This document shows, piece after piece, positions 1 through 64,000 of a stretch of 64,000 nt of DNA (positions are counted from its first letter, which is position 1; the number at the start of each line of letters is the position of its first letter). The notes beneath the pieces were generated by a model. The model saw only the letters and a list, made by a program, of their open reading frames with translations. It was not told the origin of the DNA and did not search any database. This stretch comes from Deltaproteobacteria bacterium (GTDB lineage: Bacteria > Desulfobacterota > Desulfovibrionia > Desulfovibrionales > Desulfovibrionaceae). The stretch covers positions 1-64,000 of the forward strand of contig JAISBT010000016.1 of NCBI GenBank assembly GCA_031266055.1, in the 5' to 3' direction. Both the position numbers and the translations under genes were made by a program.

Positions 1-435
1 TTGTTCCCGCCGTTGCTGCTGTTTCTGGGAGCCAAAGCGCTTGCTTTGGGCATTGCCGCCGCCGGGGCATATGGTTCCGCCTGGGTGGCGGACAAAATAA
101 AAAGCCTCCGTGACGGGCAGAAAAACGCCGATGCGACCGGTGCGATTGACGGGATGAACAAAGTTGCTCCCAAGGTCGCGGCGGCCAGCGCGGTTTCCGC
201 CCTGCCGGGAGTGGCGGCTGTGGGGCCGGGGGCGGTAACGGCAGCCGGGCAGCGCGTGGGGGCTGCGCTCCAGACCAGTGCGCATGGGAAAAAGATTATA
301 AAAGGCGCGCAAATTGCTGAAGCCTTCTTAAACCCCAATGCTCCGACAGCTCCTTCGGGATCTGCTTTAATTGGTGCAGTTGCAGCACGTGCGGTGAAGG
401 AAATTCAGCGAAAGCGTGCACAGAGTAACAAATAA
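1..435 (+). CDS. Hypothetical Ala/Gly-rich protein, possibly cut by the window edge
   Basis: An open frame of 144 codons begins with TTG at base 1, so the true start may lie upstream of the window and no ribosome binding site can be checked. The first ~30 residues are hydrophobic and rich in Leu, Ala and Gly, consistent with one membrane segment or a signal. The middle is Ala/Gly/Val rich and the C-terminus is basic (ending KEIQRKRAQSNK). I recognise no family. The next small gene follows after 36 bases on the same strand, so the two may form a unit. Confidence 0.45.
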   Translation: MFPPLLLFLGAKALALGIAAAGAYGSAWVADKIKSLRDGQKNADATGAIDGMNKVAPKVAAASAVSALPGVAAVGPGAVTAAGQRVGAALQTSAHGKKIIKGAQIAEAFLNPNAPTAPSGSALIGAVAARAVKEIQRKRAQSNK

Positions 436-471
436 TCCCTGATATCTACAAACTGTTTATATGAGGCTTGC

Positions 472-828
472 ATGTTGCTTTTAGTTGGCGGCATATTGAT
501 GGTTTTTGACGGATCCCTCACATTATTATCTGGGGATCGTCTGTGGCGTGGTACAATTATCCCTGCATGGACCGCATGGCCGGAGATTTTACTGGGCGCC
601 ATCGTTTGTGCGCTGGCTATCTGGGACATGCGTCGTAGTAAAGGGCATCCCAAGCAGCCGGTCTACACCGATGAAGATGTTGCCCGCGCGGAGGATGAAC
701 TGGATGCCATGTACCTGCGCGAGCATGGGGAATTGCCCCAAAAACCCCCAAAAGACCCTGCTGGAATTGCCCAAAAGGAACCGCCCGCGAACGGGGCGGC
801 TCCTTCTTCCCGGCTGCCGGGATTATGA
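472..828 (+). CDS. Small hypothetical membrane protein
   Basis: This 118-residue protein has an ATG start preceded by GAGG at a workable distance. Two hydrophobic stretches (about residues 1-20 and 31-50) suggest two membrane segments, the second ending in basic residues (DMRRSKGHPK), so the tail is probably cytoplasmic. The C-terminal ~60 residues are hydrophilic, acidic and then Pro-rich (PQKPPKDP). It lies 74 bases upstream of ndk on the same strand. No family is recognised. Coding is supported by the codon pattern and by the lack of a better frame. Confidence 0.5.
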   Translation: MLLLVGGILMVFDGSLTLLSGDRLWRGTIIPAWTAWPEILLGAIVCALAIWDMRRSKGHPKQPVYTDEDVARAEDELDAMYLREHGELPQKPPKDPAGIAQKEPPANGAAPSSRLPGL

Positions 829-902
829 TCCAAGCGTGGGGAGGTTTACCGCGCTGCCCGGGTGGGCGAAAATTCCGTAACCCCAAAAGAACGGGAGTAT
901 TT

Positions 903-1328
903 ATGCTAGAACGTACCCTTTCCATCATTAAACCCGATGCCGTGCAGCGTAATCTCATCGGAGCCATTCTGAAAATGATAGAGGAAGGCGGTCTGCGTAT
1001 TGTACACATGAAGCGTCTGCGCCTCAGCAGGCAGGAGGCTGAAATCTTTTACGCAGTCCACCGTAAACGTTCCTTTTTCGGCGATCTGACTGGGTATTTG
1101 TCCTCCGGTCCGCTGGTGGTTTCCGTGCTGGAAGGTGAAAGAGCCATTCAACGCTACATGGCACTTCTGGGCGCCGCCAACCCGCGCAATGCGGATCCCA
1201 AAAGCATCCGCGGTATGTATGGTCAAGACGTGGTGGCCAATTCCGTACACGGCTCCGACGACGAGTATGGGCCGGACGTGGCCAAGGCGGAAATCGCCTT
1301 TTTTTTCAGCGAACAGGAACTTGTCTGA
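903..1328 (+). CDS. ndk: Nucleoside diphosphate kinase
   Basis: The cytoplasmic enzyme transfers the gamma phosphate of ATP to nucleoside diphosphates through a phosphohistidine. The 141-residue length fits the family. The N-terminus LERTLSIIKPDAV is diagnostic. The phosphorylated histidine is H116 in NSVHGSD, and the nucleotide-site motif RGMYGQD precedes it. The start is the ATG at 903, placed after GGGAG; the frame stays open upstream but loses family similarity. It is followed by a hairpin at 1360-1391 that belongs to a dispersed repeat and may act as its terminator. It is probably transcribed alone or with the small gene before it. Confidence 0.97.
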   Translation: MLERTLSIIKPDAVQRNLIGAILKMIEEGGLRIVHMKRLRLSRQEAEIFYAVHRKRSFFGDLTGYLSSGPLVVSVLEGERAIQRYMALLGAANPRNADPKSIRGMYGQDVVANSVHGSDDEYGPDVAKAEIAFFFSEQELV

Positions 1329-1344
1329 GCCGCGACCGATCTCG

Positions 1345-1400
1345 CATTATACCATTTCTACATCAAAACTGCATCCATGCAGTTTTGATGTATCGGCTGC
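1345..1400. repeat. Family B repeat fragment with 15-bp perfect hairpin
   Basis: Bases 1360-1374 and 1377-1391 form a perfect 15-bp stem with a two-base loop (arm ACATCAAAACTGCAT). Read on the plus strand the stretch gives ISTSKLHPCSFDVSAA, which is nearly the same as the tail of TatD encoded at 58493-58598. This is therefore a short copy of the family B repeat also seen near 10436, 21682 and 58373. It probably ends ndk transcription. Confidence 0.7.
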
Positions 1401-1544
1401 CGATCTTTTACCGCGAGTATGGAGGAAACCGGCACGATTCAAAGCTCTTCACCCGAATTCTGAGCGTAACATGCTATACCGTCACGCAAAAGACATAGTA
1501 CGGCAACAGAACCTCAACGCATCATCATTATTACATAGTTGATA

Positions 1545-1572
1545 CTGAAAAAGTCGTTTCCGACTTTTTCAG
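1545..1572 (+). terminator. Hairpin upstream of the phn operon
   Basis: A perfect 12-bp stem, CTGAAAAAGTCG at 1545-1556 pairing with 1561-1572, has a TTTC loop. No long T-run follows, so it may end transcription inefficiently or act as an RNA structure. The rest of the 1329-1645 gap holds the family B fragment, and I see no convincing promoter in it. Confidence 0.45.
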
Positions 1573-1645
1573 AAAGCACGCCGGCTCCAGGCGCCGCTGC
1601 GCGGGCCTTGTCCCGGTTCTGCGAAAAAAGACTGCCGGAGTGATA

Positions 1646-2170
1646 ATGATGGAATATTGCCGAAAAACGCGGGCGACGTCCCATAACTTGCCAGTGGAAG
1701 CCCCACAGGAAGCGCAGGCCGCCCGAAAACGCCGCATGGCCGCTCTGGCCCTTGCGGATGAAGCGACGCTTGAAGCGGAAGCCGCCAAGTTTTTTGATTC
1801 ATTTTCCTACACCTTTCTGCGCCGCCCCGAAGCCGGACTCGTAATGCTGGAAGGGCGGGCGGGGAACTCCGGCCAGCGTTTCAATCTGGGCGAAATGCCC
1901 GTCACCCGTTGCGTGGTGTGTCTTAAACCCCAGGACAGCGGCCGCGCGGCGGAAGGATACTCCTTCATACAGGGAAACCGCCCGCGCCATGCCGAGCTTG
2001 CCGCCGTGTTCGACGCCCTGCTGCAATTCGACGGCTGGGCGGAAGCGCTGGAGCGTTCGCTTATAGAACCTCTTCTTGCCGAACGCGCGGAGCGGTTGCA
2101 AAAGCGCGCGCAAGAAACGGCGCGCACCAAAGTGGATTTCTTCACGTTGGTACGGGGGGAAGACGAATGA
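1646..2170 (+). CDS. phnG: C-P lyase complex subunit PhnG
   Basis: PhnG is a subunit of the cytoplasmic PhnGHIJ core complex, which couples alkylphosphonates to the ribose of ATP and then breaks the C-P bond. The 174-residue product contains the family stretch around RAGNSGQRFNLGEMPVTRC and a later GYSFIQGNRPRHAELAA that is typical of PhnG. The ATG at 1646 is chosen because GGAG sits five bases upstream; a GTG at 1640 overlaps that site. Its stop overlaps the phnH start (ATGA), so the two are translationally coupled. Confidence 0.95.
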   Translation: MMEYCRKTRATSHNLPVEAPQEAQAARKRRMAALALADEATLEAEAAKFFDSFSYTFLRRPEAGLVMLEGRAGNSGQRFNLGEMPVTRCVVCLKPQDSGRAAEGYSFIQGNRPRHAELAAVFDALLQFDGWAEALERSLIEPLLAERAERLQKRAQETARTKVDFFTLVRGEDE

Positions 2171-2820
2171 GCGCTCTTCCCCCTCTGCCCGGTTTCTCCA
2201 ACCCGGTTGACAATGCCCAGGCTGTTTTCCGTGCGCTTTTGACCGCGTTTTCACATCCCGGCCTTCCAGTTTCCATAACGCTGCCGCCTTTTTCCATCCC
2301 GGCAGGGAAATTTTCCTCCGGTATGCTGGCTCTGGCTCTGGCCTTGTGCGACAAGGACACGCCGCTCTGGCTGGATGCCGCCGCCGATACGCCGGAAACC
2401 CGCCGGCACCTGCGCTTCCATTGCGGCGCGCCTTTCACCGCTGAACCGGCGGAGGCGTCTTTCGCTTTCATCTCCCGGCCTGAAGGCATGCCGCGTCTGC
2501 GCGAGTTCAATCCCGGGCTGGCGGAGTATCCCGACCGTTCCGCAACGCTGGTGATCAGCGCGGAGCTGCCTCCCTCCCAAACTCCGGCCCTGGAACTCAC
2601 CGGGCCGGGCGTCAAGGGCAATAACCTCGGAGTCTGGCAGCCTGCCCATGTTTCCGGCCTTCCCACATGGTTTTGGGAAGATTGGGCGGCGAACTCCGCC
2701 GCATATCCCTTGGGCGTGGATGTGGTTTTCGCCGACAAAAACGCCCGTGGCCCGGTTATCCGTTTACTGGGGCTGCCCCGCACGTCCCGCGTCCGGTTGG
2801 AGGAATTCCCATGTATGTAG
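2167..2820 (+). CDS. phnH: C-P lyase complex subunit PhnH
   Basis: PhnH is a core subunit of the phosphonate C-P lyase complex with a PLP-transferase-like fold but no known PLP chemistry. The 217-residue protein opens with LPGFSNPVDNAQAVFRALL, as PhnH proteins do (a glycine-phenylalanine segment followed by FR.LL.A.SHPG). Later it has GPGVKG and FPLGVDVVF-like segments (here YPLGVDVVFAD). It starts at the ATGA overlap with phnG and its last codons overlap the phnI start at 2811. Tight packing supports a single operon. Confidence 0.95.
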   Translation: MSALPPLPGFSNPVDNAQAVFRALLTAFSHPGLPVSITLPPFSIPAGKFSSGMLALALALCDKDTPLWLDAAADTPETRRHLRFHCGAPFTAEPAEASFAFISRPEGMPRLREFNPGLAEYPDRSATLVISAELPPSQTPALELTGPGVKGNNLGVWQPAHVSGLPTWFWEDWAANSAAYPLGVDVVFADKNARGPVIRLLGLPRTSRVRLEEFPCM

Positions 2821-3922
2821 CTGTCAAGGGAGGAGAAAAGGCCATCAGGAACGCCCACGCCCTGTTGGCTGAAAAACGGCGGGGCGACAGGTCTGTGCCG
2901 GAAGCGGGCATCGATCAAATCCGGGAACAACTCTCCCTGGCCGTGGACAGGGTAATGGCGGAAGGCTCGCTGTATGACCGCGATCTTGCGGCTTTGGCCG
3001 TCAAGCAGGCCAGAGGCGATTTGGTGGAAGCAATTTTTTTGCTGCGCGCCTATCGTACCACCTTGCCGCGTTTTGGCAGCTCAAATCCAGTCGATACCGC
3101 CAAAATGCAGGTGCGCCGCCGCATTTCCGCCACCTATAAAGATGTTCCGGGCGGACAGGTTCTTGCCCCACCTTTGACTACACGCACCGGCTGCTGGACG
3201 CGGATATGGCCGCGCCGGCGGAAGACGCGGCGCAAAACAACGCGGAAGTGCCGCCGGATGAGGAAGGGGACGCCTTTACCGGCGTCTGCCCGAAAGTGCT
3301 TGGCTTTCTGGAAAAAGAGGGACTGCTGCCGCCGGAAGCGGGCGAAGACGTATTCCCCGGCGATCTCACCCGGCAACCGCTGGAACTGCCCGCCGGACGC
3401 GATATCCGCCTCCAGAATCTGGCCCGCGCCGATGAAGGCGTACTTCTGGCTCTGGCCTATTCCACGCAGCGCGGTTTCGGCTCCACGCACCCCTTTACCG
3501 GAGAAATGCGCATGGGCGAGGTGGAAGTATTTTTCACGCCGGAAGAACTGGGCTTTCCGGTTCTGGTGGGCGAGGTGACGCTGACCGAATGCGAGAGCGT
3601 CAACCAGTTCACCGGCGGCAAAGGCCGCCCGGCTTCATTCACCCGGGGCTACGGGCTGGTTTTTGGGGAAAGCGAGCGCAAGGCCGTCAGCATGGCCATA
3701 GTGGATCGCGCTCTGCGCGCGGGCGAATTTGACGAAGAGGAGCGCGGCCCGGCGCAGAATGCGGAGTTTGTTCTCTACCACAGTGACAATGTGGAAGCCT
3801 CCGGTTTTGTGCAGCACATAAAACTGCCGCACTATGTCGACTTTCAGGCGGAATTGGCCCTGGTGCGCGCCTTGCGCGGCAAAAGCGAAAAGGACCGGAA
3901 TGATGCCGCAAGCGACATATGA
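2811..3922 (+). pseudogene. phnI: C-P lyase subunit PhnI, interrupted by a single-base frameshift
   Basis: PhnI is the nucleosidase-type core subunit that forms the ribose-1-phosphonate triphosphate with PhnG, H and L. From ATG 2811 (MYVAVKGGEKAI) the protein matches PhnI up to about residue 118 (PGGQVLAP). It then runs out of frame. The next frame continues with PTFDYTHRLLD from base 3167 and is open to the TGA at 3922. Restoring one G in the GCCCC run at 3165-3169 would give GQVLGPTFDYTHRLLD, the expected PhnI sequence, and a product of about 370 residues. The lesion is either a real mutation or a sequencing or assembly error. All flanking phn genes are intact, so the error is quite possible. 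Confidence 0.9.
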
Positions 3923-4793
3923 AACCGGCAAGCGGCTCGCGGGCCGGAACGCTGTTTCCTACAATTTTGCCTATCTGGATGAGCAGACCAAGCGCATGAT
4001 CCGCCGTTCCATACTCAAGGCGGTAGCCATACCGGGATATCAGGCGCCCTTCGGCGGCCGGGAAATGCCCATGCCCTACGGCTGGGGCACGGGCGGAATT
4101 CAGGTAAGCGCCGCCATTTTGGGCAGGGAAGATATCCTCAAGGTGATTGACCAGGGTTCGGACGACACTACCAACGCTGTTTCCATCCGGGCTTTTTTCG
4201 CCCGCGTGGCCGGAGTGCGCACCACCACGGCGACCGCGGAGGCCGACATCATCCAGACCAGGCACCGCATACCGGAACAACCGCTGCGGGAAGGGCAGAT
4301 CATGGTCTACCAGGTGCCCATTCCTGAACCTTTGCGCCGGATGGAACCGAGCGAAACGGAAACCCGCGCCATGCACGCGTTGGAAGAATACGGGGCTATG
4401 CATGTCAAACTATACGAAGACATTGCCCGGCACGGGGATATAGCCACAAGCTTTGATTACCCCGTGCTGGTCAATAAGCGCTATGTGATGAGCCCGTCAC
4501 CCCTGCCCAAGTTCGACAACCCCAAAATGGATCAGTGCCCGGCCCTGCAACTTTTCGGGGCCGGACGCGAAAAGCGCATCTATGCCATCCCCCCGTACAC
4601 CAGCGTCAGAAGCCTGGACTTTGAAGATTACCCCTTTACGGCGCAGCATTGGGATAAACCCTGCGCCATTTGCGGCGCGACGGACAGTTACCTGGATGAA
4701 ATCATCACCGACGACGCCGGGACGCGCATGTTCGTCTGTTCCGACACCGACTATTGCGGCCGCCGCGCCGCTGAAAAAAGAAGTGCGCCATGA
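3900..4793 (+). CDS. phnJ: C-P lyase, PhnJ radical SAM subunit
   Basis: PhnJ cleaves the C-P bond of ribose-1-phosphonate-5-phosphate using a [4Fe-4S] cluster and S-adenosylmethionine. The C-terminal cysteine pattern C-x2-C-x21-C-x5-C (CAIC, then C and C in FVCSDTDYC) is the distinctive PhnJ arrangement. The Gly-rich segment PGYQAPFGGREMPMPYGWG, which carries the radical glycine in the family, is present. The start is ATG 3900 or 3903 (MMPQATYETG), overlapping the end of phnI; the open frame extends further upstream without similarity. The product is about 297 residues. It overlaps phnK by four bases (ATGA). Confidence 0.95.
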   Translation: MMPQATYETGKRLAGRNAVSYNFAYLDEQTKRMIRRSILKAVAIPGYQAPFGGREMPMPYGWGTGGIQVSAAILGREDILKVIDQGSDDTTNAVSIRAFFARVAGVRTTTATAEADIIQTRHRIPEQPLREGQIMVYQVPIPEPLRRMEPSETETRAMHALEEYGAMHVKLYEDIARHGDIATSFDYPVLVNKRYVMSPSPLPKFDNPKMDQCPALQLFGAGREKRIYAIPPYTSVRSLDFEDYPFTAQHWDKPCAICGATDSYLDEIITDDAGTRMFVCSDTDYCGRRAAEKRSAP

Positions 4794-5653
4794 CGGCGGC
4801 GCAGGCAGCGGAGCGTCTTTGCTCCGCGACGTGCGTAGCGCGTTCCGCAAGCATACCGGACGGCACCCCGGATCCGGATGCCGAGCCGATACTGCTGAGC
4901 GTGCGGGGCGTTTCCCACTATTACGGCGCCCGGCTCGGCTGCCGCGACATCAGTTTTGAGTTGTGGCCAGGCGAGGTGCTGGGCATTGTGGGGGAATCCG
5001 GTTCAGGCAAAAGCACCCTGCTGAATCTGCTGGCCGGGCGCTTTCCTTCTTCTGCCGGCAGTATTCATTACCGCGACCGGGAAGGCGTCCTGCACGAGAT
5101 CAACAGCCTGACCGAAGCTGTGCGCCGCCGCCTTCTCCGGACGGAATGGGGATTCGTGCATCAGAACCCGCGTGACGGTTTGCGGATGCGGGTCAGCGGC
5201 GGCGGCAACATCGGAGAACGGCTCATGGCCTGCGGCAGCCGCCATTACGGAAACATCCGCCGCGCAGCCCTGGACTGGCTCGCGCGGGTGGAAATAGCCG
5301 CCGACCGTATTGACGACCGCCCGCTGTCCTATTCCGGCGGCATGCAGCAACGCCTGCAAATAGCCCGCAACCTGGTTTCTTCGCCGCGTCTGGTGTTTAT
5401 GGATGAACCTACCGGCGGCCTGGATGTTTCCGTGCAGGCAAAGCTGCTGGATCTGCTGCGGCAGCTGGTGCGGCAGTTGCGCCTTTCCGTGGTGCTGGTC
5501 ACGCATGATTTGGCGGTGGCGCGGCTTCTGGCCCATCGCTTGATTGTCATGCGGCGCGGTGAAATAGTGGAAAGCGGACTTTCCGATCAGGTTCTGGATG
5601 ACCCGCAGCACGCCTACACGCAGTTGCTGGTGTCCTCCATTCTGCAAGGATGA
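4790..5653 (+). CDS. phnK: C-P lyase ABC-type ATPase PhnK
   Basis: PhnK is an ABC-type nucleotide-binding protein that docks on the C-P lyase core complex; it is not a transporter ATPase. The product has Walker A GESGSGKST, the signature YSGGMQQRLQIAR and Walker B LVFMDEPTGG, then a switch histidine in VTHDLAVAR. The 287-residue protein has an N-terminal ~30-residue Cys/Ala-rich extension ahead of the usual PhnK start, so a start nearer LLSVRGVSHYYG cannot be ruled out. It starts within phnJ (ATGA) and is followed by phnL after 10 bases. Confidence 0.93.
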   Translation: MTAAQAAERLCSATCVARSASIPDGTPDPDAEPILLSVRGVSHYYGARLGCRDISFELWPGEVLGIVGESGSGKSTLLNLLAGRFPSSAGSIHYRDREGVLHEINSLTEAVRRRLLRTEWGFVHQNPRDGLRMRVSGGGNIGERLMACGSRHYGNIRRAALDWLARVEIAADRIDDRPLSYSGGMQQRLQIARNLVSSPRLVFMDEPTGGLDVSVQAKLLDLLRQLVRQLRLSVVLVTHDLAVARLLAHRLIVMRRGEIVESGLSDQVLDDPQHAYTQLLVSSILQG

Positions 5654-5663
5654 GGGATTTCTT

Positions 5664-6392
5664 GTGCGCAGCGCTTCATCAACCATAGCGGACAAGCCGG
5701 TTTTGTCCGTGCGCGGACTGAGCAAATCCTTTACCCTGCACACTCAGGGCGGGATCACCATAGAAGCGTTTTCCGGTATGGATCTTGACCTGTGGAAGGG
5801 AGAGTGCCTGGCCCTGCACGGGCCTTCCGGCGCCGGAAAATCCACCCTGCTGCGCTCTTTATATGCCAACTACAAGCCTTGCGCCGGAAGCATCCTGGTA
5901 AACTGCGGCTCCCGCCCGGTGGATATGGCGACGGCCTCCCCGCGCACGGTGCTGTCCGTACGGCACAGCGCCATGGGCTACGTAAGCCAGTTTCTGCGGG
6001 TCATTCCGCGTGTCTCCAGTTTGGATATTGTTGCGGAACAGCTCACCGCCCACGGCGAGGATGAACGAAGCGCCCGCGAAAAAGCCGGAGAACTGCTGGC
6101 CCGCCTGCGTATTCCCAAGCGCCTGTGGGAGCTCGCCCCGGCAACTTTCTCCGGCGGCGAACAACAGCGCGTCAATATCGCGCGCGGCTTCATCCATTGT
6201 TACCCCGTCATGCTTCTGGACGAACCCACCGCCTCCCTTGACGCCGCCAACCGCGAGACCGTGGTGGCGATGATTAAAGAGGCAAAAGCGGCCGGAACGG
6301 CTGTTGTGGGCATTTTTCATGATGAAACAGTGCGCTGTGCCGTGGCGGATCGGGTGTATGAACTGCGCCCGCGGGATGCGCGAGCGGAATAA
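5664..6392 (+). CDS. phnL: C-P lyase ABC-type protein PhnL
   Basis: PhnL is required with PhnG, H and I to form the ribose-1-phosphonate triphosphate from ATP and methylphosphonate. It has Walker A GPSGAGKST, signature FSGGEQQRVNIAR and Walker B MLLLDEPTASLD. The GTG at 5664 is chosen as start since AAGGATGAGGG lies just upstream across the phnK stop; this gives 242 residues, close to the family length. A strong hairpin begins at its stop codon, so the phnGHIJKL transcript probably ends here. Confidence 0.93.
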   Translation: MRSASSTIADKPVLSVRGLSKSFTLHTQGGITIEAFSGMDLDLWKGECLALHGPSGAGKSTLLRSLYANYKPCAGSILVNCGSRPVDMATASPRTVLSVRHSAMGYVSQFLRVIPRVSSLDIVAEQLTAHGEDERSAREKAGELLARLRIPKRLWELAPATFSGGEQQRVNIARGFIHCYPVMLLDEPTASLDAANRETVVAMIKEAKAAGTAVVGIFHDETVRCAVADRVYELRPRDARAE

Positions 6393-6413
6393 CCGGCTGC
6401 AGCCGGTTTTTTT
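6391..6413 (+). terminator. Rho-independent terminator after phnL
   Basis: The palindrome AACCGGCTGCAGCCGGTT (6391-6408) is followed directly by more T residues, making a run of seven. It overlaps the phnL stop codon. It divides the locus into phnGHIJKL and phnCDE-phnM. Confidence 0.85.
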
Positions 6414-6431
6414 ACGCCTGGAGGGATTCAA

Positions 6432-6466
6432 TTTGTTCAAAACCGTCACAAAACGGACATGATAAT
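6432..6466 (+). promoter_or_regulatory. Possible Pho box and -10 upstream of phnC
   Basis: Three 7-base units spaced by AAAA occur here: TTTGTTC, CCGTCAC and CGGACAT, giving the 11-bp period of PhoB-binding sites. The hexamer GATAAT follows at 6461. Using the first two units as the box puts the -10 about 11 bases downstream, as in phosphate-regulated promoters. The first unit matches the consensus poorly, so this is an inference. The leader to phnC would be about 95 bases. Confidence 0.35.
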
Positions 6467-6569
6467 TCCATGCGAGAGACATTGAATCGTAATTGTCGGC
6501 AATTAGAGTGCCTCCGTAACGCGGACGGAAGCGTTTGCATCACCGGAAAAAATGGAGGAGGAGGAATCC

Positions 6570-7403
6570 ATGATCAAAGTACAAAACCTCACCCGCTCTT
6601 TTGCCGCTCATAAGGCGCTGGACAATGTTACTCTCACTGTAAACAGGGGGGAAATGGTGGCCCTTATCGGAGCTTCCGGCTCCGGCAAGTCAACTTTGCT
6701 GCGGCACATCTCAGGCATTATGGCTGGAGATAAAAAAAGCGGCAGTATTGAGGTCATGGGGCGTATAGTGCAGCAGGACGGGCGCGTCAGGCGCGATGTG
6801 CGCAAGACGCGGGCGGGCGTGGGCATGGTTTTTCAGCAGTTCAATCTGGTGGGCCGCCTGCAGGTGCTCACCAACGTCATGCTCGGCGCACTCGGCCGCG
6901 TACCCCTGTGGCGCACTTCGCTCAGCCTTTTCCCGCAAAACGTCCGCAGCCTGGCTCTTGAGTCCCTTGCCCGCGTCGGCATTGCGGAAAAGGCTTTTCA
7001 ACGGGCCTCGACCCTCTCCGGCGGCCAACAGCAGCGCGTGGCCATAGCGCGCGTCCTGACGCAGAAAGCTCAGGTTTTGCTGGCCGACGAACCCATCGCC
7101 TCTCTTGACCCGGAAAGTTCGCGCCGGGTCATGGATATTCTGGCCGAACTCAACAGGGACGACGGCATGACCGTGCTGGTTTCCCTGCACCAGGTGGATT
7201 ACGCCCTCCGCTATTGTCCGCGCGCCATCGCGCTGAAAGACGGCCGCACCGTGTACGACGGGCCTTCGTGCGCGCTCACCCCGGCTTTGCTGCGCGATCT
7301 GTACGGAGCCGCCAGCGAATCCATGTTCGCCGGAACGGTTGACCAATCCCCCGTGAAAACGCGGCAGCGGAGACGGCTGGATCTGAACCCCGTTGCTGCC
7401 TGA
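6570..7403 (+). CDS. phnC: Phosphonate ABC transporter ATP-binding protein PhnC
   Basis: PhnC powers uptake of phosphonates through the PhnCDE transporter at the inner membrane. It has Walker [10 protein letters not shown], signature [13 protein letters not shown], Walker [13 protein letters not shown] and the switch histidine in SLHQVDYA. The family motif [14 protein letters not shown] is present as [14 protein letters not shown]. An ATG at 6552 is in frame, but the purine run GGAGGAGGAGG is the ribosome binding site for the ATG at 6570, which fits homologues (MIKVQNLT). The product is 277 residues. phnD follows after 35 bases. Confidence 0.96.
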
Positions 7404-7438
7404 GCGTAAACTTTATTATCCTTAACTATCAGGAGTAT

Positions 7439-8461
7439 ATGATCGTGAGTAAACGCATCTGGTCCATAGTTCTCGGAACCGTCATCCTTCTTTCCGTCCT
7501 GTTATTCGGCACAACCGCCAATGCCGCGCAACAGGAGCTGAATTTCGGCATCATCAATACCGAAGCCTCGCAAAATCTCAAAACTCTGTGGCAACCCTTT
7601 CTGAATGACATGGAAAAAGAAACCGGGCTGAAAATCAACGCGTTTTTTGCATCAGACTACGCGGGCGTCGTGACCGGCATGCAGTTCGACAAGGTGCAGC
7701 TCGCCTGGTACGGCAATGTCTCCGCCATACTCGCGGTGGATCGGGCGGATGGCGAAGTGTTCGCGCAGACGGTGCATGCCAACGGGGACGGCGGGTATTA
7801 TTCGCATCTGGTCACGCATAAGGACTCACCTTTGAACAGCGAAAAAGACGTGTTGGCGCGGGCCAGGGATCTCACCTTCGGCAACGGCGACCCGAATTCC
7901 ACCTCCGGCTTTCTGGTGCCCGGTTATTATGTGTTCGCCATGAACCATGTTGAGCCCAAAGCCATTTTCAAACGCGTCCTGAACTCCAACCATGAGACCA
8001 ATGCCCTTTCCGCGGCCAACAATCTGGTCGATGTAGCCACCTGCAACAGCGAAGCCTTGCAGCGCCTTGAACGGGCGCATCCTGACAAGCGGGCGCTGGT
8101 CAAAGTCATCTGGACATCCCCCCTTATCCCCGCTGACCCGCTGGTGTGGCGCAAGAGTTTGCCCGCGGACGTCAAGGAAAAAGTGCGGAACTTCATTCTG
8201 GGCTACGGGCAGGAAGGCAGACCGAACGCCGCGCGTGAAAAGGAAATACTCAATGCCCTGCAGTGGTCGCGCTTCCGCGCTTCCAGCAACGACCAACTCC
8301 TGCCCATCCGGCAGTTGGAACTGTTCAAAGAGAAGAGCGGCATTGAGAATAATCCCAATATCAGCGCGGCCGACAAGCAGGCGAGAATACAGAATATTGA
8401 GACCAGGCTTGCTGCTTTGAACGCCCGCATGGAAGAACTCGGCCGGGCGCCGAAACAATAA
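7439..8461 (+). CDS. phnD: Phosphonate ABC transporter periplasmic binding protein PhnD
   Basis: This is the periplasmic substrate-binding component. Its first 29 residues form a classic signal peptide (basic start, hydrophobic core, ANAAQQ cleavage region). The mature part contains FGIINTEASQNL, a YGNVSAILAV segment and GDPNSTSGFLVPGYY, all typical of the PhnD family. The length of 340 residues is usual. AGGAG precedes the ATG at 7439. It lies between the ATPase and permease genes of the same transporter. Confidence 0.96.
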   Translation: MIVSKRIWSIVLGTVILLSVLLFGTTANAAQQELNFGIINTEASQNLKTLWQPFLNDMEKETGLKINAFFASDYAGVVTGMQFDKVQLAWYGNVSAILAVDRADGEVFAQTVHANGDGGYYSHLVTHKDSPLNSEKDVLARARDLTFGNGDPNSTSGFLVPGYYVFAMNHVEPKAIFKRVLNSNHETNALSAANNLVDVATCNSEALQRLERAHPDKRALVKVIWTSPLIPADPLVWRKSLPADVKEKVRNFILGYGQEGRPNAAREKEILNALQWSRFRASSNDQLLPIRQLELFKEKSGIENNPNISAADKQARIQNIETRLAALNARMEELGRAPKQ

Positions 8462-8482
8462 CGCGACATCAGGCACACCGTC

Positions 8483-9262
8483 ATGCGTTCGATTTCCGGA
8501 ACAAGCCGTTTGCGCTCCATGCTTTCCCTCACAGGCTGGGGGTTGTTCCTGGCGCTTCTTGCCTGGTCCTGGCAAGGGGCTGAAATACGCCCCCTGGCCC
8601 TGATAAAGGACAGCGGCAATATGGCTGTTCTGGGAAAAGAATTTTTCCCGCCGGATTTCACCGACTGGCCCATATATCTTGGAGAAATGGTCATCACGAT
8701 ACAAATCGCCCTGTGGGGAACCATTCTCGCCGTGATCTGCGCCGTGCCGCTCGGTATCATGAGTTCCGAAAACATCGCGCCCTGGTGGGTATATCAACCT
8801 GTACGCCGCCTTATGGATGCCGCCCGCGCCATCAACGAGATGGTCTTTGCCATGCTCTTCGTCGTGGCGGTCGGGCTTGGCCCCTTTGCCGGAGTACTCG
8901 CCCTTTTTGTCCACACCACGGGCGTACTGGCGAAACTTTTTTCCGAAGCCGTGGAAGCCATTGATCCTCAGCCTGTTGAGGGCATCCGCGCCACCGGCGC
9001 TCTGGGCATGGAAGAAGTCATCTTCGGCGTTATTCCTCAAGTGCTGCCGCTTTGGATTTCTTATGCGCTGTATCGTTTTGAATCGAACATCCGCTCCGCC
9101 ACCGTGGTCGGCATGGTTGGAGCGGGCGGCATCGGCGTGCTGCTGTGGGAACTCATCCGGGGATTTTATTTCGCCCGCACCTGCGCCGTCGTGCTGATCA
9201 TCATTGCCGTTGTGGTAGTTTTTGACCTGCTGTCCCAATATATCCGCAAACGCTTTGTGTGA
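8483..9262 (+). CDS. phnE: Phosphonate ABC transporter permease PhnE
   Basis: PhnE is the inner-membrane permease of PhnCDE. The 259-residue protein has about six hydrophobic segments and the cytoplasmic EAA loop [19 protein letters not shown], which contacts the ATPase. [19 protein letters not shown] near the C-terminus is also diagnostic for the family. AGG lies upstream of the ATG at 8483. phnM follows after 27 bases, so uptake and processing genes are co-transcribed. Confidence 0.95.
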
Positions 9263-9289
9263 CCGGGGCAATCTACACAGGAATCCGCC

Positions 9290-10420
9290 ATGCATACACT
9301 TTGCCTGACCAACGGCCGTATCCTGGCGCCGCATGGCGATGCGGACAGCCTGCACTTTTGCGGCGAGGTCATTGCCGATGCTGGCGCCGCCACGGCAACC
9401 CGCGCATACGATCTCGAAGGCGATTTCCTTGTTCCCGGCCTCATTGAACTGCACACGGATAACCTGGAGAAACACTTTGTCCCGCGCGCCGGGGTGAACT
9501 GGCCGGCCGGGCTTTCGTCCATTGCGGCGCACGACGTGCATATGATCGGCGCCGGCGTGACCACGGTATTTGACGCGATTACCGTTGGAGAACCCGCCGA
9601 CAGAAGCTGCCGGAACGAGCTTTTGTCCGCCAGCCTGAACGCCATTGCCTCCGCCGCCGGGCGCAACCTGTTGCGGGCGGAGCATTTTGTGCATTTACGC
9701 TGCGAACTTGCCGGCGATGATCTTGTGGAGCGGCTTTCTCCGTGCATGGAGAACAAAAGGCTGCGCCTGCTTTCCATAATGGATCATACGCCCGGCCAGC
9801 GGCAGTGGCGGGATCTGGACAAATACAAAACTTACCACAGCCTGCATGGAGCCACCGAAGAAGAATTCGCGGAACGCCTGGACATGCTGAAGGCCAAACA
9901 AATGAAGAACGCGCCCGGCAATTTGAAAACCGTCGTGGACATCTGCCGCGCTCTCGCCCTGCCGCTGGCCAGCCATGACGATACGACAGCAGAACATGTG
10001 CGGGAAAACGCCGGCTACGGGACAGACATATCGGAATTCCCGACCACCATGGAGGCCGCGCGGGAAGCCAAACGCCACGGCCTGTCCGTCATTATGGGCG
10101 CTCCCAACATCGTGCGCGGAGGATCCCATTCCGGTAACGTTTCCGCCGTGGATCTGGCGCAGCAGGGGCTGCTGGACATCCTCTCCTCCGACTATATGCC
10201 CGCAAGCCTGCTGCATGCGGCCTTCCTGCTGCCGGAACTTACGGGCGTGTCCTTGCGCGAAGCTATGGAAACCGTGACGATCAATCCGGCAAAGGTTGTG
10301 GGACTTGACGATCGCGGGGAGCTTACGCCGGGCAAACGGGCTGACGCCGTGCAAGTGCGGCTGGTGGACGGTATTCCCGTCGTGCGGGCCGTCTGGCGAT
10401 CCGGCCTGCGGGTGCTCTAA
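9290..10420 (+). CDS. phnM: Ribose-1-methylphosphonate 5-triphosphate diphosphatase PhnM
   Basis: PhnM removes pyrophosphate from ribose-1-phosphonate-5-triphosphate to supply the PhnJ substrate. It belongs to the amidohydrolase superfamily. The metal-binding HxD is in LIELHTDNLEKHFVPR, further ligands are in SIMDHTPGQRQW and LASHDDTT, and the late aspartate is in LSSDYMPASLLHAA. The length of 376 residues fits the family. AGGAA precedes the ATG. It is the last core C-P lyase gene in the run. No phnN or phnP is present in the window. Confidence 0.95.
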   Translation: MHTLCLTNGRILAPHGDADSLHFCGEVIADAGAATATRAYDLEGDFLVPGLIELHTDNLEKHFVPRAGVNWPAGLSSIAAHDVHMIGAGVTTVFDAITVGEPADRSCRNELLSASLNAIASAAGRNLLRAEHFVHLRCELAGDDLVERLSPCMENKRLRLLSIMDHTPGQRQWRDLDKYKTYHSLHGATEEEFAERLDMLKAKQMKNAPGNLKTVVDICRALALPLASHDDTTAEHVRENAGYGTDISEFPTTMEAAREAKRHGLSVIMGAPNIVRGGSHSGNVSAVDLAQQGLLDILSSDYMPASLLHAAFLLPELTGVSLREAMETVTINPAKVVGLDDRGELTPGKRADAVQVRLVDGIPVVRAVWRSGLRVL

Positions 10421-10435
10421 TTCCAAATTAAACAG

Positions 10436-10595
10436 GATGTCGCGCCGAAGCGGCAGCCGTTAAATGGCATAGCCGTTTTACGGATGGCGACAGCAGCGCT
10501 ATACGAAGTATTTCGGCGGCAAGGCGGAACCACGCTTCCGCCGCAACCGACAGATAAAAATCGCAGGACGCAATTTTTATCTGGAATCCAAATAA
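10436..10595. repeat. Family B dispersed repeat copy
   Basis: The stretch reading GTCGCGCCGAAGCGGCAG, then a TAAATGGCATAGCCGTTTTA hairpin, GGCGACAGCAGCGCTAT and GGCAAGGCGGAACC, closely matches 58431-58540 and, in part, 21735-21800. It fills the whole gap between phnM and the DUF1045 gene. The end reads AAAAATCGCAGGACG with an inverted ATTTTTATCTGG and resembles sequence near 58345. It has no coding capacity of its own. Confidence 0.75.
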
Positions 10596-10605
10596 AATTC
10601 CGGCA

Positions 10606-11358
10606 ATGAACGCGCGCTATGCCATATACTTTGTCCCGGAGCCGGAGACGGCCCTCGCGGGTACGGGATCCGCCCTGCTTGGCCGGGACAGTGAAACAGG
10701 CCGGGAGCTCCCGCAAGTCCGCCCTGTGGATTTTGCGCGGCAAAGTTTGCGGGAGCTTACGGCGGACGCCCGGCGCTACGGGCTGCACGCCACGCTGAAA
10801 GCGCCTTTTTTCCTGCGGCCGGGGAGGACGGAAGACGAACTGCTGCTTTCCGCCGCCCGTTTTATCACGGGCAGACAAAGCATCGTCCTGCCCCGGCTGG
10901 AACTTGCGCGTATCGGCTCTTTTTTCGCGCTTGTTCCAGCCGCGGAGACACCCGGAGCGCGGGAGGCCATAGCGCGCCTCAACGCGTTCGCAATGGAGGC
11001 CGTCGTTTTCTTTGATCCCTTCCGGGCCGCTCCGTCCGGGCGCGAACGGGCGCGCCGTGAAGCGCAAACGCTCAACGCCCGCCAAAAGGCGCTTCTGGCT
11101 GATTGGGGGTATCCGTATGTGTTTGACGAATACCGTTTCCACGTCACGCTCGCCGCCAAGCCGCACGATAACATGGAAGCCGGCCGCGTGGAAGAAAGTC
11201 TGCGCGCCTGCTTCGCCCAAGCGTGCAACGAGGGAACAACCGTTTCGGGCATATGCGTATGCAGGCAGGCAACACCCGCCCCCGCCGCAAGAACCGGAAC
11301 GCAGCCGGAAAACAGGGACAGCGCATTCACGCCGGTGGCGAGGTTCAGTTTCCGATAG
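10606..11358 (+). CDS. DUF1045 2H-phosphoesterase-like phosphonate operon protein
   Basis: This 250-residue protein belongs to the DUF1045 family that commonly sits in phn loci. It carries the paired HxTx motifs of the 2H phosphoesterase superfamily, HATL at residues 61-64 and HVTL at 179-182, inside GLHATLKAPF and YRFHVTLA. Members of that superfamily act on cyclic phosphates or 2',5' linkages. Here the cyclic phosphodiesterase PhnP is missing from the locus, so this protein may handle ribosyl cyclic phosphate; that is inference. The C-terminal ~35 residues are Pro/Ala rich and untypical. Its promoter is not obvious because a repeat precedes it. Confidence 0.85.
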   Translation: MNARYAIYFVPEPETALAGTGSALLGRDSETGRELPQVRPVDFARQSLRELTADARRYGLHATLKAPFFLRPGRTEDELLLSAARFITGRQSIVLPRLELARIGSFFALVPAAETPGAREAIARLNAFAMEAVVFFDPFRAAPSGRERARREAQTLNARQKALLADWGYPYVFDEYRFHVTLAAKPHDNMEAGRVEESLRACFAQACNEGTTVSGICVCRQATPAPAARTGTQPENRDSAFTPVARFSFR

Positions 11359-11620
11359 AGCAGTTTAATTTTGAAAAATTGTACTGCTCTGCCTGGATAT
11401 ATCCGTCATATTCGCCAGTTCAGGCGATGCGCTTGCCCAAGGTATTAAAAACAAACAAGGTGTTTTTGCCCGAAAGCACTTGCCGGATGCGGCAATACGT
11501 GCTAATTGGTTTAGAGCGGTTTGACATTGAAAATGTCGAACCGTTCTACAAGAGTTTGCCGTGCAAACCCTTGCGAAGCATTTCAGCATTTTCAACCTTT
11601 TCAATGTTAAAATGCTCCGT
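11356..11620. repeat. Family A palindromic repeats
   Basis: A hairpin starting GAGCAGTTTAATTTTG (11356-11387) overlaps the stop of the DUF1045 gene. A second palindrome (11513-11547) reads GAGCGGTTTGACATTG with the mirrored AATGTCGAACCGTTC. A third, partial, one (11580-11620) contains CATTTCAGCATTTTC and TTTTCAATGTTAAAATGC. These match elements near 30590, 49300, 55303 and 56700. The intervening bases 11388-11512 show no gene. Confidence 0.7.
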
Positions 11621-11660
11621 TAATTGTTTATATTTTTAACCAGTTATCCGGGCAGACGCG

Positions 11661-11852
11661 ATGCGGGTGTGGGCGAAAAAACATTTTTCCCTTGTGTGCG
11701 CCTGCGGGTTGAAACCACACGCGTACAGCGGGTATCTTGAAACAATATTCACCTCCCGGCATATGGCCAACGACGGAGACTGCCTGCGCAAGCCTGAAAA
11801 AGAACTTGCGCTTGCCTACAGCATCAGCAACATTGTCCGGCAGGCGCGCTGA
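11661..11852 (+). CDS. Doubtful 63-codon reading frame before the KAS III gene
   Basis: This ATG-started frame ends with TGA overlapping the ATG of the KAS III gene (TGATG), which would couple the two. The product (MRVWAKKHFSLVCACG to NIVRQAR) matches no family I know, and no good ribosome binding site precedes it. It may instead be leader DNA or the tail of a degraded gene. It is reported because the downstream start lacks its own clear ribosome binding site. Confidence 0.2.
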   Translation: MRVWAKKHFSLVCACGLKPHAYSGYLETIFTSRHMANDGDCLRKPEKELALAYSISNIVRQAR

Positions 11853-13015
11853 TGGCTAAAAACGTCTTTCGCCATGCGGCAATCAGCGGCCTCAGCGCGG
11901 TTGTGCCGAAAAACGAAATCCGCCTCCAGGATGAACTGGAATTTTTCGGCGGGGACGCCAAAAAAGCGCAGCGCGCCACTACCATGGCGGGCATTGACCG
12001 GCGGCGCGTGGCCGAGGCCGGAATTCTGCCTTCCGATTTGTGCCGGCAGGCGGCGGAAACCCTGTTCGCAGGCCTTGAGCTTGACCGCTCTTCCGTAGAT
12101 GCCGTTGTGTTCGTTTCCCAAAGCCCGGATTACGTCATGCCGGCAACCGCCTGCATTTTGCAGGACAAGCTGGGGCTGCCGCAAACCTGCGCCGCCTTTG
12201 ACGTGAACCAGGGCTGCACCGGCTATGTATACGGATTGTGGATCGCTTTTTCCCTGGCGGAATCCCGCGCCTGTTCGCGCGTCCTGTTGCTTGAAGGCGA
12301 CGGTCTCGCGCGCCTGACGGATCGTGACAACCGCGTCATCGCCCCCATATTCGGCGATTGCGGCACAGCCACCCTGGTGGAATATACGGAAGAGGAGTCC
12401 GTCTCCTGGTTCATGCTGGGCACGGACGGCAGCGGGGCGGAGACGCTCATGGTTCCCGCCGGCCGGGGCAGGCTGCCGCTGCCGGAAACTCCCGAAGCAT
12501 ATGCGCCGTATTGCGAACGCCTGTACGACGAGAATGGCACGCCCTGGCGGCTGAACCGCACCTATATGGACGGCGGGGAGGTCTTTGACTTCACCCTGAA
12601 CGTGGTTCCGGAGCATATCCTGGAACTTCTGCGTTTTGCCGGGAAAGAACCGGAAGATATTGACAGCCTCGTGCTGCACCAGGCCAACCGGCAGATCATG
12701 CAGGCCATTGCCGGCAGGCTTGGTTTTCCGCCGGAAAAGGTACCCATGGAGACGTTCAGCAAATACGGCAACCTTGCGGGCGCATCCATTCCCGCCGCCA
12801 TCTGCGACGCCCTGGCCGGGAAAATACAATACTCGCGGCAGCAGCTTCTGTTGTCAGGCTTCGGGGTGGGCCTTTCCTGGGCTTCCGCCGTGCTCGCGCC
12901 GGATCGCGTCTGGTGTTCCGGGATGCGGGATTATGAAACGCCGGCTGGACACCCCCGGCCGGAAGACATTCTTGAGCATTGGCGCAACAAAATTACCGGC
13001 GCGGGAGAATTTTAA
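11852..13015 (+). CDS. 3-oxoacyl-ACP synthase III (FabH-like) of the glycan cluster
   Basis: The enzyme condenses an acyl-CoA or acyl-ACP starter with malonyl-ACP. The 387-residue thiolase-fold protein has the KAS III triad: C122 in VNQGCTGYVYG, H276 in LHQANRQ and N307 in KYGNLAGAS. It is about 50-60 residues longer than housekeeping FabH, mainly through a C-terminal tail and an insertion near residues 205-240. It sits with a dedicated ACP (next gene, TAATG overlap) and glycosyltransferases, so it probably makes a short acyl group for a surface glycan or lipid rather than bulk fatty acids. Housekeeping fabH is not excluded, but no other fab genes are nearby. Confidence 0.9.
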   Translation: MAKNVFRHAAISGLSAVVPKNEIRLQDELEFFGGDAKKAQRATTMAGIDRRRVAEAGILPSDLCRQAAETLFAGLELDRSSVDAVVFVSQSPDYVMPATACILQDKLGLPQTCAAFDVNQGCTGYVYGLWIAFSLAESRACSRVLLLEGDGLARLTDRDNRVIAPIFGDCGTATLVEYTEEESVSWFMLGTDGSGAETLMVPAGRGRLPLPETPEAYAPYCERLYDENGTPWRLNRTYMDGGEVFDFTLNVVPEHILELLRFAGKEPEDIDSLVLHQANRQIMQAIAGRLGFPPEKVPMETFSKYGNLAGASIPAAICDALAGKIQYSRQQLLLSGFGVGLSWASAVLAPDRVWCSGMRDYETPAGHPRPEDILEHWRNKITGAGEF

Positions 13016-13242
13016 TGTTGCAATCCGAATTTCTGAATGAGCTGCGGGAAATATTGCAGCGTGACGAGTCCATTGCGCCGGATATGGAGTTGCGGGACAT
13101 GGCGGAATGGGATTCTTTGGCCGCCATGTCCTGCATGGCGTACTTCGCCAAACATTTCAATGTGAAAACCAAAATTGCCCAATACAAAAAATTGCGCGCG
13201 GTTTCCGACCTCATCGCTCTCGCGGGCGGGGCCATAACATGA
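13015..13242 (+). CDS. Acyl carrier protein
   Basis: This 75-residue acidic protein has the carrier-protein layout, with the 4'-phosphopantetheine attachment serine at S34 in MAEWDSLAAM. It starts on the KAS III stop (TAATG) and ends in an ATGA overlap with the SDR relic, so the three formed one coupled unit. It is diverged from the primary metabolic AcpP (no DSLDxVEL match), which suggests a dedicated carrier for the neighbouring KAS III. Confidence 0.85.
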   Translation: MLQSEFLNELREILQRDESIAPDMELRDMAEWDSLAAMSCMAYFAKHFNVKTKIAQYKKLRAVSDLIALAGGAIT

Positions 13243-13400
13243 TCGCCTTCTCGCGGGAACGGCGCATCGCCGTAACCGGAGCCGGTTCAGGCATCGACAA
13301 ATCGGAAGACGCGGCGGTCACGCCCGCCTGGCCGCTCTCGGACGCCGACGGGCGGATCACCGGCCAGACCATAGGCATGCACGGGGGACGGTATTACAGA
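13239..13400 (+). pseudogene. Collapsed short-chain dehydrogenase/reductase (FabG-like) relic
   Basis: From ATG 13239, overlapping the ACP stop, the frame reads MIAFSRERRIAVTGAGSGI, the N-terminal Rossmann glycine motif of an SDR. After only ~20 further codons it gives DGRITGQTIGMHGGRYY, the typical SDR C-terminus (ITGQ.I..DGG). About 180-190 residues between the two ends, including the Ser-Tyr-Lys catalytic part, are missing. The normal stop is also gone and the frame runs on into repeat DNA to 13535. Position after KAS III and ACP suggests it was a 3-oxoacyl-ACP reductase. Confidence 0.75.
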
Positions 13401-13530
13401 TTTCCGCATGGAAATCTGAACATCAGCCGTCCGGCTGATGTCGCCGCGAAGCGGCGAGAGTCCGCCAAAAACCACATTTTTCGGTTGACTTTCCTCCGCA
13501 GGGAAAAGTTCGCTTTTCAATGCGGATATC
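13395..13530. repeat. Cluster of short palindromes replacing the SDR 3' region
   Basis: Bases 13395-13416 form the hairpin CAGATTTCC-GCAT-GGAAATCTG and 13419-13438 form CATCAGCC-GTCC-GGCTGATG. Then comes CGCCGCGAAGCGGCG and a CGCAGGGAAAAGTTCGC stretch. The phrase GTCGCCGCGAAGCGGC resembles family B. It lies between the SDR relic and the first glycosyltransferase and leaves only a short leader for the latter. Confidence 0.5.
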
Positions 13531-13535
13531 AGTAG

Positions 13536-14831
13536 ATGGCGACCGGGAAACTGCATATTCTGCTGGTGGACAACGACCTGTTCAACAGGGGCGGCATTTC
13601 GACCATTTCTTCGGCCTTGGCCAACGGCATGGCGGAACGCGGGCATCAGGTCACCCTCTACGCGACAAAAACATGGCGCCAAAAAAGTCGTTACCCCCTG
13701 AATCCGGCCGTAAATCTGCGTTTGTACCGCTTTACCGACAACAATCTGAAAGTGCAAAAACTGCGGGAGGAGTTGCGGACGCTGAATCCGGACGTGTGCT
13801 GCCCGCTGTTTCCGGACGGCCGCCATCTGGTCTGGGCGGTAACCCTGCTCGGCTCCGGCATTCCCCTGCTGTATTCCGAGCACCATTCCCCCCGGACCAT
13901 CGAACAGGAATGGTGGTCGCGCAAAGGTAGGCTGGCCGCCATGAGCGGCGCGGATCGCATCCATCTGCTGCTGCCCGCCTTTACGGAAAGTGTGCCGGAT
14001 TTTCTGCGGCCCATTGTGCAGATTATCCCCAACCCGGCACCCGCCGTGAACGGACAGGCGGACGCGGCCGGACGGGCGGACGGGCGAAAGCGGCTGCTCT
14101 GGCTGGCGCGCTTGCAGGAAGGAACCAAACAGTGCCGCCTGGCCATGGATGCCTTCGCCCTGCTGGCTGAAAAACACGCCGACTGGGACATGCAGGTGGT
14201 GGGCGACGGGCCGGATCGCAAGGTGATCCGCAGGCACGCCGTTGCATTGAACCTGGGGGATCGTCTGAAACTGCGCGGAAATACGGATGCTCCCCTAGCG
14301 CATTATCTTGAGGCGCAACTTTTCTGCATTTCCTCGCGCACCGAAGGCCTGCCCAACACTCTGCTGGAGGCGCAGGCCTGCGGCCTGCCCGCCGTTGGCT
14401 TTGCCGTCTGCGAAGGCGTATCGGATCTCATCCGGCCCGGATGGAACGGCCTCTTGGCGGAAGAAATGAACGCGGCCTGCCTGGCGCAACGCCTGGACGC
14501 GCTGATGGGCGACGCCGAAGCCCGGCGCGTCATGGGGCAAAATGCCCTGGCCGTGCGGGAAACGCACAGCCTGGAAAAGTTTCTGGACGCCTGGGAGGCT
14601 TTGTTTGCGGAAACAGCGGCCTGCAAGGGCAATACGGTCATGGACGCTTTTCGGGAAGAACCCTTCGCCTCCATGGCCCGCCTCTCCGCCGCCGCCCGGA
14701 GGGAATGGCTGTGGAGGGATTTCGGAAAACTTACGCCTCATTCGCCCGAGGCGGCGTTGTACTGGCTGTTTTGGCAGCTCCCAAGCGCTGTTCTGAAAAA
14801 CCTTGTAAACTTTTTTCCCAGGCCAGGGTGA
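13536..14831 (+). CDS. Glycosyltransferase family 4
   Basis: This is a GT-B fold glycosyltransferase of 431 residues, probably cytoplasmic and adding a sugar to a surface glycan. The N-terminal domain has LVDNDLFNRGGISTISSALANGMAERGH, split here by its GGI acceptor-site loop. The C-terminal GT4 domain has LLWLARLQEGTKQ, VVGDGPDR, and the donor-site motif SSRTEGLPNTLLEAQACGLPAVG. A ~70-residue tail (TVMDAFREEPFASMARLSAA, then REWLWRDFG) is shared with the next gene. The start is ATG 13536; no strong ribosome binding site is visible because repeat DNA precedes it. Confidence 0.9.
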   Translation: MATGKLHILLVDNDLFNRGGISTISSALANGMAERGHQVTLYATKTWRQKSRYPLNPAVNLRLYRFTDNNLKVQKLREELRTLNPDVCCPLFPDGRHLVWAVTLLGSGIPLLYSEHHSPRTIEQEWWSRKGRLAAMSGADRIHLLLPAFTESVPDFLRPIVQIIPNPAPAVNGQADAAGRADGRKRLLWLARLQEGTKQCRLAMDAFALLAEKHADWDMQVVGDGPDRKVIRRHAVALNLGDRLKLRGNTDAPLAHYLEAQLFCISSRTEGLPNTLLEAQACGLPAVGFAVCEGVSDLIRPGWNGLLAEEMNAACLAQRLDALMGDAEARRVMGQNALAVRETHSLEKFLDAWEALFAETAACKGNTVMDAFREEPFASMARLSAAARREWLWRDFGKLTPHSPEAALYWLFWQLPSAVLKNLVNFFPRPG

Positions 14832-14834
14832 CGC

Positions 14835-16163
14835 ATGCATATCGTCATTGCCTGCTCAAGCCTGTGCACAAGCCGTGGAGGTTCGGAACGTGCCGCTACC
14901 AACCTGGCCAACGCCATGACCGAACGCGGCCACCGCGTTACCTTGCTTTCGCTTTCGTCTGCCCCTGGAAACGACACGCTGCTCTATCCTCTTCACCGGC
15001 AAGTACGCCATCTGGCTTGGGATAATTCCGGACGCCACGAGCAGTTGCGCAGGTTGCGTGAAAGGCTTCAGGCCGATGGCGCGGATGTGTTTCTTTCCAT
15101 GCAGTCGAGCAGCGATCATCTGCTGTGGAGTATGGTTTGCATGGGCAGCGGCATACCTTTTATTTGTTCCGAACGATGCGATCCCGTTCGCTATACCGAA
15201 CAGCGCGTCTGGAATCGGCCCGGCCGCCTGGCCGTACTCAGCGGTGCGGATGTAATCCATGAACTTCTGCCGTCCTATGCGGAGAGCGTCCCCTCCTGTT
15301 TCAAGGATCGCGTGCGCGTTATTCCCAATGCCGCCCCCGTGGATGTAAAATTGACGCACCCGGAGGCGCGGCCACACGAGCGGCCGATTCTTCTGTTTCT
15401 TGCCCGCTTTGACGGGCAAAAACGTCCCCTCCTGCTCATTGACGCCTTCCGCATGGCTGTGGTGAACCATCCGGAATGGGAATTACACATGTGGGGACAC
15501 GGGCCGTTAGAAAAAGCCGTGCGTGCCCGTATAGCCCGATGCGGGTTGGAAGCGAAGGCGCACATGCGCGGCGAATGCAAGGACACCCCGGCTGCCTATG
15601 CTGAAGCGCAGTTATACTGTCTGCCCTCAGCGTATGAAGGTTTGCCCAATACCGCACTTGAAGCCATGAGCGCGGGCCTGCCCGTTGTGGGATTTAAGGA
15701 ATGCGCCGGAATACGGGAGGTCGTGCGCGAGGGTGAAACGGGCCTCGTTGTGGCCGAATCCACACCGGAAGCGCTGGCTCGGGCGCTTGACGCGCTTATG
15801 GGCGACGGTGATTTGCGATGGCGCATGGGTCAAACCGCCATGCAGGAAGCTCGGACGTATAACCCGGAAGCCGTCAACACACAATGGGAATCCTTATTCA
15901 TGGAACTTGCGGCAAAAAAGGGGCATACGGTTATGGACGCCTTTTTTGCGGAACCTTTCGCTTCCCGGGCGCGCCTTTCGGCCGCTGCCCGGCGTGAATG
16001 GCTGTTCCGCAATTTTGGCGAACCCATGCCCTATGGCAGCCGCTGGTTCTTACTGCATTGCGCAACGTTGTTCCGCAACGCGGCGTGCCATTTGCTCGAC
16101 AAACTAAAAACCCTGCGTGGCCCGCATCTCCCTGGAGAAATTTCGCGGGCAGGTAAAATGTGA
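14835..16163 (+). CDS. Glycosyltransferase family 4, tandem paralogue
   Basis: This 442-residue GT-B enzyme parallels the preceding one throughout: CSSLCTSRGGSERAATNLANA at the N-terminus, ILLFLARFDGQKRPLLLIDAF, MWGHGPLEK, and SAYEGLPNTALEAMSAGLPVVG at the donor site. It also shares the unusual tail TVMDAFFAEPFASRARLSAA plus REWLFRNFG. It follows its paralogue by three bases, so a tandem duplication is likely. The sugar used cannot be told from sequence. It overlaps the next gene by four bases. Confidence 0.92.
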   Translation: MHIVIACSSLCTSRGGSERAATNLANAMTERGHRVTLLSLSSAPGNDTLLYPLHRQVRHLAWDNSGRHEQLRRLRERLQADGADVFLSMQSSSDHLLWSMVCMGSGIPFICSERCDPVRYTEQRVWNRPGRLAVLSGADVIHELLPSYAESVPSCFKDRVRVIPNAAPVDVKLTHPEARPHERPILLFLARFDGQKRPLLLIDAFRMAVVNHPEWELHMWGHGPLEKAVRARIARCGLEAKAHMRGECKDTPAAYAEAQLYCLPSAYEGLPNTALEAMSAGLPVVGFKECAGIREVVREGETGLVVAESTPEALARALDALMGDGDLRWRMGQTAMQEARTYNPEAVNTQWESLFMELAAKKGHTVMDAFFAEPFASRARLSAAARREWLFRNFGEPMPYGSRWFLLHCATLFRNAACHLLDKLKTLRGPHLPGEISRAGKM

Positions 16164-17374
16164 CCATGACCGGCAGCGCACAGTATGCCTTCGGCAAAAA
16201 CTGGCAGCGGTTTTTACGTACCGCCTATTCCGCTGACGCGCAAAACTCCTCCACCATCAGTTTATGCCGTCTTCTGGGCGAAAAATCCATGACAGGGAAA
16301 ACATTTCTCGATATCGGCTGCGGCAGCGGCATCCATTCGCTTGCCGCCCTGCGCCTGGGGGCGGAACGTGTCATCAGTTTCGATTGTGATCCTGATGCCG
16401 TGGCCTGTGCCGAAATGCTACGGAACCGAGAAAACAGCAAAACTTCCGAAAGATGGCATATCATGCACGGTTCTGTTCTTGACGCTGCATTTATGAACTC
16501 TCTTCCGAAGGCAGATATTGTCTATTCATGGGGAGTATTGCACCACACAGGCAATCTGCACCAGGCTATTCGAAATGCTGCTGTACCGATTTCCGCTGAT
16601 GGCATATTTTGCATAGCCCTATACAGTCGGACGATATATGAAAATTTGCAATGCTTCGGCCACCCCGGCCCGGAGGAATGGCTTGCCGTCAAGCAACGGT
16701 ATATGAATGCAGGATCTTTGGGCAAAATTGCGATATCTCTGTGGTATATTTGGAAAATCCATGTTACGCCCAACGCAGTACGGGGTTCTTTGGCCTGCGC
16801 CCGCGAGCTGCTGCGTTTCTTGCGCATGTTCTACGATAAACGCGGCATAGATCTGATGACAAGGATGCGCGACTGGCTGGGTGGCTGGTTCATGGAATAC
16901 ATCAGGGAACATGAATGCGCGGCGCTGTGCTGCAAAGACCTGCATTTGGACTTTGTTCACATGATAACAGGAGAAGGAAACACCGAATTCATCTTTCAGA
17001 AGCCCAACGCTCGGACGCAATGGACAGCGATGCTGGAACGCCGCCAATGGGTGACGTTGCAACCTCCTTTCACGCCCAATAATTCGCCTGGAATATGGGA
17101 AGCCCCGTTGCCGCAATGGGCTGCGCTGTCGGATAGCCACGAAGCGCCGACAGGATCTCCCCTGCTGTTGTGGGAGGACGGCGTCCCTCTTTCCTGGCCG
17201 CATTGTTTCTATGAAGCCATGCGGCGTTTCGGCGCGGGCAGATACAGGCACTGGGGAAGCAGCCTCTACTTTACCTCTTCGGACGGCACCGATCCCAATG
17301 CCAACGGGCGAGTCTATACATGTTCGCTGGATATTCCGGACACGCCGCCAGGAGAGCATCCGTGTGCGGAATAA
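16160..17374 (+). CDS. Class I SAM-dependent methyltransferase with C-terminal DPNxNGR module
   Basis: The N-terminal part is a Rossmann methyltransferase: motif I FLDIGCGSGIHSLAA at residues ~49-63, acidic FDCDPDAV and post-motif SWGVLHHTGN at ~125-135. The middle (~180-330) is unassigned. Residues ~333-388 form a module, with SPLLLWEDG, GAGRYRHWGSSLYF and DGTDPNANGRVYT, that recurs at the N-terminus of the radical SAM protein two genes on. The GTG at 16160 overlaps the GT4 stop; ATG 16166 is an alternative. It overlaps asnB by 13 bases. The acceptor is unknown, probably a sugar or lipid intermediate of this cluster. Confidence 0.85.
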   Translation: MTMTGSAQYAFGKNWQRFLRTAYSADAQNSSTISLCRLLGEKSMTGKTFLDIGCGSGIHSLAALRLGAERVISFDCDPDAVACAEMLRNRENSKTSERWHIMHGSVLDAAFMNSLPKADIVYSWGVLHHTGNLHQAIRNAAVPISADGIFCIALYSRTIYENLQCFGHPGPEEWLAVKQRYMNAGSLGKIAISLWYIWKIHVTPNAVRGSLACARELLRFLRMFYDKRGIDLMTRMRDWLGGWFMEYIREHECAALCCKDLHLDFVHMITGEGNTEFIFQKPNARTQWTAMLERRQWVTLQPPFTPNNSPGIWEAPLPQWAALSDSHEAPTGSPLLLWEDGVPLSWPHCFYEAMRRFGAGRYRHWGSSLYFTSSDGTDPNANGRVYTCSLDIPDTPPGEHPCAE

Positions 17375-19395
17375 CCGGATACTGGAATTTTGCCGTTGCT
17401 GAGGGGAAGGATGATCTTGTCCGTCGCGTTGCCCTCATGACGCAAACCCTGATCCGGCGCGGTCCGGACAGCGGCGGTGTATGGGCGCAGCCGGAAGCCG
17501 GGTTTGCGCTGGGGCATCGTCGTCTCTCTATCCGGGATCTTTCGCCTCTGGGCCATCAGCCCATGATCTCTCCGGACGGACGTTTCGCGCTTTCCTATAA
17601 CGGAGAAATATACAACACTGAAGAAATCGCGGCAAAACTTGCGGCGCGCGGCGTACGGCCCAGGGGAACGTCAGACTCGGAAATTCTGCTGCTGGCCTGC
17701 GCGGAATTGGGTGTGGACGAAACTTTGCCCTTGCTGCTTGGCATGTTCGCCTTTGCGCTCTGGGATGCCGAAGAACGCCGCCTGACCCTCGCGCGTGACC
17801 GCTTCGGCGTCAAACCGCTCTACTGGCTGCATGAAGGCGGCAGATTCTGCTTCGCTTCCGAACTCAAGGCCTTGCGCACCCTGGAAGACTGGCATCCAGA
17901 CATTGATCGCGATGCTCTGGCCTTGTTGCTGCGCTATGGCTACATCCCCGCGCCGCACGCCATCTGGCGCGGCACCCGCAAGCTGCCCGCCGCATGCAGA
18001 CTTGATGTTTCCGCAGGCGGTACAGTGCAGACCCGACCTTATTGGAGCGCCCTTGACGCAGCCTGTGCGGGCCTGGACAATCCTTTTTCATCCACCGAGG
18101 CGGACGAGAGCGAGATTGTCACGGGACTGGATGCTTTGCTGACGGACGCCGTCAAGCGCCGCATGGTCGCCGACGTGCCCTTGGGAGTTTTTCTTTCCGG
18201 CGGCATAGATTCCTCCGTGGTCACGGCGTTGATGCAGAAATGCAGTGACAAACCGGTGCGTACGTTCAGTATCGGCTTTGAGGAAGAAGCTTACAACGAA
18301 GCTCACTTTGCCGCCGCTGTGGCCGCATATCTCGGCACGCAACATACCGAAGTGTATTTGCGCCCGCAGGATGCCCAGGAGCTGATTCCGCAGCTTCCGA
18401 CAATTTATGACGAGCCATTCGCCGATGCTTCCCAAATTCCCACAAGCCTGCTTTCGCGCATCACTCGCCGGCATGTGACCACGGTTCTTTCCGGCGATGG
18501 CGGAGATGAGCTTTTTGCCGGGTATGGACGCTACGCCGCCTGCCTGGCCAATATGCCCGACTTTCCGCCGAAAACGCTTGGAAAGGCCGCCCTGGCTTCG
18601 TTTATCCGCGCTCTTTCTCCTTCCGGGTGGGACAGGCTGGCCGCGTTGCTGCCCAAATCCGCAAGGCCCCGTAATGCGGGCGCGCGCCTGCGCAACTATG
18701 CCGACCTGTTTCTTCATGGCGACCCGCAGACCTATTATCACCGCTATTACATGATGTATTGGTGGCATCCGGACACGGTGCTGCTTTCAGGCGACGCCCC
18801 CGCCACGGAAGCCGATGACAAAAGCCTTCCCCTCAGGCTTCGCGAGCCGCTTTCAATTATGCAGTATTTGGATACGCGCCTCTATCTTGCGGAAGACATT
18901 TTGACCAAGGTGGATCGGGCCGGCATGCACCATTCGCTTGAGACGCGCGTTCCGCTGCTTGACGCGCGGGTATTTTCCTATGCCTGGCGCATTCCTCTCC
19001 ACATGCGCATACGGGATGGCACGGGCAAAACCATGCTGCGCCGCGTGCTGCACAGGTATGTGCCGCAAAGCCTGGTGGAGCGGCCCAAGATGGGCTTCGG
19101 CATACCGATAGGCAGGTGGCTGACCACCTCGTTGCGCGCTTGGGCCGAAGACCTGCTTTCGCCGGACGTACTGCGCAATCAAGGATTTTTTCGCCCGGAA
19201 CCCGTGCGTTACGCGTGGCTGCGCCACACGAGCGGCGCCGGCAACTGGGAATACCTGCTTTGGATAGTGCTTATGTTTCAGGCCTGGCTCGCGGCTCCCC
19301 AACGTGAACGCTCCAATGACGACGGATTGCCGCGTGTTGACGTGCGTGATGAGCGCAATCCGGATCCGTCGGAATACATGGAATTGTGGAGGTAG
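17362..19395 (+). CDS. Asparagine synthase (glutamine-hydrolysing)-type amidotransferase
   Basis: The enzyme releases ammonia from glutamine in its N-terminal domain and amidates a carboxylate activated by ATP in its C-terminal domain. The GTG at 17362 is chosen because it puts the nucleophile cysteine at position 2 (VCGITGYW) after AGGAGAG. GATase II features RRGPDSGGVW, HRRLSIRDLSPLGHQPM and SYNGEIYN follow. The PP-loop motif is LSGGIDSSVV at ~residues 278-287. The 677-residue length fits long AsnB-like proteins found in surface polysaccharide loci, where the substrate can be a uronic acid rather than aspartate. Which it is here is not decidable from sequence. Confidence 0.92.
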   Translation: MCGITGYWNFAVAEGKDDLVRRVALMTQTLIRRGPDSGGVWAQPEAGFALGHRRLSIRDLSPLGHQPMISPDGRFALSYNGEIYNTEEIAAKLAARGVRPRGTSDSEILLLACAELGVDETLPLLLGMFAFALWDAEERRLTLARDRFGVKPLYWLHEGGRFCFASELKALRTLEDWHPDIDRDALALLLRYGYIPAPHAIWRGTRKLPAACRLDVSAGGTVQTRPYWSALDAACAGLDNPFSSTEADESEIVTGLDALLTDAVKRRMVADVPLGVFLSGGIDSSVVTALMQKCSDKPVRTFSIGFEEEAYNEAHFAAAVAAYLGTQHTEVYLRPQDAQELIPQLPTIYDEPFADASQIPTSLLSRITRRHVTTVLSGDGGDELFAGYGRYAACLANMPDFPPKTLGKAALASFIRALSPSGWDRLAALLPKSARPRNAGARLRNYADLFLHGDPQTYYHRYYMMYWWHPDTVLLSGDAPATEADDKSLPLRLREPLSIMQYLDTRLYLAEDILTKVDRAGMHHSLETRVPLLDARVFSYAWRIPLHMRIRDGTGKTMLRRVLHRYVPQSLVERPKMGFGIPIGRWLTTSLRAWAEDLLSPDVLRNQGFFRPEPVRYAWLRHTSGAGNWEYLLWIVLMFQAWLAAPQRERSNDDGLPRVDVRDERNPDPSEYMELWR

Positions 19396-19396
19396 T

Positions 19397-20755
19397 ATGT
19401 CTGTTTTCGTCCCACCGGACACCCTTTTGCCGCTTGAGGTGAAACCGCCGTTTCGCCACGTCCGGGGATACGGTTATGAAGCCCTTCTGCCGGAAAAGTT
19501 TGAAGCCATGGGCAACATCGTTGGGCAGAGTATGCGCTCTCCCCTTGAATTCTGTGAAAACGGCAAGGCTCTGCCCGTGCGCCACGCGCAGAATATCGGC
19601 ATCTGGTACGCGGGCGGCGGCCACTACAACCATGTGGGGCGGTGCATCTACTTTTCGTTGCCCGACAACAGCGATCCCAACACCAACGGCCGCCGCTACA
19701 CCGTGCGCGCGCCCAAGGCGCTGAGTCCCCAAGGTGGCCGCCCCTTCCCCAAACGCGTGCATGTGGTGCTTTCGCATACCTGCAATCTGTGGTGCCGCAT
19801 CTGCCGCGAAGCGCCCTTTTCCGGGCCGGTTATGGAAATGGCGCTTTTCGACAAGATCGCCGGGGAGTGCTTTGCCTTCGCCACGGAGCTTCGCCTGGAC
19901 AGCGGCGGCGAGATTCTGCTGAACAACCGTCTGCCGTCGATACTGCGGCGCGCAGCCGAATACGGCCTGCCCATTTTCGCCTCCAGCAACGGCATGTTGC
20001 TTACGCCGAAAAAGGCGCGCCTCATCGCCGAATCCACGGTACACCACATACAGATTTCAGTGGACAGCCCCGTGAAGGAAACGCTGGAATGGATCCGGCG
20101 CGGCGCAAACTTTGAACGCATCAAGCGGGGCTTGCGCAACCTTGTACGGGCGCGCAAGGATGTGGGCAGACCGTTTCTCATCTCCATCCATGCGGCCGTC
20201 ATGCGCGAAAACGTGCGCCAGTTGCCGGATCTCGTCCGCTTCGCCTCGGAACTGGGTATTGAAGGGGTGACGGCTTGCCATCTGTTTGCGCATGACTGCA
20301 TGGGCATAGACTCTTCCTGCTTCTGGAGTCAGGCCGAGTATGATGACATGCGAGCACGCGCCATTGAGCTGGCCCGCAGCCTGGACAGTTTTTTTTACGG
20401 CCCGCAACCCTTTGCTGAAGCCGCTGAAAATAACTGCATCGCGGGCTGGTGCGATTACCCCGAATACGGCACCTACATAAACCCCGACGGCACGGTCATG
20501 CCCTGCTGCATCGCCCCTAATTTCCCTCTGGGCGTCATGAATACACAATCATTCACGGAAATATGGAATGGCGAGCGGTATGAAATGCTGCGGCGTACAT
20601 ACAGAACCGATGCGCCAAGTCTTGCCCGCTGCAAAGCCTGTCTTGTGCAGGAACATTTGCAAGACTACATGGCTTTTTTTTCTCCGGCGCATTGGGAAAA
20701 GGTACGCCGAAAAATGGAAGCGTCCAGCCACCGTGCCCAGAATTTCGCCAAATGA
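19397..20755 (+). CDS. Radical SAM/SPASM-like protein with N-terminal DPNxNGR module
   Basis: The radical SAM core starts at ~residue 118; its cluster ligands C129, C133 and C136 lie in SHTCNLWCRICREAP. A strand motif LDSGGEILLNN follows, matching the family GGEP region. A C-terminal SPASM-like part has GWCDYPEYGTYINPDGTVMP followed by CC, plus CKACLVQEH, giving further cysteines for auxiliary clusters. Residues ~48-103 (SPLEFCENGK to NTNGRRYTV) repeat the module at the end of the upstream methyltransferase. The ATG at 19397 follows GGAGGTAGT. The substrate is unknown; modification of a cluster-specific sugar or peptide is inferred. Confidence 0.85.
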   Translation: MSVFVPPDTLLPLEVKPPFRHVRGYGYEALLPEKFEAMGNIVGQSMRSPLEFCENGKALPVRHAQNIGIWYAGGGHYNHVGRCIYFSLPDNSDPNTNGRRYTVRAPKALSPQGGRPFPKRVHVVLSHTCNLWCRICREAPFSGPVMEMALFDKIAGECFAFATELRLDSGGEILLNNRLPSILRRAAEYGLPIFASSNGMLLTPKKARLIAESTVHHIQISVDSPVKETLEWIRRGANFERIKRGLRNLVRARKDVGRPFLISIHAAVMRENVRQLPDLVRFASELGIEGVTACHLFAHDCMGIDSSCFWSQAEYDDMRARAIELARSLDSFFYGPQPFAEAAENNCIAGWCDYPEYGTYINPDGTVMPCCIAPNFPLGVMNTQSFTEIWNGERYEMLRRTYRTDAPSLARCKACLVQEHLQDYMAFFSPAHWEKVRRKMEASSHRAQNFAK

Positions 20756-20793
20756 AGGTTCCATGCGACCAGCGATATATTTCAGGAAAAATC

Positions 20794-21681
20794 ATGCAAA
20801 ATCTCTCCGATCAGATACGGCAGGACGTTGAATATGCCTTTTCATGCATTGCCAAATACATGGAATACTTTCCGCGCGAGAACATTCACGGCTCTTCGGT
20901 ATGCGAAATCGGCCCCGGCAAAAACATGGCCGTCTGCCTGACCTTCAAAAGTCTCGGTGCGGCCGGATCATACGCTGTGGACAAATATCTCAAGCCCTGG
21001 AACGAAGAATATCACCCCGAATTTTACAAGGCCATGGCCTATGCCGTGCGTTCCCGCTGGCCGGACGCCGACATGAATCCCTTTATCCAGTGCATTGAGC
21101 GCAACGGACATGCCGCTGAAAATGTCTCTATTCTGGCGGAAGATGCCGAAATTCTGGCCGGTATACCGGATGCTTCCCTTGACTTTCTGTATTCGTGGGC
21201 CGCGCTGGAACACCTGTATGCACCACCGCGGGCTTTTGCGCGTTTTGCCGCCCTGACCAAACCGGGAGGTCTGGGCATGCACCAGGTGGATTTTCGTGAT
21301 CATCACGATTTTTCACGTCCGCTGGAATTTTTGCTGCATCTGTACCGTTGGAACCAGGAACCGGATGAAGCTGCGTATGCATGGCTGGCGGGCCGCCTGG
21401 GCCGGAGCGCGAATCAGGCCCGCCTTGAGGGATTCGACGCCAATGGCCTGATCCGGCGGATTTGCGGCTACCACGGCAACAGTTACCGGCATGTCGATTA
21501 TGATGCCCTGTGGGCAGGCAACGGCTTTTCCGTCGAGGGGTTTGAAAAAAACATGAGCGCCGGGGAAACCTATCTGGGCGATTTTTTGCCACGCCTCGCA
21601 CATGCCGATGTGCCGTGCCGCAGACTTTCAAAAAACAATCTTGATGTCGTCAGCGGCCTTTATAAACTGCGCAAGGTGTAA
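20794..21681 (+). CDS. SAM-dependent methyltransferase, class I
   Basis: The product has a Rossmann-type methyltransferase core: SSVCEIGPGKNMAVCLTF as motif I (VCEIGPG), DKYLKPW as the acidic strand 2, and DFLYSWAALEHLYAP followed by LTKPGGLG as the motif around strands 4-5. The ATG at 20794 has AGGA seven bases upstream and gives 295 residues. An in-frame ATG at 20752 overlaps the radical SAM stop (ATGA), adding 14 residues, and is also possible. A family B hairpin starts at its stop codon and probably ends transcription or caps the mRNA. Confidence 0.85.
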   Translation: MQNLSDQIRQDVEYAFSCIAKYMEYFPRENIHGSSVCEIGPGKNMAVCLTFKSLGAAGSYAVDKYLKPWNEEYHPEFYKAMAYAVRSRWPDADMNPFIQCIERNGHAAENVSILAEDAEILAGIPDASLDFLYSWAALEHLYAPPRAFARFAALTKPGGLGMHQVDFRDHHDFSRPLEFLLHLYRWNQEPDEAAYAWLAGRLGRSANQARLEGFDANGLIRRICGYHGNSYRHVDYDALWAGNGFSVEGFEKNMSAGETYLGDFLPRLAHADVPCRRLSKNNLDVVSGLYKLRKV

Positions 21682-21826
21682 TTCCGTTTCTCAATCAAAC
21701 ATGCTTTTATGTTTGCTTGAGAAACGGAATCCGCGACAGGACGTCGCGGCGAAATGCAAAGCATTTCGGAGGCAAGGCGGAACCCAAGCTTCCGCCGCAG
21801 CCGATACATCAAAACTGCATGGATCG
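21681..21826. repeat. Family B dispersed repeat copy with long terminal hairpin
   Basis: The first 50 bases form a near-perfect hairpin (arm ATTCCGTTTCTCAATCAAAC and mirror ending GAGAAACGGAAT, loop near ATGCTTTTAT). There follow CGCGACAGGACGTCGCGGCG, AAGCATTTCGGAGGCAAGG, CTTCCGCCGCAGCCGATA and CATCAAAACTGCATGG. The copy at 58373-58590 has the same order with an additional ~75-base middle. It lies inside the glycan cluster and directly abuts the start of the GT2 gene. Confidence 0.8.
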
Positions 21827-21836
21827 GGAAACGATT

Positions 21837-23894
21837 ATGACCCAAAAACTGCACATTCTTGCCTCGTTCTGGGACGCCGCATACTGGACGACAGTTTCAA
21901 TTCTGCAAAAAAAGCGGAGCGCTCTGAACCGCGCAGGCTTTCTTTACAACCCGCAATGTTCGCTGCATTGGCAAGCGTGGAGCCATGAGCCTCTCTGCTC
22001 GCAGTTCAAGGCATATCTTTTTGGAAAAAAGACCCACGCGGAACCCGCCTATCTTGCCGCTGTCGACAAATTTATCATGTCCGCCATGCAAAGTCTTGAG
22101 GATGATGCCGGTTCCGGAAAGGACGTGCTGTGCTTTCTTGGGGGCATTCATCCGGACGCCGTTCCTTTCCTTATTGAATACATTAACAAGTTCAAAAAGA
22201 TGAAAGGTCTTCAGCCCACGTTTACCGCCATTCTGGGCCGACAGGACGACGAGCTGCGCTGCCAGTTCTTGCGGCAATATAAACAAGCCGATGCGCAGAC
22301 CATCGCCTCCATCCAGATCGAGCAGGACTGCCGCCACCGTGGCGACGAGCTGTACAGCAACTTTGCGCAATGGTGCGGCCAGGAAAACTGCCACCTCATT
22401 ACGCACAATTCGGCGGATCCTCAAATTGCCGAAGCTGGCGCCATGAGTGAACTGACGTCCCTGTTCGGGCTGCGCTATGAGGAAGAAGAGTCCCCGCCCG
22501 TCTGCTTTCCCCGGACATGCCCCGGCATTGATCTGGCCTGCGCGCTCAAGGCCTTTTCCTTTTCCGCGCCCACCAGCAAAGATCAAAACGGCTTTTATGC
22601 GCGTCTGCGCAAGGTGGAACGCGATGAGGGATATGAAGAAGCCCTGTTCATGCCCAAGAAGGAGGCCGCCTGTCTGCTTGAACGGTGCCGCGAAGGCAAC
22701 GACAGACTGTCCCGGCTGCTGGGCAGGCCGGGCCTGTTTCCAAGCCCGCATCCTCTGGACGCCCTTGCCGATGCTCCCGAGAATCCGCCCGATATGACGG
22801 AGCAACAGTGCGCAACATTTTGCAAGGCGCTTGACCCGGATATGAAGGATTTTTTTCTGCGCCGCCTGCGTGACCTGGATCGCAAGCTCACTCCAAAAGA
22901 GTGGCGGATTGGACGCTGTCTGGAAAGGGATCGCCTGGCCCGCAAGACGCCATCCGTCTTCGCGTGGCCTCGCCGGACACCTGTGGTTACCGTGCTGACG
23001 CTCTGCTACAACCACGAAAAGTATATTCTGGACTGCATGCGTGGCGTTACCGGGCAACAAGCCGACTTTCCCGTGGAACACGTCATCGTTGACGACTGCT
23101 CTTCGGACAACAGTGCCGCCATCATTGACGGCTACGCTTCAAGCCATCCGCATGTGCGTCCGGTCTTCAGACCCTTCCGCGCGCCGCACGGCGAAAACAT
23201 CCGGGATCTGTTCGGCTTGGCCCGCTCGGAATATGTGGCCCTGTGCGATGGCGACGATTATTTCACCGACCCCGCCAAACTGCAAATTCAGGCGGATTAC
23301 CTGGACGAACACCAGGACTGCGCCTTGTGCTTCCACCCGGTACGCATAGTTTATGAAGGAGAGCCTGACAAAGAGCGCGTCTACCCGCCCGCGGATGAAC
23401 TGCCGCGCGGCGTGCGCCCGTATTACCATATCAGCGACCTCGTGAAGGCGAATTTCATCCAGACCAATTCCGTCATGTACCGCTGGCGCTTTCAAGGCGG
23501 ACTGCCGGACTGGTTCCACCCGGAGCTTGTGCAGGGTGACTGGTACTGGCATATGCTCCATGCCGAAAAAGGAAACATCGGCTTCATCAATGCGGTTATG
23601 TCCGCCTACAGGCGGCATGACGGGGCGCTCTGGCGCCTTTCTGAAATAGATCGCCGGAAGCACCGCTACAAAGTCGGCCTGGACGAACTGCACTGCTATC
23701 ACACCATGAACGAGCATGGTAACGGGAAATACCGCGAACATTTCCTGCGCCTGGGCGACGGCGTAATAGCCGATATCCTGTCCCAGGCCAGAATAGCCGG
23801 AAACAGCGGCATCATTGACGAAATCAACGAAAAATATCCGCAATTCGCCCAGCACTTCATGGAGACATTGGCGGCAATGAAAAGGAGCGGCTGA
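21837..23894 (+). CDS. Two-domain protein: unknown N-terminal domain plus GT2 glycosyltransferase
   Basis: Residues ~380-600 are a GT-A family 2 glycosyltransferase: TPVVTVLTLCYNHEKYIL, VIVDDCSSDNS, and the metal-binding DGDD at ~471-474 in YVALCDGDDYF, followed by QGDWYWHML in the acceptor half. The first ~370 residues (KLHILASFWDAAYWTTVSI onward) are not recognised. Their layout, with a ...RSALNRAGFLYNP segment after a short strand, recalls sulfotransferase-like modules, but no phosphate-binding loop is visible. ATG 21837 has GGGA seven bases upstream; ATG 21819 is possible but comes straight out of repeat DNA. Length 685 residues. It overlaps the next gene by one base. Confidence 0.8.
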   Translation: MTQKLHILASFWDAAYWTTVSILQKKRSALNRAGFLYNPQCSLHWQAWSHEPLCSQFKAYLFGKKTHAEPAYLAAVDKFIMSAMQSLEDDAGSGKDVLCFLGGIHPDAVPFLIEYINKFKKMKGLQPTFTAILGRQDDELRCQFLRQYKQADAQTIASIQIEQDCRHRGDELYSNFAQWCGQENCHLITHNSADPQIAEAGAMSELTSLFGLRYEEEESPPVCFPRTCPGIDLACALKAFSFSAPTSKDQNGFYARLRKVERDEGYEEALFMPKKEAACLLERCREGNDRLSRLLGRPGLFPSPHPLDALADAPENPPDMTEQQCATFCKALDPDMKDFFLRRLRDLDRKLTPKEWRIGRCLERDRLARKTPSVFAWPRRTPVVTVLTLCYNHEKYILDCMRGVTGQQADFPVEHVIVDDCSSDNSAAIIDGYASSHPHVRPVFRPFRAPHGENIRDLFGLARSEYVALCDGDDYFTDPAKLQIQADYLDEHQDCALCFHPVRIVYEGEPDKERVYPPADELPRGVRPYYHISDLVKANFIQTNSVMYRWRFQGGLPDWFHPELVQGDWYWHMLHAEKGNIGFINAVMSAYRRHDGALWRLSEIDRRKHRYKVGLDELHCYHTMNEHGNGKYREHFLRLGDGVIADILSQARIAGNSGIIDEINEKYPQFAQHFMETLAAMKRSG

Positions 23895-24568
23895 TGCAAA
23901 CCCTCGTCATCATCGGCAATTCCCACGCCGGCCGGGAATGCTACTACCTCTTCAAGGACATGTTGGAGCACGATGCGGCCCTGCGCACGACCATGCGCTT
24001 CAAGGGCTTTCTCAGCCACGAAGGGTATGCGGGAAATTTGGGCGAACTTTCGCCGCTGCTTCTGGGTGACGATACGGACTATATGCCGGAAAGCGAAGAT
24101 CGCTTTGCCATCGGCATTGCCGATACCGGACTGCGCCGCGCCGTGTACGAGAATTTTCAGAACAGGGGAAGCGCGTTTTTTACCCTGCTCAGTCCTTTTG
24201 CCCAGATCTCCAGAGACATCCGCTGGGGCGACGCCAACATCATCGGGCATGGCTGCGCCTTTTCCTGCGGCATCACGGTCGGCAACGCCAACTACTTCAA
24301 CAGCGCGGTCATCCTGGGACACGACGCGCGCATCGGGAACTGCAATTTTTTCGGCCCCAGAAGCAGCGTCCTCGGATCAGCGCGGATAGGCGACGGGAAC
24401 CGCGCGGGCGCGCACAGCCTGGTGCTGGAAAGAGCGCGCATCGGCCACGGCAACAGCATTGCGCCTGGCGCCGTGGTCTACAAAGGGTGCGGAAACGGGC
24501 GTTTCATGATCGGGAACCCGGCTCTGCCGGATGATGAAGCCGGCAGCCTTGCGGCTGATGGGATGTAG
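23894..24568 (+). CDS. NeuD/PglD-type hexapeptide acyltransferase
   Basis: This 224-residue protein begins with a Rossmann-like LVIIGNSHAGRE segment, as NeuD and PglD sugar O- or N-acyltransferases do. From ~residue 105 it has left-handed beta-helix hexapeptide repeats (IIGHGCAFSCGITVGNANYF, ILGHDARIGNCNFFG, VLGSARIGDGN, ARIGHGNSIAPGAVV). The active-site histidine is probably in VILGHDARIG. It likely acetylates a sugar of the local glycan. It starts one base into the GT2 stop (TGATG) and ends the cluster; the next gene is convergent 28 bases away. Confidence 0.85.
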   Translation: MQTLVIIGNSHAGRECYYLFKDMLEHDAALRTTMRFKGFLSHEGYAGNLGELSPLLLGDDTDYMPESEDRFAIGIADTGLRRAVYENFQNRGSAFFTLLSPFAQISRDIRWGDANIIGHGCAFSCGITVGNANYFNSAVILGHDARIGNCNFFGPRSSVLGSARIGDGNRAGAHSLVLERARIGHGNSIAPGAVVYKGCGNGRFMIGNPALPDDEAGSLAADGM

Positions 24569-24596
24569 CGGTAAAAACCTGTGGTTCAAAAATGCT

Positions 24597-26255
24597 CTAA
24601 TTCAACCTTACGGGCAGCCGGTGTTCTTCGCCCTGCGCGTCGCGCATGATCAGAATGAGCGTTTCACCGTCCGCCGGTCTGAACATGGGAAAGTCCAGGT
24701 AGTTGCGTCCGGGCGCGGCCTGCCTTTGCTCCGCGTAAAGCTGGACGCCGTTTGTATCGGTAATGGAGAAAAATACCGCGCCGGCCTCTTCACTCCAATA
24801 GGGAACGCTGTACTCGCCGCTGTCCGGGTGGCGGAGCAAATCACAGGCATCCGGCACATAGCGGTTGCCTTTTTTCTGCGTCACCACCGCTTCCGGAAAA
24901 CCGGAGGCGAACTTTGGTTCGACGACGCCGGCCAGGCGCAAGCCCGCGCGGATGTCCGGAACAGACATGAACAGCCTCCAGAGCAGCCCGGAGCGGTAAT
25001 TTTCCACCATGCACACTATGGGCAACTGATCTATGGCCAGATAACGGTCGCTGACCCAGTCATCGCGCAGGCTGAAGGCGTCATACGGCCCGTACGGGCC
25101 CCAGACTTTTTCTTTCAGCCCGCCGCGCAGATTGCGCAGAACCTGCATGGAATAAAACGGAGTGTAGGGCATGGAGGCCAGAGCCCCGGTCGGCCCGATG
25201 GCGCCGGGATCATTTTTCGGCTCTCCGGCGGCATAGCCGTTCTTGATCTGGCTGGCGGTAAGGCCCCAGTACCCGGCGCTGTAACGGTTTCCGGCCGGAG
25301 CGCTTTGCAGGCAGTAACCCCGGTTGCTCAAAACATGCTTGACATTGCGCGCAAAATATCCGCCCGGAACAAACTCGTCGGCCATACGCCGGGGGTCGGC
25401 TCCGATAAAGGAATATTGCGTCAAAAACAGCGGTCCTCCGCCGGGGAGAGCGGCTTCAACGCGATACCCGTAAAGTTCCTTGGGCTGATAACCTCTGCCG
25501 GAAGTCCAAAAATCGTAATCCTGGCGGCTGATTGGATGGGTGGGGGAAGACAGGGCAAGCACGTACGTTATCATGCATTCGTTGAAACCGAGGATTTTCA
25601 GCTCCGGCGGGAAACCTCCCTTCGCCGACCACTGCCAGTACAGCCCGTTATTTTTGCCGTTGGTGAACCAGTTCCAGTCAACTTCCTCCCACAAGCCGGT
25701 TATAATGGAACGCAGTTCCCGCTCCGCCCCGGGGCCGTTGAAATAGGCGCGCGCAATCAACAGACCCTGCATGAGCAGCGAAGTTTCCACAATGTCCGCG
25801 CCCTCGTCGTTTTTCCCGAAACTTATAATCGCGCCGGTATTGCCGTTCAGCCAGTGCGGAAAGGCTCCGTGCAGATCCGCGCGCGGCGTTTTATCCCGCA
25901 GGAAAAGCGCTATTTTTAAAAGGCGCTGCACCGCCTCCTCGCGGGAAATCCAGCCCCGGTCACTGGCAACGACAACAGCCGCGATGCCGAAACCGGTTCC
26001 TCCGACAGCCACGGGGACGGTATCCCAATTGAAGTTGGCTTCATACGCCATGCCTGAAGCGGGATCCCCAAACTCCCACATATAGCGGAAACAGTCCCGC
26101 TGCAATTCTTCCAGAGCCGCGCGATCCTGCAGGTAGTCGCTGTCGGGCGTAAAATCGGCAGCCCGGAGGGAACCCGCGGCCGGAAAGCAGACGGCAAGAA
26201 AGAAGGCAAGAACAAAACAAAAATGGTTCAAAATAGCCACATTACTTTTCGCCAC
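24597..26255 (-). CDS. Exported glucoamylase-like glycoside hydrolase (GH144-type)
   Basis: The protein has an N-terminal signal peptide (hydrophobic core then AAGSLRAADF) and a glucoamylase-like (alpha/alpha)6 domain of COG5368 type. Key segments are CFRYMWEFGDPASGMAYE, VGGTGFGIAAVVVASDRGWI, GFNECMITYVLALSSPTHPI and GPTGALASMPYTP. Characterised members of this group are endo-beta-1,2-glucanases (GH144), so a role on periplasmic or environmental beta-glucan is likely but inferred. It starts at GTG 26255, overlapping the DUF4139 gene by 14 bases; GTG 26241 is an alternative. Length 552 residues. Confidence 0.85.
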   Translation of the reverse strand: MAKSNVAILNHFCFVLAFFLAVCFPAAGSLRAADFTPDSDYLQDRAALEELQRDCFRYMWEFGDPASGMAYEANFNWDTVPVAVGGTGFGIAAVVVASDRGWISREEAVQRLLKIALFLRDKTPRADLHGAFPHWLNGNTGAIISFGKNDEGADIVETSLLMQGLLIARAYFNGPGAERELRSIITGLWEEVDWNWFTNGKNNGLYWQWSAKGGFPPELKILGFNECMITYVLALSSPTHPISRQDYDFWTSGRGYQPKELYGYRVEAALPGGGPLFLTQYSFIGADPRRMADEFVPGGYFARNVKHVLSNRGYCLQSAPAGNRYSAGYWGLTASQIKNGYAAGEPKNDPGAIGPTGALASMPYTPFYSMQVLRNLRGGLKEKVWGPYGPYDAFSLRDDWVSDRYLAIDQLPIVCMVENYRSGLLWRLFMSVPDIRAGLRLAGVVEPKFASGFPEAVVTQKKGNRYVPDACDLLRHPDSGEYSVPYWSEEAGAVFFSITDTNGVQLYAEQRQAAPGRNYLDFPMFRPADGETLILIMRDAQGEEHRLPVRLN

Positions 26256-27990
26256 GCCCGGGGTCTATAATCTTGTCCGCCGGGGAAGACAGCAATACCC
26301 TGTGCTTGATGACAAATTTCTCGTCAGGCTTGAGCGTGGCCGTCCAGCGGTATATTTTGACGCTCCCCTGGTTCAGGGCGGTGGTGGTAAATTCTGGCTT
26401 GGGGCTGGAGCTTACTTCCAGAGTGAATTTTTCATCCGTGGTTTCCGGAGCCGGGTCTTCTATACGCGCCTCCACCGGGTAAGGCCTGGAGTTGCTTACA
26501 ATAATTTCCCAATTCCAGTCCACGGTCTTTTCTTTGCTGATAAAACCGGTTTCACCGGAACTACGCTTGAGGCTGCGCATGATCCCCGTAACCTGCGGGT
26601 CAGTGCCGAAAAAGACGCTGCCCCTGGTTCCGTTGAAAGAAAAAGCCCTTTCGCCCATAGCCACATCATCAACAAAAAAACGGGCCGCTCCCGGAGCAAG
26701 CTCCAGCGGCGCCTGCAAATTAAGTTCCGCCGTCAAAAACGCCCGGAAATAATCCGCCGGGCGCAAGGTATAGTAATAAGCGGCGGGCAGGGTATCCGCG
26801 CTCACCCGCACCCGTACGGGCACATCCGGCAAAATGCTCTGCCGGCCCAATTTCCAGACGCGGAAGGTAGATCTTTGCTCCGCCACCGGAAGGGCAGGCC
26901 TGGGCGCTTCCGCGAGAACCATGCCGTCCATGTCCGCAGCGGCCGAATTTTGAACCAGTTCATCACGGGAACGGGCGGCAGAGTATGCTTTGGCAGCCCT
27001 GGTCTCCTGCACGGGAGCGGCTTCCGTAATTTTCCACTCCCTGGGTATGTCCGGCTGTAAACGCCGGTCACGTCCGGCGCCGGAAATAACAATACGCGCA
27101 TGTTCCCAGACAAAGCCGGACTCCTGGCGCAAAACCGCGCCCTGTTCAATGAGCAGTTCCTTTTTCTCCGGGTAGGCCAAAAGGCGGTACTCCATGCTGT
27201 AGGCGGCGCGCACGCTGTAAAAATATCTTATTTCAGCCTCTCCGGCGCTGTCCCCGGCCGGGATGACCAGCCGGGAAAATTTGCGGGAAGCGTCGAATTT
27301 ATCCAGCTCCTCCTGAACCAGCGCATAATTTTGGCATAAATTATACAGCTCGCGCCGGTTTTGCTCGTAGCTTACATATAAGCCGGGCAGAATTTTACCG
27401 GCAAGTTCATCCAGATCGGCCACGTCTTCCGCCGCGAGTTTTTTCTCTTCTTCATCCCGGGCGGCGAGCTGGCGGTTTAAAAGTTCCAGCCGGAACTGGA
27501 CGGCCGCGATATTTCCGCTTTTTTCAGCTACAGCCGCGCGCAAAGGAAGCAATTTTTCCAGGATGGCCCGGCGTTCCGGGGAAGGCTCCCGTTCCAAATC
27601 CATTACCGAGGGCTTGCCGGGCAGAGGAAGCTCAATGCCGTCCGCGTCATACGGCACAGGGGCCGGTTCCTTGTCCTCCAGCCAGTACGTTCCGGCAGCC
27701 GGGCTGCCGTTGACCGTGGCCGAAAAGGTTTTCCTGTCCGCCCTGAAAGGCAGGGTCAGAACGTAGCCCTGTCCTCCGGATGCGCCGACTTCCGCCAGAT
27801 TCCGCGGTTTCAGTTTTTCCGCCACTTCCAGCCTGGCTTCATCCGGGTCAAAAAATACCTCTTCCGGCTGGGCCGGAACGCCTGTTTCCAGGAGCAGGTC
27901 TTTCGCGCCCTCCGCTGCAAAGGGCGCGGCCTGCGCCGCATAAGACAGCAGCAATAAAAAAACGCCGCCCAGACAGGCTGAGTATCTCAT
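26242..27990 (-). CDS. Exported DUF4139 domain protein
   Basis: This 582-residue protein has a signal peptide (MRYSACLGGVFLLLLSYAAQ, then AAP) and the organisation of DUF4140/DUF4139 proteins: an N-terminal beta domain, a helical section rich in Glu, Arg and Lys (~residues 120-230, likely coiled coil) and a C-terminal beta domain with NGTRGSVFFGTD and DWNWEIIVSNSRPYPVEARIED. The family is of unknown biochemical role (some members are annotated as mucoidy inhibitor A). ATG 27990 is chosen because AGGAGG lies just upstream, and the in-frame extension to 28041 lacks a signal. It is coupled to the glucanase gene downstream. Confidence 0.85.
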   Translation of the reverse strand: MRYSACLGGVFLLLLSYAAQAAPFAAEGAKDLLLETGVPAQPEEVFFDPDEARLEVAEKLKPRNLAEVGASGGQGYVLTLPFRADRKTFSATVNGSPAAGTYWLEDKEPAPVPYDADGIELPLPGKPSVMDLEREPSPERRAILEKLLPLRAAVAEKSGNIAAVQFRLELLNRQLAARDEEEKKLAAEDVADLDELAGKILPGLYVSYEQNRRELYNLCQNYALVQEELDKFDASRKFSRLVIPAGDSAGEAEIRYFYSVRAAYSMEYRLLAYPEKKELLIEQGAVLRQESGFVWEHARIVISGAGRDRRLQPDIPREWKITEAAPVQETRAAKAYSAARSRDELVQNSAAADMDGMVLAEAPRPALPVAEQRSTFRVWKLGRQSILPDVPVRVRVSADTLPAAYYYTLRPADYFRAFLTAELNLQAPLELAPGAARFFVDDVAMGERAFSFNGTRGSVFFGTDPQVTGIMRSLKRSSGETGFISKEKTVDWNWEIIVSNSRPYPVEARIEDPAPETTDEKFTLEVSSSPKPEFTTTALNQGSVKIYRWTATLKPDEKFVIKHRVLLSSPADKIIDPGRGEK

Positions 27991-28012
27991 CTTGGCCCTC
28001 CTGATTTTATTT

Positions 28013-29698
28013 TTACAACGGCCTGGCAATATCCGCGGCAACGCGCAAGCCCCGGATCTGGGTCTTGTTCATGGCCTGCATGATTTCTTCGGCTTTGTCG
28101 CGGGGCACTTCCACAAAAGAAAAGCGATCGTGGATTTCAATGTCTCCGATAATACGCCCGGACAAGCCGGTTTCCCCTGTAATCGCGCCCACAAAATCGC
28201 CCGGAGTCACCCTGGCCTTGCTGCCTATGTTGAAAAACAGGCGTTCCATACCGCCGTTTTTACGGGTGTTTTTGCCGCCCGCGCCTCTGGAAGCGCCTTT
28301 ACCCGCGCTCCTTCCGGCATATCCCGGCTCCGCCGGCGGGGCTTGTTTTTCAGCTTCAAGCTCGGCGGGCGAAGGCCAAATCTGTTCCCGCTCAACAAGC
28401 ATTTTGAGCAGCGCGCCGGCTATGTCCCTTTCGCTGTGTTCCCCGCCGGACACAGATTCCAGCAGATATTCATAGCGGTCTATTTTTTGCGCGTCTTTAC
28501 GCTCTTCTTTCATGGCTTCGGCAGTGGCCAGAACCTCGCCCAGCAATCGGGAAGTTTTAAGGTCGCTTACCTCGCGCTTGCTGGGCAACCTGGCTCTCTG
28601 GATATCCGCTTTGGTATAGCGGGAAATATCGCGTATTTTATACAATTCACGCGCGGTGACAAAAGTCGCCGCCTTGCCGGACTTCCCGGCCCGCCCGGTG
28701 CGGCCGATGCGATGCACATAGCTTTCCACATCAAAAGGGACATCATAATTCAGCACCAGATCAACATCATCCACATCCAGACCCCGGGCCGCCACATCAG
28801 TGGCAATGAGCAGCTCCAGTCCGCCGGAACGGAACCGGCCCATCACCCGGTCGCGCTGCGCCTGGGAAAGGTTGCCGTGCAAGGAATCCGCCTGATAGCC
28901 GCACGCCAGCAGGTGCGTGGCCAGTTCATCCACGCCCAGCTTGGTGGAGCAAAACACTATGCCTTTATTGAAGTCGCATGTGTCCAGGACAAGGCACAAC
29001 GCTTCCGCTTTGCGGTATGGCTGCACTTCGTAATAAAACTGCTCGACATTGGCCACGGTAAGCTCTTTGCGCGTAATCCGGACAAACTCCGGATCGCGCA
29101 TGTGCCCTTGAATCAACGCCAAAATGTCCTTGGGCATGGTGGCTGAAAAACATATTTTCTGGCAATTTTCCGGCGCCGCTTTCAGAACGCTTTCGATATC
29201 ATCCCTGAAGCCCATGTCGAGCATCTCGTCGGCCTCGTCCAGAACCAGGGTCTGCAAGGCGCCGAGCTTTAAACTGCCTCGCTCGAGATGATCCAGAACG
29301 CGTCCGGGCGTGCCCACCACAAACTGTACCCCGCGCTCCAGCGCTCTGAGCTGCCTGTCCAGCGATTGCCCGCCATAAACCGGCAAAACGGATATTCCGC
29401 GCAAATGCGCGGCTAAAAGGCTCACTTCTTCAGCCACCTGCACCGCCAGTTCCCTGGTGGGGCAAAGTACCAGGGCCTGAACTTTTTTACCGCGCGGGTT
29501 AAGACGCTCCAGCACCGGCAGGCCAAAAGCGGCTGTTTTGCCTGTGCCGGTCTGGGCCTGCCCCACCATATCGCGCCCGGCCAGAACCAGCGGAATAGCC
29601 ACGGCCTGTATGGGTGAGGGCTCTTCAAAACCAAGATCCGCCACGCCTTTAAGCAGTTCTTTACAAAGATTCAAATCCGCAAACTTAAAATCCGACAT
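28013..29698 (-). CDS. deaD: DEAD-box ATP-dependent RNA helicase with DbpA-type RNA-binding domain
   Basis: The helicase core has the Q motif (FEEPSPIQ), motif I AQTGTGKT, motif II VLDEADEML, motif III SATM, and motif VI HRIGRTGRAGK. After a Pro/Gly/Lys-rich linker (~residues 440-480), residues ~485-555 form a DbpA-type RNA-binding domain (RLFFNIGSKARVTPGDFVGA). This order matches DeaD/CsdA, a cold-shock and ribosome assembly helicase. ATG 29698 has GGAG five bases upstream; GTG 29704 overlaps that site. Length 561 residues. It follows the UPF0173 gene by 12 bases. Confidence 0.93.
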   Translation of the reverse strand: MSDFKFADLNLCKELLKGVADLGFEEPSPIQAVAIPLVLAGRDMVGQAQTGTGKTAAFGLPVLERLNPRGKKVQALVLCPTRELAVQVAEEVSLLAAHLRGISVLPVYGGQSLDRQLRALERGVQFVVGTPGRVLDHLERGSLKLGALQTLVLDEADEMLDMGFRDDIESVLKAAPENCQKICFSATMPKDILALIQGHMRDPEFVRITRKELTVANVEQFYYEVQPYRKAEALCLVLDTCDFNKGIVFCSTKLGVDELATHLLACGYQADSLHGNLSQAQRDRVMGRFRSGGLELLIATDVAARGLDVDDVDLVLNYDVPFDVESYVHRIGRTGRAGKSGKAATFVTARELYKIRDISRYTKADIQRARLPSKREVSDLKTSRLLGEVLATAEAMKEERKDAQKIDRYEYLLESVSGGEHSERDIAGALLKMLVEREQIWPSPAELEAEKQAPPAEPGYAGRSAGKGASRGAGGKNTRKNGGMERLFFNIGSKARVTPGDFVGAITGETGLSGRIIGDIEIHDRFSFVEVPRDKAEEIMQAMNKTQIRGLRVAADIARPL

Positions 29699-29710
29699 AT
29701 ACACTCCGGG

Positions 29711-30403
29711 TTAAAAACTGATCGTCTCGCCCGGACTCATCAATATGGGCTTGCAGGAAGGGGCGGCCCGGGCCAGTTCTTGCGTGAAAGCCGACATTTC
29801 CTGCGCCAAAACGGGAAAAGTGCCCCAGTGCATGGGCACAGCCGCGTCAGCCCGCAAAAACCGCGCGGCTTCCGCCGCCTGACGGGCGTCCATGGTATAG
29901 AAACCGCCGGCGGGCAGCAGAGCCAAGTTGATTTTATACAGTTCGCCCCAGGTTCCAAGATTGCTGAAAAGCCCGGTATCGCCGGCGTGGTAGAGGGTAA
30001 AGCCGTTTTGCAGTCTCAGGATATAACCCGCCGGACACCCTGCCTCGCTGGTGTGCAAAGCTTCGGTCATGGTTACGGCCACGCCTTTATACTCGATTGT
30101 TCCGCCGATATTGAAACCCGTGCCGCAATAAAGCAAGCGTTCCGGCAGCCCGGATTCCACCATTTTTTCAGCGACGCCCACAACCGTGCCCAGCAGAGCC
30201 TGATGTTTTTTGCACAAAGCCACGGCATCGCCGACATGATCTCCATGCAGGTGGGTTACCAGCACAAGGTCAACTCCGGGAAGCTCGTCCCAGGCCATAT
30301 CCGCCTTGGGATTGCCGGTGAAGAAAGGATCTATGCAAATACGCGCGCCCTGGCTTTCAACGTAAAAATTGGCGTGCCCATGCCAGGTAATGTTTATGCT
30401 CAT
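29711..30403 (-). CDS. Metal-dependent hydrolase, UPF0173 family (metallo-beta-lactamase fold)
   Basis: This 230-residue cytoplasmic protein has the metallo-beta-lactamase signature VTHLHGDHVGD and the UPF0173 features WHGHANFYVE, IDPFFTGNPKA and VPMHWGTFP. The family is broadly conserved with an uncertain substrate. ATG 30403 is preceded by GGTGGGG; GTG 30412 overlaps it. It appears to be first in a two-gene unit with the helicase. Upstream lies a double family A repeat. Confidence 0.92.
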   Translation of the reverse strand: MSINITWHGHANFYVESQGARICIDPFFTGNPKADMAWDELPGVDLVLVTHLHGDHVGDAVALCKKHQALLGTVVGVAEKMVESGLPERLLYCGTGFNIGGTIEYKGVAVTMTEALHTSEAGCPAGYILRLQNGFTLYHAGDTGLFSNLGTWGELYKINLALLPAGGFYTMDARQAAEAARFLRADAAVPMHWGTFPVLAQEMSAFTQELARAAPSCKPILMSPGETISF

Positions 30404-30420
30404 TTTCCCCACCTTGGGTT

Positions 30421-30716
30421 AGTTTGATTTTGGGACGTCTCCTTCGGCACTTGACGGCGAAACATCGCTGCTGTCTTCATCCGTAAGCTGCTGTACAGCA
30501 ACGGCTGAAGCAAGTTTCGCCTGCGCCTGCGGAGCGGGCGGCGGTGCCCGCCGCCAGAGCATTTCAACATTTTCAATGTTAAAATGCTCTAAAGCAATTT
30601 AATTTTGAGACGCCTCCTTCGGCGCTTGACGGCGAAACAAGTTTCGCCTGCGCCTGCGGAGCGGGCGGCGGTGCCCGCCGCCAGAGCATTTCAACATTTT
30701 CAATGTTAAAATGCTC
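30421..30716. repeat. Two tandem family A elements downstream of frr
   Basis: Two direct copies of a compound element lie here: 30421-30592 (~170 bp) and 30596-30716 (~120 bp, an internally shortened form). Each starts near TTTGATTTTGGGACG or TTTAATTTTGAGACG, has CTCCTTCGGCGCTTGACGG, CAAGTTTCGCCTGCGCCTGC, GGGCGGCGGTGCCCGCCGCC, and ends with the palindrome AGAGCATTTCAACATTTTC and its mirror. An inverted full copy lies at 49285-49470. The terminal hairpin touches the frr stop codon and may serve as terminator for both flanking transcripts. Confidence 0.85.
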
Positions 30717-31270
30717 TAAATTTCCATGATTTCTTTTTCTTTGAGTTGCAAGGTCTTGTCACTTTTGGCAACATAACTGTCCGTGAGCTTTTGAATAAAA
30801 TCCTGCGCCTTCTTGCCGTCATCTTCGCCCATGGCTTTGTCTTTTTCCATCTTTTTCAGAGCCTCGTTGGCCTCACGGCGGACATTGCGTATGGCTACCT
30901 TGCATTCTTCGGTATACTTGCGCGCCACTTTGACCAAATCCTTGCGCCGCTCTTCCGTCAGCGGCGGAATGCCTATGCGGATGATCTTGCCGTCATTCAC
31001 CGGGTTGAGGCCCAGATCCGACTTCAGGATGGCTTTTTCCACCGGGGCGAAGGCGCCCCTGTCCCAGGGCTGAATCGTAATGGTGCGGCTGTCCGGCACA
31101 GACACCGAGCCTATCTGATGCACAGGCGTGGGCGTGCCGTAATAATCGACTTTGATGTTTTCTATGAGCGCGGCGCTTGCCCGGCCGGTGCGCAAACCGG
31201 AAAACTCGCGCTCCAGAACGGTTATGGCCTTGCCCATACGTTCCTCCGCCTCTTTTTTCAATTTTTCCAT
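30716..31270 (-). CDS. frr: Ribosome recycling factor
   Basis: RRF releases ribosomes after termination together with EF-G. The 184-residue protein shows the family landmarks: [25 protein letters not shown] at the N-terminus (two adjacent blocks), [19 protein letters not shown], and [20 protein letters not shown], with [14 protein letters not shown] at the end. The ATG at 31270 overlaps the pyrH stop (TAATG), the common pyrH-frr coupling. Confidence 0.98.
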
Positions 31271-31986
31271 TACTTTTCTCCTTGCACAACGGTACCGACT
31301 TCTTCGCCCAGAACCAGCCTCTTTATATCTCCGTTCAACATTCCGCAGACAATAATGGGCACATTGTTTTCCATGGCCAGAGATATGGCGGTCGTGTCCA
31401 TCACGCCCAGACGCCGGCTTATGACCGCGTCATAGGAAATATTTTTATATTTGACGGCATCCGCGTTCTTCAAAGGGTCTTTGTTATACACGCCGTCAAC
31501 CTTGGTGGCCTTTACAATGGCTTCGCACCTGAGTTCCATGCCCCGCAGCGCCGCCGCGGTGTCTGTCGTAAAGTAAGGGTTGCCTGTTCCCCCGGCGCAG
31601 ATCACCACCCGGCCTTTTTCCAGGTGGCGCTCCGCCCGGCGGCGAATGTACGGTTCGCATACTTCCTGCATGGTGATGGCCGAAAGCACTCTGGTGGCGT
31701 GGCCCTGTTTTTCCAACGCATCCTGCACCGCCACGGCGTTCATGACCGTAGCCAGCATACCCATATAATCCGCGCTGGAACGATCCATGCCCTGGGCCGA
31801 AGCCGCCATTCCTCTGAAAATATTGCCTCCGCCGATGACCATGGCAAGCTGCAGGCCATACTCCAGAACTTCGCCGATTTCAGTGCATATCTGCGAGACC
31901 GTGGCCGGGTCTATCCCAAAACGCCCACCCGCCAAGGCTTCGCCGCTTATTTTAAGCAGAATTCTTTTATAACGCAAATCCGGCAT
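31270..31986 (-). CDS. pyrH: UMP kinase
   Basis: PyrH phosphorylates UMP to UDP in pyrimidine biosynthesis. The 238-residue amino-acid-kinase-fold protein has [11 protein letters not shown] at the N-terminus, [23 protein letters not shown], and [10 protein letters not shown] with DGVYNKDP, all typical of bacterial UMP kinase. ATG 31986 has GGGGTGA upstream, so the GTG further up is not needed. rpsB and tsf, often adjacent in other bacteria, are absent here. Confidence 0.98.
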
Positions 31987-32015
31987 AATTATCACCCCAA
32001 AACAGAGGTTAAAAT

Positions 32016-32052
32016 TTAGAGCATTTTAACATTGAAGCGGAGCATTTCAACA
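32016..32052. repeat. Imperfect family A palindrome between pyrH and an MBL gene
   Basis: TTTAGAGCATTTTAACATTG is followed by AAGCGGAGCATTTCAAC, a family A palindrome in which the second arm is scrambled. It overlaps the last codons of the MBL-fold gene, so the repeat seems to have altered or abuts that protein's C-terminus (ending YSCNC). Confidence 0.55.
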
Positions 32053-33072
32053 GTTGCACGAATACAGGTACAGATCTCCCGTGTCTTCCGCGCGCAGTTC
32101 GCCAAGACCTTCCAGATAGAGCAAGTGCGTGGAGGCCTCGCCGGCGGCAAACCATTTCTGCGGCGCGGGAAACTCTTCCCAATCCCTGTACCTCAGCGCC
32201 CAGCGCATTTGAGCCGCCACGGCATATGCCGTAAGGGGCCTTGCGCTTCCTTTCAAAATGCCGCGCACCTCATCCAGACGCCCGGCATGGTGTTTTTTAA
32301 GTTCGGCAATACGTCCGGCGGTATCTCTTATAACAACGCGGTGCCCGGGCAAAGTGAGCGCAATATCCATGCGGGCGGCCTTGTCCAGGCTCCCCAGATA
32401 CTGCCGGAGGTAATCGAAGTATTTACCCCAGGACGCTATATTGGGAGTGATGTTGCTCAAAATATGATCTCCCGCGAAAAATATTTTTTCCCGCTCGTCG
32501 TACAGGGCCAAATGCCCCGGAGAGTGGCCGGGCACACTGATGACGCGCAGGCGAAACCGCCCGTATTCCAGAACATCGCCCTCTCCGGCTATGCTGAAAT
32601 CAACCGGCGCGTCCATGCTGTAAGCCTTGGCAGGGTGATCCAGCGCAAGTTTTTCCAATACCGCGCGGGGAACGCCGTGTTTTCCCATATACAAAAAAAT
32701 TCCGTCCCAATAGTCATTGAGGCCCAGAAAACTGTCCGCTCTTTGCGGAGCAAGCATGGTTTCCCGGATTATCGCGCTGTCCTCCCCGCCGCTCCAGACT
32801 GTGGATGCGGCATTTTCGCATAAAACCGAAGTCAGCCCGCAGTGGTCGGCATGGGCGTGGGTAATGAAAAAATCCACTTCTTCCAGGCGAACCTTGAGGG
32901 CGTCCAGCGACTCCAGCAGGGATCTGCGCGCCTCCGGCTGGTTGAAGCCGTTATCAATCAATAAATGCCTGCCTTTCGCGCTTTTTATCAAATACGCGTT
33001 GGTCGCCTTCAAAGGGCTGTCCGCCAGAGGCACTTCTATCTGGTAGACATCCCGCACAATTTCGTTAAACAT
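32047..33072 (-). CDS. MBL-fold metallohydrolase
   Basis: This 341-residue protein has the metallo-beta-lactamase metal motif ITHAHADHCGL, the later VPGHSPGHLALY and FFAGDHILSNITPNI motifs, and a C-terminal winged-helix-like segment (VAAQMRWALRYRDWEEFP) typical of the LACTB2/glyoxalase II-related group. It acts on an unknown ester or thioester in the cytoplasm. The ATG at 33072 gives a normal N-terminus for this group. The final five residues come from a repeat. It is separated from pyrH by 60 bases on the same strand. Confidence 0.88.
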   Translation of the reverse strand: MFNEIVRDVYQIEVPLADSPLKATNAYLIKSAKGRHLLIDNGFNQPEARRSLLESLDALKVRLEEVDFFITHAHADHCGLTSVLCENAASTVWSGGEDSAIIRETMLAPQRADSFLGLNDYWDGIFLYMGKHGVPRAVLEKLALDHPAKAYSMDAPVDFSIAGEGDVLEYGRFRLRVISVPGHSPGHLALYDEREKIFFAGDHILSNITPNIASWGKYFDYLRQYLGSLDKAARMDIALTLPGHRVVIRDTAGRIAELKKHHAGRLDEVRGILKGSARPLTAYAVAAQMRWALRYRDWEEFPAPQKWFAAGEASTHLLYLEGLGELRAEDTGDLYLYSCNC

Positions 33073-33117
33073 GTATCCCCCCGCATTGCGTGTTGGAAAG
33101 CTGTAATATATTCCAGT

Positions 33118-33182
33118 ACCATGTCACACTTATGGCATTTTACGCTTGAGATTGCCGCTTAACGGCGAAGCAAGTTCGCCTC
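33118..33182. repeat. Palindromic repeat in divergent intergenic region
   Basis: CCATGTCACACTTATGGC and GCATTTTACGCTTGAGATTG are followed by CCGCTTAACGGCGAAGCAAG. This matches, inverted, the element at 53230-53292 (reading GCGACAATCTCAAGCG then TAAAATGCC), and the first part matches 56126-56145. The rest of the 33073-33280 gap contains a loose TACAAT near 33249 as a possible -10 for the macrodomain gene. Confidence 0.6.
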
Positions 33183-33280
33183 GCGACACCAGCCTCTTTG
33201 AGCGAAACGGCGGGTGTGAACCGGGAGTTCCAAAACCCGCCTTGAACTGATACAATATATTCCAAAAACAGGAGCTTGTC

Positions 33281-33847
33281 ATGCCTATCTTGTCATCCGT
33301 TCTGGATACGCTGGAGATTCACACCGGCGACATCACCGTCCTGCGGGTGGACGCCGTTGTAAACGCGGCCAACAACTCCCTTCTGGGCGGCGGCGGGGTG
33401 GACGGCGCGATTCATCGCGCCGCCGGAAGAGAACTTATGGAAGAATGCCGGAAGCTGAAGGGTTGTCCCACCGGGGAGGCCCGCCTGACCAAGGCTTACA
33501 ATCTGCCCGCCAAATGGGTAATACATACCGTCGGCCCGGTCTGGCGCGGAGGAAGTTCCGGCGAAGAGGCGCTCCTCGCCCTGGCCTATGCCAATTCCCT
33601 GCGGCTGGCGGAGCAGGCCGGAGCCGGGACGGTAGCCTTCCCGGCCATATCCGCGGGCGTTTACGGCTACCCCGGGGAAAAAGCCGCCCGTGTGGCCGTG
33701 CGTACTGTAGTGAACTTTCTGCAAGAAAAAAATGTTTTTGAAAAGATTATTTTTGCCTGCTTTTCCGAAGACTCGGCCAAAGCGCACGAACAGGCGCTGG
33801 AAGAACTGCGCGGCACGCTCTTGCCCAGTTTCGGCCTCTACACATAG
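33281..33847 (+). CDS. Macrodomain protein, O-acetyl-ADP-ribose deacetylase type
   Basis: The 188-residue protein is a stand-alone macrodomain that binds or hydrolyses ADP-ribose derivatives. It has [32 protein letters not shown], the loop [22 protein letters not shown], and [12 protein letters not shown], the YmdB/MacroD-type signature. ATG 33281 follows AGGAG. It lies next to hipBA on the other strand (tail to tail, 45 bases), so a link to the toxin-antitoxin pair is possible but unsupported; housekeeping deacetylase is the simpler view. Confidence 0.93.
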
Positions 33848-33892
33848 GTGAGCGGGCTCACCATATCCCCATCCGCGAGAGGCCGGGGCCGA

Positions 33893-35134
33893 TCATACAA
33901 GCAAATAAGCCCGCCCGGCCCCGGGTAACGCCTGACCCAATTCCCTCTTCAACTGCTCAAAGCGGGAAAGCGCCTCCTCGGTTCGCTGGACGGCCTCACG
34001 CACCATGGCGCCTGAAACGTCGGCAACCGAAGCCGCTGCCGCAAGATCCGCGTCTGTTATGTCACGGCCCTTGCCGTTGACCATGGCGCTATGCTCGCCG
34101 CTGAATCCGGCGGAGGGGGTAAGGTCGTAGGCCGGGGCCATCTTCCAATGGTTTTGCGCGTCCAGCAGAAAGGAGAAATTCCTGGCGTGGTCGTCACGAT
34201 TTCCGCCTTTGGCGTTGAACACCATCAGCCGAACCATCTTTTCCACTTCACGCACGTCGCCGGTCAGTACCTTGGTCAGCTTGATCAGGTTCTCATAGTC
34301 CAGCGAAGCATGGCGATGCTCCGCGTGCAACAGCCCGCAGGCCGTATGCGCGTGCACCTTTTGCCCGTTTTCCCTGTCGAAGCGCGCTACCCCGAAAAAA
34401 CCGTCCGTTGTTGCGGAGGGAAAAAGCCGCGTCTCGGGCATTTCCACGCCAGCGTCCCTGGCCATGACGGAATATATGTATTCCACCAAACCCTGATCGC
34501 GCGCCTCTTCACGGGCATGGAACTTGATCAGCCAGGGCGCGAACCCCGGCCCGCCCATTCCGGCGGGTAGAATGGCAGAGCCGTCAGCGGAGACATCCGC
34601 CAAAATTTTCGGCCTGGCGCCGCCTGATGACCCGCCAAGCCTGAGTAGTTCGTTCACGGTCTCCAGGGGCGAATCTTCCTCGGCCAGAATTTTCCGCGCT
34701 TCCTCCGCCAAGCCGTCAAGGAGCAAGGGAACGCGCGAAGCACCGTCGCTTCGCTTATCGCCGCCGATGTATTCCAGCGCGCCCATGCCGCCGTCTCCAA
34801 CCACAGCCAGCCGGCGGAACGGAGAAATGTCCTCCAGGCGCATGCCTTTGCTCCGTAAGACTCTATCCAAAAGCAGCAATCCCCAGCCGTCAGGCAGGCT
34901 GTCGTTGAACAAGCCGAATAACCCGCCGAAGGTACGGTCTTTGTCTTCAAAAACTCCCGGGCGCAAGGGGAGTTTGAAAGGGGAAAGCTCTATGCCGGAT
35001 GCCAAAAAGATCCGGTCGTACTCGAAGAGGAGGCTTCTGCCTCTTTGTGCCAGCCTGCCGACAAAATGTCTGACGCCGCGCAGATTGCAAAAAACGTCCA
35101 GGCGCTCGGGAAATGCGGCGTCTCCGGAAGTCAT
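33893..35134 (-). CDS. hipA: HipA-type serine/threonine kinase toxin
   Basis: HipA kinases phosphorylate glutamyl-tRNA synthetase or related targets and induce dormancy. The 413-residue protein has an N-terminal HipA_N region (FGGLFGLFNDSLPDGWGLLL), the phosphate-binding and autophosphorylation loop LGGSSGGARPKI, the catalytic loop GNRDDHARNFSFL (D and H present) and the metal-binding YDLTPS. All kinase residues seem intact. It overlaps the upstream antitoxin gene by four bases (ATGA), the usual hipBA arrangement. Confidence 0.92.
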   Translation of the reverse strand: MTSGDAAFPERLDVFCNLRGVRHFVGRLAQRGRSLLFEYDRIFLASGIELSPFKLPLRPGVFEDKDRTFGGLFGLFNDSLPDGWGLLLLDRVLRSKGMRLEDISPFRRLAVVGDGGMGALEYIGGDKRSDGASRVPLLLDGLAEEARKILAEEDSPLETVNELLRLGGSSGGARPKILADVSADGSAILPAGMGGPGFAPWLIKFHAREEARDQGLVEYIYSVMARDAGVEMPETRLFPSATTDGFFGVARFDRENGQKVHAHTACGLLHAEHRHASLDYENLIKLTKVLTGDVREVEKMVRLMVFNAKGGNRDDHARNFSFLLDAQNHWKMAPAYDLTPSAGFSGEHSAMVNGKGRDITDADLAAAASVADVSGAMVREAVQRTEEALSRFEQLKRELGQALPGAGRAYLLV

Positions 35135-35436
35135 ATCTTTCTCCTGCCGCTGCGCAGGCGTTTTTTAGGTTCCGGTGTGAACAGGCTGGCCGGTTTTTCC
35201 GGCGCGGCGAACAAGTGGCCGAAATCCTCCAGCCGGCCAAGCGCCAGGGCAATTTCAAGAAGCGCCGACAAGGAGACGAGCCCGCCTGTTTCGAAACGTT
35301 TGACCGAGCCCAGGCTGACCCCACTACATTCGGCCAGTTCCTTCTGGGAAATGTTCAGGGCGAGCCGCTGCGCTTTGGCTCTGGCCGCAATGCTCAGGCG
35401 GACGTCTTTAGGCGTTTGAAGATTAATATTTAACAT
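35131..35436 (-). CDS. hipB: HipB-type helix-turn-helix antitoxin
   Basis: The 101-residue protein has an XRE-family helix-turn-helix at about residues 12-65 (RLALNISQKELAECSGVSLG with KRFETGG as the recognition end). The C-terminus is basic and probably flexible (PKKRLRSGRRKI), the part that contacts HipA in known pairs. It would repress its own promoter through the palindrome upstream. The start is ATG 35436 in an AT-rich leader with weak ribosome-binding potential. Confidence 0.9.
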   Translation of the reverse strand: MLNINLQTPKDVRLSIAARAKAQRLALNISQKELAECSGVSLGSVKRFETGGLVSLSALLEIALALGRLEDFGHLFAAPEKPASLFTPEPKKRLRSGRRKI

Positions 35437-35451
35437 AATAGCTATTATTTC

Positions 35452-35470
35452 CTATTTTTGATAAAAATAG
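35452..35470 (-). promoter_or_regulatory. Palindromic operator upstream of hipBA
   Basis: CTATTTTTGATAAAAATAG is a perfect 8-bp inverted repeat with a 3-base centre, 16 bases upstream of the hipB start. The half-element TAGCTATTATTT beside it adds AT-rich sequence. HipB proteins bind such palindromes in their own promoters, so autoregulation is likely. Confidence 0.6.
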
Positions 35471-35654
35471 ATAAAATACTAGCTGTTGTCAATACAACCC
35501 AGCCAGCCGCGCAGGGAAGCAAGCTGTCCGGCAATAGATTTATAACCGCTTCGCTCCATGTCTTGCTTCGGCGGGAATAAATCCCGCCTCGCGCCGGCGG
35601 CATAAGCCGCCGCGCCGCCATTTGCGGCTGGGCAAGCCGGAAAGCGTATACAGG

Positions 35655-37037
<1,383 letters not shown>

Positions 37038-37076
37038 TGGCCAAAACTTCCTTTACGTCCGGAAAGCTCCGCGGAG

Positions 37077-38279
37077 CTATTTTATCAGATCCCGTGCGTA
37101 GCCTTGCAGACGCAAGCCGTTCAGCCGGATAAACCCGGCCGCGTCGGCCTGATTATACACTTCATCCCGCTCAAAGGTCGCCAAATCCTGCCGGAACAGG
37201 GAATAAGGCGATTTACGCGCTACCGGCAGGACGTTGCCCTTATAAAGTTTCAGACGCACCGTGCCGGTCACCCTTTTCTGCGTTTGATCCACCAGCGCCT
37301 GAATGGCTTCGCGTTCCGGCGCGTACCAGAAACCGTTATAAATACACGCGGCGTAACGGGGGACAAGGCTGTCCCGCAGATGCATGACTTCGCGATCCAG
37401 GCAGATGCCTTCAAGATCACGGTGGGCGGCGTGCAGGATGGTTCCTCCGGGTGTTTCGTACACTCCGCGGGCTTTCATGCCCACAAAGCGATTTTCAACC
37501 ATATCAATACGCCCGACGCCATGTTTGCCGCCCAGAGCGTTCAAGGTTTTAATCAAGGCTGCCGGGCTGAGCCTTTGGCCGTTTACCGCCACCGGATCGC
37601 CAGCTTCATAATCCATGCTGACATATTCGGCTTCATCGGGAGCTTTTTCCGGCGGCACGGTCAGCACAAAGCTGCCCTCCCGCGCCTCCAGCCAGGGATC
37701 TTCCAGTTCGCCGCCCTCAAAGCTCAAATGCAGCATGTTTCTGTCCATACTGTAATGCCTGGCTCCGCTTGACAGCGGGATTCCGTGCTTTTCCGCGAAA
37801 GCGGCCAAATCCGTGCGGGATTTAAGCTCCCAAAGACGCCAGGGCGCTATCACCTGTAAATCCGGGGCCAGAGCCATGACCGAAAGCTCAAAACGCACCT
37901 GGTCGTTGCCTTTGCCCGTGGCTCCATGCGCCACGGCGTCAGCCCCGTTTGCGCGGGCCACTTCGACAAGACGCTTGGCTATGAGCGGCCTGGCGATGGA
38001 AGTACCCAAAAGATAGCGGTCTTCATAGATTGCCCCGGCCCTGAAGGCCGGAAAAACGAAATCCGCGGCAAATTCTTCCCGCACGTCTTCCACATAAGCT
38101 TTAACCGCTCCGGTATCCGCGGCTTTTTTATCCACACCCTCCAGATCCTCTTCCTGCCCCAAATCGCAGGTAAGGGTGATTACTTGGCATTCATACCGGA
38201 TTTGCAGCCATTTAAGGATAACGGAGGTATCCATGCCGCCGGAGTAGGCCAGTACAACTTTATTTATTTTTTTGCTCAT
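37077..38279 (-). CDS. argG: Argininosuccinate synthase
   Basis: ArgG joins citrulline and aspartate with ATP. The 400-residue protein begins [18 protein letters not shown], containing the PP-loop SGGxDTS, and has [33 protein letters not shown] and [12 protein letters not shown], all characteristic of the family. The start at 38279 follows AAAGGATGT. It sits between argF and argH in the operon. Confidence 0.98.
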
Positions 38280-38305
38280 CCTGACATCCTTTATAGAAAG
38301 TTCGG

Positions 38306-39208
38306 CTAATCACCGCTGAACACCCATTCCATAAGCGCTTTCTGCATATGCAGGCGGTTTTCCGCCTCATCAAAAACCAGGGAATTTTCGCTCTCAAAGA
38401 CCGCTTCACTGACTTCTTCACCCCGGTGCGCCGGCAGGCAGTGCAAAAATTTGGCGTCCGGCCGCGCCAGAGCCATCAGCTCTTCATCCACGCAAAAATC
38501 TTTAAAAGCCTTGACGCGTTCAAGCTGTTCCTCCTCCTGTCCCATGGAAGCCCAGACGTCGGTATTGACATAATGCGCCCCGGCTATGCCCAGCCGGGGA
38601 TCGTTGCACAGAAATATTCTGGCTCCGGCCTTCCCGCAGGCGTCAACATAAGCGCTGTCCGGCTCGTAACCCTTGGGGCAGGCCATAAAAAGCTCAAACG
38701 GATAATAAATGGCCGCCTCCATCCAGGAACGGGCCATGTTGTGGCCGTCCCCAATCCAGGAAACACGCAGTTTGGAAAAATCCGGAGTACGCTCATAAAT
38801 GGTGAGAAGATCGCTGAGCACCTGGCAAGGGTGCCCCTCGTCCGTAAGCGCGTTGATCACCGGTATGCTGCCGAAAGCCATCAGCTCTTCCAGTTTGGCC
38901 TGGCCGAAAGTGCGCACCACCAGACCGTCGCAGTAACGGGAAAGTACCCGCGCGGTATCGCGCAAAGGTTCAGCCCGGCCAAGCTGGCTTTCCGCCGGAG
39001 TGAGCAGGATGGTGCTGCCTCCAAGCTGGCGCACGCCGACATCAAAAGAAACGCGGGTGCGCGTGGACGCCTTTTCAAAAATGAGCGCAATGACTTTACC
39101 CTCGAGGAGCCGGCTGCGGTATTTGTTTTGCTTCATTTCCAGCGCCCGCGCGAGTATCTTGTTTGCCCGGGCGAAACCCAAATCGTGTATGCCGATAAAA
39201 TGCCTCAT
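38306..39208 (-). CDS. argF: Ornithine carbamoyltransferase
   Basis: The enzyme makes citrulline from ornithine and carbamoyl phosphate. The carbamoyl phosphate loop [11 protein letters not shown], the HPCQ motif in [12 protein letters not shown], and the ornithine-site [14 protein letters not shown] are intact. ATG 39208 ([11 protein letters not shown]) gives 300 residues, as usual; the frame extends 65 codons further upstream without similarity and overlaps promoter DNA. It is first in argFGH. Confidence 0.97.
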
Positions 39209-39239
39209 TTTCCAAACCCCCGCAAAAGGATAAAAAATT

Positions 39240-39268
39240 CTTTTATGGCTAAAAAGCGCCAATGTAAA
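39240..39268 (-). promoter_or_regulatory. Possible argF promoter
   Basis: On the minus strand TTTACA (39268-39263) and TAAAAG (39245-39240) are separated by 17 bases, giving a leader of about 25 bases to the argF ATG. The match is moderate. No clear ARG box palindrome was found. Confidence 0.35.
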
Positions 39269-39325
39269 GCAGCAAACGCAAGCCGTCATGACGCGCCGTT
39301 TCTGTTTTGCCGCGCCTCTACCGTG

Positions 39326-39354
39326 TTGACAAACCCGGGTTTCCGCGCTTATGT
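39326..39354 (+). promoter_or_regulatory. Sigma-70-like promoter for the FkbM gene
   Basis: TTGACA (39326-39331) is a perfect -35, with a 17-base spacer and TTATGT (39349-39354) as -10. The expected start of transcription near 39361 excludes the ATG at 39351 as a start codon and supports the ATG at 39393. Confidence 0.55.
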
Positions 39355-39392
39355 GGCGTGACATAATACTTGTCGCATCAGGAAAATTCGCC

Positions 39393-40205
39393 ATGCACTC
39401 CACAGTAAAACACCCGGCCGCGGAAGCGCTGAGTTGCCTGCTGATCTCCTGGCAGCATCAGCTTTTTCCGGAAAACCTGACCCGTGTCGAAACCAGCACT
39501 CTGGCCGGCTCCATGTTCATACACCTGCAACAGTTGCTCAAACCGGATCTGAGCATGGAGATCGGGGCCTTTCAGGCTGATTATTCCAAAAAAATGCGCC
39601 TGTTGTTCCCGCGCATCCATGTGGCGGCCTTTGAAGCCAGCCCGGATGTATACAGGCATTTCAAGCGGCGGGAGCAGTTTCACAAACGGAACATCGCCTA
39701 CCTGAACCTGGCTGTTGCCGACATAAACGGCATGGCGTCCTTTAACCTGATCGAGGAAAACGCGGGGCTGTCCATGCGCAACTCGCTCATGGACAGGACG
39801 GATTTGCCCGCGCAAAGCGTGTCCGTGCCCGCCATAACCGGAGACGCGTTTGTCCGGGAACATCCGGCCGGGAATATCGCCCTGTGGATTGACGTGGAAG
39901 GCGCCCAGGAAAAAGTGCTGACAGGGTTCCGGGAATCGCTGGAGCGGCAGTCCGTTGCCTCGCTGTTCATCGAGGTGGAACAGGGGAGCTTGTGGCGCGG
40001 ACAGTGGTCGGACAGTGAAACCATCGGTTATTTGCTGCGCTTCGGATATGTGCCCGTACTGTGCGATGCGGAGTCTTACGCCCCCGAAAACCAAAAGAAC
40101 CAGTATAATATTATTTTTGCCAGAGCCGCGGATATAAATGACCAATTCATAGCGTTCATGCTGGAGGGCTACAAGCGGATCATAAAAGCCATGCGGGCTG
40201 AATAA
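39393..40205 (+). CDS. FkbM family methyltransferase
   Basis: The product (270 residues) has a Rossmann-type fold of the FkbM group: LSMEIGAFQADYSKKMRLLF as motif I (MEIGAFQAD), VAAFEASPDVYRHF for strand 2, LAVADINGMASFNL, and the WIDVEGAQEKVLTGF motif that is diagnostic for FkbM methyltransferases. ATG 39393 is chosen because AGGA lies nine bases upstream and the earlier ATG falls in the promoter -10. The acceptor is unknown, often a glycan or lipid hydroxyl. It is followed by a hydrolase gene after 11 bases. Confidence 0.88.
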   Translation: MHSTVKHPAAEALSCLLISWQHQLFPENLTRVETSTLAGSMFIHLQQLLKPDLSMEIGAFQADYSKKMRLLFPRIHVAAFEASPDVYRHFKRREQFHKRNIAYLNLAVADINGMASFNLIEENAGLSMRNSLMDRTDLPAQSVSVPAITGDAFVREHPAGNIALWIDVEGAQEKVLTGFRESLERQSVASLFIEVEQGSLWRGQWSDSETIGYLLRFGYVPVLCDAESYAPENQKNQYNIIFARAADINDQFIAFMLEGYKRIIKAMRAE

Positions 40206-40216
40206 CGGAGGGAACC

Positions 40217-41065
40217 TTGAAAACATCTCAACATACTGTGGGCGGAAAAAAATTTTTCATGCTTGAATGGGGCGACCCCAAGCCCAACACCATTCTCGGC
40301 ATTCACGGCTTAACCGCCAACAGCTATTATATGGCTGCGGTTTCAGAATTTCTCGCTTCCAGGGGTTACCATGTCCTGGCCTATGATGTGCGGGGGCGCG
40401 GCGAAAGCTCCCCTGCGGACAAACCCTCCGGTATGCGTATGCATGCGCGGGACGCTTCGGAAATCATCGACGCGCTTCCGGCGAAAAAAGTATTGCTTAT
40501 GGGTTATTCCATGGGTGGGTATATCTCCGGCGTCGCTGCCGGCCTGAACAGCAAGGTGGCCGGGGTCATCCTGTTCGACGGCGGCGGGGCCTGCACCGGG
40601 GAAGACGCCGCAAAGCTTGCCCCGGCCTTGTCCCGTATGGACAAGGTGTTCTCAAGCCCGGAAGAGTATATTGAAGCGGTGAAGCCCAACTATGCCTCCC
40701 TGGGTCTGGCCTGGAACCGGTTCATCGCGGCGGCGGCCGCGCATGAAGTCGGCCCGTGCGGAGGAGGAAAGTGCAAATACAAAGGGGAAGCGGAGCGCAT
40801 CAGGGAAGATCTGCTGGACATAACGGAATATAAGCACGCTGAGGTATACGGCCTGGTCAAATGCCCGGTACTCCTCGTATATGCCGCGGGCGCCATGGGG
40901 AAGGGCGCGCCGCTGTATGCCGAGTCCGCTTACGCTCCGGTCAGAGAACTCCTGCCGGATCTGCATTTCTACCGGACCGGGGCGAACCACTTCACCATGA
41001 TGCTTGAAGAGCAGCCCGAATTGAACGGGCAGGCGGACGCTTTTGCCAAAACATGCGGAATATGA
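40217..41065 (+). CDS. Alpha/beta hydrolase
   Basis: This 282-residue protein is an alpha/beta-hydrolase: oxyanion-hole HG in GIHGLTANSYY, nucleophile elbow GYSMGGY, strand-7 region PVLLVYAAGAMG and catalytic histidine in TGANHFTMM. An RGRGES motif follows strand 4 as in lactonase or esterase-like members. The start is TTG 40217 with GGAGG upstream; no ATG gives a complete N-terminus. It probably shares the FkbM promoter. The substrate is unknown. Confidence 0.88.
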   Translation: MKTSQHTVGGKKFFMLEWGDPKPNTILGIHGLTANSYYMAAVSEFLASRGYHVLAYDVRGRGESSPADKPSGMRMHARDASEIIDALPAKKVLLMGYSMGGYISGVAAGLNSKVAGVILFDGGGACTGEDAAKLAPALSRMDKVFSSPEEYIEAVKPNYASLGLAWNRFIAAAAAHEVGPCGGGKCKYKGEAERIREDLLDITEYKHAEVYGLVKCPVLLVYAAGAMGKGAPLYAESAYAPVRELLPDLHFYRTGANHFTMMLEEQPELNGQADAFAKTCGI

Positions 41066-41236
41066 GCGATAAAGTTTCAATTTCACTTTGGATACCTTGA
41101 GATACCTTGGGTTTTATAGCGTATGCAGGATGAGCCGGGCCATGTATCCGCCTGGAAGCCAAAAACCACCCTGGATGCGAAACAGGCGGCTCCGGTTGCG
41201 CGCATGGGGCCGCACTGGTTTTTCCCTTGCGATTGC

Positions 41237-41265
41237 TTGAGTTTTAAGCGAGAAAGCCTTATATT
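41237..41265 (+). promoter_or_regulatory. Promoter for the Rpn-type nuclease gene
   Basis: TTGAGT (41237-41242) and TATATT (41260-41265) are spaced by 17 bases, close to the consensus and 26 bases ahead of the ATG. GAGGAGAG lies between them and the start. The rest of the 41066-41291 gap shows only a short direct repeat of GATACCTTG near 41090-41112. Confidence 0.5.
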
Positions 41266-41291
41266 TTTCCTATCTGAGGAGAGCCACGCCT

Positions 41292-42131
41292 ATGGAGTTA
41301 AAACCGCTTTCGGCAACCAACGATTTTGTCTTTCACAAGGTTTTTGGAGAAAACTTGAATGTATTGAGGGATTTTCTCAAGTCAGTATTGGACTTACCCG
41401 CCGAAGATTACAAAAATTTGACTGTGGTTGATCCGAATCTGGACAGAGAATATATTGAGGACAAGCTTGGGATTCTGGATGTTAAAATCACCGCCGGCTC
41501 AGGCAAGGTGATTGATATTGAAGTGCAAATAAGGCAACAACGTTCAATCTGGAAAAGGATGCAATTTTACACATCCAAGATGCTTGTTGAACAGGTTAAA
41601 AGCGGCTATCCATATGACAAAATTAACAGAGCCATCAGCATCCTGATCGCTGATTTTGTGATGATCAAGGAAAATGAAGCCTACCATAATTGTTTTCGTC
41701 TTTATGACGAAAAAACAAAGGCACGTTTTCCTGATTCTATAGAAATCAATATCTTGGAGTTACCAAAGATCCATGAGGCTGATGGAACGCAGTTGGGTAA
41801 CTGGATGCGTTTTTTCAGCGCAACGACAGAGGAGGATTTTATGAACCTCGCGCAAACGAACCCGGCTATCAATGAAGCCTGGGGCGTCATTAAAGTCCTG
41901 AGCGGAGATGAACGGAGCAGAGCCTTGGCCGAGGCCAGGGAAAAAGCTCGTATGGACTTGGATTCCTTTCTTGGCGATGCCCGATATGAAGGACGGCAGG
42001 AAGGACGGCAGGAAGAAAAATTGGAAGTCGCCCGGAACCTTCTGCGGAAAAATATGTCGCACGATGATATCAGTGACGCAACCGGCCTGTCCCTTGATGA
42101 AATAAACCGGCTTGCCGCCGGCCTCTCGTAG
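41292..42131 (+). CDS. Rpn-family PD-(D/E)XK nuclease (recombination-promoting nuclease / putative transposase)
   Basis: The 279-residue protein starts LSATNDFVFHKVFGENLNVL, typical of the Rpn/PDDEXK_2 group. The nuclease core is visible as GILDVKI and IDIEVQIRQQ (D, then E-x-Q in place of E-x-K), followed by RMQFYTSKMLVEQVKSGYPY and the mid-domain LELPKIHEADG. A highly charged coiled segment with two EGRQEGRQE-like repeats and a short helix-turn-helix-like end (MSHDDISDATGLSLDEINRL) complete it. Members act in RecA-independent recombination; no terminal repeats are seen, so this is not an intact IS. Confidence 0.88.
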   Translation: MELKPLSATNDFVFHKVFGENLNVLRDFLKSVLDLPAEDYKNLTVVDPNLDREYIEDKLGILDVKITAGSGKVIDIEVQIRQQRSIWKRMQFYTSKMLVEQVKSGYPYDKINRAISILIADFVMIKENEAYHNCFRLYDEKTKARFPDSIEINILELPKIHEADGTQLGNWMRFFSATTEEDFMNLAQTNPAINEAWGVIKVLSGDERSRALAEAREKARMDLDSFLGDARYEGRQEGRQEEKLEVARNLLRKNMSHDDISDATGLSLDEINRLAAGLS

Positions 42132-42244
42132 CAGCCGCACGCTGCTCTTTCCTATGCGAACAATGCCCAGCCGGACGTGGTTGCGGCAGGGCGGCTTCGC
42201 CTGAAAACCGTGCGACAAGTCGCGTGACTCGTTCAATTAGCCAA

Positions 42245-42886
42245 TTACTCAAATTCCGCGATTTTCACCGCCTCATTCAGGAGCCGGATCAGCACCCGCT
42301 CAAATAAAGCCGGGGGCCAGCCGGCATGCTCGATAAGCTTGTGGTAAAAGCCCCCGTCCGTCAGGGCGGTAATCAGTTCAAGCCGGCGCCTGCCGCCCGC
42401 CGTGGGCGCAAAAAGTTCCATCCGTTCACGCTCGTCCAGCCTGCCCAGATACTCTTCAAACAATATGCCGCGCATATGGTAATGTTTGTCCACCAGACAC
42501 CGCAGTTCCGGATACACCGGCCCCAAACCGCCAAAAGCCGACATGTCCATATGCTGCCGCCGGTTCAGGGAGCAGGCCAGTTGCGCAAACTTTTCAGCCA
42601 TATTTTCAGCGGAGAGTTCGGCGCACATTTCCTGTTTGTAGCCGGCATAGTCGCTGTCCATTTTTCTGCCCATCAGGTAAATAAGCAGCCGCTGCTTGGA
42701 GCCGAAAACAGCGTATACCGTCTGGGTGGAAACTCCGGCTTCCGCGGCTATGGCGTTAATGCTGGTTTTTTCGTAGCCCTGGCTCTTCATGAGCGCGTCC
42801 GCCGCATCGGCTATGCGCTCCATGGTGGCCTGCGCCTGCCTCCGGCGTATGCCCGACTTGTAGCTCCTTGTCTTGCGGCTTTGCAT
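42245..42886 (-). CDS. TetR/AcrR-family transcriptional repressor of the efflux operon
   Basis: The 213-residue protein has an N-terminal TetR helix-turn-helix (RIADAADALMKSQGYEKTSI, then AGVSTQTVYAVFGSKQRLL), with a variable ligand-binding C-terminal half. It is divergent from the RND efflux genes and separated by 133 AT-rich bases containing an inverted repeat across the efflux promoter. It therefore most likely represses that operon and itself and responds to an unknown compound. Confidence 0.92.
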   Translation of the reverse strand: MQSRKTRSYKSGIRRRQAQATMERIADAADALMKSQGYEKTSINAIAAEAGVSTQTVYAVFGSKQRLLIYLMGRKMDSDYAGYKQEMCAELSAENMAEKFAQLACSLNRRQHMDMSAFGGLGPVYPELRCLVDKHYHMRGILFEEYLGRLDERERMELFAPTAGGRRRLELITALTDGGFYHKLIEHAGWPPALFERVLIRLLNEAVKIAEFE

Positions 42887-42935
42887 CTTGACACCCTGCC
42901 GAATTTCAATATGATCTTTTTGCGGATAAATTTGA

Positions 42936-42990
42936 TTGACACATATCTAATAAATATAGTATAAATATGGCAATTTCAATATATTTATTA
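42936..42990 (+). promoter_or_regulatory. Efflux operon promoter with TetR-type operator
   Basis: TTGACA (42936-42941), an 18-base spacer and TATAAA (42960-42965) form a strong promoter for the efflux operon. The perfect inverted repeat TAATAAATATA (42948-42958) and TATATTTATTA (42980-42990) brackets the -10, with centres 32 bp apart (three turns), as suits a pair of TetR dimers. The outer TATC and GATA extend the symmetry. Confidence 0.65.
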
Positions 42991-43019
42991 TATTGATACA
43001 ACTTTATTCAGGGTAAGCC

Positions 43020-44333
43020 ATGCCAAATATTGCCGGTTTACGCGGTTCTTGCCCGCATTCGGGTATTTATCGCCGCGTTTTTTTATTTTTCCTGTGCTGC
43101 ATATTGTTTGCCATGCTTTCCGGCTGTTCGGACGACAGCAAACAATCCGCCCCCTCCTCCGCTTCGCCGCCGCTGCCCGAAGTAAAAACGCATACTTTGG
43201 CCCCGCGGGACGTTCCCATCACGGTTGACCTGCCCGGACGCGCGACCGCCTATAGAATTTCCGAAGTACGCCCCCAGGTGAACGGCATTATTCTGGCCCG
43301 CATGTTCACCGAAGGCAGCGATGTTGCCGAGGGGCAGCAGCTGTACCAGATTGATCCGGCCATTTACGAGGCCAATTACGCCACCGCCCTGGCGCAGCGC
43401 CAGCGGGCCGAAGCCAATTTGACCAATACCAGGCTCACCGCCGACCGCTACGCCAAAATAGTTGACGCCAAGGCGGTCAGCAGGCAGGATTATGACACGG
43501 CCATGGCCAACTACCGCCTGGCCCAGGCGGAAATGGCCGCTGCCCAGGCAGCGGTGCAAACCGCCAAAATAAGCCTTGATTACACTAAAGTTTTCGCCCC
43601 GGTAGCCGGCCGCATAGGCATTTCCAACGTCACGGAAGGCACCCTGGTCACAGCCGGGCAGGGCGCGCCGCTCTCCATGATCCACCAGATGGATCCTATC
43701 AATATAGACGTTGTGCAGTCAAGCAGCGAATACCTCAAACTGCTGCGTTATATCAAGGAAGGCACGCTCATTCCGGGCAAACCCGGCGAAATTGAAGTCG
43801 AGCTTACTCTGGAAGACGGCAAGCCATACGCGTTGCCGGCCAAACTCAAAATATTGGACGTATCCGTGGATCAGAGCACCGGATCCATCACCTTGCGTTC
43901 GGTGGTGGACAACCCGGATAAATTTATTCTGCCCGGCATGTTCGTCCGGGCCAAAATTCACGAAGGCAGCATAAGAGACGCCCTGCTGGTGCCGCAGCAG
44001 GCCGTGCAGCGCAACCAGAGAGGACAGCCCTATGTGCTGGTGGTGGATGAACAGGGAGCGGTGGAACTGCGCGTTTTTGACGACAGCATCGGCAGCTTTG
44101 AAGGCTCCTGGATCGTCATGTCCGGGCTGCGCACGGCAAACAGCGCCCCCGTGCGCCCGGAAGAAGCCGTAAAATTGCGGGAAGCGGGGAAACCCGTCTC
44201 CGGGCTTTTGCCGGGTGAAAAAATAATTGTGGAAGGCAGCCTGAAGCTGCGCGGCGGCACCAGGGTAAAAGCCGTTGACGCCGGCGCCTCCCCGGCAGCG
44301 GCTGAAGCTTCCAACCTTGGGCAGGGACGCTGA
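43020..44333 (+). CDS. RND efflux periplasmic adaptor (AcrA/MexA-like lipoprotein)
   Basis: This 437-residue membrane fusion protein has a basic N-terminus, a hydrophobic segment and a lipobox ending LSGC, so it is anchored by lipid in the inner membrane facing the periplasm. It has the beta-barrel/lipoyl/hairpin order of AcrA: AYRISEVRPQVNGIILARMF, a coiled hairpin of ~70 residues (LAQRQRAEANLTNTRLTADR), and DYTKVFAPVAGRIG. GGGTAA lies ahead of ATG 43020. It is directly followed by the pump gene. Confidence 0.94.
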   Translation: MPNIAGLRGSCPHSGIYRRVFLFFLCCILFAMLSGCSDDSKQSAPSSASPPLPEVKTHTLAPRDVPITVDLPGRATAYRISEVRPQVNGIILARMFTEGSDVAEGQQLYQIDPAIYEANYATALAQRQRAEANLTNTRLTADRYAKIVDAKAVSRQDYDTAMANYRLAQAEMAAAQAAVQTAKISLDYTKVFAPVAGRIGISNVTEGTLVTAGQGAPLSMIHQMDPINIDVVQSSSEYLKLLRYIKEGTLIPGKPGEIEVELTLEDGKPYALPAKLKILDVSVDQSTGSITLRSVVDNPDKFILPGMFVRAKIHEGSIRDALLVPQQAVQRNQRGQPYVLVVDEQGAVELRVFDDSIGSFEGSWIVMSGLRTANSAPVRPEEAVKLREAGKPVSGLLPGEKIIVEGSLKLRGGTRVKAVDAGASPAAAEASNLGQGR

Positions 44334-47300
44334 ATGTCCCATTTTTTCATTGACCGGCCCATTTTCGCCTGGGTTATCGCCATGCTGATGATGCTCGGCG
44401 GGGCCCTGATCATACCTGTTTCGCCCGTCAACCAGTACCCGGACATAGCCCCTCCGGAAATTTCCATCACTTCTTCCTTCCCCGGCGCCTCCGCCCAGAC
44501 GGTGGAAAACTCGGTTACGCAAATCATCGAGCAGCAGATGAAGGGGTTGGATTATTTCAACTATATGTACTCCACCAGCGACAGCGCCGGCAGATCCAAC
44601 ATAGTTGTTTCCTTCACCCAGGAAGCCAACCCGGACATAGCCCAGGTACAGGTGCAAAACAAATTGCAGCTTGCCATGTCCATGCTGCCGGAAGAAGTGC
44701 AGCGCCAGGGTATTGTCATCAACAAATCCACCGCCAACTTCTTTCTGGTGCTGGCTTTCATTTCGCAAGACGGCAGCATGACCCAGTCCGACCTCGCCGA
44801 CTACATGAATTCCTACCTCATAGATCCCTTGAGCCGGGTGCCGGGGGTGGGCGATACCCAGCTTTTCGGCATGCAATACGGCATGCGCATCTGGCTGGAT
44901 CCGGATTTGCTCAGCAAATATAAAATGAACGTCACCGAGGTGATCGCCGCCATCAGAGCGCAAAATATCGACGCCCCGGCCGGGGAAATAGGCGGGGGGC
45001 CGCCCGTGGCCGGGCAACGCGTCAATTTTACGGTTATCGCCCAAAGCAAATTCAGAACCCCGGAACAGTTCGCGGGCATACTGCTGCGTACAAACCCGGA
45101 CGGCTCCACGGTCAAGATCAAAGATATAGCCCGAGTGGAACTGGAAACCGAGCGCTTTATGGCGCAGGTGAATTATAACGGCAAACCCAGCGCGGGCATA
45201 GGCATAAAACTGGCTACCGGCGCCAACGCCATGGATGTCGCCAACAGGATACAGGAAAGAATTGATGAATTGAGCAGATTTTTCCCGGCCGGCATGGAAA
45301 CCGTCGTGTCTTACGACACCACGCCTTTTATCCGCGTATCCTTGCTGGAAGTGGTCAAAACGCTGGTCGAGGCCGTTATTCTGGTTTTTCTGCTTATGTA
45401 CCTGTTTCTGCAAAACCTCCGGGCCACCATTATACCGACCATCACCATCCCGGTGGTCTTGCTGGGTACTTTCGCCGTTATGGGCATTGCCGGGTTTTCC
45501 ATCAACATCCTGACCATGTTCGGCATGGTTCTGGCCATAGGCCTGCTGGTTGACGACGCGATTGTGGTGGTGGAAAACGTGGAGCGGGTTATGGACGAAG
45601 AACGCCTGTCTCCCCGCGACGCGGCCAGAAAATCCATGACCCAGATCACCGGCGCCCTGGTGGGCATAGGCCTTGTGCTTTCCGCCGTATTTGTGCCCAT
45701 GGCCTTTTTCGGCGGCTCCACCGGGGTTATCTACCGGCAGTTTTCCATAACCGTGGTCACGGCCATGGCGCTTTCAGTGCTTATAGCCATTGTGCTCACC
45801 CCGGCCCTTTGCGCCACCATGATGCGCCATTCCAGCCGGCCGGCCGCGCACGTAAGGCGCAGCAGCGGATTTTTCGGCTGGTTCAACCGCGCTTTCAACG
45901 CGTTTGTGCGCCGCTATACCGGTTCGGTGGCCCTGATGCTCAAACACCCGCTGATCATGATGTTGGTTTACTGCGTCCTCATAGCCGGGCTGGCCTTTTT
46001 CCTGCTGCGCCTGCCCACCTCGTTTCTGCCGGAGGAAGATCAGGGCATACTGCTGTACCAGGTGCAACTGCCCGATGGCGCAAGCTTCGAGCGCACCGGC
46101 GAAGTAATGGAAAAAATCCGGGAATATTACGAAAAAAACGAAAGCGATACGGTCAGCGCCATTACAAGCATTGCCGGGTTCAGCTTCAACGGCATGGGGC
46201 AGAACATGGGAGTCGGGTTTATACGCCTTAAACCCTGGGAAGAAAGAACCGAAGCCAGGCAGAGAGCGCCGGCCGTTGCCGCCCGGGCCATGCGCAACCT
46301 GCTCTACACCGGCGACGGCATGGTCTATACCCTGGTGCCTCCGGCGATTCCCTCCATGGGCATTTCTTCCGGCTTTGATATAGAAATTATGGACAACGCC
46401 GGGATCGGGCACGCGGCTCTGGCCGAAATGCGGGATAAACTTCTTTACGCCGCAAACACCAGGCCGGATATAGTCTCCAAGCTTATGGCCGTGCGCCAGA
46501 ACGGAATGGGTGAAAATACCCAGTACCGCCTGGAAATCGACATTGAAAAAGCCTCCGCCCAAGGGCTGGATATCAACACCATAACCAGTACCATCTCATC
46601 CCTCTGGGGCGGTTATTACGTGAACAATTTCATTGAGCGCGGCCGGGCCAAAAGAGTTTTCATCCAGCTTGAACCGCATTTTCGCGCGCAGGCGGAGGAT
46701 TTTTCCAGAATACGCATACGCAACTCCAAAGGCGACATGGTTCCCCTGTCCAGTATGGCGCGCGGAGAATGGATAAGAGAATCTCCCAGGCTGGAGCGCT
46801 TTAACGGCGTTCCAGCCCTGGAATTCCTGGGCCAGGCCACGCCCGGGCACAGTTCCGGCGAAGCCATGCAAACGATTGAAGAGCTGGCCAGAGAAATTAT
46901 GCCGCTGGGTATGGGTACCGCCTGGAAGGCGCTGTCCTTTCAGGAAAAGCTGTCCGGAGACCAGGCGCCCATGCTGTATACCGTGTCCATGATCGTGGTG
47001 TTCCTCTGCCTTGCGGCCTTATATGAAAGCTGGTCCATACCCATTTCCGTCATGCTGGTCATTCCGCTTGGAATTATCGGCGCCGTCGGCGGCGCCTATT
47101 TGCGCGGGCTGACCAACGACGTGTACTTCCAGGTGGGTCTGCTCACCATTATCGGCCTTTCAGCCAAAAACGCCATCCTGATCGTCGAATTCGCCAAAAC
47201 CATGGAAGAAGAAGGAAAAGACATTATCGAGGCCACGGTGGCGGCCTGCCGCCTGCGCATACGCCCCATTATCATGACTTCCATGGCCTTCATTCTGGGG

Positions 47301-47486
47301 GTGCTGCCCCTGGCCATGAGCACCGGAGCGGGATCAGGCGCGCAAAACGCCATCGGCACCGGCGTGTTGAGCGGCATGATTTCGGCCACCCTCTTGGGCA
47401 TTTTTTATATTCCCGTATTTTTCGTGCTGGTTTCCAAAATCTTCAAGGTTAAAATTAAAACAACCGCGCACGCGTCAGTGAGTTGA
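44334..47486 (+). CDS. RND multidrug efflux transporter (AcrB/MexB-like, HAE1 family)
   Basis: The 1050-residue inner-membrane proton antiporter has the full 12-segment RND pattern with two large periplasmic loops. Proton relay residues are present: the DD pair in GLLVDDAIVVVENVERVM (TM4) and the lysine in GLSAKNAILIVEFAK (TM10). FFIDRPIFAWVIAMLMMLGG is the standard HAE1 opening, and GVGDTQLFG lies in the funnel region. It starts immediately after the adaptor stop and is followed by the outer-membrane channel gene. Confidence 0.97.
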   Translation: MSHFFIDRPIFAWVIAMLMMLGGALIIPVSPVNQYPDIAPPEISITSSFPGASAQTVENSVTQIIEQQMKGLDYFNYMYSTSDSAGRSNIVVSFTQEANPDIAQVQVQNKLQLAMSMLPEEVQRQGIVINKSTANFFLVLAFISQDGSMTQSDLADYMNSYLIDPLSRVPGVGDTQLFGMQYGMRIWLDPDLLSKYKMNVTEVIAAIRAQNIDAPAGEIGGGPPVAGQRVNFTVIAQSKFRTPEQFAGILLRTNPDGSTVKIKDIARVELETERFMAQVNYNGKPSAGIGIKLATGANAMDVANRIQERIDELSRFFPAGMETVVSYDTTPFIRVSLLEVVKTLVEAVILVFLLMYLFLQNLRATIIPTITIPVVLLGTFAVMGIAGFSINILTMFGMVLAIGLLVDDAIVVVENVERVMDEERLSPRDAARKSMTQITGALVGIGLVLSAVFVPMAFFGGSTGVIYRQFSITVVTAMALSVLIAIVLTPALCATMMRHSSRPAAHVRRSSGFFGWFNRAFNAFVRRYTGSVALMLKHPLIMMLVYCVLIAGLAFFLLRLPTSFLPEEDQGILLYQVQLPDGASFERTGEVMEKIREYYEKNESDTVSAITSIAGFSFNGMGQNMGVGFIRLKPWEERTEARQRAPAVAARAMRNLLYTGDGMVYTLVPPAIPSMGISSGFDIEIMDNAGIGHAALAEMRDKLLYAANTRPDIVSKLMAVRQNGMGENTQYRLEIDIEKASAQGLDINTITSTISSLWGGYYVNNFIERGRAKRVFIQLEPHFRAQAEDFSRIRIRNSKGDMVPLSSMARGEWIRESPRLERFNGVPALEFLGQATPGHSSGEAMQTIEELAREIMPLGMGTAWKALSFQEKLSGDQAPMLYTVSMIVVFLCLAALYESWSIPISVMLVIPLGIIGAVGGAYLRGLTNDVYFQVGLLTIIGLSAKNAILIVEFAKTMEEEGKDIIEATVAACRLRIRPIIMTSMAFILGVLPLAMSTGAGSGAQNAIGTGVLSGMISATLLGIFYIPVFFVLVSKIFKVKIKTTAHASVS

Positions 47487-47508
47487 ATTGAAACTGTGGA
47501 CAACAAAT

Positions 47509-49239
47509 ATGCCTGCCGTGAATAAAACTTTTTTTTGTCTGTGGCTTCTGCTCCTGACCGGGGCCTGTACCCTGGCCCCGGTTTATGAACGCCCGGATGC
47601 TCCCGTTCCGGGAAGCTTTCCGGAATATCCCGTATTCCAGGGAGTCGGACAGGATTCCGAAACTGAAAACCCGGACAAAGCGGCTTCCGCGGCTGAAATT
47701 GCCGCCAGAACGAAGGTCATGGAGGACGCCGGAGCTTCCTGGAAGGACAATACGGCAACTCCGGGCGCGGCCGCGATAGATCAAAGCGCCAGGGACAAAG
47801 CCTGGACTGTTCCGGAAACCGCCCGAACCGGGGAACTTCCTGACGCCTCTTCGCCCGCTGAAACCTCTCCCCCGGATGCCGCCCCGCCGGAGAGCATCCA
47901 AACGTCCGACGCCGGGCGGCCCTCTGCGGACAGAATTTTAACGGCCGGGGACATGGAAGTTGAAATTGACGCGATACCCGGAGCCGGGAATATCACCTGG
48001 AAAGAATTTTTCTCGGACAGTTCCATGCAGCGCCTGATCGGGCTGGCTCTGGAAAACAACCGGAATTTACGCATGGCGCTTTTGAACATAGAAAAAGCCA
48101 GGGCCATGTACCAGATTCAACGCGCGGATCTGCTCCCCACTATTCAGGCCGGCGCCCAGAGCAGCAACCAGCGCATAACCGCGGAACTTTCTCCTGTCCG
48201 CCAGGCGTCCATTTCACGCCAACACTCTGTGAGCGTGGGCTTTACCTCTTTTGAACTGGATCTTTTCGGCAGGGTACGCAGCCTGGAAGACGCGGCCCTG
48301 GAAAATTTCTTCGCGCTCACCCAAAATGCGCACAGCGCGCAGGTGAGCCTTATCGCCGAAGTAGCCTCCACCTATCTGACCCTGGCGTCCTATAACGAAC
48401 TGTATGCCCTGACCGAAAGCGCCTATCAGAGCCGCAAAACGTCCTATGATCTGGCCAAAAGGCTTTTCGAGCAGGGGCTTGCTTCGCAGCTGGCCTTGAA
48501 CCAGGCCGGAGCGGCCATGGATCAGGCCCGCGTTGACGCGGCGCAGTTCCGCACCGCTTCGTTGCGCTACGCAAACGCCCTGAGCCTGCTCCTGGGCAGT
48601 CCGCTGCCCGGCGATATGGTTCTTCCCCAAAGGCTGGCCGATATTGAAAGCCTGAAAGAAGTTCCCGAAGGGTTGCCTTCCTACCTGCTGGAGCGCCGTC
48701 CGGACATTCTGGCCGCCGAGCACAGGCTTAAAAGCTCCAATGCCAACATCGGCGCCGCCAGAGCCAGCTTTTTTCCCCGCATCGGCCTTACCGGCAGCCT
48801 GGGAACCATAAGCACGGAAATGAGCAATCTCTTTGAAAACGCCAGCCGCACCTGGAACTTTATCCCTGTAGTTTCTCTGCCGATTTTTGATACCGGCAGG
48901 CTGCGCGCCAACCTGCGGGTGTCGGAAACCGAACGGAAGCTCGCCCTGGCCGCCTATGAGGAGTCCATCCAGAACGCTTTCCGGGAAGTGGCCGATACTC
49001 TGGCTTTTCGTTCCACTTCCGCCGAACAGATCGCCGCGGTTACTTCTTTTGTCCATTCGGCAAAACAGTCTTATGACCTTTCCAACCTGCGCTACGAAGT
49101 GGGCGTGGACAGCTTTCTGAATGTGCTGGATTCCCAGCGGGTCTATTTTTCCGCGCAGCAGGCCTATGTAAATACCATGCTGAACAACGAAATCAACAAA
49201 CTCACCCTGTATAAAGCTCTGGGCGGCGGCTGGGAATAG
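47509..49239 (+). CDS. Outer-membrane efflux lipoprotein (OprM/TolC-like) with a long N-terminal insert
   Basis: This is the outer-membrane channel of the tripartite pump. The signal peptide ends in lipobox LTGAC. The two outer-membrane efflux domains are clear (WKEFFSDSSMQRLIGLALEN, NRNLRMALLNIEKARAMY; then RPDILAAEHRLKSSNANIGA and FPRIGLTGSLG). Between the lipid anchor and the first domain lie about 110 extra residues (~40-150), rich in Ala, Pro, Glu, Asp and Ser, which OprM-type proteins normally lack. ATG 47509 is preferred to TTG 47488 because it gives a cleaner signal; both lack a good ribosome binding site. Confidence 0.92.
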   Translation: MPAVNKTFFCLWLLLLTGACTLAPVYERPDAPVPGSFPEYPVFQGVGQDSETENPDKAASAAEIAARTKVMEDAGASWKDNTATPGAAAIDQSARDKAWTVPETARTGELPDASSPAETSPPDAAPPESIQTSDAGRPSADRILTAGDMEVEIDAIPGAGNITWKEFFSDSSMQRLIGLALENNRNLRMALLNIEKARAMYQIQRADLLPTIQAGAQSSNQRITAELSPVRQASISRQHSVSVGFTSFELDLFGRVRSLEDAALENFFALTQNAHSAQVSLIAEVASTYLTLASYNELYALTESAYQSRKTSYDLAKRLFEQGLASQLALNQAGAAMDQARVDAAQFRTASLRYANALSLLLGSPLPGDMVLPQRLADIESLKEVPEGLPSYLLERRPDILAAEHRLKSSNANIGAARASFFPRIGLTGSLGTISTEMSNLFENASRTWNFIPVVSLPIFDTGRLRANLRVSETERKLALAAYEESIQNAFREVADTLAFRSTSAEQIAAVTSFVHSAKQSYDLSNLRYEVGVDSFLNVLDSQRVYFSAQQAYVNTMLNNEINKLTLYKALGGGWE

Positions 49240-49259
49240 CGTCCCCCGGAGCGACAATC

Positions 49260-49494
49260 TCAAGCGTAAAATGCTCCAGCAGAGCGGTTAGAGAATTTTA
49301 ACATTGAAAATGTTGAAATGCTCCGGCGGCGGGCACCGCCGCCCGCTCCGCAGGCGCAGGCGAAACTTGCTTCAGCCGTTGCGACGAAGGAAGCTACGGA
49401 TGAAGACAGCAACGATGTTTCGCCGTAAAGCGCCGGAGGGAGCGTCTCAAAATTAAACTGCTCCAGACATTTTCAATGTCAAACCGCTCTAATG
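49260..49494. repeat. Full-length family A element (inverted relative to 30421)
   Basis: The stretch starts with AATCTCAAGCGTAAAATGC, then has TTTTAACATTGAAAATGTTG, CGGCGGGCACCGCCGCCC, GCAGGCGCAGGCGAAAC and GCGTCTCAAAATTAAACTGC, and ends with ACATTTTCAATGTCAAACCG. It is the reverse complement of the 30421-30592 element including its ACGGATGAAGACAGCAACGA part. It lies after the efflux operon and before the TRAP promoter, and accounts for most of the 49240-49583 gap. Confidence 0.85.
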
Positions 49495-49498
49495 TTTC

Positions 49499-49527
49499 TT
49501 GACTTTTCAGCCGATAAAAAGTTATTT
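49499..49527 (+). promoter_or_regulatory. Promoter for the TAXI-TRAP operon
   Basis: TTGACT (49499-49504), a 17-base spacer and TTATTT (49522-49527) lie in an otherwise AT-rich stretch with TATATATTATATAAAG downstream, any part of which could extend the -10. The transcript leader would be about 50 bases before the AGGAGGT site of the receptor gene. Confidence 0.5.
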
Positions 49528-49583
49528 TTATATATTATATAAAGGTTCTGTCCCATACCAAGTTGTATTCAACAGGAGGTCAT

Positions 49584-50579
49584 ATGAAAAGATGTCGGCT
49601 TACCCTGGTGGTTTCGGCAATTATTTTGTCTCTCATGTTCTGTTCGTCCATCGGCAGCGCCGCCCAGCCGACCGTAAAGCGTGGCGACTATTTCATCACC
49701 GTGCTTACCGGGCCGTCCAGCGGCATTTATTTCCCCATTGGCGGCGCATTCTCCACGTTCATTAAAACTCTGGGTTATAAAACCTCGGCTACGGCAACCG
49801 GCGCCACCGCTGAAAACATTAACGCCCTGCTGACCGGACAGGGTGAAATGGCCATTGCCATGGCCGACTCGGTCATTCAGGCGGTGGAAGCCTTCGGAGC
49901 ATACGAGGGCAAGCCTCCGGCCAAGGATCTTCGCGCCATGATGGGACTGTGGCCCAACTATTGCCAGATTGTCACCACCGCTGACTCCGGCATAAAAACC
50001 TTTGCGGATCTCAAAGGCAAACGCGTGGGCGTGGGCGCCCCGAATTCCGGCGTTGAACTCAACGCGCGGATGATGTTTGAAGCTCACGGCATGACGTATA
50101 AGGATTGCCGGGTTGACTACCTCAACTACGGCGAAGCCATCGACCAGATGAAAAACGGCCTCTGCGACGCGGCCTTTGTTACTTCCGGCCTGGGCAACGC
50201 CACAATCAGAGAACTTGGCGTGACCAAAAAAATCGCTTTTGTTCCGGTTGAAGGCGACGCGCTCAAAAACCTCATCAAAAAATATCCTTTCTACATCGAG
50301 GCAACCATCCCGGCCGCCACCTACGGCGCGGACAAGGACACCACGACGGCCGCGGTAATGAACATTATGCTGGTCGACGTGAAACTTCCGGCGGATGTCG
50401 TTTACGATCTGCTGGACAATATTTACTCGACTCCCGGCCTGGCGGCCATTCATTCTTCCCACAACACGGCAAGGGTCAACATTATACCCGAAACCGCCCT
50501 GCGGGGCATAGTCGGAACCTCTGTTCCCCTGCATGACGGAGCTGTCAAGTATTACACAGAAAAAGGAATGCTTAAATAA
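49584..50579 (+). CDS. TAXI-family TRAP transporter solute-binding receptor
   Basis: This 331-residue periplasmic binding protein has a signal peptide (MKRCRLTLVVSAIILSLMFC, then SSIGSAAQP). Features of the TRAP-associated extracytoplasmic immunogenic (TAXI) family are FITVLTGPSSGIYFPIGGAF, ATGATAENINALLTGQGEMA, and LKGKRVGVGAPNSGVELNA. The ligand is unknown; some TAXI receptors bind glutamate or 2-oxoglutarate-like acids. AGGAGGT precedes ATG 49584. It heads the operon with the DUF1850 and fused permease genes. Confidence 0.95.
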   Translation: MKRCRLTLVVSAIILSLMFCSSIGSAAQPTVKRGDYFITVLTGPSSGIYFPIGGAFSTFIKTLGYKTSATATGATAENINALLTGQGEMAIAMADSVIQAVEAFGAYEGKPPAKDLRAMMGLWPNYCQIVTTADSGIKTFADLKGKRVGVGAPNSGVELNARMMFEAHGMTYKDCRVDYLNYGEAIDQMKNGLCDAAFVTSGLGNATIRELGVTKKIAFVPVEGDALKNLIKKYPFYIEATIPAATYGADKDTTTAAVMNIMLVDVKLPADVVYDLLDNIYSTPGLAAIHSSHNTARVNIIPETALRGIVGTSVPLHDGAVKYYTEKGMLK

Positions 50580-50612
50580 CCGCTGAGCGGGACGACAAGG
50601 CCAGGCTATGCC

Positions 50613-50650
50613 GGCCGCACGCGGAGCGCTTGCGCGCTCCGCGTGCGGCC
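50613..50650 (+). promoter_or_regulatory. Perfect 17-bp stem-loop abutting the DUF1850 start codon
   Basis: GGCCGCACGCGGAGCGC (50613-50629) pairs fully with 50634-50650 around a TTGC loop. The ATG of the DUF1850 gene follows at 50651, so the ribosome binding site would be buried in the stem. No T-run follows, so it is not a standard terminator. It likely protects the receptor mRNA and lowers translation of the membrane genes. Confidence 0.65.
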
Positions 50651-51112
50651 ATGGTTCTGGCGCTGGTCTGGAGCGCTCTTCTGGCATTCGGATGCGGGTA
50701 TGCGCGTGAGGTTCCTGACGATATTGTCCTGCGCATTTACGACTGGAAAACCGGTTTCGTATATGTGGAGGTTCCGGCAAAACCGAACAGCCGCCTGTTT
50801 TTCGGCTGGATTCACTCTCTGGAAAAAATTCCCTGGAATGAATACTTTCACGTGGACGCTGCATACAACCTGGTGCTGGACGCCATAACTTTCCCGGCCT
50901 TCGGGGCGGGAATACCCGAAGACAAAGGCCACGTGTGCTATATTAAAGACGGGTTGATCCATATGGAAGGGATAGAGCAGGTCTTTCCCGAACTGGTTTG
51001 GCTGAACTCCCATACCGCGACCCGGGAAATCGTGCTTGACGGCGCGGATGTCGCCAGAGGAAGCGACTTCCCGCACCATGCCAGATTGCGCTTAATTATT
51101 GAAAAAAGGTGA
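50651..51112 (+). CDS. DUF1850 protein of the TRAP operon
   Basis: DUF1850 proteins accompany TAXI-type TRAP permeases and probably assist the transporter. This product (153 residues from ATG 50651) has an N-terminal hydrophobic segment with a cysteine (LLAFGCGY) and the DUF1850 core RLFFGWIHSLEKIPWNEYF and LVLDAITFPAFGAGIPED. TTG 50630, in the loop of the hairpin, is an alternative start adding seven residues. The stop overlaps a GTG of the next gene. Confidence 0.82.
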   Translation: MVLALVWSALLAFGCGYAREVPDDIVLRIYDWKTGFVYVEVPAKPNSRLFFGWIHSLEKIPWNEYFHVDAAYNLVLDAITFPAFGAGIPEDKGHVCYIKDGLIHMEGIEQVFPELVWLNSHTATREIVLDGADVARGSDFPHHARLRLIIEKR

Positions 51113-51117
51113 ATGAA

Positions 51118-53187
51118 ATGTCCGGCGTAAAAAAAGAGGAAACAGAGGTTATGCGGGAAAGCGCTTTGCAGGAGAAGGCGCAGACCGGCAACGAGTCCGA
51201 CGTGCAGGATGAGGCCATTGTCCAGGCCATGCACGGCGTGCTGACGGAAGAGCAGCAGAAACTTATTGAGGATATCGACAAGGAGTCCAGTGTCCGTAAA
51301 CTGGCCAGCGCTCCCCTGGCGAAATTTTTTTACCTGCTCTGCATCGCGGTGACCCTGTACCATTTTATCACCTCCTTTATGGGTACCCCGGTCGTGCTCA
51401 AGCACAGGTCGCTCCATGTCGGCATGATGCTGGCGCTGACCTTCATCATGTATCCTTTCAACAAGAAAAGCAGCTATAAAAAAATTATCTGGTACGACTG
51501 GGTGCTGGTTGCCTTGTCCCTGGTGGCGCCGTTTTATGTGTGGATCGATTTTATGGGTGTTGTGGAACGGGCGGGCAGGCCCGATACCGCCGATGTGGCC
51601 ATGGCCACCTTGCTGGTGCTGTTGGTTCTGGAGGCGTCCAGGCGGGTTTCCGGCTGGGCGCTGGTCATCCTGAGCCTGGTGTTTGTCCTGTACGGCCTGT
51701 TCGGGCGGGGCCTGCCCGGACTGTTCGGCCACCGCGGCTATACCTGGGTGCAGCTTTCCAACCATTTTTTCGCGAATACCGAAGGCATATACGGAACTTC
51801 GGTAAGCGTCGCGGCCAGTTACATTTTTCTGTTCATTCTGTTCGGGACGGTCATGGGCAAATCCGGCATGGGCGCTTTTTTCAATGACATGGCCATGGCG
51901 CTCGCCGGGCACACCAAGGGCGGGCCGGCCAAGGTGGCGGTCATTGCCTCGGGGATGCTCGGTTCCATTAACGGCTCCGCTGTAGCCAATGTGGTCACCA
52001 CCGGCGCGTTTACCATTCCCTTGATGAAAAAAGTGGGTTATTCCAAGGAATTCGCCGGGGCGGTGGAATCCTCCGCTTCTGTGGGCGGACAGCTCCTTCC
52101 TCCGGTCATGGGGGCCGCTGCCTTCATCATGGCGGAAATTTTGAGCGTGCCCTATTCCGTCATTATCATTCACGCGGCCATTCCGGCGCTGCTTTATTAC
52201 CTGGGCATCATCATTCAAGTGCAGTTGCGGGCCGGAAAAAGAGGCCTGTACGGCCTGCCCAAAGATCGCCTGCCCCTTGTCAGAACGGTTATGCGCGAAA
52301 AGGGCCATCTGCTCCTGCCCATTTTTTTACTGCTCTATCTCCTGCTTTTTTCCGGCACCACCGTGGTTTTTTCCGCGGTAATCACCATTGTCGCCACTAT
52401 TGTCGTGGCCGCGTTCCGGCCTTCCACCAGGATGAGTTTCAAAGACATATGCGACGCCTTTGCCGACGGAGCGAAGCAGACCGTATCCGTGGCCATTGCC
52501 TGCGCGTGCGTGGGCATCATTATCGGCGTGACCTCCAAAACCGGTTTCGGCCTGACCATGGCCAACACCATCATCACTCTGGGCGGGCACAGCCTGCTCT
52601 TCACGCTGATTTTCACCATGATCACCTGCATGATTCTGGGCATGGGCGTACCGTCCATCCCGGCGTATATCATTACGGCGACCATTGCGGCGCCGGCTCT
52701 TTCCGACCTGGGCATTCCGCCCATAGCCGCGCATCTGTTCGCCTTCTATTACGCAATGTTCGCCAACCTGACGCCGCCGGTGGCCCTGGCCGCCTTTGCG
52801 GCCTCGGGCATATCCGGGGGCGATCCGATGCGAACCGGCCTGGCCTCGGTGAAGCTGGCCATAGCCGGGTTCATTGTCCCCTTCATGTTTATCTATTCGC
52901 CGCAACTGCTTTTGATCGACACCACGTTTTTTGAAGGCTTACGCGTGGTCATCGGAGCATGCCTCGGCGTCTTCATGCTTGGAGTGGGCGTTGAAGGCTA
53001 TCTTTTCACCAGGGTGAACATACTTCTGCGCCTGCTGGTCTTTACCGGGGCTTTTTTCCTTATTGACAGCGGTTTCTACACCGACCTTGCCGGTCTGTCC
53101 GTGTTTATCCTGCTGCTGGTCGTGCAGGTTCTCCTGGCGAGGAAGGAAAAAAGCCGGGCGGCAGCCGGGCTTGCCCGGACGGTTTAA
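51118..53187 (+). CDS. TRAP transporter fused permease (TAXI type, DctQM fusion)
   Basis: This ~689-residue inner-membrane protein joins the small and large permease subunits. A ~65-residue charged N-terminus leads into four segments (small-subunit part), then a long DctM-like domain with GSINGSAVANVVTTGAFTIP, KVGYSKEFAGAVESSASVGG, QLLPPVMGAAAFIMAEIL, and GMGVPSIPAYIITATIAAPA. These are hallmarks of the TRAP 4TM/12TM fusion family. ATG 51118 has AGGTGA upstream; GTG 51109 overlaps the DUF1850 stop. It uses the sodium or proton gradient to import the receptor's ligand. Confidence 0.95.
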   Translation: MSGVKKEETEVMRESALQEKAQTGNESDVQDEAIVQAMHGVLTEEQQKLIEDIDKESSVRKLASAPLAKFFYLLCIAVTLYHFITSFMGTPVVLKHRSLHVGMMLALTFIMYPFNKKSSYKKIIWYDWVLVALSLVAPFYVWIDFMGVVERAGRPDTADVAMATLLVLLVLEASRRVSGWALVILSLVFVLYGLFGRGLPGLFGHRGYTWVQLSNHFFANTEGIYGTSVSVAASYIFLFILFGTVMGKSGMGAFFNDMAMALAGHTKGGPAKVAVIASGMLGSINGSAVANVVTTGAFTIPLMKKVGYSKEFAGAVESSASVGGQLLPPVMGAAAFIMAEILSVPYSVIIIHAAIPALLYYLGIIIQVQLRAGKRGLYGLPKDRLPLVRTVMREKGHLLLPIFLLLYLLLFSGTTVVFSAVITIVATIVVAAFRPSTRMSFKDICDAFADGAKQTVSVAIACACVGIIIGVTSKTGFGLTMANTIITLGGHSLLFTLIFTMITCMILGMGVPSIPAYIITATIAAPALSDLGIPPIAAHLFAFYYAMFANLTPPVALAAFAASGISGGDPMRTGLASVKLAIAGFIVPFMFIYSPQLLLIDTTFFEGLRVVIGACLGVFMLGVGVEGYLFTRVNILLRLLVFTGAFFLIDSGFYTDLAGLSVFILLLVVQVLLARKEKSRAAAGLARTV

Positions 53188-53204
53188 CGAAAATGTATAC
53201 GCGG

Positions 53205-53292
53205 CGGGGATTTGCCTGCAAATCCTTGCAGCGAGATTGTCGCGAGGCGAACTTGCTTCGCCGTTAAGCGACAATCTCAAGCGTAAAATGCC
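53205..53292. repeat. Palindromic repeat after the TRAP permease
   Basis: GATTTGCCTGCAAATCC is followed by a hairpin with arms GAGATTGTCGC (53233-53243) and GCGACAATCTC (53268-53278), enclosing GGCGAA-CTTGC-TTCGCC. The tail AAGCGTAAAATGCC is also found near 49264 and, inverted, at 33134-33147. It may terminate the TRAP operon. Confidence 0.65.
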
Positions 53293-53304
53293 ATAGGGGT
53301 TGCC

Positions 53305-53748
53305 ATGCCTAATTCCAAAATTGCCGTTTTTTTGCTGTGCGCCGTACTCGCGCATGTTGTTCTGTTTGCCGCGGCTTTCATTTTTCTTGGCCTTGCCGTT
53401 GCCTTGCTGCTTTCCTTCTTCGGTTCCTGCCTCTGGATTATATATTGCAGTTGCAGGGAAACCCCCTTGAGTTCCAAGGGCGACGATCTTCCGGATAAAG
53501 CGGACGTGGACGCGCCCACCCTGCCCATGGCCGTGCTGGGCGGGCCGTGGTGCTGGGCGCTCAGCCCCACCTGCCTCCTGCCTTTTTCGTATGGCCGGTC
53601 AATGGAACCGGGGTTCGCCTGGAACTTTGCCGCCGGGATTTTACGCGCTTTTTGCCGTTCTCTGCTGAATCTTTTGGGTTATTTATATGATTATGGAGCG
53701 GATGTTTACGCCCGCGCCCTTGCCGGTTCAGCTAAAGGCGGACAATAA
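53305..53748 (+). CDS. Hypothetical membrane protein
   Basis: This 147-residue product has two adjoining hydrophobic segments (about residues 6-47) followed by a polar, cysteine-containing region (YCSCRETPLSSKGDD) and a second amphipathic part near WNFAAGILRAFCRSLLNLLG. I do not recognise a family. Ribosome-binding potential is poor at ATG 53305 (GGGGTTGCC). It is followed one base later by the DUF1523 gene, so the pair is probably co-expressed. Its relation to the TRAP transporter is unclear because a repeat separates them. Confidence 0.55.
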   Translation: MPNSKIAVFLLCAVLAHVVLFAAAFIFLGLAVALLLSFFGSCLWIIYCSCRETPLSSKGDDLPDKADVDAPTLPMAVLGGPWCWALSPTCLLPFSYGRSMEPGFAWNFAAGILRAFCRSLLNLLGYLYDYGADVYARALAGSAKGGQ

Positions 53749-53749
53749 A

Positions 53750-54256
53750 ATGAAGCTCAAGATCGCGCTGAGCTTTTTTGCGGTTTTTACCCTGGCGGTT
53801 TCCTGCATGTTGCATTATTACCTGCCGCGTAAAGAACTGGTCACGCTTACCGGCATAGATTCCAAGCGGGCGGAGGCCATACCCGTGGAGCGCGACCGGG
53901 CTGACGACAACAGGCCCCTGGATATCTATTATATTTTTGTGCTGGATAAGGGCAACAATTCGCGTGTTTTCAGCAATGTGAATACCGCCTGGGGCTTTCC
54001 CCCCTATTTTAAATTCGACTCCGCGGATATGCAGTCCAAGGCCGTGAGTCTGGAAGGCAGGCAAGTGGTTATTCGCTATTATGGTCTGCGCGTGCAAATT
54101 TTAAACCTTTTCCCGAACATCACCAGTCTTGAACCCGGAGACGAATCGTCTTCGCTGGTTTCCTGGGTGCGCTTGTCCGTGTTCGGGCTTTGGCTGTTTC
54201 TGCTGATTTTGATTTTTCCGCGCTACTTCCGGCTCTTCCGCGGCAAGAAACCTTGA
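53750..54256 (+). CDS. DUF1523 family membrane protein
   Basis: The 168-residue protein has an N-terminal membrane anchor (residues ~4-22), the DUF1523 pattern YYLPRKELVTLTGIDSKR and NTAWGFPPYFKFDSADMQSK, and a C-terminal hydrophobic segment (WLFLLILIFPRYFRLF). The function of the family is unknown. ATG 53750 is chosen because AGGCGG lies upstream and the longer frame lies inside the preceding gene. Its last 34 bases overlap, tail to tail, the convergent radical SAM gene. Confidence 0.85.
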   Translation: MKLKIALSFFAVFTLAVSCMLHYYLPRKELVTLTGIDSKRAEAIPVERDRADDNRPLDIYYIFVLDKGNNSRVFSNVNTAWGFPPYFKFDSADMQSKAVSLEGRQVVIRYYGLRVQILNLFPNITSLEPGDESSSLVSWVRLSVFGLWLFLLILIFPRYFRLFRGKKP

Positions 54257-55281
54257 ATCGGCACAAGCTCAAAACAATTCTTGTCCCACCAGTGTACATC
54301 CTCAGGGTCTAGCCGGATGCCGGCGTAGTTTTCAGCCAGTTCTCTCCTGTGTCCGAAAAACTCTCCCTGGAAACGCTTTGGCGCATACAAGGCCAAGCTT
54401 GCTTCCCCGTAACCGGAGGCCCGGACTTTTTCCGCGATGAATCCGAATAAGGCCCGGCTGCGCAAAATCTGCCCCAGAGCCGGGTGCGCGGGGCCGTCCA
54501 GGATACGCTCCGGCAAACCTTTTTGCGGAGCCAGCCCCATGCGGATAATTTTAACGCCCGCACGCCACAAATTCAAAAGAGCCTCCGGCAACAGTTCCAG
54601 CACCATTTCCAGGGGCCAGGGGGTGAACAGTTTTTTCCTCCACAGTTCGGCCAGAGCCGTTCCTTCCAGCACCAGGCAGGGGTAAAGCCGGGCAAAATCC
54701 GGTCTTATGGCCGCGCAGCGCTCCTGGTCGTATAAAAAATGTTCTTTCCGCATTCCCGGCATCCCGGGCATCAATTGAATACCCAGGGTCAAGCCGGCTT
54801 CCCGTACCATATGGCAGGCTTGCACGGCGGTTTCCGGAGCGTAACCCCGTTGCGACGCGGCCAGCGGCTCGGCGCAAAAGCTTTGCACTCCAAGTTCAAT
54901 CGTGTCCAGACCCAGAGCTTTCAATTTCAGCAGCAGTTCCATGCTCAGGGCGTCAGGTCTGGTGGAGCAGCGCACCGCGCTGATCAAGGCCTGTTCTTTA
55001 AGTCTGCTCGCCGCGGAGAGGAAAGTTTCCATGAGTTCCAGCGGCAGGGCGGTAAAAGTTCCGCCGTAAAAAGCCAGTTCCACCGGAGATTTTCCGGCTG
55101 GGGCAAGCTGCGCGATTTCAGCGAGCGCCTTGGCCGCGAGGACGTTGTCGCACATATGGGAAGTACCGCTTTGCGCTTCCTGGGAACAAAAAACACAGCG
55201 CACCGGACAACCGGCAAAGGGGATGAAAACAGGGTGGACAGTCGGATGCCCGGCCGCGGGTTCAGGATGCAAAAAGCGCAT
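54223..55281 (-). CDS. Radical SAM protein (Elp3/HemN-like)
   Basis: The 352-residue protein has the cluster motif C-x3-C-x2-C in FAGCPVRCVFCSQEAQSG. Core strands follow: ELAFYGGTFTALP (GGE-equivalent), ISAVRCSTRPDAL and TIELGVQSFCAEPL. These match the Elp3-like radical SAM group, with a C-terminal acetyltransferase-like remnant around VRASGYGEASLALY. The exact substrate is unknown, perhaps a tRNA base. ATG 55281 (MRFLHPEPAAGHPTVHPVF) is used; the frame upstream lies in a family A repeat. It overlaps the convergent DUF1523 gene by 34 bases. Confidence 0.85.
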   Translation of the reverse strand: MRFLHPEPAAGHPTVHPVFIPFAGCPVRCVFCSQEAQSGTSHMCDNVLAAKALAEIAQLAPAGKSPVELAFYGGTFTALPLELMETFLSAASRLKEQALISAVRCSTRPDALSMELLLKLKALGLDTIELGVQSFCAEPLAASQRGYAPETAVQACHMVREAGLTLGIQLMPGMPGMRKEHFLYDQERCAAIRPDFARLYPCLVLEGTALAELWRKKLFTPWPLEMVLELLPEALLNLWRAGVKIIRMGLAPQKGLPERILDGPAHPALGQILRSRALFGFIAEKVRASGYGEASLALYAPKRFQGEFFGHRRELAENYAGIRLDPEDVHWWDKNCFELVPIQGFLPRKSRK

Positions 55282-55302
55282 AGTTCCTCCGTTTGCACGG
55301 TT

Positions 55303-55481
55303 AGAGCATTTTAACATTGAAAATGTTGAAATGCTCTAGTTGGGTCTGTCGGCATAAAATATCATTATTTGCACAAAAGAATTGAATAATTTTTCAGTTT
55401 TATTTACAGTAATAATAATAGCCGGTTATTCCAATTCCAAATCCGGAGCATTTTAACATTGAAAATGTTGAAATGCTCCGG
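55303..55481. repeat. Two family A palindromes flanking an AT-rich stretch
   Basis: Complete copies of the 33-base palindrome (starting GAGCATTTTAACATTGAAAA) occur at 55303-55337 and 55443-55480. The ~105 bases between are AT-rich (GCACAAAAGAATTGAATAAT and AGTAATAATAATAGCC) and show no reading frame. One possible role is the promoter of the radical SAM gene on the minus strand. Confidence 0.75.
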
Positions 55482-55488
55482 CGGCGGA

Positions 55489-55561
55489 GCAAAGCAAAAA
55501 CCGCGTTTTTGCTTTGCGATCCTATCGCTTAAAACGAAGCGCATGCGTAGTTTTAAGCGAT
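55489..55561. repeat. Two strong hairpins upstream of the HIT gene
   Basis: GCAAAGCAAAAAC (55489-55501) pairs perfectly with 55505-55517 around a CGC loop. ATCGCTTAAAAC (55524 onward) pairs with GTTTTAAGCGAT ending at 55561. They follow a family A palindrome directly. The remaining 120 bases to the HIT start show no gene. These may be transcription-ending or an untranslated structured leader. Confidence 0.6.
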
Positions 55562-55681
55562 ACATGGTACTAGAGCCTTTGAGCCTGCTTTGGAATCGAA
55601 ATCAACGGCAGGATGCCGCGCCGGAAGGCTTTCGCATTGCGGCGGCAACACGCAAATCTTGTAAAAAGCGGGTAAGTGACG

Positions 55682-56107
55682 GTGGATAACTGTATTTTTT
55701 GTAAAATTATCAAGGGTGAAATTCCTTGCGCCAAGGTTTACGAAGACCAAGACGTACTGGCTTTTTTGGATCTGAATCCGGCCGCTCCCGGACATACCCT
55801 GGTTTTACCCAAAAAACATGCGGCAACTTTACTTGACCTTGAACCGGGCACCGGGGATTCCCTGTTGCAGGCCATGCGGAAAATAGGAGGCGCGCTGCGA
55901 GATGTCGCGGGGGCGGAGGGGTTCAACTGCGTACAAAATAATTTCGCCTCCGCCGGGCAGGAGGTGATGCATCTGCACTGGCATGTTATTCCGCGCCGCG
56001 AAGGAGACCTGGTCATTACAGCCTGGCGTCCCGGCAAATATGCGGATATGGCTCAAATGGCGCAGCTTGCCGGCCAGCTGCTGGCGGCGGTTGAAAAATC
56101 CGGCTGA
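55682..56107 (+). CDS. HIT family nucleotide hydrolase/transferase (Hint-like)
   Basis: This 141-residue protein begins DNCIFCKIIKGEIPCAKVYE and contains the histidine triad HLHWHVIPR, with NNFASAGQEVMHL ahead of it, typical of HinT purine nucleoside phosphoramidases. GTG 55682 gives the usual N-terminus; a GTG at 55676 adds two residues. It acts in the cytoplasm on aminoacyl- or phosphoramidate adenylates. The next gene lies 233 bases on, beyond repeats. Confidence 0.93.
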   Translation: MDNCIFCKIIKGEIPCAKVYEDQDVLAFLDLNPAAPGHTLVLPKKHAATLLDLEPGTGDSLLQAMRKIGGALRDVAGAEGFNCVQNNFASAGQEVMHLHWHVIPRREGDLVITAWRPGKYADMAQMAQLAGQLLAAVEKSG

Positions 56108-56119
56108 TATTTCCGGCGG

Positions 56120-56290
56120 CGTACCGGAACCATGTCACACTTAAAACTTCGCTTCGCTACGTTTGAAGTGTGAAGATCGCTTCGCCGGAAAGCGTGGTTT
56201 CCGGCTCGCTCCGCCGCCTTCGGCGGCGCGCCGGGCTTGTCCGCCCGGCGGCTGGTACGCTGTCTGTTGTGCATTTTAAACATTACAGCG
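56120..56290. repeat. Inverted repeats between the HIT and IHF-like genes
   Basis: CATGTCACACTTAAAAC and the mirrored GTTTGAAGTGTG (56131-56172) make a hairpin; CCATGTCACACTT also occurs at 33118. The GCGCCGGGCTTGTCCGCCCGGCG part forms a second stem (as GCCGGGC-TTGTCC-GCCCGGC), and GTACGCTG recurs inverted as CAGCGTAC at 56235-56293. No reading frame is supported here. Confidence 0.5.
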
Positions 56291-56340
56291 TACCAGGTAG
56301 AGTGTTTCAAATTTAATCTGTTCCAAATGGAGAGGTAGTG

Positions 56341-56631
56341 ATGGGTAAAACTTTGACTAAAGCTGACATTGTAGACGCAATTCACGATAAGATAAAACGT
56401 AATCGTCTGGAAATCAAGGGTATTGTAGAATCTATGCTGAGCATAATGAAACAGGCCATAAAAAGGGATCATGCTTTGCTGATCAGCGGTTTCGGCAAGT
56501 TTGAAGCTTACGACAAACATGCCCGGAAAGGGCGCAACCCGCAAACTTCAGAAAATATTACCCTGCCGCCGCGCAAGGTGGTGGTTTTCCGCCTGTCTAG
56601 AAGATTCCGGGATGAGCTTAACTGTGAGTAG
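56341..56631 (+). CDS. HU/IHF family DNA-bending protein (IHF-alpha-like)
   Basis: This 96-residue nucleoid protein starts GKTLTKADIVDAIHDKI, has the conserved LISGFGKFEAYDKHARKGRN (beta-arm entry) with NPQTSE, and closes with RKVVVFRLSRRFRDELN, matching IHF-alpha more than HU (FGxFxxxxKxxRxGRNP). ATG 56341 has GGAGAGG upstream; GTG 56338 would add one residue. It binds and bends DNA. Confidence 0.93.
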   Translation: MGKTLTKADIVDAIHDKIKRNRLEIKGIVESMLSIMKQAIKRDHALLISGFGKFEAYDKHARKGRNPQTSENITLPPRKVVVFRLSRRFRDELNCE

Positions 56632-56649
56632 CCAGGCCGCGTCCTTGCG

Positions 56650-56766
56650 CTTGTGATTGCCGCTTAAGGCGGGCGAAAGCCCGCCTTAAGCGGGTTTGAC
56701 GTTGAAAATGCCAAACCGCTCTGCAAGGGTTTGCCGCGCAAATCCTTGCCGCATTAAAACGCTCTA
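56650..56766. repeat. Family A type repeats after the IHF-like gene
   Basis: A hairpin CTTAAGGCGGGC-GAAA-GCCCGCCTTAAG (56665-56692) is followed by GCGGGTTTGACGTTGAAAAT and GCCAAACCGCTC, then GGTTTGCCGCGCAAATCC. The layout equals 11513-11620. It lies between converging genes and probably ends both transcripts. Confidence 0.7.
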
Positions 56767-58215
56767 CTTCCCCCCGCGCGTCTGGTTGGCGCCATGGGCG
56801 GCGGTCATGGGTATATTGGAAAGCACCGGCTGGCTTTCCGGCCCGAAATTTACCAGCACCATGCCGCAAAACGCCTTGCCTTTATATACTTCCATCCTGT
56901 ACACATGTCCGGCCTTGTCCATGGAATAGCGGGTGGCAAAATGTTCGCGCACCAGCAAGACATTGCCTTCGCTGCCGTCTTTTTCCTGCAGGGCGCCGAT
57001 GGCGTTTACCCTGTAGCCGTTCGGGCTTTTGACCATAACGGATTTATTTACCTGGACAGTATCGCCGAAGTAAGCTTTCAGCGGCTGGCCGTCCACAAGC
57101 AGATCCACTCCCTGCAAAGAATCGTCAAAATCCAGATATTCCGGTCTGAAGGTAGTCAGGGTGCGGTTGCCGTAAATTACCCGCCATTGTCTGTTCCCCG
57201 GCAATACGGCCAGCAGCGGGTTGCTGGGCACGGTGTTCAGGTCTGTCCTGTTGCGCACGGGTATATAGCCCTGGGTGACCCCGCGGGCATTATCCAGGGT
57301 AAGCACAGTGCGGTTGTCGAAAAGCCGGATGGATACATCTTTGTTCAGGGCGGTGAGTATGCCCTGAACCGAAGGTTGAAATTTTCTGGTAAATTCGATG
57401 CCCATTTCCCGCATAAAAGCTTCCAGCAGGCAAGTATGGTAAAAGGCCCGCAGGCCTGGGGATATTTCCTTGCTGGCCTCAATGCCGAAGGCGGCTTTGC
57501 CGTTCTGCACGGCAAAATAGCTGAGGCTTTTTTCCATTTCGCGGTCATTATTTTTTGTATGCGTATTTTTTATGCGGTAACTGTGCAATTCCTGCAAAAC
57601 CTTTGTATTGACCTCGGCCGCCACATTTTCGGCTATGTCGTGCAAATTTTTAAACCGCGGGTTTTGCAGAAGCTCGTCGTCAACGAAATCCTGATCAATA
57701 ACAATACACTGCCCCCACCTGTCCGGGTTAAGCAGGGCATTTTCCCGCGTCTTGCGATAAAACCCGCTGCCGTCATGCATATTGATCACCAAATCCACCT
57801 GCGGATTCTGGATGAGGTTGCGTATGCGCTGTATGGTCTCATATTCCGGGTCATTCGAGGACAAGGCGGCGAATTTTCTGTTCATATCTCCATGCAGGCC
57901 GCGCGAGCTGTGTACAATACTTGGAAAGTTCAGGTTCGGCACCACCCAGACGTTGCCCTTGTTGATCTGGTAATGCGTAACCAGCAGAGAAGCGGCGGAA
58001 AAACCACCCGGTTCATCGCCCTGTATGCCGCCAATAACCAGCAACGTCGGGCCCTGGCCGCTCTCCGCGCGGTGCAGGGTAAAATTGGGCAGTTTTTCAT
58101 CCGTATTGATGGTGGCGCCGGAGGCTGTGCCCGCCCAGCCCGAACAGAGGCAAAAGACGGCCCCGGCCAGGAAAGGCAGGAACAGGCCGCGCAGCGGACG
58201 TAAATTCTGGAGCAT
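56764..58215 (-). CDS. Csd4-like (M99/M14) peptidoglycan DL-carboxypeptidase, cell shape
   Basis: The 483-residue protein has a signal peptide (cleaved near AGTASGATI) and a M14-like carboxypeptidase fold. Its zinc ligands read GGIQGDEPGG (Q65, E68) and NMHDGSGFY (H147). The Q-x2-E instead of H-x2-E is the hallmark of Helicobacter Csd4 / Campylobacter Pgp1, which trim tripeptide stems and give helical shape. A likely catalytic glutamate is in FGIEASKEIS. The C-terminal half holds two beta domains, as in Csd4. It has its own promoter and AAGGA ahead of ATG 58215. It probably supports a curved cell form. Confidence 0.85.
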   Translation of the reverse strand: MLQNLRPLRGLFLPFLAGAVFCLCSGWAGTASGATINTDEKLPNFTLHRAESGQGPTLLVIGGIQGDEPGGFSAASLLVTHYQINKGNVWVVPNLNFPSIVHSSRGLHGDMNRKFAALSSNDPEYETIQRIRNLIQNPQVDLVINMHDGSGFYRKTRENALLNPDRWGQCIVIDQDFVDDELLQNPRFKNLHDIAENVAAEVNTKVLQELHSYRIKNTHTKNNDREMEKSLSYFAVQNGKAAFGIEASKEISPGLRAFYHTCLLEAFMREMGIEFTRKFQPSVQGILTALNKDVSIRLFDNRTVLTLDNARGVTQGYIPVRNRTDLNTVPSNPLLAVLPGNRQWRVIYGNRTLTTFRPEYLDFDDSLQGVDLLVDGQPLKAYFGDTVQVNKSVMVKSPNGYRVNAIGALQEKDGSEGNVLLVREHFATRYSMDKAGHVYRMEVYKGKAFCGMVLVNFGPESQPVLSNIPMTAAHGANQTRGGK

Positions 58216-58295
58216 TACATGATTCCTTTACAACTCATAGCGTTTCCTATTTTTGATGCAAGAAAATAACCAATTTTAATCTTGAAATTCAACGT

Positions 58296-58324
58296 ATTAT
58301 AAATACATATACCTGAATTAACAA
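58296..58324 (-). promoter_or_regulatory. Promoter of the Csd4-like gene
   Basis: On the minus strand TTGTTA (58324-58319), a 17-base spacer and TATAAT (58301-58296) form a near-consensus sigma-70 promoter, leaving a leader of about 75 bases to the ATG at 58215. Confidence 0.65.
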
Positions 58325-58372
58325 CGTGAAACGGTATCATTTTTTGCAATTTTCATCTGGGATCCGAATAAT

Positions 58373-58595
58373 TCTGTTTCTCAATCAAACATGCTTTTAT
58401 GTTTGATTGAGAAACAGAATCCGCGACGGGACGTCGCGGCGAAGCTCCAGCCGTTAAACGGCATAGCCGTTTTACGGCTGGCGACAGCAGCGCTATGCAA
58501 AGCATTTCGGAGGCAAGGCGGAACCCAAGCTTCCGCCCGCAGCCGATACATCAACACTGCATGGCTGCAGTTTGGATGTGGAAATGGAATAAGAA
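58373..58595. repeat. Longest family B repeat copy, forming the end of tatD
   Basis: It opens with a hairpin (arm ATTCTGTTTCTCAATCAAAC, mirror GATTGAGAAACAGAAT) and continues ACGGGACGTCGCGGCG, CCGTTAAACGGCATAGCC, GGCGACAGCAGCGCTATG, AAAGCATTTCGGAGGCAAGG and CCGATACATCAACACTGC. The copies near 10436 and 21681 each match most of it. The last ~100 bases are read in frame by tatD on the minus strand. Confidence 0.85.
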
Positions 58596-59440
58596 CAGGG
58601 CTGGCCCGGAACAAGTCCGAAAAATTTCATGGCGGTTTTCCCGCAGGATGTCCAGAGCTCCGCCGCGTCAACGCCCCGCGCTTCAGCCATTGCCTGGACG
58701 GTCAAGGCCAGATAGGCGGGTTCGTTGCGTTTCCCCCTGTACGGCATGGGCGCAAGGTAAGGACAATCCGTTTCCAGCATAAGGCGATCCGCCGGGATGT
58801 TTTTTATGGCCTCGCGCAGAGTCTTGTTCGCCGGAAAAGTCACCGGCCCGGGGCAGGAGATGTGCCAGCCGAGCTTTAAAATACGCTCCGCCATGGCGCT
58901 GTCTCCGCCAAAACAATGCCAGACCAGCGGGTGGTTTACAGCGCCTTCCGCCACAAGAATTTCCAGGGTATCTTCCGTGGCCTCCCGGCTATGTACGGAA
59001 ATAGGCAGTCCGACTTCCAGAGCCAGATGAATCAGGCGGATAAAAGTCGTTTTCTGCGCCTCTCTGGCGCAGTCTTTCCAGTAATAATCAAGCCCGGTTT
59101 CACCCACAGCCCTGATGCGCCGGTTGGTCTTGCAGTTCACCCGCAATTTTTCCAATTCTCCATCTGTAAGCAGATACGCCTCATTGGGGTGGATAGCCAG
59201 AAGAAAAAAAACTTCCGGGTACAGCGCAAACAGACCTTGCCCCTGCTCCAATTGTTCCGAAGACAGAAAAACCTGCCCGATAAAGGCAATCCCGGCTGCT
59301 TTCGCGCGGCTCAGCACTTCCGCGCGGTCGGAATCAAAGCGCCGGTCGTCCAGATGGGCGTGGCTTTCAACTCCGGTCGGCGGCAGTTTGAAAGAGGCAG
59401 GATCAAATACGGGCAGAGGATGTTTTGCGGATTTTGACAT
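58493..59440 (-). CDS. TatD family metal-dependent DNase with repeat-derived C-terminal tail
   Basis: TatD-family enzymes are metal-dependent hydrolases with 3'-exonuclease activity. Metal and catalytic positions are visible: ESHAHLDD, AVGETGLDYYW, ISVHSREATEDTLEIL, VWHCFGGD and METDCPYLAPMPYRGKRNEP, with the LETDxP/PxPxRGKRN signature. The expected end of the domain is near MKFFGLVPGQP (~residue 281). The last ~34 residues (SISTSKLQPCSVDVSAA onward) come from a family B repeat. The start at 59440 gives a ~25-residue lead before SHAHLDD. It lies 13 bases after recR. Confidence 0.92.
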   Translation of the reverse strand: MSKSAKHPLPVFDPASFKLPPTGVESHAHLDDRRFDSDRAEVLSRAKAAGIAFIGQVFLSSEQLEQGQGLFALYPEVFFLLAIHPNEAYLLTDGELEKLRVNCKTNRRIRAVGETGLDYYWKDCAREAQKTTFIRLIHLALEVGLPISVHSREATEDTLEILVAEGAVNHPLVWHCFGGDSAMAERILKLGWHISCPGPVTFPANKTLREAIKNIPADRLMLETDCPYLAPMPYRGKRNEPAYLALTVQAMAEARGVDAAELWTSCGKTAMKFFGLVPGQPCSYSISTSKLQPCSVDVSAAGGSLGSALPPKCFA

Positions 59441-59453
59441 GATTTTAAAAAAT

Positions 59454-60059
59454 TCAGAGCTGTTGGCGGTGCTTCATGGATTGGCGCAAGGTTTCACTGT
59501 CCATATACTTGACTTCCGAGCCAAGCGGTATTCCCAGCGCCAGCCGGGTGACCTTTACCCCCGGATGCTTCCGCAGCACACGGCTGCAGATGTAAGAAGC
59601 GGTATTTTCCGCCTCCACCGTAGCGCCGAGCCCCAGGATCAATTCGGTTATTTCGCCTTCATCCAGGCGTGCGTCCAGGCGCTCCAGATCCAGCGCTTCC
59701 GGGGTAAGATCGTCCAGCGGAGACAGAAACCCGCCTAAAATCAAATATTGTCCCCGGTAAAAAGCCCCCTGTTCCATGGTCAGCATGCTGTCCCATTCGG
59801 CAACCAGGCAAAGAACGGCGCTGTCGCGGCTCTTGTCCGCGCAAACCGGGCAAGGGTCGGCATCCGTCAGAGCGCCGCAGCGGCTGCATAAAGAAAGGCG
59901 CGAACGCAAATCGACTATAGCCTGGCCAAAGCGCGCTGTCTCCGCGGCCGGCCATTTGAGCAAAAGCATGGCCGCGCGCAGGGCCGATTTCGGCCCAAAA
60001 CCCGGCAGGCGCGAAAGTTGCCCCACCACGGCTTGTAAGGGTTCAGGAATATTACGCAT
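59454..60059 (-). CDS. recR: Recombination mediator RecR
   Basis: RecR acts with RecO (and RecF) to load RecA at gaps. The 201-residue protein has the N-terminal helix-hairpin-helix (SRLPGFGPKSALRAAMLLL), a zinc finger with C58, C61, C70 and C73, a Toprim domain (LCLVAEWDSMLTMEQ, ELILGLGATVEAENTA) and the C-terminal VTRLALGIPLGSEVKYMD. It follows ybaB by 43 bases; the dnaX-ybaB-recR order is classic, though two unknown genes intervene here. Confidence 0.97.
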   Translation of the reverse strand: MRNIPEPLQAVVGQLSRLPGFGPKSALRAAMLLLKWPAAETARFGQAIVDLRSRLSLCSRCGALTDADPCPVCADKSRDSAVLCLVAEWDSMLTMEQGAFYRGQYLILGGFLSPLDDLTPEALDLERLDARLDEGEITELILGLGATVEAENTASYICSRVLRKHPGVKVTRLALGIPLGSEVKYMDSETLRQSMKHRQQL

Positions 60060-60102
60060 AGGTTAAAAATTGTTTTTGCGGCCTGGCATGCCATACCCCG
60101 GA

Positions 60103-60414
60103 TCACATAAAACCGGGAATTTTCAGGCCGCCGGTGAGCGCGCCCATTTCCTGCTCCATCATTTCACGGGCCAGGCGCAAAGCTTCGTTTACAGCGGTAA
60201 GGGTCAAATCCTGGAGCATTTCCACATCTTCCGGGTTGACCGCCTCTTTTTCCATAACAATGGACAAAATTTGCTGCTTGCCGTTGGCAATGACTTTGAC
60301 CATGCCGCCGCCGCTCGCGGCCTCAACCTGGCGTTCTCCCGCCTCTTCCTGAATTTTGGCCATCTTGCTCTGCATTATCTGGGCCTGCCGGAGCAAGTCG
60401 TTCATACCTTTCAT
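60103..60414 (-). CDS. YbaB/EbfC family nucleoid-associated protein
   Basis: The 103-residue protein has the YbaB form: N-terminal helix MNDLLRQAQIMQSKMAKIQE, VEAASGGGMVKVIANGKQQI, and VNPEDVEMLQDLTLTAVNEA. It is a DNA-binding dimer commonly encoded between dnaX and recR. ATG 60414 (MKGMNDLL) or 60405 may start it; GGAAAAATG lies upstream. Confidence 0.95.
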   Translation of the reverse strand: MKGMNDLLRQAQIMQSKMAKIQEEAGERQVEAASGGGMVKVIANGKQQILSIVMEKEAVNPEDVEMLQDLTLTAVNEALRLAREMMEQEMGALTGGLKIPGFM

Positions 60415-60694
60415 TTTTCCTCCAAGAGCAGTTTAATTTTGAGGCTCTCCCTCAAGGCGCCCAACAGCGAAACATCGCGGCTGAAGCAGGTTTCGCCTAT
60501 GCCGGCAAAGGCACGTTTTTCGTAACCACCGACAGCAACAAACTGTGGCCCATGGTATATCACTTCGACAAAAATGAAAAGTTGCCCGGTTTCGCCAGAC
60601 CCGTCAATTTTGTCGTTTCTCTGTCTTTTTCATACTTGAAGGATTTGCGAACAAATCCTTGCAGAACAGTATAACTTTTCAAAGTTGAACCGCT
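60415..60694. other. Repeat fragments and a possible coding relic
   Basis: The right part near ybaB has AGCAGTTTAATTTTGAGGC and CAACAGCGAAACATCGCGGC, a family A piece. The far end has GGATTTGCGAACAAATCC and CTTTTCAAAGTTGAACCGC, also of that family. Between them (about 60483-60650, plus strand) an uninterrupted frame reads GKGTFFVTTDSNKLWPMVYH and continues FDKNEKLPGFARPVNFV. It looks like real protein but has no start or family I know, so it may be a remnant trapped between repeats. Confidence 0.4.
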
Positions 60695-60889
60695 TTAATC
60701 CCAATCATCCTTCCAGCGTTCATAATACACTTTCATCCATTCTTCACCGTATGATGACGGATAAAGCTGACGTAAGGCGAATTCATGCGGATCCATATCG
60801 GGAGGCCTTTGAGGCTTCACCTCTTTTGCATTTTTGTCCATATCCGGGTATAAAATTTCAGCCGCCATTTTCTGTGATTTTTGTTGCAT
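60695..60889 (-). CDS. Small hypothetical protein
   Basis: This 64-residue protein (MQQKSQKMAAEILYPDMDKN onward) is polar and Pro/Tyr/Trp rich at its C-terminus (PSSYGEEWMKVYYERWKDDWD). ATG 60889 has GGGAGTAG just upstream, formed by the end of the preceding gene, only two bases away, so the two are likely co-expressed. No family is recognised. Confidence 0.55.
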   Translation of the reverse strand: MQQKSQKMAAEILYPDMDKNAKEVKPQRPPDMDPHEFALRQLYPSSYGEEWMKVYYERWKDDWD

Positions 60890-60891
60890 AG

Positions 60892-61503
60892 CTACTCCCT
60901 GAATTCTTCCCACGGCTTCGCCGTTGCCAACTCATCCTTGATTTGCCTCAGACAACGGCTGCGTATATTTTCTGCCCCGGCATCCGTCATAGTGAAAGAT
61001 TCCAAGGCAGCAACAGAACGTTCAAGCCAATTTTTGTACTGATCAAACGGTATGGCGTCTTCGATAACTGTCATTGGACACATGTTATCAATATATTGCC
61101 CATTATTCCAATCCTCTATATTGGTCATCAGTTGAACCACGGCGACCGGTTGGGAAGGCAGCTTTCCCGCAATAGGGATAACCCAATCCAAAAAAGATTC
61201 GCCGAAATCTTTGCGGAGGAGCAGCAAAAGAGGAATATTCGCGGCGATATCTTCCAATGCTTTGTCACGCGCCAGTTCAGCCCGGTTCCACCTGTACCGC
61301 CCGGAATCTTCAAAAACGGCGAGTCCCTGTCTCGTGGGGTACGGCATTAGCTCTTCCCGGATCTGTCTCAGAATTTTCTCTTCAACTTTCCAAGACTCTT
61401 CTGAACGTTGAGAAGGTGCCTGTTCTCCGGCACGGCAGAAGACAGCGCCCCAAAAAACTAGTAGTACTGTGAAGGCAGATAAAAGCAGGAACTTTTTTTT
61501 CAT
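60892..61503 (-). CDS. Hypothetical exported protein
   Basis: The 203-residue product starts with a clear signal peptide (MKKKFLLLSAFTVLLVFWGA, then VFCRAGEQ). The mature part is mostly helical in appearance, Glu/Arg rich, with WNRAELARDKALEDIAANIP and IEDWNNGQYIDNMCP, and a single cysteine pair (one here, one in RSRCLRQI). ATG 61503 is preceded by GGAAGAAAAA; ATG 61515 is a weaker alternative. I recognise no family. It probably acts in the periplasm with the small partner gene. Confidence 0.65.
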   Translation of the reverse strand: MKKKFLLLSAFTVLLVFWGAVFCRAGEQAPSQRSEESWKVEEKILRQIREELMPYPTRQGLAVFEDSGRYRWNRAELARDKALEDIAANIPLLLLLRKDFGESFLDWVIPIAGKLPSQPVAVVQLMTNIEDWNNGQYIDNMCPMTVIEDAIPFDQYKNWLERSVAALESFTMTDAGAENIRSRCLRQIKDELATAKPWEEFRE

Positions 61504-61979
61504 TTTTTCTTCCATTATATTTTTATTGTTGCCATTCCGGCTCATCTACCACATCGAATAGTCTCACCCTGCTGTTATTCAGGCCTTCTCTTTGCCGCCT
61601 GTTCAATATTACACAGCCTTCGGATGCTTCCCTGTCGTTATTACGGCGGTAGTGTCCAGATATTGCTTCTGGCGAATCAAATGGATGTGTTGCTGCTCGG
61701 CGCTGCCTGCCTTGACTGCACTGAAGTGAAGGCCAATGCTTAGAAGCATAAGGCTCTCAGCTATGGACATGCGTTGAAAATTGAAGAGCAACTGCATGAA
61801 GAGGTCAGGCCATGCAGAGGATCTGCCGGATGAACTGAGTTGTAGTAGTTCAGACTTGATCTGACAATCGGTTACGTTTTGATGGTTCCGCTTGTCCGGT
61901 CAATTGAGTTATGCGACTTTTTCCCCTCAAAGCTATTTTATCTCAATATGTTATAGCGTATTATCATCCGGAAATGGAA
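61504..61979. other. Gap with no supported gene
   Basis: About 475 bases with lower GC than the surroundings. A minus-strand frame at 61609-61797 has an ATG but no family similarity or ribosome binding site. A nearby minus-strand stretch reads LNYYNSVHPADPL, faintly like the end of IS3-type transposases, in another frame. This may be debris of an old insertion, but I cannot support a gene. No clear promoter or terminator was seen. Confidence 0.4.
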
Positions 61980-63920
61980 TTATTTATTACAGGGGCCATA
62001 GTCAATCAACGTAGCGCCCAAGTGTTCTTCAAGAGCCCGCACAACAGGCAGTTGTTCTATATTTTTTTTAAGGTCGGCGTATGCGCGCGGCGCTTCCGGA
62101 GGCGGTAAAACGCGCAGTGCCGGGATCTTTCCGCAAAAGGCCAGGAGCAGCTCCCGCAGGTTTTCGCCTGTATCTCCGCGCGCCAGCCTGGCGGCGGAAA
62201 AGGCGTTTGGCGGCGTTATACGCAGTTCCAGGGCGTCCCATTCAGCTTTTACGCTGTACAAAAGAGCGGAAAAACCGGGGGTGAACCGCAAGCCGGAAGT
62301 CGCGGCCCGGCCTGTGCAAAAAGCCAAAAAATCCTGCCAACTGTTTACTTCCGGCTTGCCGGAAATATCTTTACGCGTGTCTTCATGCCCGGCAGGCTCT
62401 CCCGCCGGGGAGCCTCCCGCCGGGGAGCCTTCCGCCGGGAAGCCTTCCGCCGGACTTACGGCATTGCCGGGAATACTCTCCCGGCGCTCTTCCGCTTCAG
62501 GGAAAGGAACCTCCTCCAACTCACCGCCCGTTGAGGCGGGAGCCAACGGCGGATTAAGCCGATTACGGATTGCCTCTTTCCGGAGAGGCCGCTTTTCCGG
62601 GTCTGTCTCCGCCAGGGCGCCCGCTTCAGCCTCAATCTCCGGCGTCAGCCCCAGATCCTTGGCTTCGGCGCCAGGCATCCGGCTCCGTGCTTCAGCATCC
62701 GGGCCGGGAACCTGTGCCGGGGTTTGCGCGGAATTTACCCGGGATGCCGGTTCAGAACTTTTTTTTCCGGTTGCTTGCAGGCGTTCCAGGTTGGAAAGCT
62801 GCTCCAGAGGCATAAGGCGCGGCAACATAGCCAGGTTGAACAATAAAAGTTCCAGCGCCAGCGAGGGTTCAAGGCTGGTCAGAACCCGGCGCTGGCCTTC
62901 CAGGGTCAACTGCCAGCAGGCGTGAATATGAGCCAGATCCATATTCCGCGCTTCGCCGTTCCATTTTTGCACCTCGGCGGCGGGCAGTTCCAGCAGGTTT
63001 TCGGCGGCGGAACCAATTTGGCGCAGCATAAAAAGGTTGCGCCACATGAGCGTAAGTTCGCGCAGGAAAAAACCCAAATCAATTCCCTGGTCAAGCAACT
63101 GCCCGGTTAACCCGCTGAGAGCGGCGCAATCGCCCTCCCGTATGGCGGCGAGGAGCCTGAAGAAAAGTTCCTGCCCGGCCAGCCCCAGCACAGACCGGGT
63201 ATCGGCTTCTTTCAAGTCTGTTCCGCCCAGAGCCAGAACCTGGCTTAAAAGAGTGACGGCGTCGCGCGCGCTGCCCGCGGCTCTGCGCACCAGCAGGCGC
63301 AGGGCCGTGTCTTCATGGCGTATGTTTTCCCGCCCGAGAATTTTTTGCAGATGGGCGAAAAGCTCCGCATCGCTTAAACGTTTGAAAACATAATGCTGGC
63401 AACGGCTGACAATGGTGAGGGGAAACTTGTGCGGCTCGGTGGTGGCCAGCATAAAGGTCACCTGCGCCGGGGGTTCTTCCAGGGTTTTGAGCAAGGCGTT
63501 GAAAGCCTCGCGGGACAGCATGTGCGCTTCATCAATGATAAAAATTTTATAGCGCCCTTCCATGGGCGCATAGCCCACGGATTCTTTGAGCGCGCGCACA
63601 TCGTCTATGCCCCGGTTGGAAGCGCCGTCTATTTCAAGAACATCCAGCGAAGATCCTTGCGTGATGCCCCTGCACAGATCGCAAGCATTGCAGGGTTCCA
63701 GGCCGTAGGAGGTTTTAACGGGAGCCAGGCAGTTCAGGGCTTTGGCGAAAATCCTGGCCACAGTGGTTTTACCCACACCGCGGGTACCGCTGAAGAGGTA
63801 AGCCGGGGCGATTTTACCTTCCGCCGCGGCACGGGACAAGATGCCTTTGAGCGTATTTTGCCCGGCCAGTTCCGCGAAAGTTTGCGGGCGGTAGCGAGTG
63901 GTCAGCGAAGCGTGGTGCAT
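61980..63920 (-). CDS. dnaX: DNA polymerase III subunit tau (and possibly gamma)
   Basis: DnaX is the clamp-loader ATPase. The N-terminal AAA+ domain has Walker A SGTRGVGKTT, a zinc module with CNACDLC, Walker B IIDEAHML, and sensor/SRC motif TIVSRCQHYVF; the collar (domain III) ends near residue 377. A low-complexity region rich in Glu, Pro, Ala and Gly follows (~385-545), then a C-terminal tau domain (~550-646). ATG 63920 (MHHASLTTRYRPQTF) is used; TTG 63929 is the only alternative further up. An A8 run at codons 385-388 may give a short gamma form. Length 646 residues. Confidence 0.97.
   Translation of the reverse strand: MHHASLTTRYRPQTFAELAGQNTLKGILSRAAAEGKIAPAYLFSGTRGVGKTTVARIFAKALNCLAPVKTSYGLEPCNACDLCRGITQGSSLDVLEIDGASNRGIDDVRALKESVGYAPMEGRYKIFIIDEAHMLSREAFNALLKTLEEPPAQVTFMLATTEPHKFPLTIVSRCQHYVFKRLSDAELFAHLQKILGRENIRHEDTALRLLVRRAAGSARDAVTLLSQVLALGGTDLKEADTRSVLGLAGQELFFRLLAAIREGDCAALSGLTGQLLDQGIDLGFFLRELTLMWRNLFMLRQIGSAAENLLELPAAEVQKWNGEARNMDLAHIHACWQLTLEGQRRVLTSLEPSLALELLLFNLAMLPRLMPLEQLSNLERLQATGKKSSEPASRVNSAQTPAQVPGPDAEARSRMPGAEAKDLGLTPEIEAEAGALAETDPEKRPLRKEAIRNRLNPPLAPASTGGELEEVPFPEAEERRESIPGNAVSPAEGFPAEGSPAGGSPAGEPAGHEDTRKDISGKPEVNSWQDFLAFCTGRAATSGLRFTPGFSALLYSVKAEWDALELRITPPNAFSAARLARGDTGENLRELLLAFCGKIPALRVLPPPEAPRAYADLKKNIEQLPVVRALEEHLGATLIDYGPCNK
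62401..62460 (-). repeat. 15-bp tandem repeat inside dnaX
   Basis: Four 15-base units (CCCGCCGGGGAGCCT, an identical copy, TCCGCCGGGAAGCCT, and a degenerate fourth) encode a repeated AEG[FS]P / AGGSP pentapeptide in the tau linker. The length is a multiple of three, so the frame is kept. Unit number could vary between strains. Confidence 0.75.
62752..62768 (-). promoter_or_regulatory. dnaX: Candidate frameshift or slippage site in dnaX
   Basis: On the coding strand the codons GGA AAA AAA AGT TCT GAA (62768-62751) contain eight A in a row. A -1 shift on AAA AAA, or gain of one A by polymerase slippage, is followed by AAG TTC TGA, a stop at 62754-62752. The short product would be about 389 residues, just past domain III, the size of gamma in other bacteria. 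No clear upstream Shine-Dalgarno-like stimulator or strong downstream hairpin was found. Confidence 0.55.
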
Positions 63921-64000
63921 AAGTTTCAATTCACAGCCAACTCCATCCCGGCGGATAGGAGCCGGGTGGATTGTCCCTTCACTGAAGGAAGGGGTTACCG
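63921..64000 (-). other. dnaX leader, cut by the window edge
   Basis: On the minus strand CCCGGC-TCCTATCC-GCCGGG and CCTTC-AGT-GAAGG can form hairpins within 75 bases of the start codon. No tRNA or SRP RNA signature was recognised. What lies beyond is outside the window. Confidence 0.3.

Follow-up and report, generated by a model that had tools for sequence, protein, structure and literature searches.

Why should a methyltransferase and a radical SAM enzyme, encoded on either side of an AsnB-type glutamine amidotransferase gene, carry the same stretch of protein sequence? The question is raised by a contig of a deltaproteobacterium of the family Desulfovibrionaceae (JAISBT010000016.1), whose first 64,000 nucleotides are here called the window. 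A sequence-only reading of it had proposed that the two enzymes, otherwise unrelated, share a module of about 56 residues that is not a known domain. The features concerned are collected in Table 1.

Table 1. Module copies, their host genes and neighbouring genes in the window.
Feature	Position	Strand	Basis
Module copy 1, methyltransferase C-terminal domain (residues ~295-392)	17042..17335	+	Iterated profile, 80.7 bits; alignment; element order as in copy 2
Module copy 2, radical SAM N-terminal domain (residues ~12-105)	19430..19711	+	Iterated profile, 74.2 bits; AlphaFold2 mean pLDDT 89.4, pTM 0.82
Class I SAM-dependent methyltransferase with copy 1, GTG start, 404 aa	16160..17374	+	Pfam Methyltransf_11/12/25 etc., residues ~38-159
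AsnB-type glutamine amidotransferase without module, GTG start, 677 aa	17362..19395	+	Asn_synthase E 3.9e-109; GATase_7 E 3.5e-41
Radical SAM/SPASM protein with copy 2, 452 aa	19397..20755	+	Radical_SAM E 2.5e-15; SPASM E 8.4e-15
Two GT4-type glycosyltransferase genes directly upstream, without module	13536-14831, 14835-16163	+	Glycos_transf_1 E 1.3e-27, 2.8e-35
Second methyltransferase, without module	20794..21681	+	Methyltransf_23 E 5.3e-9
GT2-domain protein of the glycan cluster	21717-23894	+	Glycos_transf_2 E 2e-19
NeuD/PglB-like hexapeptide acetyltransferase	23894-24568	+	TIGR03570 E 6.2e-32, below the curated cut-off

The two segments are homologous. Methyltransferase residues 333-388 (17156-17323) and radical SAM residues 48-103 (19538-19705) align without a gap at the positions first given, and BLASTP of the full-length proteins gives E = 2e-11 with 33% identity over 105 aa. 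The local alignment of the two host proteins has a raw score of 123 (maximum in 300 shuffles, 51), and 23 of the 60 core positions are identical in the two copies. Shared homology thus stood, whereas the proposed length did not. An alignment of 141 copies shows conservation beginning about 40 residues upstream of the proposed core, with '(G)PF...G.aW.A.lP.l..AD'; the domain is about 95 residues long, and the segments noticed at first are its C-terminal part. The whole pattern reads (G)PF...G.aW.A.lP.l..AD....RS.L.LyEdG.pLGPaHs.H.dIr..G.GRYSHW...LyFStSDNSDPNTNGR.Y, and conservation across phyla reaches 85% or more at thirteen positions, against a mean identity of about 35%. Both window copies keep the conserved positions of the family signature, E...L...G.G...F[ST]..D..DP..NGR.Y, and belong to the newly defined family by profile score and predicted elements as well. 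No further copy was found in this genome, and the two lie about 2.4 kb apart.

The fold that AlphaFold2 confidently predicts for the radical SAM copy together with 104 other copies starts at about residue 13 (scores in Table 1). When the full methyltransferase was predicted separately, from 35 sequences that included the radical SAM copy, its elements came in the same order: at an alignment offset of 285, H66-72, E76-80 and E83-86 of the radical SAM protein match H351-357, E361-365 and E368-371 of the methyltransferase. Foldseek retrieved the same five giant-virus proteins from both predicted models, in line with a common fold. Against the PDB its best E was 0.32, with a query TM of 0.45 or less among the 50 matches listed; the predicted fold has no relative among solved structures, and the statement is limited to these.

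Searches of domain libraries bear out the claim that the module is not a known domain, since nothing in Pfam, NCBIfam or the PDB covers it. The best Pfam match to ten module copies had E 0.14, NCBIfam gave no match to 105 copies at E <= 0.01, and profile searches of PDB sequences returned chance matches only (E >= 0.16). In PHROGs, ten copies brought up three unnamed families, each matching a single copy (best E 0.0032). Searching the literature by motif strings and by topic yielded no paper on the module. The module is almost certainly an undescribed domain, absent from the libraries searched. Shared recognition domains of pathway enzymes are already known; this family and its predicted fold are undescribed in anything searched.

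A scan of genome contigs with a single degenerate pattern, limited to its 80 best places, found at least 77 loci, at least 75 of them left after overlap removal, in which a profile recognised at least 130 module copies in 115 ORFs; because of the way the scan was made, these counts are lower bounds. Carriers include Alphaproteobacteria (Bradyrhizobium, Azospirillum, Reyranella, Magnetospirillum, Elioraea), Gammaproteobacteria, Planctomycetota, Gemmatimonadetes, Nitrospirae, Victivallales, Fimbriimonadaceae, Thermoleophilia, Acidobacteriota-type MAGs (Vicinamibacterales, Thermoanaerobaculia) and others. The module is rare in even samples, occurring in 6 of the 199 genomes sampled from the window's order and in 3/297, 4/289 and 12/294 genomes of other groups, each count including the genome on which the sample was centred. 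Many carrier genomes have a single copy. The plasmid records searched contained one module-bearing protein, the SGNH/GDSL hydrolase WP_129356049.1 on plasmid pDCAR1 of Solidesulfovibrio carbinolicus, which belongs to the same order as the window's group. Its module is 38% identical to the methyltransferase copy and, unlike those of the window hosts, lies between two TM-like segments ahead of the GDSL-type hydrolase part.

Pfam scans of 50 host proteins place the module on many other glycan and radical SAM enzymes, so that it passes one of the checks suggested with the sequence-only reading. Methyltransferase and glycosyltransferase hosts cover several SAM methyltransferase families, including FkbM, as well as GT4, GT61 and PMT_2. 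Among radical SAM hosts, the one of L034 has SPASM, and those of L019 and L024, which are homologous, have three modules each; three-module proteins are also found in L035, L075 and L080. Other hosts are sulfatases, PhyH, MptE-like and Gfo/Idh/MocA proteins, a transglutaminase-like protein, a GDSL-type hydrolase, a PcRGLX-like lyase, oxidoreductases and small membrane proteins; about 15 of the 50 match no Pfam family at E <= 1e-5. In Planctomycetota, AsnB, two modules and GT4 follow each other in one 1448-aa reading frame (L047:3406-7749), and AsnB and two modules share one frame in L062 and L068. The common theme of hosts and neighbours is the assembly, modification and export of surface glycans, with glycan genes adjoining the module in L061, L022 and the window. 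For the radical SAM part of the window protein, the closest solved relative by sequence is a sugar enzyme, cytosylglucuronate decarboxylase, although the match is weak (E 1.3e-6). In the window's GT2-domain protein, some 400 residues ahead of GT2 match no Pfam family, and no homologue of this protein was found in the module loci.

Some module copies sit on enzymes predicted to be cytosolic, others follow signal- or TM-like segments. Forty-four of 135 module ORFs are shorter than 300 aa, and many of these are Bradyrhizobium proteins with one TM-like segment ahead of the module. The sulfatases of L034 and L035, read by eye, have a signal-peptide-like hydrophobic segment just ahead of it. A charge-based count of topology came to 27 out and 14 in, with ties for all others, and is too noisy to rely on by itself. 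In L043, L048 and similar Bradyrhizobium loci, short proteins made of one TM-like segment and a module occur, some without recognisable glycan genes nearby.

Module-bearing genes tend to lie together. Two to five module-bearing ORFs are present in 18 of 38 loci outside Bradyrhizobium, compared with 4 of 37 in that genus, and L038 has five. Clustering looked strong in genomes picked mostly for several copies, but this is a biased sample, and 18/38 loci is the less biased figure; among multi-copy genomes from even sampling, G425 and G941 have clustered copies and G053 and G798 do not. Mean identity is 38.5% between copies of the same locus and 34.6% between others. Most same-locus copies are therefore not recent duplicates, and recent duplication inside the cluster was rejected as their origin. 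Cluster-specific residue positions gave a signal (mean excess 2.5%) too small to point to a binding site.

Gain and loss of the module are independent of the enzyme, as the same enzyme types exist with and without it. The window methyltransferase architecture recurs in homologues of L029, L030, L032, L051 and L069, and this methyltransferase type with its module adjoins an AsnB gene in L029, L030, L032, L042 and L051 (AsnB homologues are present in 18 module loci). Module-less members of the type occur in L025, L029 and L030. Conversely, the second methyltransferase of the window lacks the module, and BLASTP finds homologues with it in L025, L027, L028 and L039.

The module also occurs in viruses. 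None was found in the phage records searched, whereas the phage-like IMG/VR contig L116, with endolysin and DNA-ejection families, encodes a module-bearing methyltransferase (L116:5233-6138) on the strand opposite to the phage-like genes, a layout that would suit a lysogenic-conversion gene altering the host surface. L118, L119 and L120 are contigs similar to L116. Among predicted viral structures (BFVD), Foldseek placed the module in proteins of Hyperionvirus and Harvfovirus (A0A3G5AEI9, A0A3G5ADE5, A0A3G5AAL9, A0A3G5A2W3, A0A3G5A4X5) at rmsd 1.1-1.9 A, 27-33% identity and query TM 0.60-0.80. Their names (glutamine amidotransferase, galacturonosyltransferase-like, class I methyltransferase, radical SAM) give nearly the enzyme set of the window, but spread over two viruses and as predicted structures only. 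The amidotransferase, radical SAM and methyltransferase copies suggest that such an enzyme set also passed between bacteria and protist viruses.

What the module does has to be read from features established by computation, namely its homology, extent, predicted fold, host range, clustering and enzyme-independent gain or loss. Our best explanation, which we regard as an even bet, is non-catalytic glycan recognition. In this view the module is an autonomous domain, about 95 residues long, at the N- or C-terminal end of enzymes that are unrelated to each other but share a target, a single surface glycan or lipid-linked glycan precursor. By binding some feature common to that glycan, it would keep the methyltransferase, the radical SAM enzyme, the glycosyltransferases and the exporter on one and the same polymer, and, following export, the hydrolases and sulfatases too. 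For the window, the sequence-only reading had suggested that the module binds the substrate or carrier shared by the cluster's enzymes; host range, clustering and the presence of copies on either side of the membrane make this the most likely interpretation. Both the glycan nature of the ligand and a role in holding it are inferred. Further points in favour of glycan recognition are the glycan neighbours, the occurrence of the same enzyme families with and without the module, and the phage methyltransferase that carries it. Considered as well was a Ca2+ site in the DxxDPxxNGR loop, which would be unexpected for enzymes of the cytosol. Several observations count against glycan recognition: a glycan role is not obvious for the transglutaminase, PhyH and radical SAM hosts, some of the Bradyrhizobium copies have no recognisable glycan genes close by, a single copy is all that many carriers have, same-locus copies have little cluster-specific sequence in common, and the fold has no solved relative.

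Its main rival, which we consider rather unlikely, is a scaffold: through contacts among themselves or with one shared partner protein, the modules would assemble the cluster enzymes without touching the glycan. Such docking would fit the many module-bearing enzymes of a single locus and the existence of three-module proteins. However, the membrane is predicted to separate some copies from others, so that not all modules could meet in a scaffold; single-copy genomes exist, and copies from one locus resemble each other little more than copies from different loci do. The same placement means that a ligand should exist on both sides, and a lipid-linked or finished glycan present on both sides therefore explains more than a protein scaffold does. 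The very wide host range, the single copies in some genomes and the weak within-cluster signal would also be expected of a stabilising or spacing appendage with no specific ligand, spread by recombination among glycan clusters. We hold this to be improbable, since it sits poorly with the strong conservation of thirteen positions across phyla and does not explain why module genes cluster or why their hosts keep to a narrow functional theme.

It is more improbable still that the clusters modify a peptide or protein, with the module in the role that the RiPP recognition element (RRE) has in RiPP pathways. Radical SAM/SPASM, AsnB-type, methyltransferase and transglutaminase hosts do recall peptide-modifying pathways, and RRE domains, which occur discrete or fused (PMC7470986), likewise represent one recognition domain on varied enzymes of a pathway. 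The hosts of the module are mainly glycan enzymes, however: GT4, GT61, PMT_2, Wzt_C and sulfatase hosts, with their glycan neighbours, point to a polysaccharide, and the PqqD-like model PF05402 is absent from the Pfam matches of the window proteins, the two hosts included, at E <= 1. For glycan recognition, a precedent is the C-terminal domain of Wzt (Wzt_C, PF14524), which has no catalytic role, is attached to a protein of a glycan pathway and serves to recognise an O-antigen feature (PMC9445017). The module differs from it in occurring on many more enzyme types and in sequence, Wzt_C being absent from the Pfam matches of the window proteins and of ten module copies at E <= 1. One ABC ATPase (L025:3808-5775) carries both in separate stretches, the module at 406-461 and Wzt_C at 508-646.

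The module would mark many otherwise unannotated enzymes as belonging to one pathway type, and so make it possible to mine glycan clusters that are now missed. If it binds a common glycan element, this would account for the ability of unrelated tailoring enzymes to reach the same polymer on either side of the membrane, and would provide a small binding module for glycan work. A broader proposal, possible but doubtful in our judgement, is that of a cluster-wide recognition domain, with a fold unseen in solved structures, that addresses cytosolic and exported enzymes of many phyla, phages and giant viruses to one kind of glycan or carrier. Were that true, the module would represent a general, so far nameless addressing system of glycan assembly.
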